Origin: Bacillus sp. ISL-41
Lineage (GTDB): Bacteria > Bacillota > Bacilli > Bacillales > Cytobacillaceae
Direction of reading: 5' to 3'
Assembly: GCF_018613235.1 (NCBI RefSeq)
Contig: NZ_JAGGQP010000008.1
Coordinates: 62,001 to 126,000, forward strand
DNA length: 64,000 bases
The notes under the pieces were generated by a model. It worked only from the letters and a program-made list of their open reading frames with translations. It searched no databases and had not been told where the DNA came from. A program made the translations under genes and the position numbers. Positions 1 to 64,000 of the stretch are shown here, one piece after another. Every line of letters begins with the position of its first letter. The first letter of the stretch is position 1.

Positions 1-859
1 AATTATTTCCTTCTAATTTTGCCGTAATATCTTTCACTGCTTCCATATCTTTTGCATAAATTTTCACTTGATCATACTGATCAGCTGGGATAGTTGGCAG
101 TTCCATGTCCGGGTTGTTAAGATCCTTCAGCATTCCGCGTGGAGTGCCAGTGTATTCCTCCACCTGCTTAAGGACTCCTTCAGAAACAAATACTACATTG
201 TCATAAATCCATTCCTTTGTTGGTTTCTTGCGGATACCGACTACCTTTACTTCCAAAGGTTTTATTACCTCTTTGCCGTCTTCATACTTGATAACATCCA
301 TGTTGATTTTCTTGCCGACCAACTCGCCTTTATAACGGAATTCTTCTTTTATCTGTCCCTTTTCATTGTAAAGATCTTCAGTTATCTCTTTATTTGGGCG
401 AAGATCCTGGAAGAAATGATACCCAACGACCACTTCATTCTCTGCTTTCGGAAGCCGGCCTTCCGAAAGTTCGAGACCAGCTTTTGTTTCAGATGGCATA
501 TGGGCAACCACTGCCTGGGCATTTGTCTGGTGTTCATCCGCTTCAAACCTATAATTCTGCAGGTTTTTCCTTCTTGTCACAGCCTTGACATCCTCTATTT
601 CTTCAAAGTAAGAAATGTCCTCATCCGTCAGCTGTCTGAAGCCATTATTAGACTCCTCTTTTCCAGGAACTTCGATTTCTGTCACAATTCTTCTTTCAAG
701 CGTTTCTTTTACGATTGATTTATGGAGACCAAACCCCACTGAAGCAAGCACAATCAGGAATGCTACGCTCATAGCCGTGGCTAGTATGGTCATGAACAAC
801 CGTGTCCGGTTCTTTTTCATATTTTGCCTGACGAATTGAAATTGATCTTTAAGCCTCAT
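1..859 (-). CDS. ABC transporter permease, MacB/FtsX type (3' end outside window)
   Basis: Membrane subunit expected to work with the ATPase encoded immediately upstream. About 286 codons are visible and the frame stays open at the window edge. There is a basic N-terminus, one transmembrane helix at about residues 20-45, then a long polar extracytoplasmic segment, the order seen in MacB-PCD/FtsX permeases such as B. subtilis YtrF. The remaining helices lie off the window. The ATG at 859 overlaps the end of the ATPase gene by 11 bases, which implies translational coupling. Such permeases usually act mechanically on envelope substrates or export peptides or antibiotics; the substrate is unknown here. 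Confidence 0.85.
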   Translation of the reverse strand, partial: MRLKDQFQFVRQNMKKNRTRLFMTILATAMSVAFLIVLASVGFGLHKSIVKETLERRIVTEIEVPGKEESNNGFRQLTDEDISYFEEIEDVKAVTRRKNLQNYRFEADEHQTNAQAVVAHMPSETKAGLELSEGRLPKAENEVVVGYHFFQDLRPNKEITEDLYNEKGQIKEEFRYKGELVGKKINMDVIKYEDGKEVIKPLEVKVVGIRKKPTKEWIYDNVVFVSEGVLKQVEEYTGTPRGMLKDLNNPDMELPTIPADQYDQVKIYAKDMEAVKDITAKLEGNN

Positions 860-1547
860 TTGCTAGTACCTCCTCTACAACTTTGCCATCCCTTAATTCA
901 ATAGTACGATGGCCAATTTGAGCAACCTTGTCATCATGGGTAATGATTAAGAATGTAAGGCCAAGCTCTCTGTTTAATTTAATGATGAATTTGAGTAAAT
1001 CTTCTTCTGTTTCCGAGTCCAGACTGCCGGTGGGTTCATCAGCAAGAATGATTGGAGGATTGACAATAAGTGCACGGGCGATGCTCACCCTTTGCTGCTG
1101 CCCTCCTGAAAGTTCGCCAGGATAATGATCCCGGTAGTCAGATAATCCCACCATATCAAGGATTTCATTGGTTCTAAGTTTCCTTTCCTCCTCTTTCACT
1201 CCCTTAAAAATAAGAGGAAGCTCAACATTCTGATAGGCCGTCATACTTGGGATCAGTTGGAAGCTTTGAAAAATGAACCCCAGATGCTCAATCCTGAAAT
1301 CGGCAAATTTCGTTTCGTTTAGAGTAGAGGTTTTAATCCCATTAATCGTGATTTCTCCATCTTTTGGCCTTATAAATCCACTGACAAGGTTGAGTAGTGT
1401 AGATTTACCTGAACCGCTCCTGCCTACAATCGTCACGATTTCCCCTTTGTTCACTTTTAATGAAACATTCTTCAACACAGGAATAACTGTTTTTCTCCCT
1501 TTTTTGCCGATTTCAAATTCGTGGCTCAAATTGTTTATTGAAATCAT
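849..1547 (-). CDS. ABC transporter ATP-binding protein, MacB/LolD/YtrE type
   Basis: Cytoplasmic ATPase of 232 aa, the usual length for the MacB/LolD/YtrE class. Visible motifs are Walker A GRSGSGKST (residues 42-50), Q-loop Q94, signature LSGGQ (146-150) and Walker B IILADE (166-171). It should power the FtsX-type permease that overlaps its 3' end. A terminator lies between it and the upstream sigma-factor gene, so it may have its own promoter or be reached by read-through. In B. subtilis the equivalent pair (YtrE, YtrF) closes the ytr operon. Confidence 0.92.
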   Translation of the reverse strand: MISINNLSHEFEIGKKGRKTVIPVLKNVSLKVNKGEIVTIVGRSGSGKSTLLNLVSGFIRPKDGEITINGIKTSTLNETKFADFRIEHLGFIFQSFQLIPSMTAYQNVELPLIFKGVKEEERKLRTNEILDMVGLSDYRDHYPGELSGGQQQRVSIARALIVNPPIILADEPTGSLDSETEEDLLKFIIKLNRELGLTFLIITHDDKVAQIGHRTIELRDGKVVEEVLANEA

Positions 1548-1606
1548 TGACGCACCTCTTCTTCAAAATTTTTGAATTAATTGTATTTTTTACCACCAAT
1601 TATGCC

Positions 1607-1634
1607 AAAAAAAATAGGCGATTGGTTAATCGCC
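1607..1634 (-). terminator. Rho-independent terminator after the ECF sigma gene
   Basis: A perfect 7-bp stem (GGCGATT/AATCGCC, 4-base loop) is followed on the minus strand by eight U. It separates the sigma-factor gene from the MacB-type ABC genes. Confidence 0.85.
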
Positions 1635-1646
1635 CAAATAGAACTA

Positions 1647-2168
1647 TTAGGCTGGGTACTTCTCTGACATAACTTTTTTCAATTGTTTCCGAGCTCTGTG
1701 CAGACGTGTTTTGACTGTGCCTGATTTAATATTTAATCTGCAGGCGATTTCATCCTCTTTTAATCCGTATTGGAACCTCAATACCAGTACCTGCTGATAC
1801 TCACTCGTCAGCAAGTAGAGCATATGCTGGATTTCCTCTTTAAACAGGATGATTTCGACTTCCTTTTCAAGCGATTGATTTGTATCATAATCACTGAAAA
1901 TTTGCTCCATGATGCTCTGGTCAGATGGAAGCCATTTTCTTCTTTTCTCTGCCCGCAGATAATCAATGGCTGTTCTTGCAGCGATTGCCGCTAACCATGA
2001 ACCAATTTTATGCGTATCAATGATGGTATCTGCTTTTTTATATGCCTTTATGAAAGTCTCCTGGACTACATCTTCTGCAAGATGTTTGTCTTTAGTAATC
2101 CTGAAAGCAATTTGACAAAGATTTTTACCGTGGATTCTGTAAAGCTCGTCAAAATCAATCTTAGCCAT
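1647..2168 (-). CDS. ECF RNA polymerase sigma factor
   Basis: Group 4 (ECF) sigma-70 factor of 173 aa. The region 2 signature with AEDVVQETF lies near residues 31-39, and a region 4 helix-turn-helix ends in SGTVKTRLHRARKQL. I start at the ATG at 2168 because GGGGG lies six bases upstream; an ATG two codons earlier abuts the Shine-Dalgarno sequence. The gene follows the large Ytr-like permease by about 65 bases and precedes the MacB-type ABC genes. No anti-sigma gene is adjacent, which is unusual. The neighbouring ABC proteins could take that sensing role (inference). Confidence 0.9.
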   Translation of the reverse strand: MAKIDFDELYRIHGKNLCQIAFRITKDKHLAEDVVQETFIKAYKKADTIIDTHKIGSWLAAIAARTAIDYLRAEKRRKWLPSDQSIMEQIFSDYDTNQSLEKEVEIILFKEEIQHMLYLLTSEYQQVLVLRFQYGLKEDEIACRLNIKSGTVKTRLHRARKQLKKVMSEKYPA

Positions 2169-2234
2169 ATCCATCCCCCTTGCCCTGTTACTAATCTTGC
2201 AAGCTTCGCTGCTTACAATTTTTGTCTAGTAATT

Positions 2235-4190
2235 TTACTTGAAATGCTCCTTGATGAATGCTGGTACATCTTTACCGCTAAATGTACGAATCTCTTTGTG
2301 ACTCCCTGTTTTGTATACGAAAATGGCGGTATACGGTTCTTCATTAAACAAGCCATAACCTGCGTTCTTGATCGCTGAGAGCACCTGATCATGTTCACTT
2401 ATTTTAAGGGCGTTTTCATCGTTCATAATACGATTAATTATTTCTTCTTCATGAAATTCTTTGAATTGTTCCTGTTCTATTGAATCATTTGTTACGACAA
2501 TATGGTCTATATCATCAGGTGTCACAATTGCTTCTTTCAGCATGCCGTTTTCCTCCAGCCATGAGAGGAAGCTTTTATATGAATGCTTCAATTCAATATG
2601 TTCGTAATTGTTTATACCTGACATAATTTCAATCGATGATGTGTTACCTTTTGAATAATAATCAATGGAAAAAGGTTCTTGCTCAATCTCATTTTTCAAA
2701 ATTTCGATAGCCTGGTTAATTTTCTCCTCATCGGTAATCGTCAACGGGCTTTCTGTTATGTGTTTGTTTATTCTAATCGAGGTAATTTCATCGGTATTCA
2801 TTTTAAAAATAGGCTGGTGTGCATGCTTATACTCTAGTGACTCATAAATCTCTCTCATTTGGGACTCATAGTCGAATCGATCGATGGTGTACTGGCGAAC
2901 CAGTTTATCGCCATTTTTCAATTCATAAATAAAGAGAGCAAATTCCTGGGAGTCCATTGCTATTTCATTCGTTTTTTCATTCTTAATGATACTTTCATGG
3001 AACTTCCGGACTGCCTCAATATTTTCTTGCTGGGATATTGGTTTTGGCGCAAATCGATCATTCGGGTCCATATAAACTTGATTCGCGTAAGTAACACTTT
3101 TGATTTCATCAAGTTCTGGCACCTTTTTTTCATATGGAGCAAACGCTTGAGTGGTCAAGACCAAGACCGCCATCGAAACTGCAAAGTATCCAAGACCTTT
3201 AACCCTTCCAAAAACCCTCCATGTTTTCTGAAGAAGCATGTCGGCAGCGAAGTATCCGATGATCCCGCCAGCTGCGTATCCAAATATCAGCCAGGCAAAT
3301 TTATTCTGCATTGCATCGAAATACATGCCGCCCAGAAGCATCATGCAGAAAGCCACACCGTATTTAAAAACAACCTTTAAAGCTCTAAAAGCAATTGCTT
3401 CCGAAGCCGCTTCTATATTCCTTTTTTTATAGATTAGCAGGGACAGGACATAGGATATAATCACAAACACTGTATACAAGAGGACTGCTTTTGCAGATAT
3501 TGCCTGGCCCTCTAAAATAGTCAAATGGGAAATAGGTGAAAGATATTCTATATTCCTAATCTGATAATAATCACTAGGAAACCCATACAGCATTAACCCA
3601 AGATTATAAATGATCAGCAGGGTGAACCCAGCGGGAAACAGGAGCATGATGTATGTCAGGACACCCTGGACCACAGAGATTCCCGTCACCATTGCTATAA
3701 AAACTCCTGACATATAAAGTACAGCGTTAAACAAAATGGCGATTCCAGTCCAACGGAAGATATCCTCAAGCTGAAAATAAAGATTCAGGTCATATACACT
3801 GTGAATAATGGCTGTAACCAACGCAACTAAGATGACCGGAACAATCAAAAATGCAAAGCCTGTTAGAGTGTAAAAGTGAAAGAGATGCTGTCGTTTCAAG
3901 GGCAAACTATGAATTAAATCCGCTGCCTGTTTGACGTGCAGGAAACGGTAAAGAAAGATTGCCATAATCACTGGTACTGTAATGAACATAATGAACTGTA
4001 TGGAAAAATTGAAATCAAACAATCTTTGCACCGGCATGAAATCACGGTAGTTCTCACCAGAATAAATCATCAAAATCCTTAATGGGATAGCAAAAAATAA
4101 AACCAGAAAGTAAATGACAGATATCCAGCCGATGTTTCTTCCAACCTGGAGGATCATTTCTTTGTTAAACAATGATATTTTTGATTGCAT
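2235..4190 (-). CDS. ABC-2-type permease with large C-terminal soluble domain (YtrC/YtrD-like)
   Basis: Integral membrane protein of about 651 aa. The first 370 residues carry roughly eight or more hydrophobic helices, and the last 280 form a charged, mostly non-membrane domain. The ATG at 4190 is preferred over one seven codons upstream because GGGGG sits nine bases before it; the gene overlaps the upstream ATPase by 26 bases. It is the expected partner of the YtrB-like ATPase. B. subtilis has two consecutive permease genes, ytrC and ytrD, of about 328 and 325 aa (from memory). Their summed length matches this single protein, so it may be the unsplit form. Substrate unknown. Confidence 0.8.
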   Translation of the reverse strand: MQSKISLFNKEMILQVGRNIGWISVIYFLVLFFAIPLRILMIYSGENYRDFMPVQRLFDFNFSIQFIMFITVPVIMAIFLYRFLHVKQAADLIHSLPLKRQHLFHFYTLTGFAFLIVPVILVALVTAIIHSVYDLNLYFQLEDIFRWTGIAILFNAVLYMSGVFIAMVTGISVVQGVLTYIMLLFPAGFTLLIIYNLGLMLYGFPSDYYQIRNIEYLSPISHLTILEGQAISAKAVLLYTVFVIISYVLSLLIYKKRNIEAASEAIAFRALKVVFKYGVAFCMMLLGGMYFDAMQNKFAWLIFGYAAGGIIGYFAADMLLQKTWRVFGRVKGLGYFAVSMAVLVLTTQAFAPYEKKVPELDEIKSVTYANQVYMDPNDRFAPKPISQQENIEAVRKFHESIIKNEKTNEIAMDSQEFALFIYELKNGDKLVRQYTIDRFDYESQMREIYESLEYKHAHQPIFKMNTDEITSIRINKHITESPLTITDEEKINQAIEILKNEIEQEPFSIDYYSKGNTSSIEIMSGINNYEHIELKHSYKSFLSWLEENGMLKEAIVTPDDIDHIVVTNDSIEQEQFKEFHEEEIINRIMNDENALKISEHDQVLSAIKNAGYGLFNEEPYTAIFVYKTGSHKEIRTFSGKDVPAFIKEHFK

Positions 4191-5064
4191 AGCCGATATC
4201 CCCCATTTCATATATAAATATTTCTTCTAGTGTCAATGGGAGGATATCAAAAATAACGGGCTCAGTCTGGTTGATAACCTTCTCGATTTCTTCCTCTTTC
4301 CCCCTGATGATGCATACCATGACACTCCCCCTTTTTTCGCAGTGGAGCATTGTCAGTTGATTTTCCAAATGTTTTGGTGTTTCTCCTCTATAAGCTACCT
4401 GGACCTTATGTATATCAGATTTGAGATCATCAAGATCTTTTTCCAGCAGGAGTGATCCATGATGCAAAATTCCAATATGGTCGCAAATATCTTCAATTTC
4501 CCGCAAGTTATGCGAGGATATCAAAATCGTCATCTCCCTGTCGGCGACATCCTGTATCAAGAGGTTCTTTACTTTTTTTCTGGCCACAGGATCCAATCCA
4601 TCCATAGGCTCATCCAGGATCAATAACTCTGGCATCGTAGATAAGGCAAGCCAGAATGCAGCCTGTCTTTGAATGCCTTTTGAAAAAGTGTGCAATTTTT
4701 TGTTCATGCTGAAATCGAAAACTTCGGCTAATTTTAAGAATCGATCTTCATTCCAGGATGGGTAAATGCTTTTATAAAACTTCGCCATCTGCTTGACTGT
4801 GTACTGCGGAAAGAAATAAGGCTGGTCGGATATGTAAAAGATTTTCTCTTTTAATACCTGGTTTTCAAAAATCTGCGAGCCATCCAAAAGCACCTTACCA
4901 GAGTCTTGTTTATAAATTCCAGCCAGCAATTTAATGATGGTTGTCTTCCCTGCACCATTGGATCCGATCAGCCCATATATTGAGCCTTTATTTATCGACA
5001 TATTGACGTTTTTTACAGCCTCATGTTTTTCAAATGTTTTATTGATCTCAATCATTTGAATCAT
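4165..5064 (-). CDS. ABC transporter ATP-binding protein, YtrB-like
   Basis: ATPase of 299 aa with Walker A GSNGAGKTT (about residues 34-42), a divergent signature FSKGIQRQ, Walker B LLILDEPMDGLDP and a C-terminal extension of about 90 aa, as in drug-resistance type ABC-2 ATPases. I start at the ATG at 5064, ten bases after GGGGGA; this overlaps the regulator gene by 17 bases. Co-translation with the regulator and the large permease makes a regulator-ATPase-permease unit as in the ytr operon, which cell-wall antibiotics induce in B. subtilis. Confidence 0.9.
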   Translation of the reverse strand: MIQMIEINKTFEKHEAVKNVNMSINKGSIYGLIGSNGAGKTTIIKLLAGIYKQDSGKVLLDGSQIFENQVLKEKIFYISDQPYFFPQYTVKQMAKFYKSIYPSWNEDRFLKLAEVFDFSMNKKLHTFSKGIQRQAAFWLALSTMPELLILDEPMDGLDPVARKKVKNLLIQDVADREMTILISSHNLREIEDICDHIGILHHGSLLLEKDLDDLKSDIHKVQVAYRGETPKHLENQLTMLHCEKRGSVMVCIIRGKEEEIEKVINQTEPVIFDILPLTLEEIFIYEMGDIGYAIKNIIV

Positions 5065-5446
5065 CTTGCCCGCTTCCCCCTTTCGAACCATCAAAGCTTC
5101 TAATCATCTCATGCAAATCTGCTGCAGGAATGCCCAGATACAATGCCTCCTGCAGCATCTTCTCAAGATCTTGCTTCACTTGCAGAATTTTATCAGCATC
5201 TTTGCCAGGGTCCACAGAATTGACAAAACTCCCTTTGCCCTTTAAGGAATAAATGAATCCCTGTACCTCAAGCTCCCTGTATGCCTTTTGAATTGTATTC
5301 GGGTTAATTGTCAATTGCTGTGCCATTTGACGTACGGAAGGCAATTGTTCATCAGGTTTGAGCACTTCATTTATGATCAGCTCTTTCATCTTATCTACCA
5401 GCTGTTCGTATATCGGTTTTCGGCTCCTCAGGTCAAGCTCAAACAT
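5048..5446 (-). CDS. GntR-family transcriptional repressor, YtrA subfamily
   Basis: 132-aa regulator with an N-terminal winged helix (residues about 1-75, including SVRQMAQQL and NPNTIQKAYRELE) and only a short C-terminal dimerisation tail, which defines the YtrA subfamily. B. subtilis YtrA is about 130 aa. It is first in the operon and has a matching operator directly upstream, so autoregulation is likely. The Shine-Dalgarno sequence is AGGGGG. Family members respond indirectly to cell-wall-active antibiotics; the inducer is not evident from sequence. Confidence 0.92.
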   Translation of the reverse strand: MFELDLRSRKPIYEQLVDKMKELIINEVLKPDEQLPSVRQMAQQLTINPNTIQKAYRELEVQGFIYSLKGKGSFVNSVDPGKDADKILQVKQDLEKMLQEALYLGIPAADLHEMIRSFDGSKGGSGQDDSND

Positions 5447-5467
5447 AATGACCCCCTATCTGTACTA

Positions 5468-5507
5468 AGTGTACTATTATTATTAATACAGTTTAATTAT
5501 ATGTCAG
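5468..5507 (-). promoter_or_regulatory. YtrA-type operator overlapping a sigma-A promoter
   Basis: The promoter reads CTGACA-N17-AATAAT on the minus strand (-35 at 5502-5507, -10 at 5479-5484). An inverted repeat AGTGTA-N13-TACAGT at 5468-5492 covers the -10 box. The published B. subtilis YtrA operator is AGTGTA-N13-TACACT, so spacing and eleven of twelve arm bases match. It lies 22 bases upstream of the regulator start. Confidence 0.8.
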
Positions 5508-5780
5508 CTTATACCAAAATAATAGGGGGTAATTTCTTAATAATTTCTTAAGGAAAATTAAGAAATAATATTCACGATGTTTTTTAATGGATAGATTATC
5601 TATTTAGTGTAATTTTACACAAAAATTAAGTGAAATCACAATGTTTTTTATGTAAAAATTTACAAGAAAAGCATCCTAGCTTTACCTAGAGTCCTAAAAA
5701 ACCTTTCCAATAAACAACTTCAAATCCAAAATACATTAAACATGACCAGCTTAACCATAATAAAACGGGAGGTGAAGAAG

Positions 5781-6689
5781 TTGAAATGGTTACTGGCAAT
5801 TGGACTTATTCTTTCGAGCAGTACAGCAGATAATCATGATGAAATAGATTTAGTTTGGGATGGCGAATCAATTATAGAAGTGCAGCGGTCAGACTTTTCG
5901 ATTCCATGGTTTGGTTATCCAATTCTTAACCATACGATGCTGGAAACATTAAATAAACAGCTGTCTCTGCAGATTAAGAAAGAACCCACAAATGCAGGTT
6001 TGGATGATTACGGAAAAATCATACCTGAAGATGTAGGATATATTCTTGATGAGAAAAAGTTCAAGAAAGAATTCACGGCAAGTTTTTTTGAGCAACATCA
6101 TTCAAGTATACAAGTCCCCACTTTACCTATTTATCCGAAGGTTGACAGTGAAATCATCGCCAATATTCGAACGAATCAAATTGGCCATTATATAACCTAT
6201 TTCAATAGCAGAAACAAAGAACGGACACATAACATCAACCTAGCTGCAGAAGCGATTAACAACCATGTTGTTTTTCCCGGGGAAACCTTCTCCTTCAATA
6301 AGGTTGTCGGCAAACGTACTGCCTCAAAAGGTTATCAGCCTGCACCCATCATTGTCAGAGGAGAATTATCAGAGGGAATTGGCGGAGGTATTTGCCAGGT
6401 ATCATCGACCCTTTTTAATGCTGCTGACCGTTCTGGAATGAAAATTCTCGAGCGATATTCCCATAGCAAACAGGTTCCCTACGTTCCTCCAGGCAGGGAC
6501 GCAACAGTCAGTTGGTATGGTCCGGATTTTACATTTAAAAACAAATACAATCAGCCCATTCTGATCAGGGCAAGAACTTATCCCGGAAAAATGATTGTGA
6601 TGATTTACTCATCTGATGAAATCAATATAGAAAAACGAAAAATACCCAGTACAGACAGCAATATATCCATTCCCGAAGAAGCATTTTAA
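5781..6689 (+). CDS. VanW-family exported protein
   Basis: 302-aa protein with an N-terminal signal sequence (LKWLLAIGLILSSS) and a C-terminal VanW domain whose hallmark GGGICQVSST is visible near residue 208. The TTG at 5781 is chosen because GGGAGGTG lies eight bases upstream; an ATG 13 codons earlier has no ribosome binding site. The length is close to B. subtilis YoaR. The VanW domain is found in glycopeptide-resistance clusters, but its biochemical role is not established. It lies beside a PBP and the Ytr-like cluster, consistent with an envelope function. Confidence 0.85.
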   Translation: MKWLLAIGLILSSSTADNHDEIDLVWDGESIIEVQRSDFSIPWFGYPILNHTMLETLNKQLSLQIKKEPTNAGLDDYGKIIPEDVGYILDEKKFKKEFTASFFEQHHSSIQVPTLPIYPKVDSEIIANIRTNQIGHYITYFNSRNKERTHNINLAAEAINNHVVFPGETFSFNKVVGKRTASKGYQPAPIIVRGELSEGIGGGICQVSSTLFNAADRSGMKILERYSHSKQVPYVPPGRDATVSWYGPDFTFKNKYNQPILIRARTYPGKMIVMIYSSDEINIEKRKIPSTDSNISIPEEAF

Positions 6690-6695
6690 TTTACG

Positions 6696-6732
6696 AAGGA
6701 ATCCTTGCAAACCAAGGATTCCTTTAATTTTA
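6696..6732 (+). terminator. Terminator after VanW gene
   Basis: A 12-bp perfect stem (AAGGAATCCTTG/CAAGGATTCCTT, 5-base loop) followed by a T-rich tail. Confidence 0.85.
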
Positions 6733-6817
6733 CAGGAAAACCTTTACAATGATGTGAATCTTTACGTACACTATTGGTAATAGATGGTTATGATATTTTT
6801 ATAGGATGTGAGATAAC

Positions 6818-8902
6818 TTGCCTAAAAAAAAGAATACAACACCTGTAAGGGTTAATATTTTGTTCTTTTCAGTCTTTATTCTCTTTTCAATGCTGGTCCT
6901 CCGTCTAGGAATCGTGCAAATTGTCCATGGCGAAGATTATAAACGCGAAATTAATCGGAAGGAAGACGTGACAGTCAATAATCCTGTCCCCCGCGGGAAA
7001 ATGCTGGACAGAAACCATAAGGTGATTGTTGATAATAAGCCGCTAAATGCTATTACATATACGAATGAGGGTGCTTCCCAGAAAGAAATGCTGGAGGTTG
7101 CCGCAAAGCTGGCCCGAATCATTGACAAAGATACAGATAAAGTCCGGGAGAGAGATATGAAGGACTTCTGGATGATCAAGTATCCCGAAGAAGCAAAAAA
7201 ACTAATAAAAACAAAAGAAATGGAGCTTTTTAAAAATAAAAAGCTTAGAAATAAAGATTTATATAAACTGCAAATTGAAAGAATTACAGAAAAACACCTT
7301 AGTCAACTAACTAAGCAGGATATAGAAGAACTGGCCATTTTCAGCATCATGAACAGCGGCTATAAATTTGTACCGCAAATCATCAAAAACAAGGACGTCA
7401 CACGGAAAGAATTTGCGGTGGTTAATGAAAATCTGGCATTGCTTCCTGGCGTTAATGCTGCCACAGATTGGGACCGGGAATATAAATTTGAGGAGACCTT
7501 CAAGCCAGTACTAGGCAGGATTACAACCAGCAGTGAAGGCCTTCCGGCTGAAAGACTCGATTATTTCATGTCACGTGGCTATACAAGAAATGATCGTGTC
7601 GGAAAAAGCTATCTCGAACTCGAATATGAGGATGTTCTTCAAGGAAAAAAAGAAAAAGTTGTGAATGTGACTGATAAATCCGGTGAGCTTTTGGAAAAGG
7701 AATTAGTATCAGAAGGCCAGCGTGGAAAAGATTTAGTACTTAGCATCGATATGGATCTCCAGCTTGCTGTAGAGGAAATCATTGAGAAGGAACTTTGGGC
7801 AGCAAAAAGTTCTCCGGGGACAGGATTACTCGACAGTGCTTATGTTGTATTGATGAACCCAAGCACTGGTGAAATATTGACAATGGCAGGGAAGAAAATT
7901 GTAAAAAATAAAAAGACAAAAGAAGTTTTCCTCGAAGATGATGCGTTGGGCAACATTTCCAAAACTTTTAACGTTGGTTCTGTAGTCAAGGGTGCGACTG
8001 TTTTGACAGGCTATAAAGAAGGTGCAATCAATTCATCTACCAGATTTGATGATAGAGCACTCGAAATAAAAGAAACTCCGATTAAAAAATCATATACTTA
8101 TTTAGGGACCCCGAATGATATAGAGGCATTGAAACTGTCATCGAATGTATATATGTTCCACACCGCAATCCGAATTGGAAATGGTGTTTATCGCTATCAG
8201 CAAACTTTGAACCTAGATCCCAAGGTCTGGGATACGATTCGAAATTCCTTCGCCTCTTTCGGGCTTGGCATCCGTACAGGTATTGACCTGCCAAATGAAC
8301 AAACCGGAGCAAAGGGACCAAATAATCCAGTTGGTAAAGTACTTGATTTGGTTATCGGTCAATATGATACGTATTCAAATATGCAGCTTGCCCAGTATAT
8401 CTCTACGATAGCCAATGGGGGCTACCGAATGCAGCCAAGGATCGTAAAGGAAATCCGGGAGCCTTCCAACCAGGGCGAAGAGCTCGGTCCGATCTATAAA
8501 TCCTTTGCTCCAAATGTACTCAACGATATTGACATAAAGGATCAGTGGCTTGAACGTGTCCATACCGGTTTCAAAAAAGTTATGCAGGAGCCCGGCGGTA
8601 CGGCATATCGATACTTCAGCACAGCATCTTACTCGCCTGCTGGGAAAACCGGAACTGCAGAGGCTTTCTATGATGGCCAATACCGTGTAAAAGGTGAGAA
8701 GCTCATTCAAACGATGAATCTTAGCCTTGTTGGCTATGCACCATCCGACAATCCCGAAATCGCTATGGCTGTAATCGTACCGTGGGCCTACCAGGGCAAT
8801 GTTGATCACGGAGCCAATAAAAAAATCGGCCGTGCTGTGATGGATGCATACTTTTCCTTGAAAAACGGAACTAAAAAACCTGCTGATGAAACTGCTGAAT
8901 AA
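6818..8902 (+). CDS. Class B penicillin-binding protein (transpeptidase), PbpA/PbpH-like
   Basis: 694-aa bitopic protein: basic N-terminus, one membrane anchor (residues about 13-35), a dimerisation domain, and a transpeptidase domain with SVVK (S388 nucleophile), SSN (441-443) and KTGT (610-613). It cross-links peptidoglycan. Length and layout match the rod-shape PBPs of Bacillus (PbpA, PbpH, about 700-716 aa). Translation starts at a TTG (6818) after AGGATGTGAG. The gene is monocistronic, between two terminators. Confidence 0.92.
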   Translation: MPKKKNTTPVRVNILFFSVFILFSMLVLRLGIVQIVHGEDYKREINRKEDVTVNNPVPRGKMLDRNHKVIVDNKPLNAITYTNEGASQKEMLEVAAKLARIIDKDTDKVRERDMKDFWMIKYPEEAKKLIKTKEMELFKNKKLRNKDLYKLQIERITEKHLSQLTKQDIEELAIFSIMNSGYKFVPQIIKNKDVTRKEFAVVNENLALLPGVNAATDWDREYKFEETFKPVLGRITTSSEGLPAERLDYFMSRGYTRNDRVGKSYLELEYEDVLQGKKEKVVNVTDKSGELLEKELVSEGQRGKDLVLSIDMDLQLAVEEIIEKELWAAKSSPGTGLLDSAYVVLMNPSTGEILTMAGKKIVKNKKTKEVFLEDDALGNISKTFNVGSVVKGATVLTGYKEGAINSSTRFDDRALEIKETPIKKSYTYLGTPNDIEALKLSSNVYMFHTAIRIGNGVYRYQQTLNLDPKVWDTIRNSFASFGLGIRTGIDLPNEQTGAKGPNNPVGKVLDLVIGQYDTYSNMQLAQYISTIANGGYRMQPRIVKEIREPSNQGEELGPIYKSFAPNVLNDIDIKDQWLERVHTGFKKVMQEPGGTAYRYFSTASYSPAGKTGTAEAFYDGQYRVKGEKLIQTMNLSLVGYAPSDNPEIAMAVIVPWAYQGNVDHGANKKIGRAVMDAYFSLKNGTKKPADETAE

Positions 8903-8926
8903 TAGGTGGTCCTTTCGCAGGACAAA

Positions 8927-8962
8927 GAAAAGCTGTGCCAAATATGGCACAGCTTTTCTTCT
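8927..8962. terminator. Bidirectional terminator between PBP and lipoprotein genes
   Basis: A 14-bp perfect stem (GAAAAGCTGTGCCA and its complement) with T-rich DNA on the plus side and A-rich DNA on the other. It serves both convergent genes. Confidence 0.85.
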
Positions 8963-8982
8963 TCTAATCCAATTCTTTTTGT

Positions 8983-9492
8983 TTACAATTCTTTCGCAAG
9001 AGAAGGTTTTTTCATGTCAATGCTCTCAAATGCGGCGCCAATCTTCTCTTCACCTTGAGTGAACTTTTCATCTGCAGCATCAAAAGCTGGAGCATCTTTC
9101 TTTAGCTCTTCTGCTTTTAGCCTATATGACTCTGCAATATCGGCTAGAGCAGCTTCAAGATCTGCTTTTTGATCCTTCAATTCAGCTGGGACTTCTAGTC
9201 CTTCAACCTTTGCAGCAACTGCAGCTGCAGATTCACTAGCTGCTCCCTTTAATTCTGCTTGAGCCTCTGGATCCTTCTCGCCCTCATATGCATTAAGGTC
9301 AGCATCAGCATCGTTAATTGTTCTAACAATGCTCATGTAGAATTTGTACATTACACTCTTAGGATTAACAGCTGGCTCTACAGCCTTTTCTGTTTCTTTC
9401 TTTTCTGGTTGTGCTTCTTCCTTTTCTGCTGAACATGCAGTCAGCCCAATTGCGAATGCAATCACTGACAGTAAAATTAATAATTTCTTCAT
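8983..9492 (-). CDS. Lipoprotein of unknown function, helical
   Basis: 169-aa lipoprotein with a type II signal peptide and lipobox GLTAC (Cys20). The mature part is rich in Ala, Glu and Lys, with heptad-like helical segments, and no enzymatic motif is visible. The ATG at 9492 follows AAGGGGAG and gives a canonical signal peptide; a longer frame upstream has no such support. It would be anchored to the outer face of the membrane. Function not recognised. Confidence 0.82.
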   Translation of the reverse strand: MKKLLILLSVIAFAIGLTACSAEKEEAQPEKKETEKAVEPAVNPKSVMYKFYMSIVRTINDADADLNAYEGEKDPEAQAELKGAASESAAAVAAKVEGLEVPAELKDQKADLEAALADIAESYRLKAEELKKDAPAFDAADEKFTQGEEKIGAAFESIDMKKPSLAKEL

Positions 9493-9651
9493 ACTTATAC
9501 TCCCCTTCAAGCTATATATATGGCTAAATGTGAAATCCAAATTTCACACAGCTTTTTCATTATAAAGGGATTATTTAACAAACTCAAATGATTTATGGTC
9601 CAATTTATTAAAAAGTCCCCACTTGCCAAAACGCAGTGACGAATTACTTTT

Positions 9652-10122
9652 TCACCACTTTAACATGATAATGAATTCGTTAGTATCCCTTTTGAAATGA
9701 TACTTCTCTCTAAAACCCATTTTTTCATATAACTTAATTGCCCTTATATTAAATCTAGACACAGTAAGCCTGAAAATTGAATGTGAGCCTGATGCAGTCA
9801 GCTCATTTAATACAAATGAAAAGAATAAGTAACCTTTCCCTTTTCCTGTTAACTTAGGGTGCATTCCTATTCCAACGTCAATTGCAGGCTCAGTATATGC
9901 ACCCAGCATTCTTCCGGCAGGAACCTGGGCAGAATGGCCACTGCAATAAAACCCTATCAGATCCCCTGTTTCGTCTTCTACCGCGGTATATCCATCATTC
10001 AGTAATTCATATATAGCATCATCGGTAACCTCATTGTTATATAAATCATACGGCGGGGCATACTGCCAGTTTATAATATCCAGTGCAAGCTCTCTCGTCA
10101 TTTTTCTGCTATATAACTTCAA
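9652..10122 (-). CDS. GNAT-family N-acetyltransferase
   Basis: 156-aa acetyl-CoA-dependent acyltransferase. An acceptor loop GIGMHPKLTGKGKGYLF resembles the GNAT motif A Q/RxxGxG/A, and motif B is NIRAIKLYEKMGFREK near the C-terminus. The TTG start at 10122 is supported by GGAGG eight bases upstream. Substrate unknown. It is one of four GNAT genes in this window. Confidence 0.82.
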   Translation of the reverse strand: MKLYSRKMTRELALDIINWQYAPPYDLYNNEVTDDAIYELLNDGYTAVEDETGDLIGFYCSGHSAQVPAGRMLGAYTEPAIDVGIGMHPKLTGKGKGYLFFSFVLNELTASGSHSIFRLTVSRFNIRAIKLYEKMGFREKYHFKRDTNEFIIMLKW

Positions 10123-10243
10123 GACTTTTCCTCCAGTTTAACTATTTTGTCATTTTTTCGTAATAATAGGTTTAATAGATTCCTCTGTGGGAATATATGT
10201 AGTAACAAAACAAAAATCAACTAATGACAGGAGCGATTACATA

Positions 10244-10351
10244 ATGATCACTACATTCGCATTACTTGGAGGAGCTTTCGCAATCGCCGCTGGACTAAAT
10301 TTCTTCGCAGTTAATGAAAATGCATTTATAGATGATGAAGCAACTAACTAA
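10244..10351 (+). CDS. Small membrane peptide, 35 aa
   Basis: Begins MITTFALLGG, has one hydrophobic Ala/Gly/Phe-rich helix (residues about 5-23) and ends in an acidic tail, ENAFIDDEATN. AGGAG lies ten bases before the ATG, and a strong terminator starts at the stop codon, so this is a complete single-gene unit. No family recognised. The topology suggests an inner-membrane microprotein or regulatory peptide. Confidence 0.72.
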   Translation: MITTFALLGGAFAIAAGLNFFAVNENAFIDDEATN

Positions 10352-10379
10352 GAGACGCTGATTGCAGCGTCTCTTTTTC
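10351..10379 (+). terminator. Terminator of the 35-aa peptide gene
   Basis: A 10-bp stem (AGAGACGCTG/CAGCGTCTCT, loop ATTG) followed by five T. Confidence 0.9.
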
Positions 10380-10491
10380 TGTGATTTTGAACATTTCTTG
10401 TATTTTTAATCTGTCGCAGGAAATACTAGACTGAAAGAGAATTAGTAAAACATAAGCGTCTAGCCTCATATCTATTAAGGAGGTACGGTAA

Positions 10492-11055
10492 ATGCAGACA
10501 CCAGATATATTATCAGGTGAACAGGTCATATTGTGCAAGATTAAAACCCAAGATTTGGACATATGGTGGGGTCTGATCCACAATGGCGAACATCCTGAAT
10601 GGAAAAAGTGGGATTCACCCTACTATCCTCTTAGGCGGGTAAGCCTTGATAAGTTTAAAGAACAAATGACGAACCTTATTCATCAGGGATATGACAGAAA
10701 GTACCTCATTAAAGCAGACGAAAAAATTATCGGAATGGTGACATATTTTTGGGAACATGAATCTTCACAATGGCTGGAAATCGGAATTGTCATCTATCTT
10801 CCAGAATATTGGAATGGCGGCTATGGGACAGATGCACTAAAATTATGGATTGCACACCTTTTTGAAACCTTCCCTATTCCAAGAATCGGATTTACAACCT
10901 GGTCCGGCAATTCCAGGATGCTTACGGTCGGTAAAAAACTAGGAATGGTTGAAGAGGCTCGAATCAGAAAATGCCGTCTCTATAACGGAAAATACTATGA
11001 TTCAATAAAAATGGGATTATTAAGGGAAGAGTGGGAAGCTCAGCAACATTCATGA
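10492..11055 (+). CDS. GNAT-family N-acetyltransferase, RimJ/RimL type
   Basis: 187 aa. It has a RimL-like fold pattern: an N-terminal beta-alpha segment, a central WLEIGIVIYLPEYWNGGYGT acetyl-CoA loop (motif A) and a C-terminal GNSRMLTVGKKLGM motif B. Proteins of this type acetylate N-terminal residues or small amines. It is preceded by AAGGAGG and followed by a terminator. Substrate not deducible. Confidence 0.85.
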   Translation: MQTPDILSGEQVILCKIKTQDLDIWWGLIHNGEHPEWKKWDSPYYPLRRVSLDKFKEQMTNLIHQGYDRKYLIKADEKIIGMVTYFWEHESSQWLEIGIVIYLPEYWNGGYGTDALKLWIAHLFETFPIPRIGFTTWSGNSRMLTVGKKLGMVEEARIRKCRLYNGKYYDSIKMGLLREEWEAQQHS

Positions 11056-11100
11056 ATTGAATGTGTAAGGAACTTCTTTAGAAATACTTAAAGCACTCCC

Positions 11101-11149
11101 AAAAAAGGCTGAAATAGCTTTGAACTCCAAGCATATTTAGCCTTTTTCT
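11101..11149 (+). terminator. Terminator after RimL-like gene
   Basis: A long imperfect stem pairs AAAAAAGGCTGAAATA with TATTTAGCCTTTTT; the T-run is on the plus strand. Confidence 0.7.
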
Positions 11150-11173
11150 ATGATGTCACCCCAGAATACTGTA

Positions 11174-11671
11174 TCAAAGAATTCTGGCCATATAGAGCTC
11201 ATCTATATATTGGCCATCTACAAGCAATGAATCCTTCTTCACTCCTTCAACTTCAAAGCCCATCTTTTTGTATAAAGTGATTCCTGCCCTATTCTCCGAC
11301 ATCACCGTTAATTCAAGCCTGCGAATTCCAGCTTCTTTTCCCCAGCTAAAAAGCTCTTCAAAGAGCATTGTGCCAATCCCGGCACCGCGGAATTCTTCCT
11401 TTATTCCAATAACAAGATAAGCTGTATGCTTATTTCGGCTTGCACTTCCTCCCTTTGCAATTAAATATCCTGTCAGTTCATTAACAGATTCAGCCAGAAA
11501 AATATTAGAGTTTATTTCAGCCGTAAATGCCTTTATCATTTTCCTTTGAGCTTCTGGATTGAATTTTCTTTCACCAGGCCCAAAAAGCATGAAATTAGTG
11601 GTATTTTCAACCTCTCGGATGAGGGTTGCAAAACTCTCTGTATCTCGTTCTTCCACTTGCCGTATGATCAA
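11174..11671 (-). CDS. GNAT-family N-acetyltransferase, RimI-like
   Basis: 165 aa. The acetyl-CoA-binding motif A is EEFRGAGIGTMLFEEL, and motif B is ENRAGITLYKKMGFEVEG. The TTG start at 11671 follows GAGGAG. Probably an N-terminal or amino-acid acetyltransferase. It is convergent with the RimL-like gene and has no operon partner. Confidence 0.87.
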   Translation of the reverse strand: MIIRQVEERDTESFATLIREVENTTNFMLFGPGERKFNPEAQRKMIKAFTAEINSNIFLAESVNELTGYLIAKGGSASRNKHTAYLVIGIKEEFRGAGIGTMLFEELFSWGKEAGIRRLELTVMSENRAGITLYKKMGFEVEGVKKDSLLVDGQYIDELYMARIL

Positions 11672-11709
11672 TTAGATCTCCTCATTTCACTAAATATCTA
11701 TACTCTTTT

Positions 11710-11739
11710 CAAAAAAAACAGAGGATTATCCTCTGTTTT
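11710..11739 (-). terminator. Terminator after DUF1002 gene
   Basis: An 11-bp perfect stem (AAAACAGAGGA/TCCTCTGTTTT) and eight U on the minus strand. The stem touches the stop codon. Confidence 0.88.
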
Positions 11740-12658
11740 AAGAAAATATGCTCTTAATGCTATCAATTAATTCTTTAAAGAAGTTAGAGACTGATTCCAG
11801 GAACCCTTTGTCTCCAACTGCTTCCTCGATCCTCTTTTGGATATCAGTTGAAAGGTTTTCCAACTGAGTTTTAACATTATCAAAATTGATGTTCAAGTCT
11901 CGCATCTTATTGAACAAGTCAACTAGAAGCTGTCGGTCTTCAGGGCTAAGCTGTATCTCAAGGGATTTTAGCTTTTCATCAATAATTTTCTCAATTTCTT
12001 CTTTTGTTGCCGGATTTTGAGCAGCAATCTCTTTTTTGATTTCTGTCAGGAGCTCACTCACTTTATCCTGGTCAAGCCCCTCTTTTTTTGCCAGTCTTGT
12101 CGCCAGGTTCAGTTCCTGGTTCGCAACTTCGGTCCGATCCTTATCCAGAGACGTTCCTTCACCCTCATCATATGCCTTATAAATTCCCACAAGAGCCGAG
12201 TGGCCAGTAACCTTGACCGGTGAAGCGACATCTACAATAGCGTCCTCAATTCCAGCAGTCAACAACGCGTTGGCATACATCTCGTCAGTAACCTCAGTAA
12301 TATTCTCAGGAGTGACCTGATTGATTACCAGTCCCTCTCCAGTATCCTTCCTAGTAATTTTGGCAGATGAAAACATATTCGAATGTTCATCTCCGTCAAT
12401 ATAGGTTACAAGATCTTTTCCTGTTACGACGATTTCCTTAACTTTCGAAGAATCTTTGACTCCCAGCAGATTCCTAACTTCATCTTTTTGCTGATCAGAC
12501 AGTGCTTCCCCATACACAACAATTGGAGGTCCGTATTTTTCGTTAATAACTTCCTCATCATTGTCATTGGAAGCTAGCACCGGAAAAGCTGCGCCTCCAA
12601 TTACAAATGCAATAAGACTAATCAATGCTGTGAATTTCAATATACGCTTTACAATCAT
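11738..12658 (-). CDS. DUF1002 (YpuA-like) secreted protein
   Basis: 306-aa exported protein with a signal peptide (basic MIVKRILK, hydrophobic core, cleavage near PVLAS at residue 30). An N-terminal DUF1002 region contains IVVYGEALSDQQKDEVRNLL, and a C-terminal half is predicted as coiled helix. B. subtilis YpuA belongs to the same family and has been linked to cell-wall stress. The Shine-Dalgarno sequence is AAAGGAG. Molecular function unknown. Confidence 0.85.
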   Translation of the reverse strand: MIVKRILKFTALISLIAFVIGGAAFPVLASNDNDEEVINEKYGPPIVVYGEALSDQQKDEVRNLLGVKDSSKVKEIVVTGKDLVTYIDGDEHSNMFSSAKITRKDTGEGLVINQVTPENITEVTDEMYANALLTAGIEDAIVDVASPVKVTGHSALVGIYKAYDEGEGTSLDKDRTEVANQELNLATRLAKKEGLDQDKVSELLTEIKKEIAAQNPATKEEIEKIIDEKLKSLEIQLSPEDRQLLVDLFNKMRDLNINFDNVKTQLENLSTDIQKRIEEAVGDKGFLESVSNFFKELIDSIKSIFS

Positions 12659-12963
12659 GTTTGGGTTTCTCCTTTTCTATAACTGTCTCTTCCAATTACT
12701 TTCAAGGTCAAAAATTTAATTACCCTCTAGTAATCTTAACCTTTTAACTAGAACTCTAGCTGTCTTAATATTATGCCTTTACCCTTCTTTGATAGAACAT
12801 ATAAATGCTTGAATCAATTTTCTTCTGCTTTTTAAAAGTTGAACAGCCAATTATCCATAGTCCCCATCTCTTAAATGTTCTCTATTTATTACGAATTTTT
12901 ATGTATAAAAGTTTCAACAAAAAAGCAATTTCCCTTTATAGGAAATAAGTACATTACGATTTA
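12659..12963. other. Intergenic, no feature found
   Basis: 305 bases, AT-rich. It must hold the promoter of the DUF1002 gene, but I see no confident -35/-10 pair, small gene or hairpin. Confidence 0.5.
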
Positions 12964-13719
12964 TTATTCTGAGGAGCCTGTTTCTTTTAGATATATTTCA
13001 TTTTCATTTAAAAATCTAAGAGTTTCTGTAGATTGACTCCCGCTTCCAAACCCATTATTATCTGGATAAGATGGATACTCAATGGTTCCGTCAGTTAATG
13101 TTGACTGCCAGCCAAAGTAATATTGAGCTGGCGGATAAAAATCAGCAAATAAAAAGTCCGGTTTCATTGCTTCCATCAGCTTTATTTCTGCTTCAATATA
13201 CTCTTGCCATTCTGGAGGAATTTGAGAGTAACCATATGACTGCTCGCCGACCTCCGACCTGAAATCCATCTGAACACCTGGACTATACTGATGTTTTCCC
13301 TCAGTGATGGAATAGCCGAGGTCCTTCATCAAATAAAACGTCAGGTAGTCCAAATCATTTTCAGGATGAAAATTCCAAATGACATAATAAGTCTCCGGAT
13401 CTTCAGAGTCAATCTTCCAAATTTGCGGCATACTTCCAACCGAAAAACTTGTTAATTGCCACTCGTGATTCCTCCATTCCCAAAAGCTTATCCCATGACT
13501 TTCTGTTTCTGTAATAAAAGGAATAAACACATGCTTATCATCAAGAAAAATGGTGTCCTGGATTTCAGCTGCATGGATTCCATTATTAGAATTCCCCAAG
13601 GTATATCTAATTTCCTCTTTGTCAGGAAAGGCTGTTAGGGGAGCAAAATAATACCAATAAAGCACTCCACCTGCAATTAATACTATAAATAACAGAAGAA
13701 AGCGCACATTTTTGCGCAT
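12964..13719 (-). CDS. Membrane-anchored protein of unknown function
   Basis: 251 aa with an N-terminal signal anchor (residues about 6-27) and a large Trp/Tyr-rich extracytoplasmic domain, including ISFWEWRNHEWQ and QYYFGWQSTL. No family recognised. It is only four bases downstream of the next membrane gene and probably co-translated, so the two products may act together on the outer face of the membrane. Confidence 0.75.
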   Translation of the reverse strand: MRKNVRFLLLFIVLIAGGVLYWYYFAPLTAFPDKEEIRYTLGNSNNGIHAAEIQDTIFLDDKHVFIPFITETESHGISFWEWRNHEWQLTSFSVGSMPQIWKIDSEDPETYYVIWNFHPENDLDYLTFYLMKDLGYSITEGKHQYSPGVQMDFRSEVGEQSYGYSQIPPEWQEYIEAEIKLMEAMKPDFLFADFYPPAQYYFGWQSTLTDGTIEYPSYPDNNGFGSGSQSTETLRFLNENEIYLKETGSSE

Positions 13720-13723
13720 AAAG

Positions 13724-14428
13724 CTACTCCCCCTCTTTTAGAAATGTTTTTTCTGCACGAAAGTATACTTGCTTTTGGCCTGTAGAAACCAGTATCCCTT
13801 TACCATCTCTTTCGATAAATATTATTGCTTGGATACCGCTTCCCCATTTTGCCTCAGCACCCAAAAGTTGATACGGGAATCTTTCTTCCTGCTTTGGACG
13901 TTCAATGCCAGACTCAAAGGCTGTTTGATACCATTTATCACTATATACAGGCTTTTCTTGGATGCTGGCTATTTGATTTTGTAGAGATTTCATGTCTAAT
14001 ACTTTATCGGAAGCAGACGGATGCGTTTTGTTAATATATCCTTTGTTGATTTCTGAAAGATAGGTTGATAACTCATTATTGGGATAAAAGCCTGAATGCA
14101 CTAGTGGAAGGATGAGCGACCCTGCCAAAAATATATAATTGGCCAAAAAACCTAACCAGGCATATTTCCGATACCGGTCCCAGCTTATGCCTTCATTTTT
14201 CCGTGAATAAATCCCATATAAAATCCATACACCAAGAGGAAGAATGGCTAGTTTTATCTGCTGGTCCATATATGGCAGGTTAATAGAGAAAGAGAATAAG
14301 CCAACAAAAATGACAATTCCCAGCTTCCAAATTATTGGTTTTACATCCTGCTTCCTATAAATCCGCCTGGCCAGTATAAAAATTGCAACCCAAGCCAATA
14401 AATTCAAAACAACCCCCTGAGCATTCAT
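13724..14428 (-). CDS. Multi-pass membrane protein of unknown function
   Basis: 234 aa with about four N-terminal hydrophobic helices (residues about 5-115), then a polar domain of about 120 aa, probably outside. Shine-Dalgarno AGAGGTG. It follows the YdcF-like gene by 34 bases and precedes the anchored protein by four, so the three likely form an operon. No family recognised. Confidence 0.75.
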   Translation of the reverse strand: MNAQGVVLNLLAWVAIFILARRIYRKQDVKPIIWKLGIVIFVGLFSFSINLPYMDQQIKLAILPLGVWILYGIYSRKNEGISWDRYRKYAWLGFLANYIFLAGSLILPLVHSGFYPNNELSTYLSEINKGYINKTHPSASDKVLDMKSLQNQIASIQEKPVYSDKWYQTAFESGIERPKQEERFPYQLLGAEAKWGSGIQAIIFIERDGKGILVSTGQKQVYFRAEKTFLKEGE

Positions 14429-14462
14429 ATATAAACACCTCTTTTTCTTTTATCCCTTACTC

Positions 14463-15047
14463 CTAACTGAATAGACTGATGATAAAATATTTCGTCAGCG
14501 CTAGGTATTCTCTTGTATATGACTTAATTACTGCCTGAATTGGCGTCTTTGCAGGTAAACCATCTAATGTCAATTCTTCACTATTTGCAATCATCTTTGC
14601 TCGGTAAATATGAAAATCATTTGTCACTACTAAGCCGACTTCTGCTTCTTCAGGTATGATTTCTTTTGAAAATCGGATATTTTCATAAGTGTCAGTTGAC
14701 TTATTTTCCAGAAGGATTCTTGATTCTTCAATTCCATGTCCGATCAGTTCCCTTTTTATTGATTCGGCTTCAGATATATCCTCCCCTGGTCCTTTGCCGC
14801 CAGAGGCTATTGCAATAGTCTCGGGGTTGTCTTTTAGATACATTGCTGCATGGTCAATTCTGTATTGCAGTGCCAGTGATGGAACAGTTCCTTTCACACG
14901 CGCTCCAAGAATGATTATATAATCTGCATTCTTTGGCACATCCATTTTAGCGTTTTCAACTATTTTATAATGCAGAAAACCTACATAGAATACTGAAATG
15001 AGGAGGCATGCAGCCACAAGCTTTTTGAGCAATGCTTTTTTTTTCAT
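14463..15047 (-). CDS. YdcF/SanA-family (DUF218) membrane protein
   Basis: 194 aa with one N-terminal membrane anchor (residues about 10-28) and a DUF218 domain. Visible marks are YIIILGARVKGTVPS, ASGGKGPGEDISEAESIK, LENKSTDTYENI and TNDFHIYRAKM, matching the SanA/YdcF fold. E. coli SanA affects envelope permeability, and the enzymatic activity of the family is unsettled. First gene of a likely three-gene operon. Confidence 0.88.
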   Translation of the reverse strand: MKKKALLKKLVAACLLISVFYVGFLHYKIVENAKMDVPKNADYIIILGARVKGTVPSLALQYRIDHAAMYLKDNPETIAIASGGKGPGEDISEAESIKRELIGHGIEESRILLENKSTDTYENIRFSKEIIPEEAEVGLVVTNDFHIYRAKMIANSEELTLDGLPAKTPIQAVIKSYTREYLALTKYFIISLFS

Positions 15048-15247
15048 GATTATCCCACCTTCAAATTGCTAATCTAATATTACCATCGTTTTCCATAGAA
15101 GGTTTGCAATTTTCTTGAAAAAGGATAAAAAACCTCAAAAATCGACTGTTACTCCGAATAAATTCACGATCCCATTTCCATATAAGATAGTATGGCAGTG
15201 TTTTTTCACTTTCTTTGCCGAAAGCCAACTAGTTTTGTCACCATGAA

Positions 15248-15273
15248 AGGAAAAGATAAAGAAAAAGCGAAAT
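15248..15273 (+). promoter_or_regulatory. Candidate sigma-H promoter of racA
   Basis: AGGAAAA-N13-CGAAAT lies 26 bases upstream of the ATG, with GAGGAGGG between. The sigma-H consensus is about RWAGGAWWT-N12-14-HGAAT. B. subtilis racA is turned on at the start of sporulation, which fits. Confidence 0.55.
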
Positions 15274-15298
15274 TTTATTATAGTGAGGAGGGATTAAG

Positions 15299-15820
15299 AT
15301 GAATACTAGCGCAGTCGCAAAGCTGCTCGGAGTATCACCGAGCACAATTCAACGCTGGGTGAAGCAGGCGAACCTTCAAATGGAGCGAACGGAGTTGGGG
15401 CATTATCAATTTTCTGAAGAAAGCATCGAGGTTTTAAAGGATATCAAAGACCAGCTTAATAATGGGGTACTGTTGCAAGACTTAAAAATTAAAGGAAGAA
15501 AGCACAGGAAAGCAGCCATTCCTGCTGTGAAACCGGATTTCTCAGTAGAAAAGCTGATGAAAAGAATGGAGGAAATCGAAAATAGGCTGGACAGAAAGGC
15601 AGATGAAGTAGTATCTTATCAAATTCTTCAGCATCGCAGGGAAATTGAGGAACTGCAAAATGAGATAGGCAGGCTGAAAGAATTGATTACAGGAATGGCA
15701 GAAGCTGCAGCACAGCAGGAAAAATTGGCCATGGAGGAAAACCAACCATCTTTATCACCTATTTCACCCTTAAGGAAATTCAGGAAGCGAAATATAATCA
15801 GTTCCTTTTTTGGATTTTAA
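15299..15820 (+). CDS. racA: Chromosome-anchoring protein RacA
   Basis: 173 aa (B. subtilis RacA is 184). An N-terminal MerR-like helix-turn-helix begins MNTSAVAKLLGVSPSTIQRW, followed by a coiled coil (residues about 85-145) and a basic tail ending FRKRNIISSFFGF. RacA binds origin-proximal DNA, forms the axial filament and tethers it to DivIVA at the pole during sporulation. Synteny and a sigma-H-like promoter agree. It shows that the organism is a spore-former. Confidence 0.93.
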   Translation: MNTSAVAKLLGVSPSTIQRWVKQANLQMERTELGHYQFSEESIEVLKDIKDQLNNGVLLQDLKIKGRKHRKAAIPAVKPDFSVEKLMKRMEEIENRLDRKADEVVSYQILQHRREIEELQNEIGRLKELITGMAEAAAQQEKLAMEENQPSLSPISPLRKFRKRNIISSFFGF

Positions 15821-15825
15821 TTTGG

Positions 15826-15849
15826 CACATCAGGGATGTGTTTTTTTTT
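15826..15849 (+). terminator. Terminator of racA
   Basis: A 6-bp stem CACATC/GATGTG followed by a run of nine T. Confidence 0.8.
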
Positions 15850-15854
15850 GCCAA

Positions 15855-15889
15855 ATAAAAAACAGACCCAGAAAACCTGAGTCTGTTTT
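15855..15889 (-). terminator. Terminator of cold-shock gene
   Basis: A 13-bp stem AAAACAGACTCAG/CTGGGTCTGTTTT (one G-U pair) with a U-run on the minus strand. Confidence 0.88.
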
Positions 15890-15901
15890 AGATATCCTTA
15901 G

Positions 15902-16102
15902 TTAGACTTTCTGTACGTTTGTCGCTTGAGGGCCACGCTGCCCTTGTTCAACATCAAATGTAACTTCTTGTCCTTCATCTAAAGATTTGTAACCTTCTCC
16001 CTGGATTGCTGAGAAGTGTACAAATACATCTTCCCCGCCTTCACGTTCGATGAATCCAAAACCTTTTTCGCTGTTAAACCATTTTACTTTACCACGTTCC
16101 AC
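15902..16102 (-). CDS. Cold-shock protein, CspB/CspC/CspD family
   Basis: 66-aa single CSD domain with RNP1 (KGFGFIE) and RNP2 (DVFVHFSAI), an RNA/ssDNA-binding chaperone. It starts at a GTG (16102) after AGGAGG, eight bases upstream. The sequence is closest in feel to CspC/CspD of Bacillus, but I cannot assign the paralogue. Confidence 0.95.
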
Positions 16103-16207
16103 AATTGTTGCCTCCTAGCGATTAAAAAAATTGCAATTTAACCTTGCGTGATTATTATATCCTTCATAAAAAATTTTAAACCTAAATTGAATATTTTTAT
16201 CGAAGGT

Positions 16208-17239
16208 TTAGCTTCCGGCAATTTTTTTATATGTTTTCTCATCGCATATGACGAACATCTGTGTACCTTCGGGAACTTGTTCATTATGTTTCCTGGCAAT
16301 ATCAAGCGCCTCTCCGTCTGAAATGAGTGTTGCACCCATGTCAAAGAGCTCCATGGCTGCTTGTTTGTAGGTAGACCAATGCGGCTTCTTCTCGATCTTA
16401 TAGAGGTTTTCCCCTTCCATATTGCTGAGCAGCTGTTTAAACAATTTGCTCGATCCAGGATAGATTGCCGCCTGAGCCATAAGTTTAGATACCGATTCGT
16501 TGGATAAAATAAATTCATCAATGTTGGCATGTTCGAACAAGGCAATATGCTTTTCCTTCATGATTTCTGCAATCGTATAAATATTTCTATTGGATTGTTT
16601 CGAAATATGCTCTACCCTTGATGCAATAAGCAGAGTTTTTCCATCAGCATATTCTGGAAGTTCAATACGATCATCTGTAAAGACTGCTACAGACTTAGAC
16701 TCTAATATATTTGCCTGCATAAGAATTTCTTCTTCTGCAGGATTTCCACTGACAAAATGAACGCGGTCATGCTGCACTGGCGACTCATTGCTATGATCGA
16801 CGATGACTATATCACACTTTTGATTGGAGTTCAGGATTTCCTCAACGACATTCTTCAGTTTATCCCTAGAGGAACCGATCAGTATATAATGGTCCTTTCC
16901 TTTATAGGTCAACTTCCCTTCCTCCTTCATTCTTTTATATAAAGTCAAACTATCAAAGATTTTTCCGATGATAATACCCATTGCACCAATCCCGACTGTA
17001 TAAAGCAGTAACATAGTAAAAATCCTGCCAAAATCACTGCTGGGTGAGTAATCACCGTAACCAACAGTTACAACCGTTGTCATTGTCCACCAAACAGCAT
17101 CGAGGTATCTTGGGAAAGTGTCAGGCTCTAGTGTTTTAATAATCAAACTGCTTAATAAAATCACACCAAGTACGATCAAGGTGAGTTTAAAAAGGCTGAT
17201 TTTCAGCAATTTCGTAAACAACCTTTGTAAAATCCACAT
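16208..17239 (-). CDS. Potassium channel with RCK/TrkA-N domain, YugO-like
   Basis: 343 aa: TM1 (about 18-36), a pore helix and selectivity filter TVGYGD (58-63), TM2 (about 73-95), then a cytosolic RCK domain (ILIGSSRDK in place of the usual GxGxxG nucleotide loop). B. subtilis YugO (328 aa) has the same two-TM plus RCK layout and carries biofilm electrical signals. It is the last gene of the five-gene operon under a sigma-W-type promoter, 18 bases after the ATP-grasp gene. Co-expression with an amidoligase suggests linked membrane-stress roles (inference). Confidence 0.92.
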   Translation of the reverse strand: MWILQRLFTKLLKISLFKLTLIVLGVILLSSLIIKTLEPDTFPRYLDAVWWTMTTVVTVGYGDYSPSSDFGRIFTMLLLYTVGIGAMGIIIGKIFDSLTLYKRMKEEGKLTYKGKDHYILIGSSRDKLKNVVEEILNSNQKCDIVIVDHSNESPVQHDRVHFVSGNPAEEEILMQANILESKSVAVFTDDRIELPEYADGKTLLIASRVEHISKQSNRNIYTIAEIMKEKHIALFEHANIDEFILSNESVSKLMAQAAIYPGSSKLFKQLLSNMEGENLYKIEKKPHWSTYKQAAMELFDMGATLISDGEALDIARKHNEQVPEGTQMFVICDEKTYKKIAGS

Positions 17240-17257
17240 GGATGGACCTCCTTTCTC

Positions 17258-18487
17258 TTAAGCCAATCCCACTGGTAAAAAGCAAGAAAGGTTGTTTGTA
17301 ATTTCTCCTCCGACACGGTATCCAAGCGCGGATGGTTTTCCGCAAACAAGAAAGCTTCCGGTCAGTATATGACCCTGTTTCTTCCCTTTTTCCGAAAAAT
17401 AAGTCGTTGAAGGCAGTTCGATATACTGCTGAAAAATGGATGGTACATCCTGGTAGTTCTTGTGTTCTTCTTCCATTATCAGGTTACCAGTTGAGCTGTA
17501 AATCTGTACTGTGTCTCCTTCTCTTCCGAAAATCGGCTTTTTGACAAATGATAACTGTCCTTTGTAAAATGGCTCCGCTTCTAAATATGTTGGAAGGAAA
17601 TATTCTTCAATCCACTGATGCTCTTCAGTTGTGAAAAAGGGATCCTTATTTTCATGTAATCCCCATATGACTGCCTGCACAGCTTTATTCTGCAATAAGA
17701 AGGCAGATGGAGGATTGATCATTGCCAATTTCTTTGTTTTTACCAGCTCAAGCAGCCATAAACCGATTTTATTCCCTGAATCGTCTTCATCCATGATAAG
17801 GCTTTCTATCGGGAATGTCTGACGGTATAGGATATCAATTTTGCGCCCTGTTTCATCATAAAGCCCAGTCTCCGGTATAATCTTTAGTTTATCTAGTGAG
17901 ATGAACCTCGAAGGCAGACCATATAAATCCTGCAAATATAGGACTGTATTTCGGTCTTCAATGTTGTCTTCATGCGCGGTGAAAACCACATATGGCTCTA
18001 TCTCCTCCAGCCATTTGGCTGATGAATCGACAGCAGACCTGACAGCTCTGGCCAGCTGATCTTCCATTCCCTCATTTGGGTTCCCAAGACCAAATTGAGC
18101 AGCTACAGAACCATTTACGCTAAATAATTCCTTAATAAATGTTGGAGTATCAGAATTTATCTCGATGCACTTGTATGTATTTTCACTTTTAATCAGATCA
18201 AGCCTAGCAATTACGCTTTCAACATTTAACGTCCTGAGCCTTATAAAATCGAGGGTTTCTTCCGGATACCCAAGTTCCCTTAAGGTATCCGGGCTAACAT
18301 TTCTAAGAAGTTCACTAACTTTGAAAAATATTTTCCCAATCCTATTCGTACAAATCCTGATTGCTTCAGCTTCCCGCCGATCAATGGGCGAAATATCATA
18401 TAATGCATATTCCTCACCATACAAATCTGGCCAGAAATTCTTGATTCCTCGATAAAAGTGTTCTCTCTTTGTTTTGTGGTTTTTCAT
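17258..18487 (-). CDS. Glutathionylspermidine-synthase-like ATP-grasp ligase (YgiC/YjfC family)
   Basis: 409 aa, C-N ligase with the GSP_synth ATP-grasp fold. Visible marks are YKCIEINSDTPTFIKEL, FVKKPIFGREGD (nucleotide-lysine region) and ILTGSFLVCGKPSALGYR near the C-terminus. Known relatives amidate the Gly carboxylate of glutathione with spermidine. The YgiC/YjfC branch lacks the amidase domain and has an unknown substrate. Start at 18487 because AGGAGG lies six bases upstream. It is fourth in an operon with a lipoprotein, DUF350 and K+ channel genes, resembling E. coli yjfKLMC. Confidence 0.88.
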   Translation of the reverse strand: MKNHKTKREHFYRGIKNFWPDLYGEEYALYDISPIDRREAEAIRICTNRIGKIFFKVSELLRNVSPDTLRELGYPEETLDFIRLRTLNVESVIARLDLIKSENTYKCIEINSDTPTFIKELFSVNGSVAAQFGLGNPNEGMEDQLARAVRSAVDSSAKWLEEIEPYVVFTAHEDNIEDRNTVLYLQDLYGLPSRFISLDKLKIIPETGLYDETGRKIDILYRQTFPIESLIMDEDDSGNKIGLWLLELVKTKKLAMINPPSAFLLQNKAVQAVIWGLHENKDPFFTTEEHQWIEEYFLPTYLEAEPFYKGQLSFVKKPIFGREGDTVQIYSSTGNLIMEEEHKNYQDVPSIFQQYIELPSTTYFSEKGKKQGHILTGSFLVCGKPSALGYRVGGEITNNLSCFLPVGLA

Positions 18488-18497
18488 GGAATGCCTC

Positions 18498-18962
18498 CTA
18501 TTCCATGTCGTTTTCATCAATGGCCTTTACATACAGAACGTAAACTCCCCGATCTTCATCCACTTCGGTAGAAGTAACAGCCATCTGGCCAAAGCCAGGA
18601 ACATCAACAATATCCTTTAATAAAAAGCGGATTACATCAAGATGAGTTCGGCAAGGTACAGCTGAAAGCAATTTATAATTCTCACTTTCTTTGTACCTGC
18701 GGAATTCCACGTGGATTCCCATTCCCCGATAACTTTTCTCATCAAGGACATAATTGTTCCTGCCCCGGTCCTCAAGGACGAGGATCTCTTCATCCCCAAC
18801 CATCTCATTGGAAATCAGTTCATACTGGGTTCCTTTAATAATGAAATAAGTACAAAGCTGGCGGGCATAAAACTCATCGATCCCGACATTCGGGATTGTA
18901 TATTCGTATAATGGTTCATAGTTGTCTTTTCCATCATGAATGAAGTAAGTGAGCTTTTTCAT
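18498..18962 (-). CDS. Conserved operon member of unknown function
   Basis: 154 aa, soluble, mixed alpha/beta, no signal peptide, no motif I can name. Shine-Dalgarno GGAGGGG. It sits third in the operon, 15 bases after DUF350 and 10 bases before the ligase. By position it could take the place of E. coli YjfK (DUF2491), but I see no clear resemblance. Its single-domain size would suit an adaptor or substrate-binding role for the ligase (speculative). Confidence 0.78.
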   Translation of the reverse strand: MKKLTYFIHDGKDNYEPLYEYTIPNVGIDEFYARQLCTYFIIKGTQYELISNEMVGDEEILVLEDRGRNNYVLDEKSYRGMGIHVEFRRYKESENYKLLSAVPCRTHLDVIRFLLKDIVDVPGFGQMAVTSTEVDEDRGVYVLYVKAIDENDME

Positions 18963-18977
18963 GGATGCTTTCCCCTC

Positions 18978-19376
18978 CTAATAAGACAGACTTTTTGCGA
19001 CAATCCACCCTACTGCAAGCGAAAGTGTGAAGAGAATGACACCCACTGAACGGTTATCTTCTTCAATCGCTTTTTGGAGACTATATCTCACCGTGACAAC
19101 CTCAGCGACAAAGAATACAATGATTTGCGTAAAAATTCCAATGGAGCCCCAAATCGCCATATCGAGGAGGGATATCGAATATTCAGCAGCTGCACCAAGC
19201 ACGATGGCAAGTCCCAGCATTTTCCCTCCAAGTGAAAGAGCAGCTGTTATATTTCTTTTGCCAATCAGTTCAAACTCCTTAATTTTTGGAGTAGCCAGCA
19301 CGAATAAGCCGACACCCGCGGTTAGCAAAAGCAATCCAAGTCCTAAATAAGCGGCAAAATTCAAATATAAATTCAT
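18978..19376 (-). CDS. DUF350 membrane protein (YjfL family)
   Basis: 132 aa with four predicted transmembrane helices (about 7-27, 45-65, 75-95, 110-130), the DUF350 pattern of two repeats with small-residue-rich helices. The family is typically encoded beside GSP-synthase-like ATP-grasp genes and DUF1190 lipoproteins, as here. Role in the membrane unknown. Confidence 0.87.
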   Translation of the reverse strand: MNLYLNFAAYLGLGLLLLTAGVGLFVLATPKIKEFELIGKRNITAALSLGGKMLGLAIVLGAAAEYSISLLDMAIWGSIGIFTQIIVFFVAEVVTVRYSLQKAIEEDNRSVGVILFTLSLAVGWIVAKSLSY

Positions 19377-19391
19377 CTTTGTTTCTCTCCC

Positions 19392-19835
19392 TTAACCGCC
19401 AGTAGTGCTTCTTGACCCGCTGCCGAATCCTGAACTGCCCTTTGGCGAAGTATTTTTATAATTGCTGTCCAGTCTTGCTCCTTTGAATGAGGAACTGTTC
19501 TTATACTTCATATAATCATTGCTCTTATAGAGTAATGATCGGTTCGCAAAGAACATGCCAGCGAAAAAGTAATGTCCAAAATATGGAGAGTTGTTATCAT
19601 CACATTCCCAGACACCATCTTCATTGTCCCATTCCCAGTCTGAACAATCGGTCCCTTCTGGTACGGGAGGGATATCCTGGCCCTGTTCAGAATTCCAATC
19701 CTGTCCTTCATCGCCGGATACATCTGGTTCCCAATCACGGTCCGGAATGGCCTGTGGATTGTTATTGCAACCAGCAAGCCCCATCATCAAAGCCGTAGCA
19801 GATATACTCGCGATAACCTTTTTTGTTTTGCCCAT
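19392..19835 (-). CDS. Lipoprotein with Gly-Gly C-terminus (YgiB/YjfM, DUF1190-like)
   Basis: 147 aa: a type II signal peptide with lipobox GLAGC (Cys23), an acidic Trp/Asp-rich middle and a Ser/Gly-rich tail ending GSGSRSTTGG. E. coli YgiB (DUF1190), encoded next to the YgiC ligase, also ends in an SRS-x-GG-type tail (from memory). It is the first gene of the five-gene operon, with GAGGTGA as Shine-Dalgarno and a sigma-W-consensus promoter 34 bases upstream. The free C-terminal glycine is a plausible ligase substrate (inference). Confidence 0.82.
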   Translation of the reverse strand: MGKTKKVIASISATALMMGLAGCNNNPQAIPDRDWEPDVSGDEGQDWNSEQGQDIPPVPEGTDCSDWEWDNEDGVWECDDNNSPYFGHYFFAGMFFANRSLLYKSNDYMKYKNSSSFKGARLDSNYKNTSPKGSSGFGSGSRSTTGG

Positions 19836-19868
19836 TTATTTCACCTCTTTCTTATTGACGTAAATATT

Positions 19869-19894
19869 TACGGAAGACCTGGGAAAAAGTTTCA
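19869..19894 (-). promoter_or_regulatory. Sigma-W-consensus (ECF) promoter of the amidoligase operon
   Basis: TGAAAC-N16-CGTA on the minus strand, an exact match to the B. subtilis sigma-W consensus. The predicted start lies about 20-25 bases before the lipoprotein ATG at 19835. The -10 box lies inside a 14-bp palindrome, CGTAAATATTTACG (19859-19872). Confidence 0.82.
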
Positions 19895-20047
19895 AATTCC
19901 TTCTTACTTTCCAGATAACAACCTTCCTTTTATTGTAACACTTTCCTCTTGCAGTGATGCTGAATTCTTCAATTAGTATGGTACCTCCTTCCTGTGCTCC
20001 ACTATTAAAGTGTGAATGATCTGGGTTCGCTTTTTTCCTGTTAACAA

Positions 20048-20173
20048 TCAATCTTGCCCATAGAAAAATTCCTCGAAATTAAATTCCTTTATTTCCGCGT
20101 TTCCTAATGCGATTTTTGCTAAAATAATTTCAAATAGGCATAAACCTGCTAACATAATGATTCCTGCAACCAT
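20048..20173 (-). CDS. Small membrane protein, 41 aa
   Basis: Begins MVAGIIMLAGLCLFEII: one hydrophobic helix (residues 2-24), then an acidic, aromatic tail (EFNFEEFFYGQD). AAAGGAG lies eight bases before the ATG. It is divergent from the LacI-type regulator gene and upstream of the sigma-W-type operon. No family recognised. Good ribosome binding site and topology, but short, so moderate confidence. Confidence 0.62.
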   Translation of the reverse strand: MVAGIIMLAGLCLFEIILAKIALGNAEIKEFNFEEFFYGQD

Positions 20174-20185
20174 AACGACACTCCT

Positions 20186-20229
20186 TTGTAATATGTTTGC
20201 ATATACAATAATTTATGGAACGCGTTTCA
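20186..20229 (+). promoter_or_regulatory. Promoter and LacI-type operator of the LacI-family gene
   Basis: The promoter TTGTAA-N17-TAATTT (20186-20214) is followed at once by a near-perfect palindrome TGGAACGCGTTTCA (20216-20229, 12 of 14 bases symmetric) with the central CG typical of LacI/GalR operators. The position downstream of the -10 box implies autorepression. Confidence 0.65.
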
Positions 20230-20259
20230 GGTCAAGAATAATCTTTGCGAGGTTTTTAA

Positions 20260-21234
20260 ATGGCTAATATCAGAGAAATTGCCCGACTGGCAGGAGTATC
20301 AGTTTCCACAGTGTCACGCGTGCTGAATAACCATCCATATGTCACCCCGGATAAACGGGAAGCAGTGATGAAAACCATAAGAGAACTGGATTATAGTCCA
20401 AACATTAATGCTGTCCATTTATCCCGAGGCAAGACAAATATGGTTGGAGTCGTACTGCCAACGATCAATCACCCATATTTTTCTGAACTGCTGGAAGGAA
20501 TCGCGGAAGCAGCGATTAAGCATAATATCCAGCTGGTTATCTTCCAGACAGGCTATAACCTGGAAAAGGAATTTGAAGCATTAGAACAACTTCGAGGCCA
20601 CCTTATTGATGGAGCTATTATTGCTTCACGCGCTATTCCATATGACTCACTTTTAAAGTATAAAGATGCAGGACCGATTGTGTTATGTGAGGATTCTGAT
20701 CAAGACGAGTTTCCTTCGATTTCAATCCAGCATGTTGCTGCATTCAACCTTGGATTGGAATATTTACTTTCCAATGGACATGAGAGGATCGCCATCTGTC
20801 TTGGAAGACTTGAAGGAACAAATAGCAAGAAGCGTCAGAAGGCATATGAGGAAATGATGAAGATGATTGGCCAGAAAGTTCATAAAGAATGGATTATTGG
20901 TAAGTGTTTACTCATTCAGGATGGAAAAAAAGTGGTGAACCGATTTTTAAAAATGAAAGAAAAGCCAACTGCTTTTCTAGTCGGTAATGATCAAGTTGCA
21001 GCCGGAATTATCACGGAAGCCAAAAAACAAGGCCTTAATGTACCTGAAGATTTAGCCGTATTGAGCTTTGATAATCACCCAATATCCGGAATTTTGGGAA
21101 TCACGACAATCGACATACCCACTAAACAATTAGGTACAGATGCCTTTAATGCATTTATCAAGCGAACTGGCGATGGTAAATATGCCAAGAAGGTCACCCT
21201 GCCATTTAAATTAGTTCAACGACAATCAGTTTAG
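20260..21234 (+). CDS. LacI/GalR-family transcriptional regulator
   Basis: 324 aa: an N-terminal helix-turn-helix and hinge (IREIARLAGVSVSTVSRVLN), then a periplasmic-binding-like effector domain ending near residue 320. DegA of B. subtilis is a close structural relative in length and N-terminus. The ligand is not predictable, and no sugar operon is adjacent. A palindrome over its own transcription start suggests autoregulation. Single gene. Confidence 0.92.
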   Translation: MANIREIARLAGVSVSTVSRVLNNHPYVTPDKREAVMKTIRELDYSPNINAVHLSRGKTNMVGVVLPTINHPYFSELLEGIAEAAIKHNIQLVIFQTGYNLEKEFEALEQLRGHLIDGAIIASRAIPYDSLLKYKDAGPIVLCEDSDQDEFPSISIQHVAAFNLGLEYLLSNGHERIAICLGRLEGTNSKKRQKAYEEMMKMIGQKVHKEWIIGKCLLIQDGKKVVNRFLKMKEKPTAFLVGNDQVAAGIITEAKKQGLNVPEDLAVLSFDNHPISGILGITTIDIPTKQLGTDAFNAFIKRTGDGKYAKKVTLPFKLVQRQSV

Positions 21235-21245
21235 GACAAAAATCA

Positions 21246-21267
21246 AACCTGCCAACTTTGGCAGGTT
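21246..21267. terminator. Terminator between LacI-type and MEDS genes
   Basis: A 9-bp stem AACCTGCCA/TGGCAGGTT. The T-run (TGATTTTTG) is on the minus strand, so it mainly ends the MEDS gene. Confidence 0.72.
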
Positions 21268-21272
21268 ACTTG

Positions 21273-21842
21273 TTACTGTATTCTGCTTTTACGATCTATC
21301 AGCTTAATGGTATCGTCTGTCATGTAATAATCGTGGGAATCCATTAAAATGGCTTTCAATGAGTCTGGGACCCTATTGGTATCATAACCACAAACGGAGA
21401 TTAAATTTGTGGATTTAATTATTGCGTCTGCTTTTTTTTCGTAATCCCCCAGATTCTTGAAGATTTGGTCCTGTTCTCTCCATTCCACATGAGCCCATGT
21501 CTGTACCGGGATATTTTTTTCCAAAAAAGGCGCAAGCATATTGTCTAAATAACTTAAAATCGTTTCCTTATTGAAGTTGCCACGATAGCAATAGAAGTCA
21601 TAATTGTTAATGGTGTGTATCATTTCCTGTTGTTGCTCGTCAAATTCAAGTTTGATTCTATTCTGCAGTTCAGGCATAATCCTGTCATTTTCTATGATCA
21701 TGATGTGGTTGCCCAGACCGATAGCCGCTGCAGCATAGATTACCAGATTTTCAACATATTTCTCTTCATTTTCAAAAGTATAAAAAATATGTGCTCCATT
21801 TTCTTTTACAGTCGAGATCAGGTCCTCGATTCTTTTGTGCAT
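21273..21842 (-). CDS. MEDS-domain sensor protein
   Basis: 189-aa cytosolic protein matching the MEDS (DcmR-type sensory) domain: an N-terminal AHIFYTFENEEKYVENLVIY, IMIIEND, then WAHVEWREQD in the middle. MEDS domains sense small hydrocarbons or feed into stressosome and two-component signalling, often beside RsbR or histidine kinases. Here it is a stand-alone gene with GGAGGAG upstream. Partner unknown. Confidence 0.8.
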   Translation of the reverse strand: MHKRIEDLISTVKENGAHIFYTFENEEKYVENLVIYAAAAIGLGNHIMIIENDRIMPELQNRIKLEFDEQQQEMIHTINNYDFYCYRGNFNKETILSYLDNMLAPFLEKNIPVQTWAHVEWREQDQIFKNLGDYEKKADAIIKSTNLISVCGYDTNRVPDSLKAILMDSHDYYMTDDTIKLIDRKSRIQ

Positions 21843-22033
21843 TGTATCAGTCTCCTCCTGAATTCAAGGGAAACAAACAATGAATTCGCATATTCAAATA
21901 TACCCTTTATATTAACATATTTCTTGCCGATAATCGATTAAACTTGTTTATGATTCAATCAAGTCCAGTTATACATACGGATTTAAATACGATTATTTTC
22001 ACAAGTATTATGGGTGGGTTCTGTCTTAAAGGA

Positions 22034-22049
22034 GTGAATACTTATTCAC
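22034..22049. repeat. 16-bp palindrome GTGAATACTTATTCAC
   Basis: Perfect 7-bp arms with a 2-base centre, in the gap between the MEDS gene and the nitronate monooxygenase terminator. It may be a regulator site, but no gene start lies close by. Confidence 0.4.
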
Positions 22050-22066
22050 GAAAAGTGCCTACAAAA

Positions 22067-22095
22067 ACTCACCGAGCATTTAATGTTCGGTGAGT
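22067..22095 (-). terminator. Terminator after nitronate monooxygenase gene
   Basis: A 13-bp stem (one wobble) ACTCACCGAACAT/ATGCTCGGTGAGT with U5 on the minus strand. Confidence 0.88.
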
Positions 22096-22103
22096 GAAAT
22101 TAG

Positions 22104-23102
22104 TTAGTCCATAACAAAAGTCTTGAGTTTACCGGCTTTAGTGTTTAAATCACTTAAAGCTTCTTTATATTCTGTTTCTAACTGGCTAATGATTTCCGAT
22201 GCGGATTGAATTTTCTCAATGGCTCCAACACCCTGCCCTGCTGACCAAATGTCTTTCCAGGCTTTAGCATTTGTCTCTCTCTGCATCGTATCAAAATTAA
22301 CAGTATCCTTTTTCTTTAGAGTTTCAGGGTCCAGCCCCGCCCTAACAATACTTGGCTTCAGCATATTCGCTTTGACACCTGAGAAAGCATCGGTGAGAAT
22401 AAGGTCTTCTTGTGTTGCATCGACCACCATCTGCCTATATTCATCATTCGCCATGCTCTCTTGTGCCACAATGAATCTAGTCCCCATATAAGCAAGGTCT
22501 GCTCCTGCTGCCTGGGCAGCAAGTACTGCTCTTCCAGTGGTGATTGAGCCTGCAAGAACAATAATCCCATCCCAGAAAGTCCGTACAGAATCCACAAATG
22601 CGAAGCTATTCAGTTCCCCAGCATGGCCACCTGCTCCATTCGCGACTAAAATCAGCCCGTCAACTCCTGTTTCTGCGGCTTTTTTTGCGAACTTCACATC
22701 ACTGACATCAGAAAAAACAAGGCCTCCATATTCATGGACAATGTCTACCACTTTCTTAGGACTGCCAAGTGAAGTGATGACCAATTGAGGTTTATGCTTT
22801 TTGATCAAATCAAGCTCTTCTTCAAGCCTGCTGTATGTACTATGTACCACCATATTCATAGCCCAGGGTGCCACTTTCCGTTCTGGCTCTTGTTTTTTTG
22901 CTTCTGCTAAATCGGCATTCAACCTTCCCATCCATTCGTCAAGAACATCAATTGGTCTGGCATTCGGAGCTGGAAATGACCCAATTACTCCATTTTTGCA
23001 GCAGGAACTAACCAAATCAGGACCTGAAACAAGAAACATCGGGGCAGCTATTGCAGGAACAGAGAGTTGGTCCCACCAGTTTTCCGGAATAACTTTACTC
23101 AT
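22104..23102 (-). CDS. NAD(P)H-dependent flavin oxidoreductase, nitronate monooxygenase family
   Basis: 332 aa TIM-barrel FMN enzyme. Visible marks are the N-terminal SVPAIAAPMFLVSGPDLV, the central LILVANGAGGHAGE with the catalytic-type histidine, and the FMN phosphate region IVLAGSITTGRAVLAAQAAGADLAYMGT. The family includes nitronate monooxygenases and FabK-like enoyl reductases. Detoxification of alkyl nitronates is the usual annotation; the substrate is not proven. Shine-Dalgarno AAGGGATGA. Confidence 0.9.
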   Translation of the reverse strand: MSKVIPENWWDQLSVPAIAAPMFLVSGPDLVSSCCKNGVIGSFPAPNARPIDVLDEWMGRLNADLAEAKKQEPERKVAPWAMNMVVHSTYSRLEEELDLIKKHKPQLVITSLGSPKKVVDIVHEYGGLVFSDVSDVKFAKKAAETGVDGLILVANGAGGHAGELNSFAFVDSVRTFWDGIIVLAGSITTGRAVLAAQAAGADLAYMGTRFIVAQESMANDEYRQMVVDATQEDLILTDAFSGVKANMLKPSIVRAGLDPETLKKKDTVNFDTMQRETNAKAWKDIWSAGQGVGAIEKIQSASEIISQLETEYKEALSDLNTKAGKLKTFVMD

Positions 23103-23273
23103 CGTATCATCCCTTCTACATTTCTAAATTTTCTGAATATCTATATCATAGTTTAACTTACTGCTTTTTTCAATCTTGATGAAAATTTATTATCTTAAAA
23201 AAAGGCTTTTCTCGCATGGATTGTTCCTTTTTGTACACGTACCTACATTTTAAGCAAGTAGCAAAGATAGCTT

Positions 23274-23458
23274 AAGGCTGTTTTCGTAGAGAATTTTGTT
23301 AAAATCCTAAAGCCCATTTTAACGTGATAAAAGCCATTTTGTATGCCGGTACTAAGTTTGCAAGCTCTTTTCTCATATAAACGTTAATTATGTAAAGAAA
23401 CTAGGTAAGTCAATCCTATTTTGTAGTCAATAGCAACAAAGTTTGAGAAAAGAGCCTA
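23274..23458. repeat. Possible MITE-like element, about 185 bp
   Basis: The 384-base gene-free stretch 23103-23486 contains imperfect terminal inverted repeats: the left end reads AAGGCTGTTTTC and the right end, on the other strand, TAGGCTCTTTTC, both followed by a TTTGTT block. A second internal pair GCTCTTTTCTCA/TGAGAAAAGAGC spans about 90 bases. No coding potential. It looks like a short non-autonomous repeat, seen only once here. Confidence 0.4.
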
Positions 23459-23486
23459 GAAAAGGGCTTAAAAAAGAATCCCCACA

Positions 23487-23672
23487 TCAATGCGAAGGAT
23501 CCTTGCGATATTTTTGCTGAAATTTTTTTAAGCTGTTATGAATTCGATTTATAACGGTGTTAGTTCCCTTTTCTGGTTCTTTTAAATACCTTCGCCAAAT
23601 AAATTGACTTCCTTCCTCTATCAGCAGCAAAACAACAATCGGCAGTAGCAAGAGCCAAATCCAGTTCCACAT
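23487..23672 (-). CDS. Small membrane protein, 61 aa
   Basis: An N-terminal Trp/Leu-rich helix (WNWIWLLLLPIVVLLL), then a basic cytosolic tail (YLKEPEKGTN, KKFQQKYRKD). AAAGGAG lies eight bases upstream of the ATG. Single transmembrane segment, inside-positive at the C-terminus. Family not recognised. Just downstream of the PlsY-like gene. Confidence 0.72.
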   Translation of the reverse strand: MWNWIWLLLLPIVVLLLIEEGSQFIWRRYLKEPEKGTNTVINRIHNSLKKFQQKYRKDPSH

Positions 23673-23867
23673 ATTTCAGGCTCCTTTCAAATGGATATAA
23701 TATCCTATTCATTTCTTTACCTCAAAATGTGCGAATCCTAAACATTAACTGGTTTTAGGTTGGGGTCTTGTATTCCATTCAAATGCATCCTTCCACTGCA
23801 GATATTCTTATAATATCTTTAGCAGATGGATTTGCTTGTCTGCTTTGTGCACCCCTTTTTATTTTTT

Positions 23868-24434
23868 CTATCTTTTTTCTAATCTTTCGGAAATGTCATC
23901 ACGGTGAATGAATATGATGATCATTACGAGTATGGCTGAACCTAAAATGGCAAGGTGATGGATTCCCAGGAAATAAAAAAATACAGGAATTAAAACAAAG
24001 GAACCCAGTCCTGCAAATGTAAAACTCTTTAAAAAGGGATAAAGAAAAAGAAAACCGAAAATAATGACCAAGGCTGTTAACGGTTCGAAGGCGAGCATGC
24101 CTCCTATGAATGTTGAGATCCCCATTCCACCTTTAAACTTTAAAGTAATTGGCTTAACATGGCCAAGTATGGCAAATCCCAATCCAGTTAGTATGAATTC
24201 AGGCGGCAGTTTTAAATAATCACCAAGAAGGATTACAATTGCCCCTTTTAGCGCATCACCAAGAAAAGTCAAAACAAATGATGCCTTTCCATGTACCCGG
24301 CCTGCATTCCTCGCTCCAACGTTGCCGCTGCCCTCAACTCTTATATCCTTTCTCCCAAGGAACCTAACAACGAAATAGCCGGCCATCAAGCTGCCAACAA
24401 GATATGAAGTTAAAAAGTAACTAAAAATAATCAT
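23868..24434 (-). CDS. PlsY-like glycerol-3-phosphate acyltransferase (probable paralogue)
   Basis: 188-aa five-to-six-helix membrane enzyme. PlsY motif 1 is EGSGNVGARNAGR, motif 2 contains DALKGA, and motif 3 is GHVKPITLKFKGGMGIST. Canonical motif 1 reads SGNxGATNxxR and motif 3 FKGGKG, so T-to-R and K-to-M changes are present; activity on acyl-phosphate may differ. The ATG at 24434 gives a normal hydrophobic N-terminus; a TTG 18 codons upstream (24488) with AAGGA is an alternative. A main plsY is expected elsewhere in the genome. Confidence 0.82.
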   Translation of the reverse strand: MIIFSYFLTSYLVGSLMAGYFVVRFLGRKDIRVEGSGNVGARNAGRVHGKASFVLTFLGDALKGAIVILLGDYLKLPPEFILTGLGFAILGHVKPITLKFKGGMGISTFIGGMLAFEPLTALVIIFGFLFLYPFLKSFTFAGLGSFVLIPVFFYFLGIHHLAILGSAILVMIIIFIHRDDISERLEKR

Positions 24435-24513
24435 GGCAACACAACCTGTCCCAGTAATATTAGTAGAGTTTATTCGGTAAAAAGCCAATAAATTCCTTCA
24501 ACTATAACCACAT

Positions 24514-24543
24514 AAAAAATCCCGGCCAGGGGAGACCGGGATT
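24514..24543 (-). terminator. Terminator of the MFS gene
   Basis: An 8-bp stem AATCCCGG/CCGGGATT with U6 on the minus strand. Confidence 0.87.
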
Positions 24544-24548
24544 GATTT

Positions 24549-25817
24549 CTATCCTTGCTTTCCTATTTGAGTTGCCTGGTCAAGCAGATGGCGGTCCGCT
24601 TCCCTATCAATTTTCATATAGAAATAAAATATTAAAAATACCACGCCTGATACCAGTCGTAAACCTGACGCGAGATTCATGGCCGTATCAATTGAACTTA
24701 ATTGAAGCAGGTAAACCCCAACCTGCGGTGCGATAAAACCAATTATCGCTAACAGGATATTGTATTGTGCGATAAAGCTGCCCCGATTCTCCTCCTTCGT
24801 CACTTCCAGCAGCTGATTAAATAACAACAGCACGGTTCCTGAAACAAACAGACCAGAAGTAAAGTTGACAAAGGTCAAGTAATACATATTTGTTGAGAGT
24901 ATCGTAAGGAATGGTGCCGATGCCATTCCCACGGCTGTAATCACCAGCATTTTTGCATTGCTGTGCTTGTCAGCCATCCTTCCCCACCACTTAAAGCTGA
25001 TAATCTGGCCAACTTGATTCGCCACAGTTATGATGCTGATCCAAAACCCAGTCATATGAGCGACTTTGATGTTGTAAATATTAAACAAAGGCCAGGCCAG
25101 CTGCCAGGCAAAGTTGAAGAACAAGCCGCAGATCAGGAAATAAATAAATGGTTTATGTTTATAAGCTTCCCAGCCAAAATTAATTCGTTTCTTGTCTCTA
25201 ACGATTTCTTTCTTCTGTTCTATATGTCTATTTAAATACACTACTTCTACAATCCCAAAGAGAAATGCGAGAATGAAGAGAATTTGATATGGCAGTGGAT
25301 CCGACTTATCAAACCATTGCAGCCCTATTCCTATCAACAATGTCGTAAACATACCAGCGATGGTCAGTATCCTGTTCCTCTCACTAAAAAAACTGCTCCT
25401 GCGGCTGTCTGAGATAAGGTCTCCGATAAATGACTGCCAGCTAAGCATCGCGAAGGAACCGGGAAGATTCATTAGGCCAATCAGTAATACAAATGTCCAG
25501 GCCCTGTATTCTTCCGGCAGGTAAATGACCAAAAACATTCCTGGCAAAAATAAACGAGTAAACATAATTGAGGTACCTGTAAATCTCTTTTTTTCTTTCA
25601 GCCTGCCCATGATCACGGTAGCAAGAATCATAGCGAACATGCCGACTATTTGAGGCAGAGAACTGATTAACCCAACTTGATAATTCGATGCACCAAGGAC
25701 ACTAATTGCAAACAATGCGAAGTAGTTATTGCTCATACTTGTTACAATTGTTGAAGCGACACCATTTATAATGCTATTCTTTTCATTCCTCTTTGTTATT
25801 TGTGAAGGACTTTCCAT
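24549..25817 (-). CDS. Major facilitator superfamily transporter
   Basis: 422 aa, about 12 hydrophobic helices in two halves with a central charged loop (EQKKEIVRDKKR). Loop signatures are GRLKEKKR between TM2 and TM3, and WGRMADKHSN in the second half. Start at 25817 after AGAGGA; an upstream TTG lacks a ribosome binding site. Substrate unknown; general resemblance to the MFS group without a clear drug or sugar signature. Confidence 0.87.
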   Translation of the reverse strand: MESPSQITKRNEKNSIINGVASTIVTSMSNNYFALFAISVLGASNYQVGLISSLPQIVGMFAMILATVIMGRLKEKKRFTGTSIMFTRLFLPGMFLVIYLPEEYRAWTFVLLIGLMNLPGSFAMLSWQSFIGDLISDSRRSSFFSERNRILTIAGMFTTLLIGIGLQWFDKSDPLPYQILFILAFLFGIVEVVYLNRHIEQKKEIVRDKKRINFGWEAYKHKPFIYFLICGLFFNFAWQLAWPLFNIYNIKVAHMTGFWISIITVANQVGQIISFKWWGRMADKHSNAKMLVITAVGMASAPFLTILSTNMYYLTFVNFTSGLFVSGTVLLLFNQLLEVTKEENRGSFIAQYNILLAIIGFIAPQVGVYLLQLSSIDTAMNLASGLRLVSGVVFLIFYFYMKIDREADRHLLDQATQIGKQG

Positions 25818-25995
25818 ACATTCCTCTTCTTTCGAATAATTCAAATTATTTTGGATATCGAAATATCCACCTAATTTTACTCCTTCTGGTTTTTCTTGAC
25901 AATAAGTTTTTTATTAACAAAATAAACAAAGAATCTTCTGGAAATTCACGTTTGCTTTCTATCATCTTTTGATTTGTTCACTCTGATTTTTACAC

Positions 25996-26024
25996 AAAAA
26001 AAAGGAGCACCTTGGCCCCTTTTT
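25996..26024 (-). terminator. Terminator of the 77-aa protein gene
   Basis: A short stem AGGGGC/GCTCCT followed by U8 on the minus strand. Confidence 0.75.
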
Positions 26025-26030
26025 ACACAA

Positions 26031-26264
26031 TTACACATTCTTTAGAACTAAGTTCAATCTATTGTTCCGTTCGCTTCTTTCTTCCTCTGTCGCAAGGTCA
26101 TACTTCTTAAGCAAATGAAATACCTCATTCAAGATATCCTGGGTATGTTCTTCCTCAAAAAATTGGTTGAACAATGGATGCATGTCCTGTGGCAAGAACT
26201 CCTTTTGTGATTGGTATTTCTCCTGGACATCCGTTTTGCTGTGGTCAATATTGCATTCTCCCAT
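26031..26264 (-). CDS. Conserved-looking small protein, 77 aa
   Basis: Soluble, charged and helical: ends in EEERSERNNRLNLVLKNV and has a middle HPLFNQFFEEEHTQDILNE. AGGAGG lies nine bases before the ATG, and a terminator follows. I do not recognise the family; the composition is that of a small Bacillus cytosolic helical protein. Confidence 0.75.
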   Translation of the reverse strand: MGECNIDHSKTDVQEKYQSQKEFLPQDMHPLFNQFFEEEHTQDILNEVFHLLKKYDLATEEERSERNNRLNLVLKNV

Positions 26265-26387
26265 AAATAATCCCTCCTAGTATATATACCATTAGAATAC
26301 CAGACTATCTTCGTTTTACCCAAAACTTTATTCTGATTCTTTCCTATCTTATGGATAGTTTCATGGCCAAGGATTCATGGTCTTTTA

Positions 26388-27119
26388 CTAACCGAAATGT
26401 ATAGTGAGATAGAGCATTGAAATCAAGCCGAGGATAAATGAATAGGTTGGAAATTTCACATGATGATCTTCCTGGCTTTCTGGGATCAGTTCTTTGTATA
26501 TGACAAAGAGCATTGCCCCCGCGGCAAAACTCAAACCATATGGTACAAGACCTTCCACTTCAGAAGCAAGGAAATATCCAATTGCTGCTGTCACTATTTC
26601 TACAGCCCCTGTAAATGTCGCAATCATAAGTGCCTTCACTCTGGACATTTTTTGATGAAGTAAATAAAGTCCAACGAGAAATCCTTCGGGTGCGTTTTGC
26701 AGCCCGATTGCAAAGGCAATAATTCCACCAAGGTTTTCTTCGCCCACTCCATAACTTACCCCTACTGACAGCCCTTCAGGCAAATTATGGAGAGTGATTG
26801 CTGTAATGATGACTAATGTTTTTCGATCAACGCCAGATAAAAATCTAAAGTCACTTGTGTCCAGATCTTCCGTCTTTGAATTAATAAAATTTAATACAAA
26901 TGTCCCTAATAACATACCGATGGATAATACCCAAATATTTGATGATTCCAAAGATTCTGGTATCAAACTGAAGGTGGTGGCCGCCATCATAATCCCCGAA
27001 GCGTAACCAAGAAGTAATGACTTTAACTTTGATGAGACATTATTTAGAAATAAAACTGGAATTGCACCGAAACCTGTTGCCATTGCAGAGATGACAATCC
27101 CTAAAAATGCTTCTGCCAT
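26388..27119 (-). CDS. ZIP-family divalent metal transporter
   Basis: 243 aa, eight predicted helices. Metal-binding motifs are HNLPEG (TM4) and QNAPEG (TM5); the second replaces the usual HN/EIPEG histidine by Gln. Similar to bacterial ZupT/GufA-type transporters for Zn, Fe or Mn uptake. ATG at 27119 preferred; a TTG four codons earlier is possible because AGGAGG lies just before it. Single gene. Confidence 0.88.
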   Translation of the reverse strand: MAEAFLGIVISAMATGFGAIPVLFLNNVSSKLKSLLLGYASGIMMAATTFSLIPESLESSNIWVLSIGMLLGTFVLNFINSKTEDLDTSDFRFLSGVDRKTLVIITAITLHNLPEGLSVGVSYGVGEENLGGIIAFAIGLQNAPEGFLVGLYLLHQKMSRVKALMIATFTGAVEIVTAAIGYFLASEVEGLVPYGLSFAAGAMLFVIYKELIPESQEDHHVKFPTYSFILGLISMLYLTIHFG

Positions 27120-27213
27120 AACTTTTTCCAATGCCTCCTAACTACAAAGTAAAGTAAAATACTTTTCCCCTTAAACCAGGAAGTTACACTTGGAAAAAAA
27201 TAATCAATGTGGA

Positions 27214-27597
27214 TCATGGTGCAACCAGTTCAACCTTCATACGATCAGGACCTTCAAAAAACACCGCATAGTGATCTGCTCCCCCTGCAAAAGGGTGTCT
27301 GTCTTGATAGAGAATGGTAAGATTTCTTTCCTTAAGTTTTTCTGTCATTTGATTCACCTGTTCACGTGATTCTGCATAAAAAGCAAGGTGATTCAAACCG
27401 GCGCGGGATCGGTGATATCCAGCATTAATGAACTTTTCTTCGGTCTGTACAAAAACTATATAGGTCGTTTTAAACTTCCAACTTATGCCTCTTTCCCATT
27501 TCTGATAGACTTCATATTTCAACTCGCTTAAAAACCAGCCCCAAAATTCAATGGCTTTTTTTAAATCTGTTACATTGATTTCAACATGGTGCAGCAT
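27214..27597 (-). CDS. VOC (glyoxalase/bleomycin-resistance) family protein
   Basis: 127 aa with paired beta-alpha-beta-beta-beta units. Candidate metal ligands are His4 in LHHVEINV, the His of LNHLAFYAES and Glu near the C-terminus in MKVELVAP. Family members are metal-dependent lyases, dioxygenases or drug-binding proteins. Shine-Dalgarno AGGAGG. Substrate unknown. Confidence 0.87.
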   Translation of the reverse strand: MLHHVEINVTDLKKAIEFWGWFLSELKYEVYQKWERGISWKFKTTYIVFVQTEEKFINAGYHRSRAGLNHLAFYAESREQVNQMTEKLKERNLTILYQDRHPFAGGADHYAVFFEGPDRMKVELVAP

Positions 27598-27686
27598 CTC
27601 TAAAATCCTCCTGGCAAAAACCTTGTTTTGTATTTTGGACCCTGTAATTGGAAAGGCTAAGACAAAATGAAAAAGGAAGTAATGTT

Positions 27687-28199
27687 ATGTATCTTGCTAT
27701 TGCCGTGGCCGTTATTCTGATACTCGCTTATTTTTTGGTTGATTGGAAACGATGGGAGAATTTCTATCCAACGATTCAATTTTATATAATATGTAATTTA
27801 ATGTATAATTTTTTATTTTACAATCATACGTTATGGGCTTATAAACCAAAATCGCCCTGGCTGAATCATACATTCATTGATTTGGCATTTAGTTTAATCA
27901 TCATCCCCATCGTGTTAATGATCTATCTAAACCATATACCAAAAATGCCTAAAAACACTCTATTCTATCTAGCTGTATGGGTAACTGCATTTACTGTTGT
28001 CGAATACTTTTTCCAAAGGACCGGAATGTTTATTTATGATAATGGATGGGGAATAATTCATTCGGCAATCTTCAATGTCATTATGTTTTCTGTCCTCGGT
28101 ATCCACTATAAACGGCCTTTATATGGCATATTGCTTTCTATTCCCATTATAGCAATACTGCTCTTTTTCCATCATCCTTCATTCGGTGACTTGAAGTAG
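27687..28199 (+). CDS. CBO0543-family multi-pass membrane protein
   Basis: 170 aa, about five transmembrane helices. Features typical of the CBO0543 family are an N-terminal helix followed by WKRWENFYPTIQFYIICNLMYN and several conserved Trp/Tyr near membrane boundaries. Start at 27687 after AAGGAAG; an ATG 13 codons upstream has no good site. Function unknown. Confidence 0.8.
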   Translation: MYLAIAVAVILILAYFLVDWKRWENFYPTIQFYIICNLMYNFLFYNHTLWAYKPKSPWLNHTFIDLAFSLIIIPIVLMIYLNHIPKMPKNTLFYLAVWVTAFTVVEYFFQRTGMFIYDNGWGIIHSAIFNVIMFSVLGIHYKRPLYGILLSIPIIAILLFFHHPSFGDLK

Positions 28200-28361
28200 T
28201 CTTCTGCCACGGCAATTAATATATCATGGCTTCTGCTTTGATTCCTTGACAGCATTGCTAATATAATAGAAAGAGGTTATTAACTTCATCGACGATTGCT
28301 TGCTTTGACTAATAAGCAATCATTATAAAATGGCCTAGATTACAATATTCCGGGAGAATTT

Positions 28362-29312
28362 ATGATACGTACAATTTCAGTTAGTCCTTCAGGGGAAATC
28401 CAAACTGGTCTAAGCATCGACGCATTGCTATCAGACGCAAATCATTGGTATTGGATCGATTTCAGTGAACCTACTGATGAAGAAATCCAATTATTGAACG
28501 CGCCATTGCAGTTTCACCCTTTATCCATTGAAGATTGTATCCATACACTTCAAAGACCTAAGCTCGATTATTATGATGATTACCATTTTTTTGTTTTTCA
28601 GGCATTGAACGGGGAGTCCATGCAAAAAGAAGAGGTTGATTTATTCCTTGGACAGAACTACATTGTTACATACCATAGCGTCCGCACTAGTGAAGTTGAA
28701 GACGTATGGAAGAGATTAGAGCTTGCAAAGACACCTGGCGAATGGAACCCATCGATTGTTCTCTATCATGTTTTGGATAAGATAGTCGATAATTATTTTC
28801 CTCATGTATATCGAATTGAGGATTTATTGAATGATATTGATGAGAATTCAGCCGACCGGTCAATGGAGGAACTTCTTGAAGACTTATTTGATACTAGACA
28901 TGAACTGCTCTCATTAAGGCATACCATCACTCCAATGAGGGATTTGGTATACAGGATGATTAATTCTCATCGCCTTTCCGGTATACTAGAACAAAAAGAG
29001 TATTTTGCGGACATCCATGACCATTTATTAAGACTTGCTGAAAAGGTGGAAGCAAGCCGTGAACTGACAACAGATATGCGGGACAGCTACTTGTCGATCA
29101 ATTCACATGAAACCAATAGGGTAATGAAAGTACTGACTGTGATCACAACCATTTTCATGCCGCTCACCTTCATTGCGGGAATTTACGGGATGAATTTTGA
29201 GAATATGCCGGAACTGTCCTGGCGATTTGGATACTTTGGAGCATTGTTTGCCATGTTTGTCATAGGAATGACCATGTTCTTCTGGTTCAGGAAAAAGGGC
29301 TGGTTTAAATAA
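28362..29312 (+). CDS. corA: CorA-family Mg2+/Co2+ transporter
   Basis: 316 aa: a long acidic cytosolic domain, a stalk helix, two C-terminal helices and the signature GMN (IYGMNFENMPEL) between them, ending in the basic FRKKGWFK. Pentameric Mg2+ channel by family knowledge. GGGAG before the ATG; a strong bidirectional terminator follows. This is one of two CorA paralogues within 3.4 kb. Confidence 0.92.
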   Translation: MIRTISVSPSGEIQTGLSIDALLSDANHWYWIDFSEPTDEEIQLLNAPLQFHPLSIEDCIHTLQRPKLDYYDDYHFFVFQALNGESMQKEEVDLFLGQNYIVTYHSVRTSEVEDVWKRLELAKTPGEWNPSIVLYHVLDKIVDNYFPHVYRIEDLLNDIDENSADRSMEELLEDLFDTRHELLSLRHTITPMRDLVYRMINSHRLSGILEQKEYFADIHDHLLRLAEKVEASRELTTDMRDSYLSINSHETNRVMKVLTVITTIFMPLTFIAGIYGMNFENMPELSWRFGYFGALFAMFVIGMTMFFWFRKKGWFK

Positions 29313-29315
29313 TGC

Positions 29316-29352
29316 AAAAACCATTGAAGCCACACAGGCTTCAATGGTTTTT
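29316..29352. terminator. Bidirectional terminator after corA
   Basis: A 16-bp stem AAAAACCATTGAAGCC with its complement at 29337-29352; A- and T-runs flank both sides. Confidence 0.9.
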
Positions 29353-29532
29353 TTCGTTTTGTTTGTCGTCTTCCCGCAAGGTTAAAAAATCTTCGACAAG
29401 GCATTTACTGCTTACGATAATGCCTGACAAGAAAAATGCAATTGTAACCGTGAACGAAAAATAATAATACGCTAACAGTGAAGTGGCAATCGTCCATACG
29501 AGCCAGAGATATTTTTCATAATCCTCAGCCAT
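29341..29532 (-). CDS. Small membrane protein, 63 aa, coupled to spoIIP-like gene
   Basis: Two hydrophobic stretches (residues about 8-42) and a charged tail (REDDKQNEKNH). The ATG overlaps the stop region of the SpoIIP-like gene, with GGAAGAAG upstream, so it is translationally coupled. Family not recognised. It may be a small partner of the hydrolase. Confidence 0.72.
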   Translation of the reverse strand: MAEDYEKYLWLVWTIATSLLAYYYFSFTVTIAFFLSGIIVSSKCLVEDFLTLREDDKQNEKNH

Positions 29533-30655
29533 TTACTTCTTCCGCCTTCCAGTAAAGCTGACTGATCGCATCTGCTAGTGCTTCTATTGTATTCTTTAAT
29601 TCTTTCATATTATTGTCAACGCCGCCAACTTCGACTACCACAGTGTTTGAATGTAAATCCTGATTATAAATTCCATCCACGCCGATTCCCTTTTTAGGCA
29701 GGACTCCCTTGCTGATGCCTGGATAACTCTTATTCAGGATTTTATGAAGCTCGTTTGCGAACTTCAGGTTCTTCTGGAAGTTCTTATTTTCCTCGCCTAT
29801 TACAAAAACTAATCTGGCATAAGGCTCATTATTTATGGTGGCAGTTGTCGAATCCTTTCTGACAGAGTCTCGGTGAAGATCAATAAAATACTCTAATTTC
29901 TTGTTGCCAGCCATTGCCTCTTGGACCAGTGAACGTGATATCTCATATGATTTATGAGTCAGCCACCCTTTCTCATCCAGCTCCTGGCCTATATTGGTCT
30001 TATCTACGCTTGCTCCAATCCCTCTTTTCTCCAATTCCTTGCCTAGCAATTCACCTACAATAGTGATATTTGTCTTGCCATCAACAGCCTCATTTTCATT
30101 CTCTGCTCCTTCTAGTCCCAGCAACGGCAGGTACGATTCCCAGCTGTGAGTATGATAAATGAATACCGATTTTTCTGTTGGGGATGAACCGGTGTATATT
30201 TTCCCGCTGTTCAGCTCCTTCAATTCATTCGCTGCCATATTCCTTTCCTGCAGAAGAACCTCCATTGGAGGTGCAGATTCGATTGGGATATCCGTAAAAT
30301 CAACACCTTCATCGGCAATTAGGAAGTTTGAATCAAATGCCATAAACCCTGGGATTCCGGTCCTGACCAGACTCCTAAGATCATTCATTTCAATGTTTGT
30401 AAGCAATTTGAATCCTGTAGAGAATATAGGTAAATCAGTATTGGATCCTGTCAATGCATGTCCAATCAATGGATTCTCATAACTTATGATCCTCAAGAAA
30501 ACTTCTGCTCCAATATCTCCGTTTACTTTGAATTTAAACATGCTGATGTTTGAAGAAGAAATGAAACCGGCTATTAGAAAAAAACTAAATGTGCAAACAA
30601 TTATAACTAAAGTTGAAACCATTTTTCGATAAAGATTGACCAATATTCCAGCCAT
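29525..30655 (-). CDS. spoIIP: Stage II sporulation protein P (SpoIIP) family
   Basis: 376 aa (B. subtilis SpoIIP is 401): an N-terminal membrane anchor (residues about 12-33), a linker, then an amidase/endopeptidase domain with the zinc-site motifs FIYHTHSWESY and YFIDLHRDS and a terminal VVVEVGG. SpoIIP cleaves peptidoglycan with SpoIID during engulfment. The genomic position is not the usual one beside gpr, so this may be a second paralogue. Confidence 0.88.
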   Translation of the reverse strand: MAGILVNLYRKMVSTLVIIVCTFSFFLIAGFISSSNISMFKFKVNGDIGAEVFLRIISYENPLIGHALTGSNTDLPIFSTGFKLLTNIEMNDLRSLVRTGIPGFMAFDSNFLIADEGVDFTDIPIESAPPMEVLLQERNMAANELKELNSGKIYTGSSPTEKSVFIYHTHSWESYLPLLGLEGAENENEAVDGKTNITIVGELLGKELEKRGIGASVDKTNIGQELDEKGWLTHKSYEISRSLVQEAMAGNKKLEYFIDLHRDSVRKDSTTATINNEPYARLVFVIGEENKNFQKNLKFANELHKILNKSYPGISKGVLPKKGIGVDGIYNQDLHSNTVVVEVGGVDNNMKELKNTIEALADAISQLYWKAEEVNG

Positions 30656-30740
30656 TCAATCACCCTTTTGCATGTGATACCAATTTGTAAGTACACTCTC
30701 TGTTTAATCCATAAATATGTACAAATAAAGATTTTAGACT

Positions 30741-30768
30741 AAAAAACGCCTGGACAGATGTCCAGACG
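30741..30768 (-). terminator. Terminator of the second corA
   Basis: A GC-rich stem CGTCTGGAC/GTCCAGGCG with U6 on the minus strand. Confidence 0.87.
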
Positions 30769-30773
30769 CTCAG

Positions 30774-31712
30774 TTAGAAATATTTCTTTTTCCAAAAAAT
30801 AAAAGCGGTTAATCCAGCCAATAAGACGGCCATACTGATTGCCAGGATAAATGCATACGGATTGTGTTGAAATGGAAGATCTACGTTCATTCCATAAAAG
30901 CTTGCTACCATCGTCGGAAACGATAGAATGATGGTAATGGATGTAAGAAATTTCATCACCATATTTAGATTATTTGAAATTATAGAAGCAAACGCATCCA
31001 TCATTCCGCTTAAAATGGAACTGTATGTCTCAGCCATTTCAATGGCCTGGGTATTTTCAATGATGACATCCTCAAGCAAATCCTTGTCTTCTTCGTACAT
31101 TTTCAAGTAATTGAAGCGCATGATCTTGGCAAGAACGACTTTATTGGATTTAAGTGATGTCGTAAAGTAAACCAAACTTTTCTCTAATGCGAGAAATGCA
31201 TACAATTCCTTGTTTTTCATTGACTGGTGCAACTCGCGCTCGATCTCATTTGTCTTTTTATTGATTTGTTTCAGATAACGTAAATAATAAATCGAAATCA
31301 CATAAAGGATTTGCAGGGCAAATCTCGTTTTCTTAAAAGAATAAAATTCCTTGACTCTGTTTGACTTGAATTCATTCAATACAGGCGTCTCTTTGAGGGA
31401 AACAGTTATGATACAATTCGGCGTTTGAATGATTCCAACTGGTATGGTTTCATAGATTGGGAAACCAGATTCATCATGAGTGATGTACGGATAGTCAACA
31501 ATTATATAGACAATTCCGTCTTCCTTTTCAATTCTCGGCCGCTCTTCATCATCTAGGGCATCCTTTATAAAATCAACTGCGACTCCTGTTTCATTCGCCA
31601 CTCTGATGATTTCATCTTCAGAAGGGTGTACCATATTAACCCAACAGCCTTTTATAATTTCATCAACACGTATTAAATGTCTTTCTTCACTGCTTTTAAA
31701 AATTTCCAGCAT
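30774..31712 (-). CDS. corA: CorA-family Mg2+ transporter, second paralogue
   Basis: 312 aa with the CorA layout: an N-terminal domain (about 1-240), a stalk helix, TM1 ending in FYGMNVDLPF with the GMN signature, TM2 and a basic tail (FWKKKYF). Start at 31712 because AGGAGG lies nine bases upstream; a TTG 12 codons earlier would place that site inside the coding region. A short gene ends 20 bases upstream in the same transcript and may be a regulatory leader. Confidence 0.93.
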   Translation of the reverse strand: MLEIFKSSEERHLIRVDEIIKGCWVNMVHPSEDEIIRVANETGVAVDFIKDALDDEERPRIEKEDGIVYIIVDYPYITHDESGFPIYETIPVGIIQTPNCIITVSLKETPVLNEFKSNRVKEFYSFKKTRFALQILYVISIYYLRYLKQINKKTNEIERELHQSMKNKELYAFLALEKSLVYFTTSLKSNKVVLAKIMRFNYLKMYEEDKDLLEDVIIENTQAIEMAETYSSILSGMMDAFASIISNNLNMVMKFLTSITIILSFPTMVASFYGMNVDLPFQHNPYAFILAISMAVLLAGLTAFIFWKKKYF

Positions 31713-31732
31713 TTGATCAACCTCCTCTTTAA

Positions 31733-31855
31733 TTATTGAGGAAGCCAACTACCTTTTTTAAGAGTTGATAGTCTTGCAGCATTCAATTGTATCAAATCTA
31801 ATAGATCATCGACTTCCTCGCACCTATCGGGATCAGGTTCTTTTGAATAACCCAA
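31733..31855 (-). CDS. Putative 40-aa leader peptide of corA (EPDPD motif)
   Basis: TTG start after AAAGGAG (nine-base spacing). The product begins MGYSKEPDPDRCEEVDD and ends LKKGSWLPQ. Its stop lies 20 bases before the corA ATG, and the corA ribosome binding site falls in that gap. The early acidic, proline-containing run resembles the MEPDP start of E. coli MgtL, where such residues destabilise ribosomes at low Mg2+. It could equally be an ordinary small protein. Confidence 0.5.
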   Translation of the reverse strand: MGYSKEPDPDRCEEVDDLLDLIQLNAARLSTLKKGSWLPQ

Positions 31856-31881
31856 AGATACCAACTCCTTTCTGTTTTCAC

Positions 31882-31910
31882 CTCTTACATCTTACTCCCG
31901 ACGCGGTCAA
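31882..31910 (-). promoter_or_regulatory. Candidate promoter of leader-corA
   Basis: TTGACC-N17-TAAGAG on the minus strand, just upstream of the 40-aa reading frame. The -10 box is weak. Confidence 0.45.
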
Positions 31911-31957
31911 ACTACAATGGAAACTTCAAATGAAAAATAACATTTTCGATAAAACTA

Positions 31958-32016
31958 TTGACACCATACCCTATAGGGTATATAGTAGGAACTACATTAA
32001 ATACCCACTACGGTAT
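31958..32016 (+). promoter_or_regulatory. Sigma-A promoter with CsoR/CstR-like operator in the spacer
   Basis: TTGACA-N17-TATAGT (31958-31986). The spacer carries a perfect 16-bp palindrome ATACCCTATAGGGTAT (31966-31981). A second, weaker copy ATACCCACTACGGTAT lies at 32001-32016. Alternating A/T arms and a CCC/GGG core are the hallmark of CsoR-family copper or persulfide repressor sites. Confidence 0.68.
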
Positions 32017-32036
32017 AAACAGGAGGAAGATTTGAA

Positions 32037-32432
32037 ATGGTAAACAAAATGACAAAATCATTCATTGCTTTTGCAATGGTTTTATCTATACTTGCTGTTG
32101 GTATTCCACAGCAAAAAGCTGAGGCTGCTACTACAACAGCAGATGTACTGGTAACAGTTGGACAAATGGGTGCTGATTCTTATTCACAAACACTGGATGG
32201 AGTTCTTTACACAGTTAACCAAATTGGCTTCATGGCTGACAGGATCCTTTGGACACAAGAACAAATTGGCTTCATGGCTGACAGAATTGTATATGTAACA
32301 GAGTTCTCACAGGATAACTCTATTAAAGTAATCTATATGGCAACAGCCTTATGGCCAACCGGAACGAAGGATGGCGGATACACTTATAAGGTATCCCTTA
32401 TGCCGGTTGCGATGCTCCCAGCTGGCTGGTAA
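32037..32432 (+). CDS. Secreted Met-rich repeat protein of unknown function
   Basis: 131 aa with a signal peptide (MVNKMTKSFIAFAM, cleavage near AEAA at residue 30). The mature part of about 100 aa contains two copies of QIGFMADRI, no Cys or His, and six Met; the tail is SLMPVAMLPAGW. AGGAGG lies upstream, a strong terminator downstream, and a CsoR-like operator in its promoter. Met clusters could bind Cu(I) (inference). Family unknown. Confidence 0.8.
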   Translation: MVNKMTKSFIAFAMVLSILAVGIPQQKAEAATTTADVLVTVGQMGADSYSQTLDGVLYTVNQIGFMADRILWTQEQIGFMADRIVYVTEFSQDNSIKVIYMATALWPTGTKDGGYTYKVSLMPVAMLPAGW

Positions 32433-32442
32433 ATAGTAATGT

Positions 32443-32471
32443 AAAAAGGCGAATCATGGGTTCGCCTTTTT
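32443..32471 (+). terminator. Terminator of the secreted Met-rich protein gene
   Basis: An 11-bp stem AAAAAGGCGAA/TTCGCCTTTTT, 7-base loop, T-run. Confidence 0.9.
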
Positions 32472-32751
32472 ATTTTCCTCTAAAATTCACCTGCTGCTTA
32501 AAAACACATCTTTTGGCACAACAGGTATTTTCATAAAAAAAACACATGATTTATCGATACATTCTATCTACCTTTCCGTATACCTGACCTTCTATATATA
32601 ATTCGTTGGTCACACCCCTCCCCTTCTTACTGATCCATAATTCCCATTCTGCTTTTTCCAGCAGGTAGTCACCCTTTTTCTTATAATAAGAAATCTTCAA
32701 AAAATATACTATAATAAGCTTGAAATCTAGTAATTTGGAGGGAAAATGAAC

Positions 32752-34134
32752 ATGAATAGAAACTTCAAAAAGAAATTGATTCCGTTTGCTGTCGTTTCAT
32801 CTCTCGCAATTGGCGGTCTTTCGGGAGCTTTTACAGCTGACGCAAAGGAATCTTCTAAACAGCATAATGCTAAAATTAAGAACGTCATTTTCTTGATTGG
32901 TGATGGTATGGGTGTATCCTATACATCCGCTTACCGTTACTTAAAAGACGACCCAAATACTAAGCTTGCAGAAGGAACAGAATTCGATAAATACCTTGTT
33001 GGACAGCAGTCGACTTATGCGGAAGATCCTGAAGAAAACATTACAGATTCAGCTTCATCGGCAACAGCAATGTCAGCAGGTGTCAAAACATATAACGCGG
33101 CGATTGGTGTTGATAATGACAAATCCGATGTGAAAACTGTTCTGGAATCGGCCAAGGAACAAGGTAAAGCTACTGGACTCGTTGCTACCTCCGAAATCAC
33201 CCATGCCACTCCGGCTTCTTTCGGTGCGCATGATGAGAGCCGCAGAAATATGAATGCGATTGCAGAAGACTACTACGATGATTTAATTAACGGCGAACAC
33301 AAGGTTGATGTACTTCTAGGCGGAGGTACTGAACTATTCGATCGCAAAGACCGCAACCTAATTGAAGAATTCCAAAAGGATGGCTACAGTTACGCTTCTA
33401 CTAAAGAAGAACTGAAAAGCGATAATAATGATCAAATCCTCGGATTGTTCGCACCTAGAGGCCTTCCTAAGATGATCGACCGTACAGAAGACATCCCATC
33501 TCTTGAGGAAATGACTAATTCGGCAATTGAAAGATTGAATAAAGATAAAGATGGCTTCTTCTTGATGGTAGAGGGCAGCCAAATCGACTGGGCAGGACAC
33601 GATAATGATATTGTTGGTGCGATGAGTGAAATGCAAGACTTCGAAAAAGCGTTCAAGGCAGCGATTGATTTTGCGAAAAAGGATAAGCATACCCTTGTAA
33701 TAGCTACTGCTGATCACTCAACAGGGGGCTATTCAATTGGTGCTGACGGAATTTATAACTGGTTCCCCGAACCAATTAAAGCAGCTAAACGCACACCGGA
33801 CTTCATGGCAGCTGAAATTGCCAATGGTGCGAATGTCAAAGAAACACTCTCCAATTATATTGATTTAGAATTGACTTCTGCAGAAATAGATTCTGTCAAA
33901 ACTGCTGCTGAAGGAGAACTGGCAGACATCGATCATGCGATTGAAGAAATCTTCAACCAGCGTTCGCATACAGGCTGGACAACCAGCGGACACACTGGTG
34001 AAGATGTAAACGTTTATGCATTTGGCCCAACAAGAGAAGCTCTGGCCGGAAAAATTGAAAACACGGACCTTGCGAAACATGTGTTCAGCATCCTGCAAAA
34101 CGGGAATAAAGAAATTGTAATTGAAGATAAATAA
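32752..34134 (+). CDS. Alkaline phosphatase, exported
   Basis: 460 aa, the size of B. subtilis PhoA/PhoB. Signal peptide (cleavage near ADAK), metal site IGDGMG, phosphorylated serine in DSASSATAMSAG (near residue 100), SQIDWAGHDND, TADHSTGGY and a C-terminal HTGEDVNVYAFGP. Hydrolyses phosphomonoesters outside the membrane with Zn/Mg. The second ATG (32752) is better spaced from GGAGGG than the first (32746). No clear Pho box was seen in the 280 bases upstream; a TATAAT lies near 32711. Confidence 0.95.
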   Translation: MNRNFKKKLIPFAVVSSLAIGGLSGAFTADAKESSKQHNAKIKNVIFLIGDGMGVSYTSAYRYLKDDPNTKLAEGTEFDKYLVGQQSTYAEDPEENITDSASSATAMSAGVKTYNAAIGVDNDKSDVKTVLESAKEQGKATGLVATSEITHATPASFGAHDESRRNMNAIAEDYYDDLINGEHKVDVLLGGGTELFDRKDRNLIEEFQKDGYSYASTKEELKSDNNDQILGLFAPRGLPKMIDRTEDIPSLEEMTNSAIERLNKDKDGFFLMVEGSQIDWAGHDNDIVGAMSEMQDFEKAFKAAIDFAKKDKHTLVIATADHSTGGYSIGADGIYNWFPEPIKAAKRTPDFMAAEIANGANVKETLSNYIDLELTSAEIDSVKTAAEGELADIDHAIEEIFNQRSHTGWTTSGHTGEDVNVYAFGPTREALAGKIENTDLAKHVFSILQNGNKEIVIEDK

Positions 34135-34203
34135 AGAAAATGGCCCCTCCCGCTGTCTCCCAGGCAGCGGGAAGTCTGTTTATCAACTGCTGGAAGGTGC
34201 TAA

Positions 34204-34872
34204 ATGAGAAAGTTTATTGTATGGATAGTATTAATGTCTTTCCTTGTTGGCTGCAGTCTCGAAGGAAAATCCAATTCGCCAGAACAAATAGAAAAAGAAG
34301 AATCGATCCAGAAAGAACAAAACGAAGATACTCCCCCTCCACGTAAATCAATGAATGACTATGTACCGAACCCCCAGGTTACAGATGACCGTTCTTTACT
34401 GACTGTGGGCGAAACTGTTCAAGATGAGAAAGGTTACGCCAAGCTAATAAGCTACAAAAAAATGGATCAACGAATTGAAACAGGCCCAATTGAAATGGTT
34501 GTTAAAGAAGCTAAAATAATTGAATACCATCCCGACTATAGCTTAATAGACTTTTTTCACAGCTATACAGATGAAGAGAGATTTACTTATATAAAAGTCT
34601 TTATAGAGCTAGAAAACAGGTCAGAAGAAGTGCTGAATTTCGCTCCGGTTGCCATAATTGAATCTGACACAGGCGAAAAGAAAACTTGGGAAGACGATAT
34701 TTATTTGGAAGAACTGAATGGGATAATCCGCCCCGGTGAAAAGAAAGCAGGGAATATTGGAGTCATTGTTGAGAACCCTGAAATAAAATCCGCCAAGATT
34801 ACGACCAGTAAAGTTTTCAATAAAAGTGAAAAAGATATCTCCAAAGAACAAACCATTACAATCCAATTTTAA
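34204..34872 (+). CDS. Lipoprotein with DUF4352-like domain
   Basis: 222 aa: lipobox FLVGCS (Cys17), an acidic linker (residues about 20-60) and a beta-rich C-terminal domain with FTYIKVFIELENRSEEVLNF and IRPGEKKAGNIGVIVE, as in DUF4352/TeM-like immunoglobulin folds of Firmicute lipoproteins. Surface-anchored, function unknown. Shine-Dalgarno GGAAGGTG. It is 69 bases after the phosphatase; a GC-rich hairpin lacking a good U-run lies between. Confidence 0.78.
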   Translation: MRKFIVWIVLMSFLVGCSLEGKSNSPEQIEKEESIQKEQNEDTPPPRKSMNDYVPNPQVTDDRSLLTVGETVQDEKGYAKLISYKKMDQRIETGPIEMVVKEAKIIEYHPDYSLIDFFHSYTDEERFTYIKVFIELENRSEEVLNFAPVAIIESDTGEKKTWEDDIYLEELNGIIRPGEKKAGNIGVIVENPEIKSAKITTSKVFNKSEKDISKEQTITIQF

Positions 34873-34877
34873 AATCC

Positions 34878-34910
34878 AAAAGGCGCGGATCTGAATCCAC
34901 GCCTTTTATT
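34878..34910 (+). terminator. Terminator of the DUF4352-like lipoprotein gene
   Basis: Stem AAAAGGCG-GGAT with its complement (one bulge), CTGA loop and a T-rich tail. Confidence 0.85.
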
Positions 34911-34987
34911 TATTAATAAGTATTTAAACGGAATCTCTTCTACCCTTTTCTCTTCTCTTACCATGGTATTTCAGGGCATTTTCCCAT

Positions 34988-35710
34988 TCAATGATAAATT
35001 GGCGGTATATTCATAGCTGTTGGTTTTCTTAAGGTGATGTGAAGGGACCTACCCTCGGTGATGGAAGCGAAAAAGACATCCTTTAAATTATATACTGACT
35101 CCTCAGCCAATCTATCCATAAGCCATTTCTCGTCCAGGTTCAGCTGAACAAGAACCTTCCTGTAGAGCTTTCCGTCAATGATAAGAGGCAATGCCAAATC
35201 ATCACTTGTTCTGCTGATTTTCATGTCTTCCAAAGTTACTGTATTTTTTTCCGTGTTTTTCATGACTGTTAAATTTCCGTTAGCCTCCAGTATCCCTACC
35301 CTTACATCACGAACATTAAAAATGTCTTTTTCCCGCAACATTAACAAGATATTGTCGATTGAATATTGGGTTTTACGCAGGTTCTCCACAATTAACTGTC
35401 CCTCATGAATCACCGTGATTGGTTCAAAGGTGAGTAACCTCCCCACTTTCCTGCTTTTAATTTTCAGGTAGGCTACCAGTTTTTGAAGCAGCGCAATCAA
35501 GATTATCGCAACTCCTGTATGTATATGAGGGATATTCGGGTCGGCTATATCAGCGCCAACGACCGCACCAAAAGCCAATAGGATTAAAAAATCAAAGACT
35601 GGCAACTCACCAATTGAACGCCTTCCCATAAACAACGCCGCAAACAACATCAATGGGAGGATCGTGACTACCCTGCCTAAGAGAATCAGCATTTCTTCTA
35701 AAAGTTTCAT
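34988..35710 (-). CDS. DUF421 (YetF-like) membrane protein
   Basis: 240 aa: three N-terminal helices (residues about 8-85) with MGRRSIGELPVFDFLILL, then the cytosolic DUF421/YetF domain containing LTFEPITVIHEGQL and LLMLREKDIFNVRDV. Start at 35710 after GGAGG. Family role unclear; members have been linked to spore or oxidative-stress phenotypes. Confidence 0.87.
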   Translation of the reverse strand: MKLLEEMLILLGRVVTILPLMLFAALFMGRRSIGELPVFDFLILLAFGAVVGADIADPNIPHIHTGVAIILIALLQKLVAYLKIKSRKVGRLLTFEPITVIHEGQLIVENLRKTQYSIDNILLMLREKDIFNVRDVRVGILEANGNLTVMKNTEKNTVTLEDMKISRTSDDLALPLIIDGKLYRKVLVQLNLDEKWLMDRLAEESVYNLKDVFFASITEGRSLHITLRKPTAMNIPPIYH

Positions 35711-36025
35711 TTGTCGCCTCCAATTGAAAGAATACATTCATTAGTTTTGATGTATTTTTACCATTTATACCTAGCCCGTCTCGTTTAGAGGCGTACATAA
35801 CATTTCATTAATTCGTTTTACCCTAGAATGAGTATCTGAGTTAATTTCCTCTCACTGACTTATCAGGCAATCATAACTCATAATGCCTCCTCCCCCCCAC
35901 CGAATGGCTTCAACTTTCCTGGAATACAGCAAATCATATATAATGGAATTTAAATCAGGAAACAGTCCTGATTCTGACAACCTGAATATGCGCTTAAAAC
36001 CTTCATTTTTAAAAGGAGAAATTAT
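35711..36025. other. Divergent intergenic region, promoters only
   Basis: 315 bases between the DUF421 and class A PBP genes. A TATAAT at 35939-35944 is a candidate -10 box for the PBP. A C-rich tract lies near 35889. A nine-codon reading frame with a strong GGAGGAGG site occurs on the minus strand (about 35852-35881) but is too short to call. Confidence 0.4.
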
Positions 36026-38143
36026 ATGCATGTACTGCAACGATTTTGGGAGGCTGTTGTTCGATTTTGGAAACGACGGCACCTGACTCAAATTTTGTTA
36101 TTAATCTTATTGGTATTCATCCTGCTGTCGATTCTTTGGTTCGCGTTTATCGCTAGCAGGGCAAATGTCCAGACCCTGAAGGATGGATTGAGCCAGGCAA
36201 CCACCATTTATGATCGCGACGGACAGGAAGCAAGCAAGCTTGCTACCAATCGTACAGGCGGAGTATCAATAAAAGTTATGCCAGAGCATGTCCCAAATGC
36301 CGTCATTGCTATTGAGGATGAACGGTTCTATGAACATAACGGATTCGATATAAAAGGTATCGCCCGTGCTTTCTTCGGAAACCTTTTAGCTGGGGGGATC
36401 ACCGGCGGTGGCAGTACACTTACCCAGCAGCTGACCAAAAATGCTCTGTTATCTTCAGAGCGGACATACAAACGTAAAGTAGAAGAATTATTTTTGGCAG
36501 TCGAGCTTGAAAAGGTGTATGAAAAGGATGAAATCATAGAAATGTACCTGAACCAGGTATATTTCGGCAGTGGTGCATTTGGAATTAACAATGCCAGCAA
36601 GAAATATTTTGCAAAGGATATTCAGGATGTCACTATAAGTGAGGCTGCACTGCTAGCCGGCTTGCTTAAAGCACCTTCTGCCCTGGATCCCTACAACAAT
36701 TACGACGCTGCCATCAAACGCAGGAATGTTGTTCTTTCTAAAATGAACGAACTTGGAATGTTATCAGATACCGAGTATAAAAAAGCAAAGTCAGAAAAGA
36801 TTGTATTGGAAGACGGGGGCGGTTCTCTCGCCGACCGAAAATATCCTTCATACGTTGATGCTGTTTTGGATGAAGCAACTAGTAAATATGGTCTCACCCA
36901 GGATGAAATCATGACAAGAGGCTATCGAATTCATACGGAACTGGACCAGGACATCCAATCCGGCCTGGAAAAAGTGTACCGACAGGATTATCTATTCCCT
37001 GATCGGGCCAGTGATGTTTTAGTCCAAAGTGGATCCGTCCTGCTTAATCCGGAAAATGGAGGCGTCCGTGCATTAGTTGGCGGACGCGGCGAGAAAGTTT
37101 TCAGAGGATTTAACCGTGCAACCCACCTGAAGGCTCAGCCCGGTTCGACAATGAAACCACTTGCTGTTTACACACCGGCACTGGAAGAAGGCTATGAATA
37201 TGATTCCATGCTTGTTGACGAAAAGATGTCATTTAAGAATTACAGTCCGAAGAACTTCTCTGATACTTACCAAGGAGAAGTTCCGATGTATGAGGCCGTG
37301 GAAAGGTCCATTAACATACCTGCAGTTTGGCTATTGAATGAAATAGGCTTGAATAAAGGAATCGACGCTGTGAGAAGATTTGGAATCAAAGTAGAAAAAG
37401 AGGACCAGAACCTGGCCCTCGCCCTTGGAGGAATGCACAATGGTGTTTCCCCTCTAAAGATGGCTGAAGCTTATTCAGTCTTTCCAAATGGAGGGAAACG
37501 TCATGATGCTCACTTGATTACCAAAATTGTTGGTCCTACGGGCAAGGTGATCGCAGAACATGATGGATCCACAACCCGCGTTACTTCCAAATCAGTTGCC
37601 AATGAAATGACATCGATGTTACTGAATGTTGTTGAAACAGGTACAGGTAAAGGGACAAATATTGAGGGTGTCGAGATTGCAGGCAAGACTGGCTCTACAC
37701 AGCTCCCTTATGCAGATATCAACGGAACAAAGGATCAATGGTTTGTTGGATATACACCAAACATCGTTGGGGCTGTATGGCTGGGATATGACAAAACGGA
37801 CCGCAATCATTATTTATCCAGCAGCAGCTCAAGGGATGTAGTGCCTCTATTCAGGGCAATCATGGAAGAGACAGTGCCCCACATTGAGCGGGAGGAATTC
37901 AAGGTACAATCAATCAACGAACGGGAATCCGGTGCCGTTATTGATTATGAAGAAACAGAAAAAGCAATCAGGGAAAAAGCAAATGAACTGGAGCAAGAAT
38001 TAAAAGAACGGGCTGGCAAGGTTGAAGAAAAACTGAAAGAGGAAGCGCCAAAGTGGAAAAAAGTATTTGACCAAATGCAGGAAGATGCCGCTAAAGTTGG
38101 AGATAAGGTGTTTGACAAACTACGCGAGTGGCAAGGAGAATAA
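36026..38143 (+). CDS. Class A penicillin-binding protein, PBP1A/PbpF-like
   Basis: 705-aa bifunctional peptidoglycan synthase. Cytosolic tail, membrane anchor (about 22-43), glycosyltransferase domain with E97 in IEDERFYEH, GGSTLTQQLTKN and EMYLNQVYFG; transpeptidase with STMK (S374), SIN (428-430) and KTGS (554-557). The unusual C-terminal extension of about 80 aa is a Glu/Lys coiled coil, where B. subtilis PbpF carries a beta domain. AAAGGAG upstream, own terminator. Sporulation or vegetative use is not clear. Confidence 0.93.
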   Translation: MHVLQRFWEAVVRFWKRRHLTQILLLILLVFILLSILWFAFIASRANVQTLKDGLSQATTIYDRDGQEASKLATNRTGGVSIKVMPEHVPNAVIAIEDERFYEHNGFDIKGIARAFFGNLLAGGITGGGSTLTQQLTKNALLSSERTYKRKVEELFLAVELEKVYEKDEIIEMYLNQVYFGSGAFGINNASKKYFAKDIQDVTISEAALLAGLLKAPSALDPYNNYDAAIKRRNVVLSKMNELGMLSDTEYKKAKSEKIVLEDGGGSLADRKYPSYVDAVLDEATSKYGLTQDEIMTRGYRIHTELDQDIQSGLEKVYRQDYLFPDRASDVLVQSGSVLLNPENGGVRALVGGRGEKVFRGFNRATHLKAQPGSTMKPLAVYTPALEEGYEYDSMLVDEKMSFKNYSPKNFSDTYQGEVPMYEAVERSINIPAVWLLNEIGLNKGIDAVRRFGIKVEKEDQNLALALGGMHNGVSPLKMAEAYSVFPNGGKRHDAHLITKIVGPTGKVIAEHDGSTTRVTSKSVANEMTSMLLNVVETGTGKGTNIEGVEIAGKTGSTQLPYADINGTKDQWFVGYTPNIVGAVWLGYDKTDRNHYLSSSSSRDVVPLFRAIMEETVPHIEREEFKVQSINERESGAVIDYEETEKAIREKANELEQELKERAGKVEEKLKEEAPKWKKVFDQMQEDAAKVGDKVFDKLREWQGE

Positions 38144-38152
38144 ATGCATTTC

Positions 38153-38182
38153 GAGCAGCCAAATTTGGCTGCTCTATTTTTA
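38153..38182 (+). terminator. Terminator of class A PBP gene
   Basis: A perfect GAGCAGCCAAA palindrome of 22 bases and a T-rich tail. Confidence 0.87.
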
Positions 38183-38204
38183 TTGCATCCATTGATGTTG
38201 TCAA

Positions 38205-38410
38205 TTGGTGTTCTGAAAATCGATTACGCGAAAAATAGAGTCCATTGGTGGCCGAAAATTCCTTATTCTTGAAAATCAGGGCACCAATGACCCTGATTGG
38301 TGACCGAAAATTCCTTATTTAAGAAAAAAAGGGCACCAATGACCCTGATTGGTGACCTGAAATTCCTTATTTAAGAAAAAAAGGGCACCAATGACCCCGA
38401 TTGGTGACCT
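38205..38410. repeat. 52-bp tandem hairpin repeats
   Basis: ATTGGTG recurs at 38244, 38296, 38348 and 38400 (exact 52-base period) with a degenerate copy at 38205. Each unit holds an inverted pair CACCAAT-N7-ATTGGTG separated by an A-rich linker (CCTTATTTAAGAAAAAAAGG). Three hairpins are well conserved. The array is gene-free, between a PBP and a convergent acetyltransferase. Confidence 0.85.
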
Positions 38411-38432
38411 CTAAAGACTGTGAAAAGCTTTA

Positions 38433-38990
38433 TTAGAATGCCTTAGAATAAATACATGTATCCCTGAGCTCACCGTCAACGGAAACTGAATCATTCTTTA
38501 ATATCCCATCGAGAGCAAAACCTAATTTTTCGGGGATCGCCCTGCTTTTAGTATTCAATGAATCACAACGTATTTCGATCCTACGGGCTTTTAGCTCCCG
38601 GACGGCAAAATCAGTGATTCCCTGGACAGCCTCGGTCATATATCCTTGCCCACTATATCGAGTGTCAATCCAATATCCGATCTCAAATTTTGGGATGTCC
38701 CAGTTAATCTTGTGCAGATCAGATGAACCTACAAATTCACCGGTATCTTTCTTGAATACAAGAAGCCTCAGGTCTGAGCGATTCAAAAAGTTTATATAGC
38801 CCTGCCTAATCACGATTTCTGTTTCTTCAACACTCTGTTCTTTTTGGGCAAATGGCATCCAAGGCTGAAGTTCTTTTAAAGATGCATTGATTGATTCACA
38901 GGTTACAGCTCCGTCTCCAGGCAGCGGCATCCTGATAAAAAGACGTTCTGTTTCAAATTCGGCTGGGAACTCCAATAAAATAGGATTCAC
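38433..38990 (-). CDS. GNAT-family N-acetyltransferase, RimJ/RimL type
   Basis: 185 aa: an N-terminal ETERLFIRMP typical of RimJ/L, the acetyl-CoA loop FEIGYWIDTRYSGQGYMTEA, and NTKSRAIPEKLGFALDG. Probably acetylates protein N-termini or a small amine. Start uncertain: the GTG at 38990, spaced after GGGGAGAGG, is preferred to an ATG nine codons upstream. Confidence 0.86.
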   Translation of the reverse strand: MNPILLEFPAEFETERLFIRMPLPGDGAVTCESINASLKELQPWMPFAQKEQSVEETEIVIRQGYINFLNRSDLRLLVFKKDTGEFVGSSDLHKINWDIPKFEIGYWIDTRYSGQGYMTEAVQGITDFAVRELKARRIEIRCDSLNTKSRAIPEKLGFALDGILKNDSVSVDGELRDTCIYSKAF

Positions 38991-39022
38991 TTTCACCTCT
39001 CCCCTTTCAACCTCCATTTAAA

Positions 39023-39044
39023 AGAGCGGTCACAGGACCGCTCT
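39023..39044 (-). terminator. Terminator after ABC-2 permease gene
   Basis: A perfect 9-bp stem AGAGCGGTC/GACCGCTCT followed by U4 on the minus strand. Confidence 0.8.
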
Positions 39045-39058
39045 ATAGATTATTCTGC

Positions 39059-40003
39059 TTAAATACTGATATCCCTCTTTTGGAAAAAGAAAAAGGTGAG
39101 CATCATAAATATCGCGTAATATACAGCCAGTATGGCTAACGATACCGGCATTGTAATATCCTCAAGAATTCTATCCTGAAGTGCATAGACAGTCAAATCC
39201 AGATGCGGGAATATCAGGAATTTTGCCCACGTATATTTATCAGCAAGCATCAAGATGATACCGCCGATTGTAGAGGAGAAGAACAGTACGAATATCCCGA
39301 TTCCAACTGCCAGGGCCTGGCTTTTAAATAATGTTGACAGCATAAAGGCAATTGTCATGATGATAAGCAGACTTGGTATGAAATAAAGCATTTTCAACAT
39401 GAATTGTGTACCGACTTCGGCTACCTTTCTTCCTTCAAGCGTGATTTCAAATATCTTCATATTGAAATCACCACTGCCAAATAAGATCAATCCTATAATA
39501 TATCCTGAGACAATTAATGTCAGGACCAATAATAACGCATAGATGATGACTGCAATATACTTTGACAACAGGATTCTCCATCGATGATGCGGACGAATCA
39601 GCAGCTGCTTGATGGTTCCATCTGAGAATTCTGCAGCGACATTGGCACTGCCAACCACAACCACGAACAAGGTGACAAGTGAGCTGACACCTACTACTAC
39701 GTCGTTCATGAAATGCCAGTTTGTCTTTTCATTTGGGTTAATGTCTTGATCAAGAAATTGCTGTGTCTGCTCAATTTGGTTCTGAATCATTTTCTTTTCG
39801 TCATCGGAGGCAGATGCCATCTGGTTTTCAAGCATTTGAATCTCTGCCTGGGTGTCCTGACGCCAATTAGGATTTGGATCCGCGCTGAATTTCATATAAA
39901 TGATGCCGGCAATTAACATGGCCATCACAATAATGATCATATAGATCCAGCTTGCCATTTTGCCAAATATCTTCATTAACTCATTTTGGATTAAAGGAAT
40001 CAT
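39059..40003 (-). CDS. ABC-2 type permease
   Basis: 314 aa, six hydrophobic helices and an extracytoplasmic acidic loop between TM1 and TM2 (residues about 40-95, helical, Gln-rich). A central GTIKQLLIRPHHRWRILLSK loop is typical of BcrB/NatB-type permeases. The ATG overlaps the ATPase stop by four bases (ATGA). Likely drug, bacteriocin or lipid export or resistance; no specific substrate. Confidence 0.88.
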   Translation of the reverse strand: MIPLIQNELMKIFGKMASWIYMIIIVMAMLIAGIIYMKFSADPNPNWRQDTQAEIQMLENQMASASDDEKKMIQNQIEQTQQFLDQDINPNEKTNWHFMNDVVVGVSSLVTLFVVVVGSANVAAEFSDGTIKQLLIRPHHRWRILLSKYIAVIIYALLLVLTLIVSGYIIGLILFGSGDFNMKIFEITLEGRKVAEVGTQFMLKMLYFIPSLLIIMTIAFMLSTLFKSQALAVGIGIFVLFFSSTIGGIILMLADKYTWAKFLIFPHLDLTVYALQDRILEDITMPVSLAILAVYYAIFMMLTFFFFQKRDISI

Positions 40004-40944
40004 ATCATCTGCTCCTTCTTGCCTTTATTCGTGATTTCCAGGAAGCGGTCTTCCAGTGTTGCTTTCACATTTAATATTTCAAAGACATCTATTTCATTTT
40101 CAACAAATAGCTTGTTAATCCGAGGGATTTGTTCTTTGCGTGCTGATAAGGTTATGCGATTGCCTTTATTGTTGGTTACTTTTACATCTGTCATCTGTTC
40201 TTTCAATAGCTTGGAAGCTAGGGCAGGATCCGATAATTCCACTTCTATTGTTTTAACCTCCAAAGCTTCAGACGTTTCATTTTCATGGTGCATAGAAGAA
40301 ATATGTATCAATTTCCCCTTTTCAATGATCGCAAATCGGTCGCACATTAGCTGCATCTCTGACAATAAATGAGAAGACACTAATACAGAAGTTCCCTGGC
40401 TTGCAAGCAAGCGCAAATAATCCCTAAACTCACGAATTCCCTGTGGGTCTAGTCCATTAGTAGGCTCGTCCAGTATGAGAATAGACGGTTTATGTAAAAT
40501 CGCTTGTGCCACCCCAAGACGTTGGCGCATTCCCAAAGAATAAGTACGGACTTTATCATGGATCGCATTTTCAAGCCCTACAAGCTTGGTCACTTCGTTT
40601 AGCCGCTCTTCCGTAATATCACTTAGTGCCATACGCGCGTAATGCCTGAGATTTTTGTATCCACTAAGGTATTTGTAGAATTCTGGATTTTCCACTATAG
40701 CACCCAGTTCATTCATTGCTTTTGTAAAAGACTCATCCAAATCATGGCCATTTACGAGCACAGTTCCTCCTGTGCGATTAATCAGGCTGACAATCATTCG
40801 GATGATTGTTGTTTTTCCGGCACCATTAGGACCCAGCAGTCCAAATATTTCACCTCGTTCCACTTGAAAACTCACATCATCAACGATTGTTTTTTTACCA
40901 ATCGTCTTAGTCAACTCTTTTACCTCGAGGGCAAATTGCGACAT
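40000..40944 (-). CDS. ABC transporter ATP-binding protein, BcrA/YxlF-like
   Basis: 314 aa with Walker A GPNGAGKTT (about 38-46), signature YSLGMRQRLG, Walker B ILILDEPTNGLDP and a C-terminal regulatory extension of about 90 aa. GAGGAG before the ATG. It forms a two-gene operon with the permease. Bacitracin-type self-resistance transporters share this design, but so do many others. Confidence 0.9.
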   Translation of the reverse strand: MSQFALEVKELTKTIGKKTIVDDVSFQVERGEIFGLLGPNGAGKTTIIRMIVSLINRTGGTVLVNGHDLDESFTKAMNELGAIVENPEFYKYLSGYKNLRHYARMALSDITEERLNEVTKLVGLENAIHDKVRTYSLGMRQRLGVAQAILHKPSILILDEPTNGLDPQGIREFRDYLRLLASQGTSVLVSSHLLSEMQLMCDRFAIIEKGKLIHISSMHHENETSEALEVKTIEVELSDPALASKLLKEQMTDVKVTNNKGNRITLSARKEQIPRINKLFVENEIDVFEILNVKATLEDRFLEITNKGKKEQMI

Positions 40945-41153
40945 AGAATCTCCTCATTTCATCAATGTTATTTCATGTCCTCACAAAGATTAATACGATG
41001 AAAATTGTAAAAAGTTACAAAAAAAGCAAAAAAAGATAATCTTATCAAAGCCCTCATTTTTATTCCGTATATTGCCCACTCTTAATACAAACGATATAAA
41101 TGATATTCGCTGGAATATCGTCTGTTTCAAAAATCCAATCATGAGGTGATTGT

Positions 41154-41309
41154 ATGAGTTATAAAGATCATTTGGATCCACACTCACAACTTTTCCACCA
41201 CACTTGGACGAGGCGCAAGCATACCAACTCGCAGGTAAATGGGGAAACCCAGGTAACAAAGAACACACTGCTTGCAAGGAGTAACGCTAAAGCGCACCGC
41301 ATGTTTTGA
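41154..41309 (+). CDS. YpzG-family small protein, 51 aa
   Basis: Begins MSYKDHLDPHSQLFHHTW, is His/Thr/Lys-rich and contains NSQVNGETQVTKN. The QVNGETQ core is shared with B. subtilis YpzG. Preceded by GAGGTGAT; a bidirectional terminator follows. Cytosolic and basic; function unknown. Members are found in spore-formers. Confidence 0.8.
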   Translation: MSYKDHLDPHSQLFHHTWTRRKHTNSQVNGETQVTKNTLLARSNAKAHRMF

Positions 41310-41321
41310 TTTTTTGAAACA

Positions 41322-41362
41322 AAAAAAGGGAAAAGACGCTCCTGGCGGCTTTTCCCTTTTGA
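41322..41362. terminator. Bidirectional terminator between ypzG-like and uppP
   Basis: Long stem AAAAGGGAAAAG with its complement, interrupted, with A- and T-runs both sides. Confidence 0.78.
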
Positions 41363-41367
41363 AAACA

Positions 41368-42195
41368 TTAAAGAAAAACAAAATAAATAATTCCTGCCAA
41401 AATAATCCGATAGATCGCAAATGGCATTAATTTAATTTTATTGATAAGCTTCAAAAAGAATCTGATGAAAATCAACGCAAACACAAATGCGCTGATAAAA
41501 CCTACAGCGAAAAATGGCAACGCATCTATTGTGAAATACTGCCAGTTTTTCAGCAGGGATATCCCGCTGGCGCCAAGCATGATTGGAACCGCCATTATGA
41601 AGGTGAAATCGGAAGCCGCGCGATGGCTCATACCGAGAAGTACTCCTCCTGCTATTGTGGAACCAGACCTCGAAAAACCGGGCCATAATCCAAGACACTG
41701 AAACAAACCTACTCCAATTGCCTGTTTATAGCTGATTTGATCAACATCCTCAGTCTTAAGTGTTTTGGGTTGAAAACGGTCTGCTATTATCAACAGGAAG
41801 GCTCCTACTACCAACCCAATGATGACAGTTTCTACCGAAAATAGGTGCTCATCAATATAGTCCTCAAATAAAATGCCAGTCACCCCAGCAGGAATCAAAC
41901 CTGCAATTACCTTAGGCAAACTTAGCCTTCCTTTGGAATCCGCGATTGAAACACCCTTTTCCAAACCTAACAGGTTAATGAATCGATCTTTGAATACAAT
42001 GACTACAGCTAATATAGACCCTAATTGAATAACTACTTTAAAAGTATTGGCAACAGGCTCTGTAAACAATTGTTTCGAGTGCAACAGCAAATCATCGACA
42101 ATAATCATATGTCCAGTGGACGAAACAGGTGCAAATTCAGTTAATCCTTCTACTAAACCGAGTATAAATGCCACAATTAATTCCCAAATGTTCAT
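41368..42195 (-). CDS. uppP: Undecaprenyl-diphosphate phosphatase UppP (BacA)
   Basis: 275 aa polytopic enzyme (seven to eight helices). Catalytic motifs are EGLTEFAPVSSTGHM and PGFSRSGSTI. Dephosphorylates undecaprenyl pyrophosphate at the outer membrane face, recycling the cell-wall lipid carrier and giving bacitracin tolerance. AAAGGAG lies 12 bases upstream. It lies beside a wall-polymer glycosylation operon that uses the same carrier. Confidence 0.96.
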   Translation of the reverse strand: MNIWELIVAFILGLVEGLTEFAPVSSTGHMIIVDDLLLHSKQLFTEPVANTFKVVIQLGSILAVVIVFKDRFINLLGLEKGVSIADSKGRLSLPKVIAGLIPAGVTGILFEDYIDEHLFSVETVIIGLVVGAFLLIIADRFQPKTLKTEDVDQISYKQAIGVGLFQCLGLWPGFSRSGSTIAGGVLLGMSHRAASDFTFIMAVPIMLGASGISLLKNWQYFTIDALPFFAVGFISAFVFALIFIRFFLKLINKIKLMPFAIYRIILAGIIYFVFL

Positions 42196-42313
42196 GAAGT
42201 GGTCTTGCTCCTTTAAGAGTTAAATTTTAGTGCTTGCTTGTCTTACATTATTTCGAAAAACAACAAAAGCAAATGTACTTATTAATTTTTATCTTTAATT
42301 GGACATTTAGTCA

Positions 42314-42343
42314 ATAAAAAAAAGCAGCATCATAAGCTGCTTT
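42314..42343 (-). terminator. Terminator of the glycosylation operon
   Basis: Stem AAAGCAGC/GCTGCTTT with U8 on the minus strand; the hairpin overlaps the gtrA-like stop codon. Confidence 0.87.
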
Positions 42344-42824
42344 GAGTACTTTCCTTAAAAACAAAGAACTTTTGGCCAATAAAGTTCGTGAGCGTGTATA
42401 TGACCGAACCAAGAAGGATTGCAGTATTGTCTAAGTCGATATGAAATGGCCCTGCTGTTATTGAGTCCATTGTCCCGGTAATCACACGGCTGATTGAGAA
42501 GGAAAGAAAATAACATGCCATCACAACAATAATAAATCTCGCTGCTCCAACATGAATGGGAACGCCGCTTTTAAATGTGTAAATTCTATTCATAAGAAAG
42601 CTGACAGCAGCGCCTGCTGTGTTTCCAGAGAATGTGGCATAAAAAAAGGGCCATTCCAGTCCATTTTTCAAAAAAAACATCAGTCCCATTCCAACAACGG
42701 TATTGAGTAAACCGACCATCAGAAATTTGATAAATTCCGGAAAGCTTACAGAGCCAAGTTTAATCCTTTGCGCCAGCTGACTAGTTATTCTCAGATAGCT
42801 TCTGAGTTTCACTGATTGGCTCAT
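42330..42824 (-). CDS. GtrA-family flippase-like protein
   Basis: 164 aa, four helices with the GtrA pattern FIKFLMVGLLNTVVG and SFLMNRIYTF, ending in FIGQKFFVF. GtrA proteins are thought to flip undecaprenyl-phosphate-linked sugars. Its start overlaps the upstream glycosyltransferase gene by 44 bases, with GAAGGAG present. Third gene of a GT-C/GT2/GtrA operon. Confidence 0.9.
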   Translation of the reverse strand: MSQSVKLRSYLRITSQLAQRIKLGSVSFPEFIKFLMVGLLNTVVGMGLMFFLKNGLEWPFFYATFSGNTAGAAVSFLMNRIYTFKSGVPIHVGAARFIIVVMACYFLSFSISRVITGTMDSITAGPFHIDLDNTAILLGSVIYTLTNFIGQKFFVFKESTQSSL

Positions 42825-43815
42825 AATCTGCTCCTTCCATGTTGATCAGTTTCCTCGACACAGGCAGATTAAACAGATCGACATCAACAATAAATTTCGG
42901 ACGCCGTTTAGTTTCTTTATAAATTTTGCCTATATACTCTCCAACCAAACCAAGCGCAATTAACTGCAGGCCCCCAATAAGCCATATAGAGGTTATTAAG
43001 GAAGTCCATCCGAGTTCTGTATTTCCAAAAAGCTTCAATGTAAGAAAATATAAACCGAATACAAGGCTTACGAAAAAAGAGAGGCAACCTACAATCATCA
43101 CGAACCTTATCGGTGTCACTGAAAATGAAGTGATTCCATCAAAGGCAAACCCAAGCATTTTCCTCAACGGGTACTTCGTTTCACCGGCATGACGTTCCTT
43201 TCTTTCGTAATAAACATTCGTGGAGTTAAAGCCGATTAATGGAACAATCCCGCGGAGAAACATATTGCTTTCCGCAAAATGCTCCAATTCTTCAACGGCC
43301 CTCTTGCTCATCAACCTAAAATCGGCATGGTTGAAGACTAGTTTGACCCCCAGCTTGTCCATGAGCTTATAAAATCCTTCAGCAGTAAAACGTTTGAAGA
43401 ATGTATCACTCTCCCTGCTGCTTCTCACACCATATACCACTTCGTAACCTTCATTGAACTTTCTTACCATTTCATTAATAGCATGAATGTCATCCTGCAG
43501 ATCAGCATCAATAGTTACCATGCAATCGGATGCCTCTTTTGCAGAAAAAAGTCCGGCAAGCAAAGCATTTTGATGTCCTGCATTTCTTGAGAGCTTCAGG
43601 CCTTTTATCATTTCATTATCCAAACTGGCTTTGTAAATCAAGTGCCAGGTCCTATCCTCGCTCCCATCATCGACGAATAAGACCTTGCTTTTTTCTGATA
43701 CCATATTTTGCTTGATCAATTCACTTAGCTTTGCTGCCAACTGATCAATAGTCTCTACCAAAACATCTTCTTCATTATAACAAGGAACGATAATTGTGAA
43801 GATCGGCGCATTCAT
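42781..43815 (-). CDS. Polyprenyl-phosphate glycosyltransferase, GT2 (CsbB/YkoT-like)
   Basis: 344 aa: a GT2 domain with TIIVPCYNEE, LFVDDGSEDRT and DADLQDD (metal site), then two C-terminal transmembrane helices (about 225-300). It transfers a sugar from UDP to undecaprenyl phosphate. B. subtilis CsbB and YkoT share the layout and supply GlcNAc for lipoteichoic acid decoration. GGAGG before the ATG. Confidence 0.93.
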   Translation of the reverse strand: MNAPIFTIIVPCYNEEDVLVETIDQLAAKLSELIKQNMVSEKSKVLFVDDGSEDRTWHLIYKASLDNEMIKGLKLSRNAGHQNALLAGLFSAKEASDCMVTIDADLQDDIHAINEMVRKFNEGYEVVYGVRSSRESDTFFKRFTAEGFYKLMDKLGVKLVFNHADFRLMSKRAVEELEHFAESNMFLRGIVPLIGFNSTNVYYERKERHAGETKYPLRKMLGFAFDGITSFSVTPIRFVMIVGCLSFFVSLVFGLYFLTLKLFGNTELGWTSLITSIWLIGGLQLIALGLVGEYIGKIYKETKRRPKFIVDVDLFNLPVSRKLINMEGADYEPISETQKLSENN

Positions 43816-43833
43816 TTATAAGCCTCCTTGGTG

Positions 43834-45504
43834 TTATAAAGCTTCATAGAGGTAAATTTTCCAGGCGCTTTGCTTAGAATTAAAGATCTTATCAAGCTTC
43901 AGATTATTTTCTGATGCGTTATCGATTGGAACTGAAGAGAAGATAAACTCCCCGCCCATTTCCTTAAACTGCTCTATGTTCACTTCTATATTTTCGATTC
44001 TTTTCTTTGAATTTTTTTTAAACATATAATGCTTTCCCAATTCATCGGTAAAAAGATAACAGCGTCCGCCCCACTCATCAAAGTAAACGCGGATACGCTT
44101 ATTTTTTTCCAGCTCATTTTTGATAATCTTCCTAAACTGATATTTATAACTTAGAGGATAAAAATTATTGTAGGTGTCCAGCGTGTAAAAACCATTATAT
44201 TGCGCGATTGCTGGATGCAAGCCTATACTGGCAACACGATAGCTATCTTGAGGTTTTCCGATGTGATCTTTGATCGCTCCAAATTGTTGCTCTGCATAAA
44301 ACTCCCTGACACTGGGCTTTTTGTGGTAAACCATTTCTTCATTTGTGAACAGGAGAATGATAATTTGGACAGCCACCAACCAGGGAACAGCCTTCCGCAA
44401 CATTTTTTCATTCCAGAGGATCTTAAGGCCAATCGCAAACAAAATATAAAGAATTAACGGGCGCAAAAAATGAAACCTGGCAAAATTAAATGTATCTAGA
44501 AAATGAAATCTTTCAGTCAATGGCAGCCAGCCTTTATAAAACCAGAAAGCATACCAGGCAGATAAAGCAAAATTCAGCCCAAAGAGGAAAACAAAGATTC
44601 GTTCTTTCTTCCACTTTCTGTGCTTCCAAATCAGAATGATTGCAGCTGCTATGACGGGCAATATAACCAAAGTATGTACAGTCATCACATGTGTGTGTCC
44701 TAGCAGGAAATTTTTGAAGGTAAGCCTGACAGAGTGCCAGAATGACAGGCGGGCGTGAAAGTATTCATCCCTGCTATTCGGTTCCCCATCAAATAAAAAA
44801 GAATAGACCAGCCGATAATCAGTGATTAAGAAAACAGCAGTCATATAAGCGATCGCAAAAAAGAATTTCCAATTCCAGCCCTTACTGCGAATGACATCAC
44901 TAAGCCAGAATAGACCGATTGCACTGAGGAAAAAGAAAAAACCCAAAACGATACTTGAGTAAAATGGCAAAAGTGTAAGCGCAAGATAATGCGGCCAGGA
45001 ACCTTTCCCCTTTCTGATATGCAAAAAAGCCCAGAGTGCCAAAGGCATACCTAATGTACTTAGCATCCCTGACGGCCAAAAAGGGGTAAGCGCAAATGCA
45101 AGCGCTGTCCCGACGCGAATCAGGCTTTTATCATCTCCCTTAGTAAAGTGGTCCTTCAAAACCAAATACATACCGAGGAAGGCTATAAACCTGGTGATAC
45201 CCTGGCTTATTCCATATGCAATCATCGTCGGGAACCATACATACAGCCATACAATCAGGCTATACTCTGTTCCAAGTGCATTCCTCGGCAGTCCATTGAT
45301 GATTTGAGGAATCCTGGCATCTAACGAACCGGCAATCTGGCCACTCTCAGCAAGCACCTTGTACCATGCCAAATTTGAGTCTAGATTGTCATGTACCCGA
45401 ATGTGGGCATCGTCTCCTAAAATGAAATAGGGGGATAGGAAGAGTGAAATCACAATGAGAGAAAATATGATGAGTTTTCGCTCTTTATCCTGTAAGTAAG
45501 ACAA
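43834..45504 (-). CDS. Large polytopic GT-C-like membrane protein (YkoS/YfhO-like, DUF6044)
   Basis: 556 aa with about 12 hydrophobic helices, an early extracytoplasmic loop containing DDAHIRVHDNLDSN (acidic active-site type) and a C-terminal soluble domain (about 430-556). In the three-component model (GT2, GtrA flippase, GT-C YfhO) such a protein moves the sugar to the polymer outside. TTG start at 45504 after GAGGTG. First gene of the operon. Confidence 0.85.
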   Translation of the reverse strand: MSYLQDKERKLIIFSLIVISLFLSPYFILGDDAHIRVHDNLDSNLAWYKVLAESGQIAGSLDARIPQIINGLPRNALGTEYSLIVWLYVWFPTMIAYGISQGITRFIAFLGMYLVLKDHFTKGDDKSLIRVGTALAFALTPFWPSGMLSTLGMPLALWAFLHIRKGKGSWPHYLALTLLPFYSSIVLGFFFFLSAIGLFWLSDVIRSKGWNWKFFFAIAYMTAVFLITDYRLVYSFLFDGEPNSRDEYFHARLSFWHSVRLTFKNFLLGHTHVMTVHTLVILPVIAAAIILIWKHRKWKKERIFVFLFGLNFALSAWYAFWFYKGWLPLTERFHFLDTFNFARFHFLRPLILYILFAIGLKILWNEKMLRKAVPWLVAVQIIILLFTNEEMVYHKKPSVREFYAEQQFGAIKDHIGKPQDSYRVASIGLHPAIAQYNGFYTLDTYNNFYPLSYKYQFRKIIKNELEKNKRIRVYFDEWGGRCYLFTDELGKHYMFKKNSKKRIENIEVNIEQFKEMGGEFIFSSVPIDNASENNLKLDKIFNSKQSAWKIYLYEAL

Positions 45505-45680
45505 ATCTCATTACACCTCAAGTTCCATAGTTGCTTCTATTAAGGTTTGCACATTTATTAAAACTATTCCCTGCAACCTCTATTGGTTTCCTATTCTGCT
45601 ATGAAATGTATTTTCCACTAAACATAGGGTTTTATGTATTAAGGGATCCAGGACTGCTTAATGCCAAGCCATATAACTCA

Positions 45681-45720
45681 AAAAAAAGCCGCACTGGTGT
45701 GAAATTAACCAGTACAGCTT
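45681..45720 (-). terminator. Terminator of the second MFS gene
   Basis: Stem of AAGC-ACTGGT and ACCAGT-GCTT with two mismatches, then U8 on the minus strand. Confidence 0.8.
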
Positions 45721-45722
45721 GA

Positions 45723-46967
45723 TTATCCCTCTTCAGTTAAATTATTCTCTGCCTCAAGAATGAAAAGATCCTTCTTTGACTGCAAAAAAATGATCGATGT
45801 CAATCCAACAGCCAGTAACAGTCCCAATGCAGAGAATGCGACGGTGACTGTTTGCAGTTTTACTACTTCTGCTAAATAACCTAATAATAACGTTAACACG
45901 ATTTGAACCATTGCCTGAAAGAAGGCAAACGAACTGCTAAACCTGCCCATCAAGTCAACTGGTACATTGTTTTGGAAAAAAGTCGCATAACCAGTAAAAG
46001 AAAATGGTGAAAAGAATCCAATAATGATAAAGCCGGCCACAGCTAATGGTACCGTGTCTGAAGATGCAAGATAGAACATTAAGTACCCAGTTACTGACAA
46101 AAAAGAACCCATTCCTAACAGCAGTTTGATTGAAAGACGATTTGCCAGCGCTGACACTGCAAATGAACCAGCCACATACCCGCCTCCTGTTAGGCTGACC
46201 AATAATCCATAATTCTTTTCAGATAAGCCGACAACCTGCTGTATGAAGGTTACCTCCTGCGAATCGAGGGCGAATGATATTAATGTAATGAACTGGAAAA
46301 TCAGAAAAACCACCATAAATCCTGCTGCTGTTTTCCCAAAACTGATGACAGCTTTCCAATCAGCAGCGATCATTTTCAACGTAATCGGATCTCTAACACT
46401 TTCATTGCTTACCTTTTCATCAACATCAGGAAGGAAGTATATGGCCAAGGCACATAAAAAGAAAGTTAGAGCATTAATATATATACTTGTATTTATGCTT
46501 CCATACATAATCAACAGCCCTGATACACTCGGACCTACCAGCATGGCACCCGATGTCGCGAAGGAAAAAATTGAATTGAAGCGCTTTCTCTTTTCAGGCG
46601 GTACAAGCTTTGTTATGTAAGTTTCTGATGTGGGACCAAAGAATGCCCCCGCTATATTGGTTAAGAACATAATAATATAAATTGGAATTAAAGAAGTGAA
46701 AAATGGGATGAGCGCAATTAGTAGCCCTCGAAGGATATCAATGTAAATCATTAACCTTCTCTTATTCACCCGATCAATGACGCTGCCTGCCCATGTATTA
46801 GTAAGAAGGATGGCTAAAGGTCTAATGATGAATAACCCTGCTATTGCAGCAGCAGAACCTGTTAATTTTAATACCAATAAATTAATAGCAACAAAATAAA
46901 TCCAGTTACCAATGTTTGAAACTCCAATTCCCAAAACCAAAAGTATGGGATTCTTCCAGCCTTTCAA
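45723..46967 (-). CDS. MFS transporter, drug-efflux-like
   Basis: 414 aa, 12 predicted helices. Loop motif is GSVIDRVNKRR between TM2 and TM3, with PPEKRKRFNSIFSF after TM5. Starts with a TTG at 46967 after GGAGGGG; a longer frame upstream would begin with a polar, unconvincing segment. Resembles the multidrug (MFS_3, enterobactin/macrolide efflux) group. Substrate unknown. Confidence 0.87.
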   Translation of the reverse strand: MKGWKNPILLVLGIGVSNIGNWIYFVAINLLVLKLTGSAAAIAGLFIIRPLAILLTNTWAGSVIDRVNKRRLMIYIDILRGLLIALIPFFTSLIPIYIIMFLTNIAGAFFGPTSETYITKLVPPEKRKRFNSIFSFATSGAMLVGPSVSGLLIMYGSINTSIYINALTFFLCALAIYFLPDVDEKVSNESVRDPITLKMIAADWKAVISFGKTAAGFMVVFLIFQFITLISFALDSQEVTFIQQVVGLSEKNYGLLVSLTGGGYVAGSFAVSALANRLSIKLLLGMGSFLSVTGYLMFYLASSDTVPLAVAGFIIIGFFSPFSFTGYATFFQNNVPVDLMGRFSSSFAFFQAMVQIVLTLLLGYLAEVVKLQTVTVAFSALGLLLAVGLTSIIFLQSKKDLFILEAENNLTEEG

Positions 46968-47232
46968 ACTGACCCCTCCCGAGTGCAGAATATAAATGTA
47001 AAAATGCTGCTCTATTTCTCTTTCCATCCTATATTCAACTTCCAAAAGTTTCAAGAAGCTATTTGAATAAATTCCATTTTTTTACTTAAATCAAGAATTG
47101 TCACAATTTGTCCACATAAATTTTCCCAACATAGCAACCGAAAACAAGCTCTATACCCGCATTTACAAGCATTTTAAACTTCAAGCCTACTATTTTCATT
47201 TATTTACCAGTCCGAGTCGTACAATTTACCCA

Positions 47233-47260
47233 TTACTAACATAGGTATATTACTTATAAT
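47233..47260 (+). promoter_or_regulatory. Promoter of the ftsH-like gene
   Basis: TTACTA-N16-TATAAT, 31 bases before the ATG. The rest of the 323-base gap 46968-47290 shows no gene or hairpin. Confidence 0.55.
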
Positions 47261-47290
47261 GGGATATAGAATTGATAAGGAGCTGAAACC

Positions 47291-49033
47291 ATGAATTCTA
47301 ATCCGAAGTTTGTTTCCAAGATCCTTCCGCTTTTTGCGGTGTTTATGGTTATAGTTACGATTGCAGCGACATTTGTCGTTCAAAATACTGATGATAAAGT
47401 ATCTGTCCCCTTTTCTTCTCTTGTCAAGACTATAGAAGGCCTTAATGGCAGCGAAGCCACTCTTACAGAAAAAATGGATGGAACTCTAGTACTTAAAACT
47501 AAAGATTCTACATTAGTTTCCCAAGTTCCTCCCGGCAGCCAGATGGTCGATAAATTAGTAGAAAAAAATAATATAAACTATGAATATATGAATAACAGCA
47601 AATATGGCGCCTGGATCCTCGGTGGTGTGTTATTGCTTTTGCTAGGTACTGCGTTTGTAATCCAAAAGAAAACTGGTGGCATTGGCACAGGCAATAGAAT
47701 GAAGAATAGTTTATCAAAGCCTACCCCTCTGCCTTCGATTACTTTAGAAGATGTTGGTGGATTACAGGAAGAAATGAAAGAGGAAATCTTCCAGACTCTT
47801 TCAATCCTGAAAGAACCAGAAAGATCGGCAAAAATGGGCATTAAGCCGCCTAAGGGCATTCTGTTATATGGACCTCCAGGTACAGGCAAAACCTTGCTTG
47901 CTCAAGCTATTGCTCGTGAATTGAATGCTAACTTTTTCTCAGCCAGTGGATCTGCATTTAATGAAATGTTCATCGGTGTAGGTGCCTCACGTGTTCGAAG
48001 CTTATTTCAAAGTGCACGCAAGCAAGGTCCAGCCGTTATTTTTATCGATGAAGTCGACGCCCTTGCAGGGAAGCGTAAGCCTCATGGCGGTGAAGAAGGC
48101 GAGAAGACTTTAACTGAACTTCTTGTCCAGCTTGACGGAGGACATTCAAACGATGGAATCCTTTTCATCGCAGCTACAAACAGAAAAGACATGCTAGATG
48201 ATGCATTCCTTCGCCCTGGCCGTATCGATTTCTCATTCAATGTCCCTCTTCCAGATACGAAAGGCAGAAGAGAAATCATTAATATCCATATAAAAGGGAA
48301 AAACCTTGCTGCTGATGTTGCATCATCACTGGACGACCTGGCTGAAAGTACTTCTGGATTCTCAGGCGCCGAACTGCACTCATTGTTTGAAACAGCAAGT
48401 AGACGAGCATTAAGGAATGGACAGGATTTCATTTCGAAGAGTGATATAGATTACTCTCTTGACCGGACAATCCTTGGAAGTACTTCCCGCACTCTTCAGG
48501 ATGCAGATACGAAGCGCAGGGTTGCGATCCACGAGGCAGGACATGCTCTAGTTTCTGCAGTAACTAAACCAGGGTCAGTCCGCAAAGCAACTATTATACC
48601 TAGAGGGCAGGCACTAGGATACGTGGCTCCGATTCCAAAAGAACTTCAATTGTCTACACATAGCGACTTAATTGATAGGATCGCCATGATCCTTGCTGGC
48701 GGTGTCGCTGAACGGATGATTCTCGGTGAACACAGTATCGGAGTAAGCGGTGATGTCCAGCAGGCTAAACAGATTATAGAGCAAATGGTTGATACAGGCT
48801 TGCTGCAGGAAGGTTTCTCACTAACATTCAGCAAAGGTTTGAAAGAAACAAAAATGCAGGAACTTTTTGATGACGCTCTAGAAAAATCTGAAATGATCAT
48901 AAATGCTCACAAATATCAATTTGATGTGCTGGTAGAAGAATTGCTAAAGAAAGAAACATTGGAAGGCTCAGAAGTAGATGAAATAGTCCAGGATAAGACT
49001 GGTTTTCGTGAGGATCAATATGTAATGGCGTAA
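47291..49033 (+). CDS. FtsH-type AAA+ zinc metalloprotease, short paralogue
   Basis: 580 aa (canonical FtsH is about 640). Two membrane helices (about 10-30 and 106-124) flank an extracytoplasmic segment of about 75 aa. The AAA module has Walker A GPPGTGKT (194-201) and Walker B FIDE (251-254); the peptidase has HEAGH (414-418) and the third zinc ligand D488 in GVSGDVQQA. A membrane-bound ATP-dependent protease. The linker and C-terminus are shorter than in housekeeping FtsH, so it is probably an accessory paralogue. AAGGAG upstream; own terminator. Confidence 0.9.
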   Translation: MNSNPKFVSKILPLFAVFMVIVTIAATFVVQNTDDKVSVPFSSLVKTIEGLNGSEATLTEKMDGTLVLKTKDSTLVSQVPPGSQMVDKLVEKNNINYEYMNNSKYGAWILGGVLLLLLGTAFVIQKKTGGIGTGNRMKNSLSKPTPLPSITLEDVGGLQEEMKEEIFQTLSILKEPERSAKMGIKPPKGILLYGPPGTGKTLLAQAIARELNANFFSASGSAFNEMFIGVGASRVRSLFQSARKQGPAVIFIDEVDALAGKRKPHGGEEGEKTLTELLVQLDGGHSNDGILFIAATNRKDMLDDAFLRPGRIDFSFNVPLPDTKGRREIINIHIKGKNLAADVASSLDDLAESTSGFSGAELHSLFETASRRALRNGQDFISKSDIDYSLDRTILGSTSRTLQDADTKRRVAIHEAGHALVSAVTKPGSVRKATIIPRGQALGYVAPIPKELQLSTHSDLIDRIAMILAGGVAERMILGEHSIGVSGDVQQAKQIIEQMVDTGLLQEGFSLTFSKGLKETKMQELFDDALEKSEMIINAHKYQFDVLVEELLKKETLEGSEVDEIVQDKTGFREDQYVMA

Positions 49034-49034
49034 C

Positions 49035-49064
49035 AAAAAAGGCTTTCCGTGGAAAGCCTTTTTT
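49035..49064. terminator. Bidirectional terminator, ftsH-like / rsbR-like
   Basis: A perfect 14-bp stem AAAAAAGGCTTTCC with loop GT; A- and T-runs on both sides. Confidence 0.92.
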
Positions 49065-49890
49065 ATTTTTGATCAAGAGCCTGAGCCAGGTTAGTTCTTA
49101 TTTCTGTATCTTTGAAAGAAAGTCCAAGCTGAACGGCTGTTTGGGCGATTTCTGGTCTGATGCCGGAAAGTGTTGTCTTTACGCCAATTAATTTTAATGC
49201 GTTCAAAAGCTGGAAGATTTTATGGGCAACCATAGTGTCGATCATTGCCACACCTGATAGATCGACAAATAGATGATGAATATCCCTCTTGCTGCATTGC
49301 TTAAGAGTATTTTCAAGAATCATTTTTGCCCTTGTTGTATCAATATCTCCTATAAGAGGCAGCAAGCCTTGATGGTTGCTTAATGAGATGACAGGTGCAC
49401 TTAGTTCATTGATGGTTGCCTGCTGGGCTTTCAAAATGCTTTGTGAGTATTTATATGTAGCTTCGACGAATCGTAAAATGACTTCGTCCATTTCCTTAAG
49501 GATGATGTCATACCAAGCATCAACTTCTTCCCTCTTTATCTCCGGATTCTTCTGGGCAAATTTACGGACATATTTAAAATACTGATTCCTGACGTTCTTA
49601 AATTCCTTGATCACGTAATGAATAGGGGTATTAATATGTTCACTATCACTAGCTATTTCGATTATCCATTGTTCAAAGTCCTGGAAAAATTCTTGTTCCC
49701 CTCTATTGAATAATTCAATAAAGTGCAAGTGGAAATCATGGTTTTGTTTTTTTAAAGCAGCAATTAGCTCAGGATCATTGGACACGTAGACACCTGCGGT
49801 ATTTGGTTTATCGATATTTTCATACCATTCTTCAGTTAGATTATAGCTGTTTTCCTTGAGAAATTCATATAAGCCTTGATTTCTATGCAT
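49063..49890 (-). CDS. RsbR-family stressosome protein (STAS)
   Basis: 275 aa: an N-terminal helical non-heme-globin-like sensor domain (about 1-140) and a C-terminal STAS domain (about 155-270) with HLFVDLSGVAMIDTMVAHK. RsbR paralogues build the stressosome that releases RsbT to activate sigma-B. Phospho-acceptor threonine candidates lie in the STAS half (DTMVA; IDTTRAK). Start at 49890 after GGGAGG, which removes 18 unsupported residues. No rsbS/rsbT beside it. Confidence 0.9.
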   Translation of the reverse strand: MHRNQGLYEFLKENSYNLTEEWYENIDKPNTAGVYVSNDPELIAALKKQNHDFHLHFIELFNRGEQEFFQDFEQWIIEIASDSEHINTPIHYVIKEFKNVRNQYFKYVRKFAQKNPEIKREEVDAWYDIILKEMDEVILRFVEATYKYSQSILKAQQATINELSAPVISLSNHQGLLPLIGDIDTTRAKMILENTLKQCSKRDIHHLFVDLSGVAMIDTMVAHKIFQLLNALKLIGVKTTLSGIRPEIAQTAVQLGLSFKDTEIRTNLAQALDQK

Positions 49891-50039
49891 CAAGCTTCCT
49901 CCCGCCTCGAAATGCACCATACTGAACAAGTTAACCAGATGCAATTTTCTCTATTGCTGTATTATACCAAAAATCCTGCATCATATAAAATAATAGGAAG
50001 CTAACCTAATCTTATAGACTTTCATCCTGCAATTATTTT

Positions 50040-50315
50040 TTATTCCATTTTATGTTTATCCTTTAGCTCAGACGGGGCCATTTTTATGATTTGTTGAAAA
50101 ATGATAAGCAGCACACCTACGTCATCAACTACACCAATCAACGTTAAGAAGTCGGGAATGATATCGAATGGCAGCAGAAAATAGCCAATGATCAATCCAA
50201 TTGAAATTAATTTTTGTTTTAATGGCACTAACCCGGAAGTAAAGAACTCTATTAAAAAAGGGATGAATCTTTTCACTTTGAAAACAAGCCTGATTCTTTT
50301 CAAAAACTTTTTCAT
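50040..50315 (-). CDS. YkvA-family (DUF1232) small membrane protein
   Basis: 91 aa. DUF1232 core: FLLPFDIIPDFLTLIGVVDD, within two hydrophobic segments. Basic N-terminus (MKKFLKRIRLVFKVKR). ATG at 50315 follows AAAGGAG. Function unknown, common in Bacilli. Confidence 0.88.
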   Translation of the reverse strand: MKKFLKRIRLVFKVKRFIPFLIEFFTSGLVPLKQKLISIGLIIGYFLLPFDIIPDFLTLIGVVDDVGVLLIIFQQIIKMAPSELKDKHKME

Positions 50316-50435
50316 AACAGCACTCCTTTCAACTCGTACTATCCACATTCACTTATTTTTGATTATTAAAACATTCAAGTAAATCTGACTATCATTAATA
50401 CGTTTAAAGAGTAGATTTGTTTCATATCAGAAATC

Positions 50436-50460
50436 AAAAAATAGCCAAATTTAATTGGCT
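50436..50460 (-). terminator. Terminator of merR-like gene
   Basis: AGCCAA/TTGGCT stem with U6 on the minus strand. Confidence 0.78.
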
Positions 50461-50491
50461 GCTTTCCGAACTAAATTAATACCACATTAAT

Positions 50492-51253
50492 TTACTTTTC
50501 CTGTTGATCACAATAGAAATGGATCGCTACTTTAAAGAATGCTGCTAGTCCCTGCTGGTATTTATCTATATTTTTTGTAAATCGGGGGTCATCCACATAT
50601 AAATCCCCCAGCCCGCGGTAGATCTCCAGTGTGCAATCATAATAATGGTCAGTGATAAATTGACGCCAATCTGCTACAGCCTGCTGTACTTCTGGAGCTT
50701 CTGGACCCTTATCCATTCCGGCAATAAGCCGCTTATAAATTTCCTCAGTCTTACTCTGGATGTCTCCCCAGTCTTCAGCTGAATATCCAGAAGTCCTCTT
50801 CTCTACGTTTTCGACGGTCTCTTTTCCATACTTCTTCTTAGCTTCCTCGCTATATTTCTTCTGGTGTTCTTCTATTTCCTTCATATCAAATCCTTTGAAC
50901 ATATCCTTATCTGCCATTTTAAAGCCTCCTTCTATTGAATCGATTGTCTGGTCAACTGTCTGGATCATCTCTTCTAACCGCTTTTTTTTGGCTAAAAGCA
51001 ATTCTTTATGCCTTTTCAAATTTTCTTTGCGGTTAAACTCAGGCCGTTCAATAATTTCCTTTATTTCTTGAAGAGAAAAGTCCATTTCCTTAAAAACCAT
51101 TATCTGTTGAAGGCGCTCAAGATTCTCTTCAGAGTAAAGGCGATACCCGGCAGAGGAAAAGGCTTCTGGCTTGAGTAAACCAATACGATCATAATGATGC
51201 AGGGTACGTACGCTTACTCCTGTTAACTCTGCAACTTCTTTTACTTTGTACAT
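50492..51253 (-). CDS. MerR-family regulator with TipAS domain (Mta/TipA-like)
   Basis: 253 aa: a MerR winged helix (YKVKEVAELTGVSVRTLHHY), a dimerisation coiled coil (about 75-115) and a TipAS drug-binding domain (about 130-250). Mta of B. subtilis and TipAL of Streptomyces bind thiopeptide or multidrug ligands and activate their targets. Start at 51253 after GGAGG. The promoter has the 19-base spacer typical of MerR control, implying autoactivation. No efflux gene adjacent. Confidence 0.92.
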   Translation of the reverse strand: MYKVKEVAELTGVSVRTLHHYDRIGLLKPEAFSSAGYRLYSEENLERLQQIMVFKEMDFSLQEIKEIIERPEFNRKENLKRHKELLLAKKKRLEEMIQTVDQTIDSIEGGFKMADKDMFKGFDMKEIEEHQKKYSEEAKKKYGKETVENVEKRTSGYSAEDWGDIQSKTEEIYKRLIAGMDKGPEAPEVQQAVADWRQFITDHYYDCTLEIYRGLGDLYVDDPRFTKNIDKYQQGLAAFFKVAIHFYCDQQEK

Positions 51254-51276
51254 TTCTCGATCACCTCCACATACCA

Positions 51277-51307
51277 ATCTTAAAGTATGACGCAACGTTA
51301 GAGTCAA
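51277..51307 (-). promoter_or_regulatory. MerR-type promoter with 19-bp spacer
   Basis: TTGACT-N19-TAAGAT on the minus strand. The spacer holds the imperfect inverted repeat CTAACGTTGCGTCA. MerR activators act on such over-long spacers. Confidence 0.75.
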
Positions 51308-51457
51308 TAGTTTTATTAAGCGCTTTAAAAAATTTAGAGAAGAAAAAATACATACTCTTTATTAGCTTGTCTGGAGTAAAGTCTTATCTATATAATTGGA
51401 GATGTTTGAAAAGGAAATAACAGAACCAGTCAACTTTTAATGGTATGGAGGATAAGC

Positions 51458-52195
51458 ATGGACAAAATGGAGAAGTACTTCGATAAAATTGCAGATCTTC
51501 CTTTAAAAGAGAGTTATTCTCGAGGTGAAATTTTATCATCAGATTTCCTGATGGCCAGGGAAAATAACATTGAGATTTACTATTGTACACATAACGAATA
51601 TATCAATAAAGAGGCCAGGGTGTTTATAATAGGAATTACACCAGGTTTTCAACAAATGAATAAATCGATTGCTGTTGCCCGTAAATGTCTGGAGGACAAC
51701 ATTTCAGTTAATGACATTCCTTATATTTGTAAGCGTGAAGCACGGTTTTTTGGGATACTTCGCAAAAATATCACCCAAATGCTAGACGAGTTAGGTTTGA
51801 ACATATGTCTGGAATTGGAAAGCTGTGAGCAGCTTTTTGGCGATAAGGATTTCTTGCTACATACTACGTCTCTGATTCCGTATGCCGCCTTTGCCAATTG
51901 CAAGAACTATGCCGGACATAACCCGAAGATCCTGAAGAATGAATTATTGACTCACTTTCTTGAAGAATACTTCAAGCCTCAGGCAGCCGACCTTCAAAAC
52001 TCCTTAGTCATTCCGCTTGGAAAAGGAGTGGAAGAAGTTTTATCTCAATATATACAGGAAGGCATATTTAAAAAAGAGAACATTTTATTAGGCTTCCCAC
52101 ATCCTTCTGGAGCGAATGGACATCGCCTCCAGCAATTCGAGAAGAATAAAGAAAGAATGAAAGATACAATCAGTGATTATTTCCGAAAAAGTTAA
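51458..52195 (+). CDS. Uracil-DNA-glycosylase-fold protein, uncharacterised
   Basis: 245 aa. The N-terminal loop FIIGITPGFQQMNKS resembles motif 1 (GxxPG) of the UDG superfamily, and GFPHPSGANGHR near residue 222 resembles motif 2 (HPS), so this is a divergent UDG-fold hydrolase. Catalysis on uracil is not assured. GGAGG upstream of the ATG (51458); an earlier ATG six codons before lacks a site. Single gene between terminators. Confidence 0.72.
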   Translation: MDKMEKYFDKIADLPLKESYSRGEILSSDFLMARENNIEIYYCTHNEYINKEARVFIIGITPGFQQMNKSIAVARKCLEDNISVNDIPYICKREARFFGILRKNITQMLDELGLNICLELESCEQLFGDKDFLLHTTSLIPYAAFANCKNYAGHNPKILKNELLTHFLEEYFKPQAADLQNSLVIPLGKGVEEVLSQYIQEGIFKKENILLGFPHPSGANGHRLQQFEKNKERMKDTISDYFRKS

Positions 52196-52220
52196 AAGAC
52201 CGATGATCTTGGTCTTTTAA
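52192..52220. terminator. Bidirectional terminator
   Basis: A 10-bp stem TTAAAAGACC/GGTCTTTTAA around a 9-base loop, between convergent genes. Confidence 0.8.
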
Positions 52221-52222
52221 AC

Positions 52223-52858
52223 TTACTCAAATGGAATTTCTTCCTGATACGCCTTTTCGTATTTGGTTAACAGTTCCTCTTTATGTGCTTCACTGTTAAT
52301 TAAAATGTCTCCGTATACCGGAACTACTGTATGAAAGTCATGTTCTTCATTCTTCCTGGATATGAACAGGTAGCTTTCTCCTTCTTTAAGCAGCTGGTCA
52401 TTTTCCACCAGAATCAGCTTCTTCCCATCATAGCCACCTTGCTGGTTGACTGTTACCTCACCTTGCAATTCACCTTTGATGCTCTCTGCTACTTCCACTT
52501 TGAACTGTGTTTCAAGCATCCCTCTTTCTTCAGAAGTTCCAGACATCTTTATGACTTTTCCAATGAACACATTGTCAGCCCATCCGACAAGCCTTTGTGG
52601 GTCAGTCACATCAAAAGCATGACTGGTTTGTACCGTTTGAATCACGTGATTTACGGGAGGCTGATTAGAAAGCAATCCAGGACCGGCGATGCCCAGGGCA
52701 ATGATCGCAGCAAGGCCGGGGGCTGCAAAGGCGAGCCATTTCTTATTATTGCTTTTTCCTACTTCCGTTTTTGCCTTGTCAATCCCAATTCTGCTTCGTT
52801 TACTCAATTCTTTGGGTATTTCAATTTTATTCATTTCTGTTTGGATTTTATTGCTCAT
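52223..52858 (-). CDS. Membrane partner of ECF sigma factor (anti-sigma-like)
   Basis: 211 aa: a short cytosolic N-terminus (about 40 aa, Lys-rich), one transmembrane helix (about 41-63) and an extracytoplasmic beta-rich domain. No ZAS or DUF4179 motif is visible. The overlap of its start with the sigma gene (11 bases) and its topology indicate an anti-sigma or co-sensor role. Family not recognised. Confidence 0.78.
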   Translation of the reverse strand: MSNKIQTEMNKIEIPKELSKRSRIGIDKAKTEVGKSNNKKWLAFAAPGLAAIIALGIAGPGLLSNQPPVNHVIQTVQTSHAFDVTDPQRLVGWADNVFIGKVIKMSGTSEERGMLETQFKVEVAESIKGELQGEVTVNQQGGYDGKKLILVENDQLLKEGESYLFISRKNEEHDFHTVVPVYGDILINSEAHKEELLTKYEKAYQEEIPFE

Positions 52859-53372
52859 TTACCTCATCTCCCTCCAAGTCTTTGCGAAGCTTGCCCAATC
52901 CCCGGTACAATATTGACTTTGCTGTACCTAGTGGTATATTCAATGTTTCTGAAACTTCTTTTAATGTCATTCCTTGATAAAATCTGAGAAGGATTACACT
53001 TTTTTCTTCTTCCCGCAGCTCTTCAATCATTCCCTTTAAAGTAATTCCGGATGTTAAATCTTCATCAACTGCTCCGGAAATATATTCATCAAAATCGGGG
53101 TTCAGCGGCACAATTTTTTTCCTTTTTCTAAGAATGTCGAGGGAACAGCTGATGGCTATTCTGATCAGCCATGACTTAAAGTATTTGGGCTCTTTCAGTT
53201 CTTTAATGGATTTGAAAGACTTGTACGCAGTTTCCTGTACAACATCCAATGCGTCATTCTGGTTTTTGACATATATAAACGCCATCTTGTATAGATCTTC
53301 CTCATATTGCTGGAAAAGCTCGAGAAATGCTTTGTCATTTCCCTTCTGTGCTTTTTTTATCAACTTCAGCAA
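52848..53372 (-). CDS. ECF RNA polymerase sigma factor
   Basis: 174 aa. Region 2 has NDALDVVQETAYKSFKSI and FKSWLIRIAISCSLDILRKR; region 4 has LKEVSETLNIPLGTAKSILY. The TTG start at 53372 has AAGGGGG eight bases upstream, and a longer upstream frame has no initiation site. Co-translated with a membrane partner, like a sigma/anti-sigma pair. The regulon is unknown; sigma-M/V/YlaC-type roles in envelope stress are the usual comparison. Confidence 0.9.
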   Translation of the reverse strand: MLKLIKKAQKGNDKAFLELFQQYEEDLYKMAFIYVKNQNDALDVVQETAYKSFKSIKELKEPKYFKSWLIRIAISCSLDILRKRKKIVPLNPDFDEYISGAVDEDLTSGITLKGMIEELREEEKSVILLRFYQGMTLKEVSETLNIPLGTAKSILYRGLGKLRKDLEGDEVNEQ

Positions 53373-53449
53373 TAGGTGCACCCCCTTGTTACCGTTCTTA
53401 TTCATTAGACGGAAGTTTCGCCGCTTTGGCTTTAAATCCTCTAAAAAAA

Positions 53450-53486
53450 TACAAAATAAAGACATCCTGTACTACTTGCAGGATGT
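53450..53486 (-). terminator. Terminator of helicase gene
   Basis: An 8-bp stem ACATCCTG/CAGGATGT followed by CTTTATTTT on the minus strand. It also overlaps the leader of the sigma gene. Confidence 0.7.
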
Positions 53487-53490
53487 TTCC

Positions 53491-55776
53491 CTATAAAATC
53501 CCATATCTTCTCCATATATCTGGAAGCAGAGACTGATATTTATGCTGTAAATACCGATCATCGATCAATATGATCGTTCCTGTATCTTTTTCTGACCGTA
53601 TCAACCTGCCGCCAGCCTGGAGCACTTTATTCATCCCAGGATAAACATAGGCGTAATCATATCCATTTTTCCCTTTGGATGAAAAATGCTGTTTGATCAA
53701 ATCCCGCTCAAAGCCGATCTGAGGCAGACCAACACCCACTACCAATACACCATTCAGTCGATCACCCTTTAAATCTACTCCTTCCGAGAAAATCCCTCCC
53801 AGGACAGCGAAACCAACCAGAGAACCTGATCCGCCTGGTTTGAAGGATTCCAGAAACGCTTCACGTTCGGCATCTCCCATCCCTGTACCCTGAACAATTG
53901 TAGGTATCCCGTAATTGCCATGATTCCAGTATTCCCATACCGAATTAAGATATAGATAGGAAGGAAAGAAGATTAAGTAGTTGCCTGGCTTACTTTGAAT
54001 GGTCTCAATCAGTGTTTTAACAATTGGTTCTATCGAGTTTTCTCTATCCTTATATCTTGTTGATAAAGGTTGGATCATTACCTGGTTTTGTTCTTGTGAA
54101 AATGGAGAGGGAATTCTGACAACATAATCATCATCGTCTCCACCTAACATATCACGGTAATATCCAATAGGACTCAAGGTGGCCGAAAAGAAAACACGGG
54201 ACTTAAAGCTTTTACCTGCTTGCTTAATCAGATAAGAAGGATCAAGGCAAAATTGCTTTACTATAACCTCATTCCTTTGAACCTCTGCATATAAAATAAA
54301 ACGGTCGTCGAACAGCTTACTGATTCTTTGCCAATTCTGCGCCGCAAAATAGGTATCAAGCAACTGCTCAGGGTTCTCAGATCGATCACTTAGAAGCTCC
54401 TTTTCGGCAAAGTCGATAAATTCCAATACCAACTGATTTAGTTCTCCTTGCGGTTCCTTAAACACCATTGTTTTTGAAGGTTCCGCCTGCTTTTTTATTT
54501 TGATAAAGCAGTCGTTTATTCGCTTGCAAATCCTATGTATATTTTCGTTTGTCCCCTTAAAGTCCCTTTTCAGCTGCAAAAATGCTGTCTTTTCTAAAGT
54601 AGATGAAAACATATCCCTTCCTCTGTCAACCAGGTTGTGAGCCTCATCAACAAGAAGGACAGTTTCTTTCTTTTGGTCATCGAATAAACGTTTCAATGAT
54701 ACTTTTGGATCAAATATATAATTATAATCACAAATGACTGTGTCAGCTGCGTATGCAAGGTCCAGAGAAAATTCGAAGGGACAAATCTTATGTTTGAGGG
54801 CATATTGTTCAATACATGGTCGATTTAAAGAATTTTCATTTTGTAAGATATCGAGGATAGCGCCATTGATTTTGTCATAATAACTCTCCGCAAACTCACA
54901 ATGGTCTTTATTGCATATCCCCTGCTCTGTAAAGCAAACTTTGTCCTTGGCCGTTATGGTCACTGCTTTCATTTGAAGGCCATGATCAAACAGTTGGCTA
55001 AAAGCTTCCTCTGCTGTTTGCCTGGTAGTTGTCTTGGCAGTCAGATAAAAAATCTTACCCAGGTGTTCCTCGCCGATTGCTTTAACAGACGGAAAGAGTG
55101 TAGAAATGGTCTTTCCGATGCCAGTAGGAGCACTTGCGAAAATAGTCTTCTTTTCCTGAATTGTTTTGTATACCGATCCAGCAAGCTGACGTTGTCCTTT
55201 ACGATATTGAGCAAAAGGGAATTCCAAATCTTTTATGCTCTGATTCCTATTCCGTTCATGCTTTAGACGCCATTTTGCGTAAGGAGCAAATGCAGATACC
55301 ATTATCAACATTGCTTCTCTTATTTCATCATATGTCCGAGTTTTTATGAATCTTTTCACTTCACCGGATGATTTCTGCACGTATGTAAGCTGGATATCGA
55401 TACAATCTAATTCATGATCCTCCATGTACATGTAAGCATAGCATTCTGCCTGGGCCCAGTGAGCAAGATTACTGTCTTCATTGATCAATTCAAGGCTTAA
55501 AGAGGTTGACTTAATTTCATCTATGGTGATCCGCCCATCCTTTATAAGAAGCCCATCACAACGGCCTTCAATAATAAAATGAATGTTTTCATATTCTATT
55601 TCAGTCTTTAAAAAAACTTCACTTTGATCTTGTTCGTTATATGTTTTCTGGACTTCACGATGGATTCGAGAACCTTCGGTAAACGATGAAGCAGTCCTGA
55701 ACCCGGATACGATACTTCCACTTTTGTATACATACTCCGCCAAAGTTCTCACCGATATCTTCATTTCATTCTTCAT
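53491..55776 (-). CDS. Nuclease-helicase: RecB-like PD-(D/E)xK domain fused to XPD/DinG-family helicase
   Basis: 761 aa. N-terminal nuclease: D74 (GRCDG), E87-x-K89 (DEIKS) and QxxxY (Q109-Y113), i.e. RecB-type. Helicase: Walker A GIGKT (219-223), Fe-S cysteines in a C281/C288/C293/C321/C332 cluster, DEAH (377-380), LQAGGRLIRSEKDTG (motif VI) and FFSATLSP. A 5'-3' Fe-S helicase with a built-in DNA cutter, related to DinG/XPD. Probably repair of damaged or branched DNA. AGGTGAG before the ATG. Confidence 0.9.
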   Translation of the reverse strand: MKNEMKISVRTLAEYVYKSGSIVSGFRTASSFTEGSRIHREVQKTYNEQDQSEVFLKTEIEYENIHFIIEGRCDGLLIKDGRITIDEIKSTSLSLELINEDSNLAHWAQAECYAYMYMEDHELDCIDIQLTYVQKSSGEVKRFIKTRTYDEIREAMLIMVSAFAPYAKWRLKHERNRNQSIKDLEFPFAQYRKGQRQLAGSVYKTIQEKKTIFASAPTGIGKTISTLFPSVKAIGEEHLGKIFYLTAKTTTRQTAEEAFSQLFDHGLQMKAVTITAKDKVCFTEQGICNKDHCEFAESYYDKINGAILDILQNENSLNRPCIEQYALKHKICPFEFSLDLAYAADTVICDYNYIFDPKVSLKRLFDDQKKETVLLVDEAHNLVDRGRDMFSSTLEKTAFLQLKRDFKGTNENIHRICKRINDCFIKIKKQAEPSKTMVFKEPQGELNQLVLEFIDFAEKELLSDRSENPEQLLDTYFAAQNWQRISKLFDDRFILYAEVQRNEVIVKQFCLDPSYLIKQAGKSFKSRVFFSATLSPIGYYRDMLGGDDDDYVVRIPSPFSQEQNQVMIQPLSTRYKDRENSIEPIVKTLIETIQSKPGNYLIFFPSYLYLNSVWEYWNHGNYGIPTIVQGTGMGDAEREAFLESFKPGGSGSLVGFAVLGGIFSEGVDLKGDRLNGVLVVGVGLPQIGFERDLIKQHFSSKGKNGYDYAYVYPGMNKVLQAGGRLIRSEKDTGTIILIDDRYLQHKYQSLLPDIWRRYGIL

Positions 55777-55849
55777 CCACTCACCTGGCCCAATCTAAAA
55801 ATGATTATAATTAATTATAGTACATATGTTCTTATATATCCAATCATAT

Positions 55850-55882
55850 AAAAAATCCGTCCCAGAGAATCCTGGAACGGAC
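55850..55882 (-). terminator. Terminator of 42-aa protein gene
   Basis: A 10-bp stem TCCGTTCCAG/CTGGGACGGA (one mismatch), then U6 on the minus strand. Confidence 0.88.
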
Positions 55883-55889
55883 TAATATC

Positions 55890-56018
55890 TTACCAATGGC
55901 GAGTTATTTCAAGCAAAGTGTCAATCTCAATTGGGTTCAGTGTAAAACTCAGATCATTTTCAGCAATTTCCGTTGTCTCATTCAACAGCTCGTCAATATC
56001 CATGCTAATTGTTCCCAT
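55890..56018 (-). CDS. Small acidic protein, 42 aa
   Basis: Begins MGTISMDIDELLNETTEI, contains DLSFTLNPIEIDTLLEI and ends TRHW. Amphipathic, acidic, no signal peptide. AGGAGG six bases before the ATG and a terminator right after make it a real gene. Function and family unknown. Confidence 0.75.
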   Translation of the reverse strand: MGTISMDIDELLNETTEIAENDLSFTLNPIEIDTLLEITRHW

Positions 56019-56213
56019 ACCGAACCTCCTCATTTTATGCTGGACAGAACCTATGTCCGGCTTCGTGAAAATAGTTCGTTTATTATATGAGGGTTCTGGG
56101 GGTAATTTAACATCGAGAAAATTTTCCCAAGTTTTAAAATCTACAGTTTAGGCCAACTTGAAATCCTCTTTATAATTCACCATCTAAATACTTAAAGATA
56201 ATACGCCGAAAAA

Positions 56214-56242
56214 ACAAAAAAGGTCCAATTTAGGACCCTTTT
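56214..56242 (-). terminator. Terminator of RNPP cassette
   Basis: AAGGGTCC-TAAATT-GGACCTT stem followed by U6 on the minus strand, directly downstream of the pre-peptide gene. Confidence 0.87.
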
Positions 56243-56254
56243 TGTTTTTTTTAA

Positions 56255-56344
56255 TCAGATTGGAGGCAGGATTGGTGGCATACCAGCAACTAAAACTCCT
56301 AAAGCCATTGCACCAGTGAATAAAGCAAAAAACTTCTTTTTCAT
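56255..56344 (-). CDS. RNPP-type signalling pre-peptide, 29 aa
   Basis: Begins MKKKFFALFTGAMALGVL and ends GMPPILPPI: a typical Sec signal sequence (basic start, hydrophobic core) followed by a Pro-rich C-terminus of seven to nine residues. GGAGGA lies eight bases before the ATG, and its start is 17 bases after the stop of the regulator gene. Size, layout and position equal those of NprX, PapR and other RNPP peptides: secretion, trimming by extracellular proteases, re-import by an oligopeptide permease, binding to the TPR regulator. The mature form may be PPILPPI or MPPILPPI. Confidence 0.78.
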   Translation of the reverse strand: MKKKFFALFTGAMALGVLVAGMPPILPPI

Positions 56345-56360
56345 GTTTTCATTCCTCCAT

Positions 56361-57581
56361 TTAATTTATTTTTTGAATATATTTTACTGCTTGATCAAAC
56401 CTGCCTATCTGCTGATAGTGGTTTGATAGCATTTTGTAAAATCCAATTAATTCCTCACTTTTGCCATCACTTTCTTCCAAGTAAGGTATAACTTTAGCTT
56501 CTGTATAAGCAAGTGACTTCTCAGGCGATTCAAGATTCATTAGGTAATAGTTTGAAAGTATTCTATATTTACGACTTTCCAACTTCTTGGATAGTTCGTA
56601 AACCTCCTGAAAAGCTTCTCGAGCTTTGATTTCATTATTTAACTCTAAGTAAATCTCTCCGATAGAGTAAGTTGTTATCAGATAATGGGCATTATAGTTT
56701 GTTTGTAAGGATTTACTCTTCTCAAAGAAAAGAAGCGCGTCCTCGACATTGTCCAATTTCTTTTGTAAGTATCCCATATTATGATAAATCTCTGGCAAAA
56801 GTTTTGTTTCTTTCAATAACTCTGCATTCCTAATTAAATGTTTAAAACAATCTTGTGCTTCTTCATAAATTTTTGAGTGAGTATAGTTGATTCCGAGTAA
56901 CATCATTGCATGAAGTATTCGTTTAAAATTATGTTCTTCCATGAATTCCTGCAGAGCAAGCTTTCCGTAATAAATAGCATATCCAGGTTCTTCTAAGGTG
57001 GTCTTAGCGATTGCTCGGTGGTAAAACAACTCGCCACTAGCAATCTCTATTTTGGAATCCTTACCAATCGATCCCAATAAGTCATCTGCTTTTTTATATA
57101 TGCCTTTCTTTAATAACCATACAGCATAAAGATAGGAAAATAAAGCCAATTGAGGTTGGGAAAATATATTCTTCTGTTTATTTAAAAGGTCATATTGTTT
57201 TTGTGCGGCATTCAACATTTCTTTAAAAATCAGATACCTGTATTTCGCTAGTTCATATGTATGTAGATTATTGGAAAATGGAATTATCCCTTCAAACTCC
57301 TTTAATCTTTCCATCACATCATCGGCTTCATCGTTCAAAAAATAATCAATTTTTTCATTCAGCTCCGCCACTAGTTGTTTAATTTGATCCTCATTTTCTG
57401 TGATAGAAGCAAGATTGACGCCAAGCCTTTCAAGCAACAGGCCCATGGTTTCTTCATTGGCTTCCTTTGAATTGCTTTCGATCTTGCTTAAATGGGGAAC
57501 TGAACATATGCCATTTGCCAGTTCCTTCTGTGTTAGACCTTGCTGAACTCTATAAAATTTAATGAGTGGTCCAAACTGCAT
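56361..57581 (-). CDS. RNPP-family quorum-sensing regulator (NprR/PlcR-like)
   Basis: 406 aa: an N-terminal XRE helix-turn-helix (about 6-60, GLTQKELANGICSVPHLSKI) and about eight or nine TPR repeats to the C-terminus. NprR is about 420 aa, PlcR 285, AimR 386, so length points to the NprR branch. Peptide binding in the TPR groove should switch DNA binding. GGAAGGTGA upstream. It sits between the peptide gene and a secreted protease, its likely target. Confidence 0.9.
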   Translation of the reverse strand: MQFGPLIKFYRVQQGLTQKELANGICSVPHLSKIESNSKEANEETMGLLLERLGVNLASITENEDQIKQLVAELNEKIDYFLNDEADDVMERLKEFEGIIPFSNNLHTYELAKYRYLIFKEMLNAAQKQYDLLNKQKNIFSQPQLALFSYLYAVWLLKKGIYKKADDLLGSIGKDSKIEIASGELFYHRAIAKTTLEEPGYAIYYGKLALQEFMEEHNFKRILHAMMLLGINYTHSKIYEEAQDCFKHLIRNAELLKETKLLPEIYHNMGYLQKKLDNVEDALLFFEKSKSLQTNYNAHYLITTYSIGEIYLELNNEIKAREAFQEVYELSKKLESRKYRILSNYYLMNLESPEKSLAYTEAKVIPYLEESDGKSEELIGFYKMLSNHYQQIGRFDQAVKYIQKIN

Positions 57582-57667
57582 ACATTCACCTTCCGTTTTC
57601 TTTTAATCTACCATCTTTTTTAACTTTTTAAACAGTGCAAAAGTACTATTTTTTAAAAATTCTATAT

Positions 57668-57696
57668 TTTATAAATTGTTTCTTCATATAGTACAA
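57668..57696 (-). promoter_or_regulatory. Sigma-A promoter of the RNPP regulator
   Basis: TTGTAC-N17-TATAAA on the minus strand. A wide inverted repeat GTACTAT (57643-57649) / ATAGTAC (57688-57694) brackets it and may be a regulator site. Confidence 0.5.
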
Positions 57697-57710
57697 CAAA
57701 TAATAAAATA

Positions 57711-57741
57711 AAGCCACCCGGATCAATCAACCCGGATGGCT
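57711..57741 (-). terminator. Terminator of subtilisin gene
   Basis: A 10-bp stem AGCCATCCGG/CCGGGTGGCT (one wobble) and a U-rich tail on the minus strand. Confidence 0.87.
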
Positions 57742-57762
57742 GGCATGGATGTGAGTTTGCTA

Positions 57763-59043
57763 TTATCTTACGCGTGGGAAACCAAAACCTGATGCATAGT
57801 CATCGCCAGTAGCTGCTCCTGTTCCACCTTTGATGTCATATAGCTTCGCGCGTCTTTGGATTTCAGAGCGAAGCTGAGAGTTGCTCCAAGATTTATTCGC
57901 AGACCATAATTTAGCTGCAAGGCCAGAGATGTGTGGTGTAGCCATTGATGTACCGCTCATCGTAGCATAGTTTCCATCTACGGCTGTTGAATAAATTCCG
58001 CCGCCAGGTGCTGCTACTTCAACATCCTTTTCCTGGATATAGTAGTCGCCGTCCGTATATGGGTTACCACGAGAAGAAAAATCTGATACTTTATGGGTGC
58101 CATTTACGAAGGCATTATCCAGTGACGCTACCGCGATTGCATTTGTTAAAGCGCCTGGATATCCAATCGTGTTAGCACTTGGTCCACTGTTACCTGCTGC
58201 TGCAACAACTAATGCACCTCTGCTGTATGCATAGTCAACAGCACTTGCAATCATGGAATCCTTGCCGCTTGAACCTAATGACATCGAAATAACCACTCTG
58301 GTTCCTGTGCGAACACCTTCATCTGCAGCATGTCGGATTGCCCCTGCGATATCATCTGAATACCCTGAACCATTATCGCCTAACACCTTATAGCCCCAAA
58401 GTTCAGCTTCCGGCGCTACTCCATACACTCCTGCTCCATCGTATCCGCCATTCGCGACAGCTGTTCCGGCAACATGTGTGCCGTGGCCCTGACGGTCAGT
58501 ACATGATCCATTGACCATTGAAGAGTAGGATTGGGTGAAATCCTTACATTGTTCAACATTATCAGTCAGATCAATGTGATTGCGGTTAATCCCTGTGTCA
58601 AGGACGGCTACCTTGATCCCATTCCCGCCGCTTGTAGATTGGATATAGTTATCATTATAGATCGCTTGAATTCCCCAAGGAGTCTGGTCAGATGGATAAG
58701 ATGCCTGAGCAGTATAGTCACCCTTGCCTTTACCGTTTCCATTCCCTTCTACTCGGGCGTCGATTGTAAGAGTGTCCACCTGGGAAACTTCGATATTCTT
58801 ATTTTTTAACAAAGCCTGATATTGCTTGCTGTTTACTTCTGTAGTGAATCCTTGATTACCAAAGTCCCATCGCTTGCCATATTGTTCTTTCGCTTTTGCT
58901 TGTTCTGCACTCGGACCCTTAATTAAAACTCGATAAGTATCCTGGCTTTCTTGTACTCCCGCACCAAAAGCCCCTGTCGCAAACATCGAAATACCCATTG
59001 CTAAACTAAGTACTGCGGATCCGAATATTCTTTTCTTCTTCAT
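57763..59043 (-). CDS. Secreted subtilisin-like serine protease (S8)
   Basis: 426-aa pre-pro-protein: signal peptide to about residue 28, an I9-type inhibitor propeptide (about 36-95), a Gly/Lys-rich joint (residues 100-108, GNGNGKGKG) and a catalytic domain with D149 (AVLDTGI), H187 (GHGTHVAG), N285 (oxyanion, AAGNSG) and S366 (GTSMATPH). Cys166 and Cys181 may form a disulfide, rare in subtilisins. AGAGGAG upstream. Likely under control of the adjoining RNPP regulator. Confidence 0.95.
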   Translation of the reverse strand: MKKKRIFGSAVLSLAMGISMFATGAFGAGVQESQDTYRVLIKGPSAEQAKAKEQYGKRWDFGNQGFTTEVNSKQYQALLKNKNIEVSQVDTLTIDARVEGNGNGKGKGDYTAQASYPSDQTPWGIQAIYNDNYIQSTSGGNGIKVAVLDTGINRNHIDLTDNVEQCKDFTQSYSSMVNGSCTDRQGHGTHVAGTAVANGGYDGAGVYGVAPEAELWGYKVLGDNGSGYSDDIAGAIRHAADEGVRTGTRVVISMSLGSSGKDSMIASAVDYAYSRGALVVAAAGNSGPSANTIGYPGALTNAIAVASLDNAFVNGTHKVSDFSSRGNPYTDGDYYIQEKDVEVAAPGGGIYSTAVDGNYATMSGTSMATPHISGLAAKLWSANKSWSNSQLRSEIQRRAKLYDIKGGTGAATGDDYASGFGFPRVR

Positions 59044-59096
59044 TCTCTTGCTCCTCTCACCTTTGAAAATTTTACAGCTTGCCGGCTGCAGAAATA

Positions 59097-59126
59097 AGTA
59101 TATTTTAAATTTTCAGCTAATATCAA
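59097..59126 (-). promoter_or_regulatory. Promoter of subtilisin gene
   Basis: TTGATA-N18-TATACT on the minus strand, about 55 bases before the start codon. Confidence 0.55.
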
Positions 59127-59430
59127 CAGATAACCGAGCCGTTTTGATTGGGAAAAATGGTGTATAAAAACTCTGTATTGGCGCTTACTTGGTATAGGTT
59201 TACCATTAACATTTCCAATTCAATAACCTGTTCCTGCTGGAACTTTAACTATGTAATATTGTTTCACTTCCATATATGCATCTCTAATTAATACTAAAAA
59301 TTGCTGCTGCTGGCAAAATAAAAAAATGGTAAATCTCCATTCGAAAATATTGGGAAACCGATTGCTTTCATAGAGGGTATTTTGGGAAAAAGGACATAAG
59401 AAACGGCCAAAAACACAGCCTTCTGAAGTA
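59127..59430. other. Intergenic, no gene found
   Basis: Upstream of the subtilisin promoter. AT-rich, no convincing ribosome binding site or small gene; possible space for regulator binding, but no clear palindrome. Confidence 0.45.
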
Positions 59431-59431
59431 C

Positions 59432-59464
59432 AAAAAAACACTCCGATAGTCATTATCGAAGTGT
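59432..59464 (-). terminator. Terminator of B12/STAS operon
   Basis: An 11-bp stem ACACTTCGATA/TATCGGAGTGT (one mismatch) with U7 on the minus strand. Confidence 0.88.
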
Positions 59465-59469
59465 TCATT

Positions 59470-60216
59470 CTAAAAAGATTTTTTAAATGCTTTGCTGAGA
59501 GTATTTAAAAAAGGCACATCGGGGACAGTTTTTGAATTATTAAGGTAAAAAGCATGATTCGGCTTTATCCCGATAATACATGGCTGAAGCCCCATGACCT
59601 GCAGCTCCTTAACAAGAGCAACGAATGCTTCAACACCTTCGCTTGTTAAATTTCCGACACCATTAAAATCGAACAGTACCTCTTGATAGCCCCCATCTTG
59701 TGACTTTTCCAATACCCTCTTTTCGTTTTGGCTGATCAATTCACTATCAAGGTTACCAAAAAGAGGCACCAAGGCTGTACTTTGGGTTAACTTAATGAAT
59801 GGGCAGGAAAGACTTTTGATCTCGAAAAGCGTTTTTTCGACCAGCTCTTTTTTTTCAAGCAGTTCAAGATTTGTGTCTGCCAGCCGTTTACGGTGTTTTT
59901 CAACTATACTTTCTAATTCTATAAGGCGATGGTCTTTTTCAATACAAATGATATGACCCCGCCTGTCATTCCAATTTACACTTAAGTCAAACAGGGCATA
60001 TGGGGATTCTTTGGTTTTCATGATCAATTCGCCTTCCGACCTGCCTTCCAAATTCCCCAATATGTTTTTTGTTTTACCCTGGCTTTCCCTGTCAACTAGG
60101 TCAAGAAAATTTTTCCTTATATAAAATAATTCTGAGCTTACTTGAGAAAAATCAAGAATATTATAGTCAAGGTCTATTAAAAAATATGGTTGGGGCAAAA
60201 ATTTAAGATCCAACAT
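59470..60216 (-). CDS. STAS-domain signalling protein with PAS-like N-terminus
   Basis: 248 aa: a PAS-like sensor domain (about 1-95, starting FLPQPYFLIDLDYNILD), a coiled-coil linker (about 95-135) and a C-terminal STAS domain (about 145-248, VLFDFNGVGNLTSEGVEAF). Stressosome or anti-anti-sigma-like. Its start overlaps the B12-binding gene by 14 bases, with GGAGTG upstream, so the two are co-translated. It may receive the signal of the B12 protein. Confidence 0.83.
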   Translation of the reverse strand: MLDLKFLPQPYFLIDLDYNILDFSQVSSELFYIRKNFLDLVDRESQGKTKNILGNLEGRSEGELIMKTKESPYALFDLSVNWNDRRGHIICIEKDHRLIELESIVEKHRKRLADTNLELLEKKELVEKTLFEIKSLSCPFIKLTQSTALVPLFGNLDSELISQNEKRVLEKSQDGGYQEVLFDFNGVGNLTSEGVEAFVALVKELQVMGLQPCIIGIKPNHAFYLNNSKTVPDVPFLNTLSKAFKKSF

Positions 60217-60865
60217 TTGATTTCACTCCATGCCGATGACGGTCAAGCCAATCATTTACGTCTTCCAGGTTTTTATGGAAAAGCGTCTTTTCCGAACCAT
60301 ATCGATCAAATTCGTACTGACTTAAGAGTCGCCCACCTACAATGACGGCTGGGTGGTTTGGAAGCTCCTCCAATTCTTTAATATAAGGGCGAAGGTTCTC
60401 TGCATGATAAAGAATTGAAAAAGAGAGGCAAATAGCATCTGGTTTCCATTCCTCAGCGGCTTTCTTGATATATTCCAGGGGAAGATTTGGACCATGGTAT
60501 TTTGTTTCCCAACCATATTCAATGAACAGCTGGCTAGCCATTTTCAGTCCAAGGTAATGCTGTTCATTTTCAACACAAAGAAACATCGCTTTTTTCCCAA
60601 TGGAAGAGACCGGCTGATTTTTTCCCTTTTGCCAAATGTATCTTGCCAATAAATAATCACAGGTTGAAGTTGCCAGATGCTCATCGGCAACAGTGATTTT
60701 ATTGGTCTCCCACAAGTGACCCATATGTCTCATTGCAGCAGTAATGATGTGTTCATAAATATATAAACTGTCTTTTGATGCCTTTATCTCTGCTTCTAAC
60801 AATTCCCAGGAAGCATCTTGATCGCCTTCAAGCAATAGCTGCGAAAGCTCAATAGCCTTCTCCAT
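60203..60865 (-). CDS. Cobalamin-binding protein (CarH-like sensor without DNA-binding domain)
   Basis: 220 aa: a helical B12 cap domain (about 1-85) with W52 and the pair E62-H63 (LWETNKITVADEHLATST, the CarH light-sensor pattern), then a Rossmann B12 domain with EQHYLG (101-106; H103 would be the cobalt ligand, Glu in place of the first Asp of DxHxxG) and IVGGRLLS. Adenosyl-B12 dependent light or redox sensing is the closest parallel. No helix-turn-helix, so output is likely through the STAS protein. Confidence 0.85.
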   Translation of the reverse strand: MEKAIELSQLLLEGDQDASWELLEAEIKASKDSLYIYEHIITAAMRHMGHLWETNKITVADEHLATSTCDYLLARYIWQKGKNQPVSSIGKKAMFLCVENEQHYLGLKMASQLFIEYGWETKYHGPNLPLEYIKKAAEEWKPDAICLSFSILYHAENLRPYIKELEELPNHPAVIVGGRLLSQYEFDRYGSEKTLFHKNLEDVNDWLDRHRHGVKSNVGS

Positions 60866-60876
60866 CTCACCTCACC

Positions 60877-61245
60877 TCATTCTTCTATTATTGCCTCACC
60901 TGATAATGAATCAATTGCGCTTTCAAGCATGTGGATAAATACCCTCACACGTTTGTCATCATTGGACTTTTCAAAGGCACTTATCAATCTTTGAAAATTA
61001 TCAATAAGATGCTCTGTTTTCATCCCTCTGGAGGTCAGGATGCCATTTAGCCAATGAGCATAATCAATAAAGTATTTTTCTTCATCCATGCTAGCAGCAG
61101 TTTGGAGATACTTAATATGATGCTCATTGTCCTCTTTGCATTTTTGCCTTCCCCGTTCTCCATATTTTTCGAGCAGGACGGGATAATCCCTGTAAATCCC
61201 TTCGGTAACTTCTTCTATAATTGAATTCATTAATGAGAGGTTCAT
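60877..61245 (-). CDS. Helical protein of unknown function in B12/STAS operon
   Basis: 122 aa, all-helical, charged. Contains EDNEHHIKYLQTA and HWLNGILTSRGMKTEHLI, whose His residues could bind a cofactor. Stops 12 bases before the B12-binding gene; its ATG overlaps the monooxygenase stop by four bases (ATGA). Family not recognised; a sensor or adaptor by context. Confidence 0.75.
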   Translation of the reverse strand: MNLSLMNSIIEEVTEGIYRDYPVLLEKYGERGRQKCKEDNEHHIKYLQTAASMDEEKYFIDYAHWLNGILTSRGMKTEHLIDNFQRLISAFEKSNDDKRVRVFIHMLESAIDSLSGEAIIEE

Positions 61246-61547
61246 TCAGCTACCACCTTGTAACGACCGACTGAGGGCCGGATTGTCGCCAGTTCCTGGT
61301 CTGGATAATTTTTTTCAAGTTCATGAACCTTCTTATATGCGTCACTCGTAATGTATTTTATATAATTTTCCTTTGTATCCCAGCAAATTTGAACGGTCAG
61401 CTCTGATGGTGTTTGTTCATTTTGCAGCAAATGAAAGGAAATAAATCCTTCATATTCATCTACTAGTCTCGATCTTTTTTGGTAGATGCCGATCACTTCA
61501 TCAACCTTGCCTTCTGGTATATTCACAGTTGAATGAACGATATACAT
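61242..61547 (-). CDS. ABM-type monooxygenase (heme-degrading/antibiotic biosynthesis family)
   Basis: 101 aa ferredoxin-like fold with FISFHLLQNEQTPSELTVQICWDTKENY and MYIVHSTVNIPEGKVDEVI, as in HmoB/IsdG and ABM proteins. Start at 61547 after GAGGGGG. First gene of the four-gene operon. Could cleave heme or act on a quinone; no specific residue settles it. Confidence 0.82.
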   Translation of the reverse strand: MYIVHSTVNIPEGKVDEVIGIYQKRSRLVDEYEGFISFHLLQNEQTPSELTVQICWDTKENYIKYITSDAYKKVHELEKNYPDQELATIRPSVGRYKVVAE

Positions 61548-61750
61548 AATCCATTTCCCCCTCATCCCTTTTAAAACATAGTACAAGTATACATTTCTAG
61601 CAGTAACCATTCAAATTTACTATCTTCACAGTAGAAATAGCAGACCACCTTTTAGAGTAGCTGTTTAAATTATTATCATTTAGATAATATACTATTAAGC
61701 TATGAGAGGGAGAAATTGGGTTGATTTGAAACCTGATACAGTGTAAATAA

Positions 61751-61778
61751 AAAAGCTGGATGTAAGCCCATCCAGCTT
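61751..61778. terminator. Terminator of threonine aldolase gene
   Basis: A 10-bp stem AAGCTGGATG/CATCCAGCTT; U6 on the minus strand. The rest of the 61548-61783 gap shows nothing else. Confidence 0.87.
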
Positions 61779-61783
61779 TCGTC

Positions 61784-62809
61784 TTATTGTCTGGCTGCCG
61801 TCGTGATCGCTTCGATTGCCTCCTGGATTTGATCTTCATTTACATCGTAATGGGTTACAAACCTTACAAAAGTAGGCCCAAACGTACCGGCGATGACTCC
61901 TTCAGAGCGAAGCCTCTCTACAAATACATCGGAAGGGATGTTCAAGCCTGCTACATCTGCGACGACAATATTTGTTTCCGGCTGTCTGGCAAGTTTCATT
62001 CCAGGGATCGATTCGATTGCTTCTGCCAGTACCCTTGCATTCCATTGGTCTTCTCCAAGTCTATCTTTCATTTTAGTCAGGGCAATCAAACCAGGTGCAG
62101 CGATGACACCAGCCTGCCTCATACCGCCGCCAAGGCGCTTCCTCCATTTACGGGCTTTTGAGATGAATTCTCCATCACCAGCTATGATTGACCCAACCGG
62201 TGCTCCGAGTCCCTTTGAAAGACATATTTGAACTGTATCTGTATTTTTGGAGAATTCCTTCACACTCACACCTGCAGCCGCTGCGGCATTGAACAATCTG
62301 GCACCATCGAGATGAACAGGTACTTTATTGGCTTGGGCAATACTATAGATCGCTTTCATATTTTCAACCGGAATAACTGCTCCCCCTGCTCGGTTGTGCG
62401 TATTTTCCAAACAAATCAACCCTGTTTCTGGATAATGGATATCCTCAGTTCGGATTGAATTCAAAACATCCTGTGGATCCATGGCTCCCCTGTGCCCTTG
62501 AATGGTCCTGGTCTGGACTCCGGCAAGGGCAGCTACTGCACCAGATTCATAATAAAAAATATGTGATTCTTCTTCCAACAGCAATTCCTGTCCTGGTCGG
62601 CAATGCGTTAAAACAGCAATTTGATTTCCTTGTGTTCCGCTTGTGACAAACAAGGCCGCCTCCTTGCCAAGTATTTCAGCTGCCGTTTCTTCTAACTCCC
62701 TGACTGTTGGATCCTCTTTATAGACATCATCACCCACCTCTGCTGTGTACATTGCTTTGCGCATTTCTTCAGTAGGTTTTGTGACAGTATCGCTTCTTAA
62801 GTCAATCAT
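61784..62809 (-). CDS. Low-specificity L-threonine aldolase
   Basis: 341 aa, PLP enzyme of fold type I. PLP lysine K199 in LSKGLGAPVGS, D168 in HLDGAR, SGTQGNQ near residue 57. Cleaves threonine or allo-threonine to glycine and acetaldehyde. GAGGGGG before the ATG. Single gene. Confidence 0.95.
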   Translation of the reverse strand: MIDLRSDTVTKPTEEMRKAMYTAEVGDDVYKEDPTVRELEETAAEILGKEAALFVTSGTQGNQIAVLTHCRPGQELLLEEESHIFYYESGAVAALAGVQTRTIQGHRGAMDPQDVLNSIRTEDIHYPETGLICLENTHNRAGGAVIPVENMKAIYSIAQANKVPVHLDGARLFNAAAAAGVSVKEFSKNTDTVQICLSKGLGAPVGSIIAGDGEFISKARKWRKRLGGGMRQAGVIAAPGLIALTKMKDRLGEDQWNARVLAEAIESIPGMKLARQPETNIVVADVAGLNIPSDVFVERLRSEGVIAGTFGPTFVRFVTHYDVNEDQIQEAIEAITTAARQ

Positions 62810-62943
62810 TACTTCCCCCTCATTTCTATGTAAATTCGTATTTATTCATATTCTACCAACAGAACCTGCAAAAAACTAACAGTTTCTATTGGAAAGCAAT
62901 CGGGTATTTGTTTTATATACACTAAAAAAAGGAGGAATACAGT

Positions 62944-63369
62944 ATGAATATCGAAAAAGTTATGACTAGAGACGTAGAATATTGCAGTCCTGACACACCC
63001 ATTCACGAGGTAGCCTCTAAAATGAAGGATCTTGATGTTGGGGTAATGCCTATTTGCGAGAATGACCAGTTGACAGGCCTGGCTACTGACAGGGATATTG
63101 TTTTGAAAGCAGTCGCGCAAAACACTTCATTGGATACACCCATATCAGAAGTCATGACAACCGATCCAGTGCGCGGCACTGTTCATATGACGGCCGAGGA
63201 GGCTGCAGATTTGATGGCAGACGTACAAATACGAAGACTCCCAATTGTAGAAGATGGTAAAATGATTGGAATTATATCATTAGGAGACCTGGCCGTGACG
63301 GAAAAGCTTGATGATGAAGCAGGACAAGCTCTTGAGGATATTTCAACTCCGGCAGAGCCTGAAAAGTAA
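62944..63369 (+). CDS. CBS-pair domain protein, YhcV-like
   Basis: 141 aa, two CBS motifs (about 1-60 and 66-125) and an acidic tail. Signature stretches: VMTRDVEYCSPDTPI, GLATDRDIVLKAVAQ, MTTDPVRGTVH and GIISLGDLAV. B. subtilis YhcV is similar. Binds adenosyl nucleotides by family knowledge, target unknown. AGGAGG upstream. Confidence 0.93.
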   Translation: MNIEKVMTRDVEYCSPDTPIHEVASKMKDLDVGVMPICENDQLTGLATDRDIVLKAVAQNTSLDTPISEVMTTDPVRGTVHMTAEEAADLMADVQIRRLPIVEDGKMIGIISLGDLAVTEKLDDEAGQALEDISTPAEPEK

Positions 63370-63380
63370 ATTAATATTGA

Positions 63381-63411
63381 AATACCCCGCCGGCTGGCGG
63401 GGTATTTTATT
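63381..63411. terminator. Bidirectional terminator, CBS / STAS genes
   Basis: A perfect 11-bp stem AATACCCCGCC/GGCGGGGTATT, loop GGCT. Confidence 0.9.
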
Positions 63412-63877
63412 CTGATTCTGTTATTTTTCTGAATTCCAGCCCTTTTTCCTTCATTAAATGCTTTAAGGCTGCTTGAAAGGTTGAAAAAGATTGTGCTTCT
63501 AATTTTATTCCATCAAGGACCATCCGCTTGACCAATTCTGGATTCATTCCAACAAATAACGTTTTGACACCCATCAATGAGATAGAAGAAGCCATTTCAT
63601 GAAGCTCCCTGCCTATTTCTTCAAGGCAAACATCCTCAATTCTTTCTCCACTGATATCAGTTAAGTCTATAATTGCCGTTTCTATGTCCTTATTATGGAT
63701 AAAGTGAAGGATTTTCCCGCTTATTTTATCAAATCGCTCTGCTCGAATTAACCCTGTAATAGGTACCAGTATTGTCTGAGGAACAATAGAAGGTATGATT
63801 GGCGCGGACATTTCAGAAATAATCGTCTCATATTCTTGAATTTTTTTCTCTAGCTCCTTGAGTCTATTTGTTTCCAA
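63407..63877 (-). CDS. STAS-domain protein, RsbR-like
   Basis: 156 aa: an N-terminal coiled coil (about 1-30) and one STAS domain (about 35-150, TAIIDLTDISGERIEDV and GVKTLFVGMNPELV). No N-terminal sensor domain, so it resembles the truncated RsbR C-terminal half. The TTG at 63877 has GGAGGGG nine bases upstream; the GTG ten codons earlier is poorly spaced. Likely a stress-signalling scaffold. Confidence 0.85.
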   Translation of the reverse strand: METNRLKELEKKIQEYETIISEMSAPIIPSIVPQTILVPITGLIRAERFDKISGKILHFIHNKDIETAIIDLTDISGERIEDVCLEEIGRELHEMASSISLMGVKTLFVGMNPELVKRMVLDGIKLEAQSFSTFQAALKHLMKEKGLEFRKITESE

Positions 63878-63947
63878 AATTCCAAACCCCTCCGATGACG
63901 TATTCACCTTGCTTTTACTATGATACCTTTTGAGGAATATTTTGTAT

Positions 63948-63977
63948 AGAAAAAAACTGCTTCTATTATCGAAGCAG
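63948..63977 (-). terminator. Terminator of a gene beyond the right edge
   Basis: CTGCTTC/GAAGCAG stem with U6 on the minus strand; the gene it serves lies outside the window. Confidence 0.75.
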
Positions 63978-64000
63978 CAAGTAAAAGGTCACCCTATAAC

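Follow-up and report, generated by a model that had tools for sequence, protein, structure and literature searches.

A conserved regulator, peptide, and subtilisin cassette suggests an NprR-like quorum-sensing system with its own proline-rich signal in soil Bacillaceae

An HTH-TPR regulator, a 29-residue precursor, and a secreted subtilisin are encoded by a real and conserved three-gene cassette in the window, the 64,000-nucleotide stretch of Bacillus sp. ISL-41 DNA analyzed here. The host is a Mesobacillus-like soil bacterium, and the cassette is common to many of its relatives. Comparison of sequences makes it likely, in our judgment, that this is a quorum-sensing cassette of the RRNPP kind, from an NprR-like subfamily with a signal of its own, acting on secreted subtilisins. 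The cassette and its surroundings comprise:

55890..56033, minus strand: conserved ORF of 47 aa, a possible second target
56122..56130, plus strand: box in inverted orientation, preceding the 47-aa ORF
56222..56237, plus strand in the scan, with a T-run on the minus strand too by reading: short terminator-like hairpin following the precursor gene
56255..56344, minus strand: putative pheromone precursor gene, 29 aa, MKKKFFALFTGAMALGVLVAGMPPILPPI, with a Sec-type leader (by eye) and C-terminal PPILPPI
56361..57581, minus strand: HTH-TPR regulator, the putative receptor, 406 aa
57155..57166, minus strand: intragenic box copy, at regulator codons 140-142 (TTT TCC CAA)
57634..57647, minus strand: near-palindrome AGTACTTTTGCACT upstream of the regulator, conserved in Mesobacillus
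57712..57741, minus strand: terminator-like hairpin between subtilisin and regulator
57763..59043, minus strand: secreted subtilisin (426 aa, Peptidase_S8) of sphericase/SubTY type, proposed target
59097..59126, minus strand: sigma-A-like subtilisin promoter TTGATA-N18-TATACT, 20 nt downstream of the box
59147..59158, minus strand: box ATTTTTCCCAAT in the subtilisin promoter, containing the 8-mer TTTCCCAA, proposed operator

All three genes lie on the minus strand where an earlier note had placed them, and its statement that the precursor starts 17 bases behind the regulator stop is correct, since 16 bases intervene. An AGGAGG-like site (5/6 matching) precedes the precursor. The hairpin between the subtilisin and regulator genes marks the protease as a neighboring transcription unit, not part of one operon. 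The subtilisin gene lies directly upstream of the regulator in 68 of 101 loci. Its product is of the same type as SubTY (PDB 5ffn, E 2.7e-144) and sphericase (1ea7, also matched); control by a peptide system, which would distinguish it from these enzymes, is a proposal made here. The 47-aa ORF gave no match to Pfam, and an Rfam scan of the window returned no matches.

The regulator has the architecture of RRNPP receptors, an N-terminal HTH (HTH_3 at residues 7-58) followed by TPR matches, and its predicted structure (pLDDT 84.5) finds its best structural matches in NprR and Rap. Orthologs are present in 21/21 genomes of the genus and in 98 of the family's 193 genomes. At one locus, L076, the regulator frame is broken. 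Of 55 receptors with PIxPP peptides placed in a tree, 54 fall in one clade (support 100/99); the remaining one, L058, has a PIxPP peptide yet lies outside the clade, and it pairs D1 with Y339, which counts against our reading. Carriage on plasmids or phages was considered and rejected, as the 13 plasmid records matched at only 22-37% identity. Together with the absence of any match in phages, this suggests that the clade itself is chromosomal.

The regulator is accompanied by a small, apparently exported propeptide gene, as expected of RRNPP systems, with the leader judged by eye. The earlier note had staked its reading on retention of this small ORF in homologs. Retained it is: an ORF with the core x-P-I-x-P-P-x lies downstream of the regulator in 99 of 101 loci, and both loci lacking it are at contig ends. 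Core positions 2, 5, and 6 are invariant by construction, because the scan demanded a small ORF with near-C-terminal P[IVL]xPP. That pattern occurred in 16 of 5000 random control windows, and a PIxPP ORF followed other RNPP-type regulators at 0/21 loci. Among seven further loci, the ORF is present in five, at 37-44% identity, and absent in two, at 32%. Leader and core are separated by a spacer in many precursors. At L149, which is one of the 99, they lie in different reading frames.

Some precursors carry more than one copy of the core. Specifically, all eight regulator-bearing genomes of genus g20 encode precursors with 2-5 identical heptapeptide copies, the repeat unit being HPIHPPL, HPIYPPL, or TPIYPPL and the spacers varying. 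The core is identical within one precursor and different between species. Because these precursors repeat exactly a heptapeptide unit, they lend indirect support to PPILPPI as the mature peptide, one of the two forms that the earlier note had put forward. RRNPPA propeptides with several identical mature peptides, up to six copies, have been described, including in the NprR subfamily (PMC9765709, PMC11343458). The g20 precursors resemble these, and they differ in that every regulator-bearing g20 genome has multiple copies and the core varies between species. Three lineages (genus g15, one Mesobacillus, and three genomes of genus g48; loci L042, L045, L074, L057, L306, and L309) have a precursor without a leader, as judged by eye, and retain the core; the window's own precursor has its leader. 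RopB provides a precedent, in which a leaderless communication peptide is specified by a micro-ORF without a signal sequence beside an RRNPP receptor (PMC10518010). The adjoining, signal-sequence-free micro-ORF is shared with RopB. Unlike in RopB, the leaderless forms here are nested in a clade that otherwise has Sec-type leaders, with the core unchanged.

The closest known relative is the NprR-NprX system of the Bacillus cereus group, in which the precursor gene lies directly behind the regulator and a proline-containing heptapeptide participates in control of an extracellular protease (PMC5641580, PMC4970707). The cassette shares with it the HTH and TPR fold, the precursor right after the regulator, the heptapeptide with proline, and an extracellular protease as the proposed target. 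The signals differ, as the earlier note had recognized: xPIxPPx here and SKPDIVG there. The receptors differ as well. NprR contacts NprX through R126, W167, H201, N306, and D309 (PMC4970707), and the window regulator has E121, Y162, T195, H299, and I302 at these sites. Among 99 orthologs, R occurs in 5 at the R126 site, H in 6 at the H201 site, and N in 16 at the N306 site; replacement of R126, H201, N306, and D309 in most of the clade counts against an NprR-like assignment. NprR F225 is retained (F219 in 98/99 orthologs). The Asn aligned to NprR N275, which we take to be the conserved peptide-anchoring Asn of the TPR groove, is present as N268 in 99/99, in keeping with an RRNPP receptor. The neighboring gene encodes a subtilisin (S8), in contrast to the metalloprotease NprA, presumably the neighbor of NprR. 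In the tree, the clade forms a branch separate from a Priestia koreensis relative. Identity of the regulator to the solved NprR TPR chains, the comparison made here, is 21-24%; the published subfamily rule takes the best hit of a cluster at 30% identity or more over 80% to a reference (PMC10075063). The NprR subfamily as counted in 21 genera (PMC9765709) may already include the PIxPP clade.

The variable peptide positions change together with the receptor. We scored branch-wise changes on a tree of 98 loci across 320 receptor columns, with p-values that ignore branch length. Peptide position 1 changed on the same branches as residue 339 in 7 of 8 cases (p 2.1e-7), position 4 with residue 194 in 10 of 16 (p 6.2e-7), and position 7 with residue 157 in 10 of 13 (p 5.2e-9), each the best of the 320 columns. 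Residues 339, 194, and 157 lie close to the counterparts of NprX-binding residues; NprR contacts W167, H201, and R126 align with regulator residues 162, 195, and 121. Groove positions equivalent to or beside NprX contacts co-vary with the peptide here. Pair counts depart from this result in two places, which counts against it: T194 falls outside the top five for position 4 in the looser count (60-97% identity), and L157 ranks third for position 7 in the tightest (75-97% identity). L303 and L307 are exceptions to the position-7 trend. Overall, co-evolution of heptapeptide and receptor is supported, and direct peptide binding is predicted. The earlier note's pairing of an RNPP-type regulator with a pheromone precursor is thereby backed by fold, conserved pairing, and co-evolution, and the proline-rich peptide is very probably a cell-to-cell signal for the regulator. 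The small ORF could instead be a micropeptide with another role that lies behind the regulator by chance. We regard it as highly improbable, given the tandem identical heptapeptides in 8/8 regulator-bearing g20 genomes, the retention of the core in leader-free forms, and the co-evolution of variable core positions with TPR residues.

The regulator, in turn, appears to control the secreted protease. Among the 68 linked loci, 67 have the 8-mer TTTCCCAA before the subtilisin gene, and 52 have the longer form in which the box was first written, TTTTCCCAA. The box also precedes unlinked subtilisin genes in regulator-bearing genomes (8/9; seven genomes, four genera) and is absent before those in genomes lacking the regulator (0/6; four genomes, two genera; Fisher p 0.0014). 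Of 28 genomes lacking the regulator, only 4 have a subtilisin relative. The box thus tracks regulator presence and not linkage, which supports the earlier note's proposal that the protease is the target.

The regulator gene carries the box as well. The intragenic copy matches TTTTCCCAA exactly at 92 of the 101 loci and lies under synonymous constraint among the strongest of the gene. An internal promoter at this site was rejected, as the TATAAT of g24 genomes is not retained in Mesobacillus. Where no subtilisin lies upstream, a box occurs within 300 nt before the regulator in 28/33 loci; with a subtilisin upstream, the shorter gap has one in only 4/68. Counting against our reading, no box was found near the regulator in L041, L057, or L150, and L190 has the inverted form only. 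All 20 Mesobacillus loci that were scored have the inverted box of the 47-aa ORF at -92 to -103. As a candidate operator, the near-palindrome preceding the regulator was discarded: it is clear in Mesobacillus only, with weak versions in a few neighboring genera.

A wider regulon is less evident. Box counts in the window's own genome show no excess (21 versus 20 in the control), and an own-genome regulon from the box alone was rejected. The 12-mer occurs 287 times versus 165 in the control across 38 regulator-bearing genomes, and 133 versus 124 across 29 genomes without the regulator. Five g20 genomes show excess (67 versus 19). About one copy per genome comes from the cassette itself, so outside g20 there is thin support for a regulon that extends further. 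The own genome encodes 14 S8 proteases. The promoters of eight others contain no 12-mer, and two have a 7-mer close to the start of the frame (L001, inverted at -72; L007, at -54). Finally, 30 of the 33 regulator-bearing genomes that lack a subtilisin directly upstream were searched for a relative, and 23 yielded none at E 1e-60. Thus, the protease cannot be the sole target.

Perhaps, instead, peptide and regulator are a signaling pair, another regulator binds the subtilisin box, and the protease mainly matures the precursor. A second protease is indeed needed where a spacer separates leader and core, and maturation by extracellular proteases is the general rule for RRNPPA propeptides (PMC11343458). 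We judge this rather improbable: the box follows the regulator and sits within its gene, and the same 23 of 30 genomes show that the subtilisin is not an obligatory processor.

The cassette might also operate with the opposite sign, the regulator repressing until released by peptide, as peptides usually inhibit their receptors in AimR and Rap systems (PMC11343458). This variant, whose odds overlap with those of the preferred explanation, seems unlikely. The box occupies an activator-like place 20 nt upstream of the -35, and NprR, whose fold is the closest, activates in a peptide-dependent manner (PMC4970707). Activation of the subtilisin by the loaded regulator is preferred because the box lies upstream of the -35.

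In the quorum-sensing circuit that we favor, the precursor would be exported by Sec and trimmed to about PPILPPI, as the conserved core and repeat unit suggest. The peptide would return through an oligopeptide permease and occupy the TPR groove with its N-terminal residue near 339, its middle near 194/162, and its C-terminal residue near 157/121, positions suggested by co-evolution. The regulator would act at TTTCCCAA, judging by co-occurrence, and the secreted protease would thereby follow cell density. The boxes in the regulator gene and, without an upstream subtilisin, before it point to possible autoregulation.

A broader reading is more tentative, and we think it doubtful as a whole: a single orthologous receptor clade would have kept one heptapeptide lock-and-key while its delivery took three forms (secreted single-copy, secreted multi-copy, and leaderless). 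In leaderless lineages, the peptide may serve the producing cell internally, as a private cofactor, and the intragenic box could be the receptor gene's own operator, bridged to the promoter box by a peptide-induced tetramer. A private cofactor, if true, would convert population signaling into cell-autonomous switching.

These analyses propose, from sequence, a complete quorum-sensing circuit (signal, receptor contacts, operator, and target) that would serve a large group of Bacillaceae from soil. About 100 natural pairs of receptor and peptide, co-varying at three contact positions, provide a code for the evolution of RRNPP specificity. With leaderless and multi-copy derivatives in hand, why precursors change their delivery mode can be asked within one orthologous system.

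The cassette in Bacillus sp. ISL-41 comprises three genes, adjoined by a small open reading frame (ORF):

57763-59043, minus strand: subtilisin, sphericase/SubTY type
56361-57581, minus strand: HTH-TPR regulator (RNPP-type receptor), 406 aa
56255-56344, minus strand: peptide precursor, 29 aa, C-terminal GMPPILPPI
55890-56033, adjoining the cassette: 47-aa ORF, ending IEIDTLLEITRHW, conserved in several genera

The protease is typed by its PDB match, 5ffn (SubTY; E 2.7e-144). One terminator-like hairpin separates subtilisin from regulator and another lies 3' of the precursor. Relatives at 77-93% identity are encoded in ten named records, of which eight carry the label Mesobacillus or Bacillus, one Cytobacillus and one Chryseobacterium; the window is accordingly treated as Mesobacillus-like. 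In the genus, all 21 of 21 genomes carry a relative (this genome counted, one frame broken; E 1e-160 or better). Across the family it is single-copy wherever present, in 98 of 193 genomes and 13 of 25 genera (E 1e-70); in the order, an even draw gave 21 of 397 genomes and 7 of 135 genera (E 1e-50). A search of the phage collection gave no match, and those on plasmids were distant.

The proposed mature signal is a heptapeptide core, xPIxPPx, which is PPILPPI in the window. Among 101 loci (window, L017, L039-L078 and L098-L156), an ORF with P[IVL]xPP follows the regulator in 99; the other two, L118 and L143, stop at contig edges. The 99 include L149, in which core and leader lie in different frames. 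In L076 the regulator frame is broken, and the core ORF sits 3' of the second piece. None of 21 other RNPP-type loci has such an ORF, and random windows gave one in 16 of 5000 cases. Position 3 is isoleucine in 117 of 117 copies, while the invariance of P2, P5 and P6 is set by the search pattern itself. Most copies have H, P, T or D at position 1, L, Q, Y or H at position 4, and V, L, I or A at position 7. Outside the core, leader and spacer both vary freely; 32 precursors carry an extra C-terminal glycine after it. In L053 an ALA motif, noted by eye, directly adjoins the core, so signal peptidase alone could free that peptide. Seven additional loci were inspected: the core is present in all five at 37-44% identity and absent from the two at 32% (L310 and L311).

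Copy number bears on the length of the signal. Specifically, the eight regulator-bearing genomes of one genus, g20, whose regulators form one clade (support 100/100), have 2, 2, 3, 3, 3, 3, 5 and 5 copies per precursor. Each precursor repeats one identical heptapeptide, with spacers of between one and eight residues; across species the unit is HPIHPPL, HPIYPPL or TPIYPPL. This combination of identical heptapeptides and variable spacers points to a signal unit of seven residues. Tandem repeats are already known in RRNPPA propeptides (PMC9765709; PMC11343458). Elsewhere the core is kept in leaderless micro-ORFs: MEKRRASNPPIQPPV in L074, MNKTIQTAMVPIQPPI in L045 and likewise in its sister L042, MKKAPILPPVT in L057, and further examples in L306 and L309, which share the genus of L057. 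L074, L042/L045 and L057 occupy three distinct positions in the regulator tree. All six resemble the leaderless peptides of RopB, which are already described (PMC10518010).

No paper in the literature collection searched contained the core strings HPIQPP, HPILPP, PPIQPP, HPIHPP, PIQPPV or PILPPI, a result confined to these variants. The PIxPP clade may fall among the 21 novel clusters or the 21 genera of the NprR subfamily reported in the RRNPP_detector paper (PMC10075063) and PMC9765709, respectively; the accessible part of PMC12700828 makes no mention of Mesobacillus. In another family of the order, an RNPP-type regulator (L290, genome G118) is followed by a precursor with five EEHPKFN copies, a candidate for a different multi-copy pheromone.

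A short DNA box is proposed as the operator of the regulator. TTTCCCAA lies 5' of subtilisin in 67 of the 68 loci with subtilisin directly upstream of the regulator, in 52 of them as the longer TTTTCCCAA, at -93 to -139 except in L058, a distant locus. The one locus without it, L017, lies on a contig that stops short of the box position. Of nine unlinked or downstream subtilisin relatives in seven regulator-bearing genomes, eight have the 7-mer in the promoter and the ninth has it inverted, versus 0 of 6 promoters in four genomes (two genera) without the regulator (Fisher p 0.0014; genomes non-independent). Where no subtilisin lies directly upstream, the 7-mer is found ≤300 nt before the regulator in 28 of 33 loci, inverted in two more and absent from three; where one does, the subtilisin-regulator gap is shorter and has it in 4 of 68. 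Upstream of other RNPP loci (≤300 nt), TTTCCCAA occurs at 5 of 21, versus 132 of 4200 random windows from the same loci. Four of the five share a branch with a plasmid-borne relative from Priestia koreensis, which lacks the box. This points to a box that goes with regulators of this type. In a 31% relative (L283, G138) the box lies at -85 and the peptide ends differently (VMLPPS), as would be expected if the box predated the PIxPP signal. Two NprR-like regulators (L295, L297) are preceded upstream by forward and inverted boxes 52-53 nt apart, as if two sites were bound by a tetramer.

The box also recurs inside the regulator gene. Codons 140-142 read TTT TCC CAA in 92 of 101 loci, and the serine codon is TCC in 95, versus 18.7% of 2385 serine codons in regulator genes (the 95 included). 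Among 149 conserved degenerate columns (99 loci), relative synonymous entropy is lowest at codons 142, 156, 141, 147 and 140. Neither g20 nor the genus of L057 has kept this copy. A distant RNPP regulator (L294, G112; 25% identity) has TTTTCCCAA at the same part of its coding sequence.

Further possible targets were found. The 47-aa ORF, for which Pfam gave no match, has the inverted 7-mer at -92 to -103 in 20 of 20 Mesobacillus loci scored and 21 of 24 overall. Scans with the 12-mer covered four genomes (111 of 143 hits inspected). It lies inverted, about 176 nt upstream of a second subtilisin here and in G017; here the product of that gene (L161, G000:C20:82692-83477) shares 67% identity with the cassette protease, its paralogue. 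It also precedes three further S8 genes in G039 and one in G235, and is absent from the promoters of eight other S8 genes of this genome. AATTTTCCCAAC occurs at 47119-47130 of the window, 172 nt 5' of an FtsH-like membrane protease gene, and likewise in G017. AWTTTTCCCAAC numbers 287 (control 165) where the regulator is present (38 genomes) and 133 (control 124) where it is absent (29 genomes; p 0.0025), the cassette itself contributing about one copy per genome; g20 has 67 versus 19. This genome has no excess (21 versus 20; second count, 4 versus 6).

Finally, changes in receptor and peptide were mapped by Fitch reconstruction onto a 98-locus FastTree phylogeny with 194 branches, covering 320 receptor columns and ignoring branch lengths. 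Position 1 co-changes with residue 339 (7 of 8 changes, p 2.1e-7), position 4 with residue 194 (10 of 16, p 6.2e-7) and position 7 with residue 157 (10 of 13, p 5.2e-9), each the best of 320 columns. Pairings are Q4 with S194 (32 of 33), W4 with G194 (3 of 4), V7 with I157 (39 of 51) and D1 with Q339 (10 of 10, all within one clade); exceptions are L058 (D1 with Y339) and L303 and L307 (L7 with I157). In a tree-free pair count, T194 falls outside the top five for position 4 with pairs to 60% identity, and L157 ranks third for position 7 with only pairs >75%. Among the runner-up columns, 162, 121 and 195 align with NprR W167, R126 and H201, peptide contacts according to PMC4970707; NprR R343 falls in an alignment gap close to residue 339. 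Judged from these correlated substitutions, receptor and heptapeptide co-evolve.
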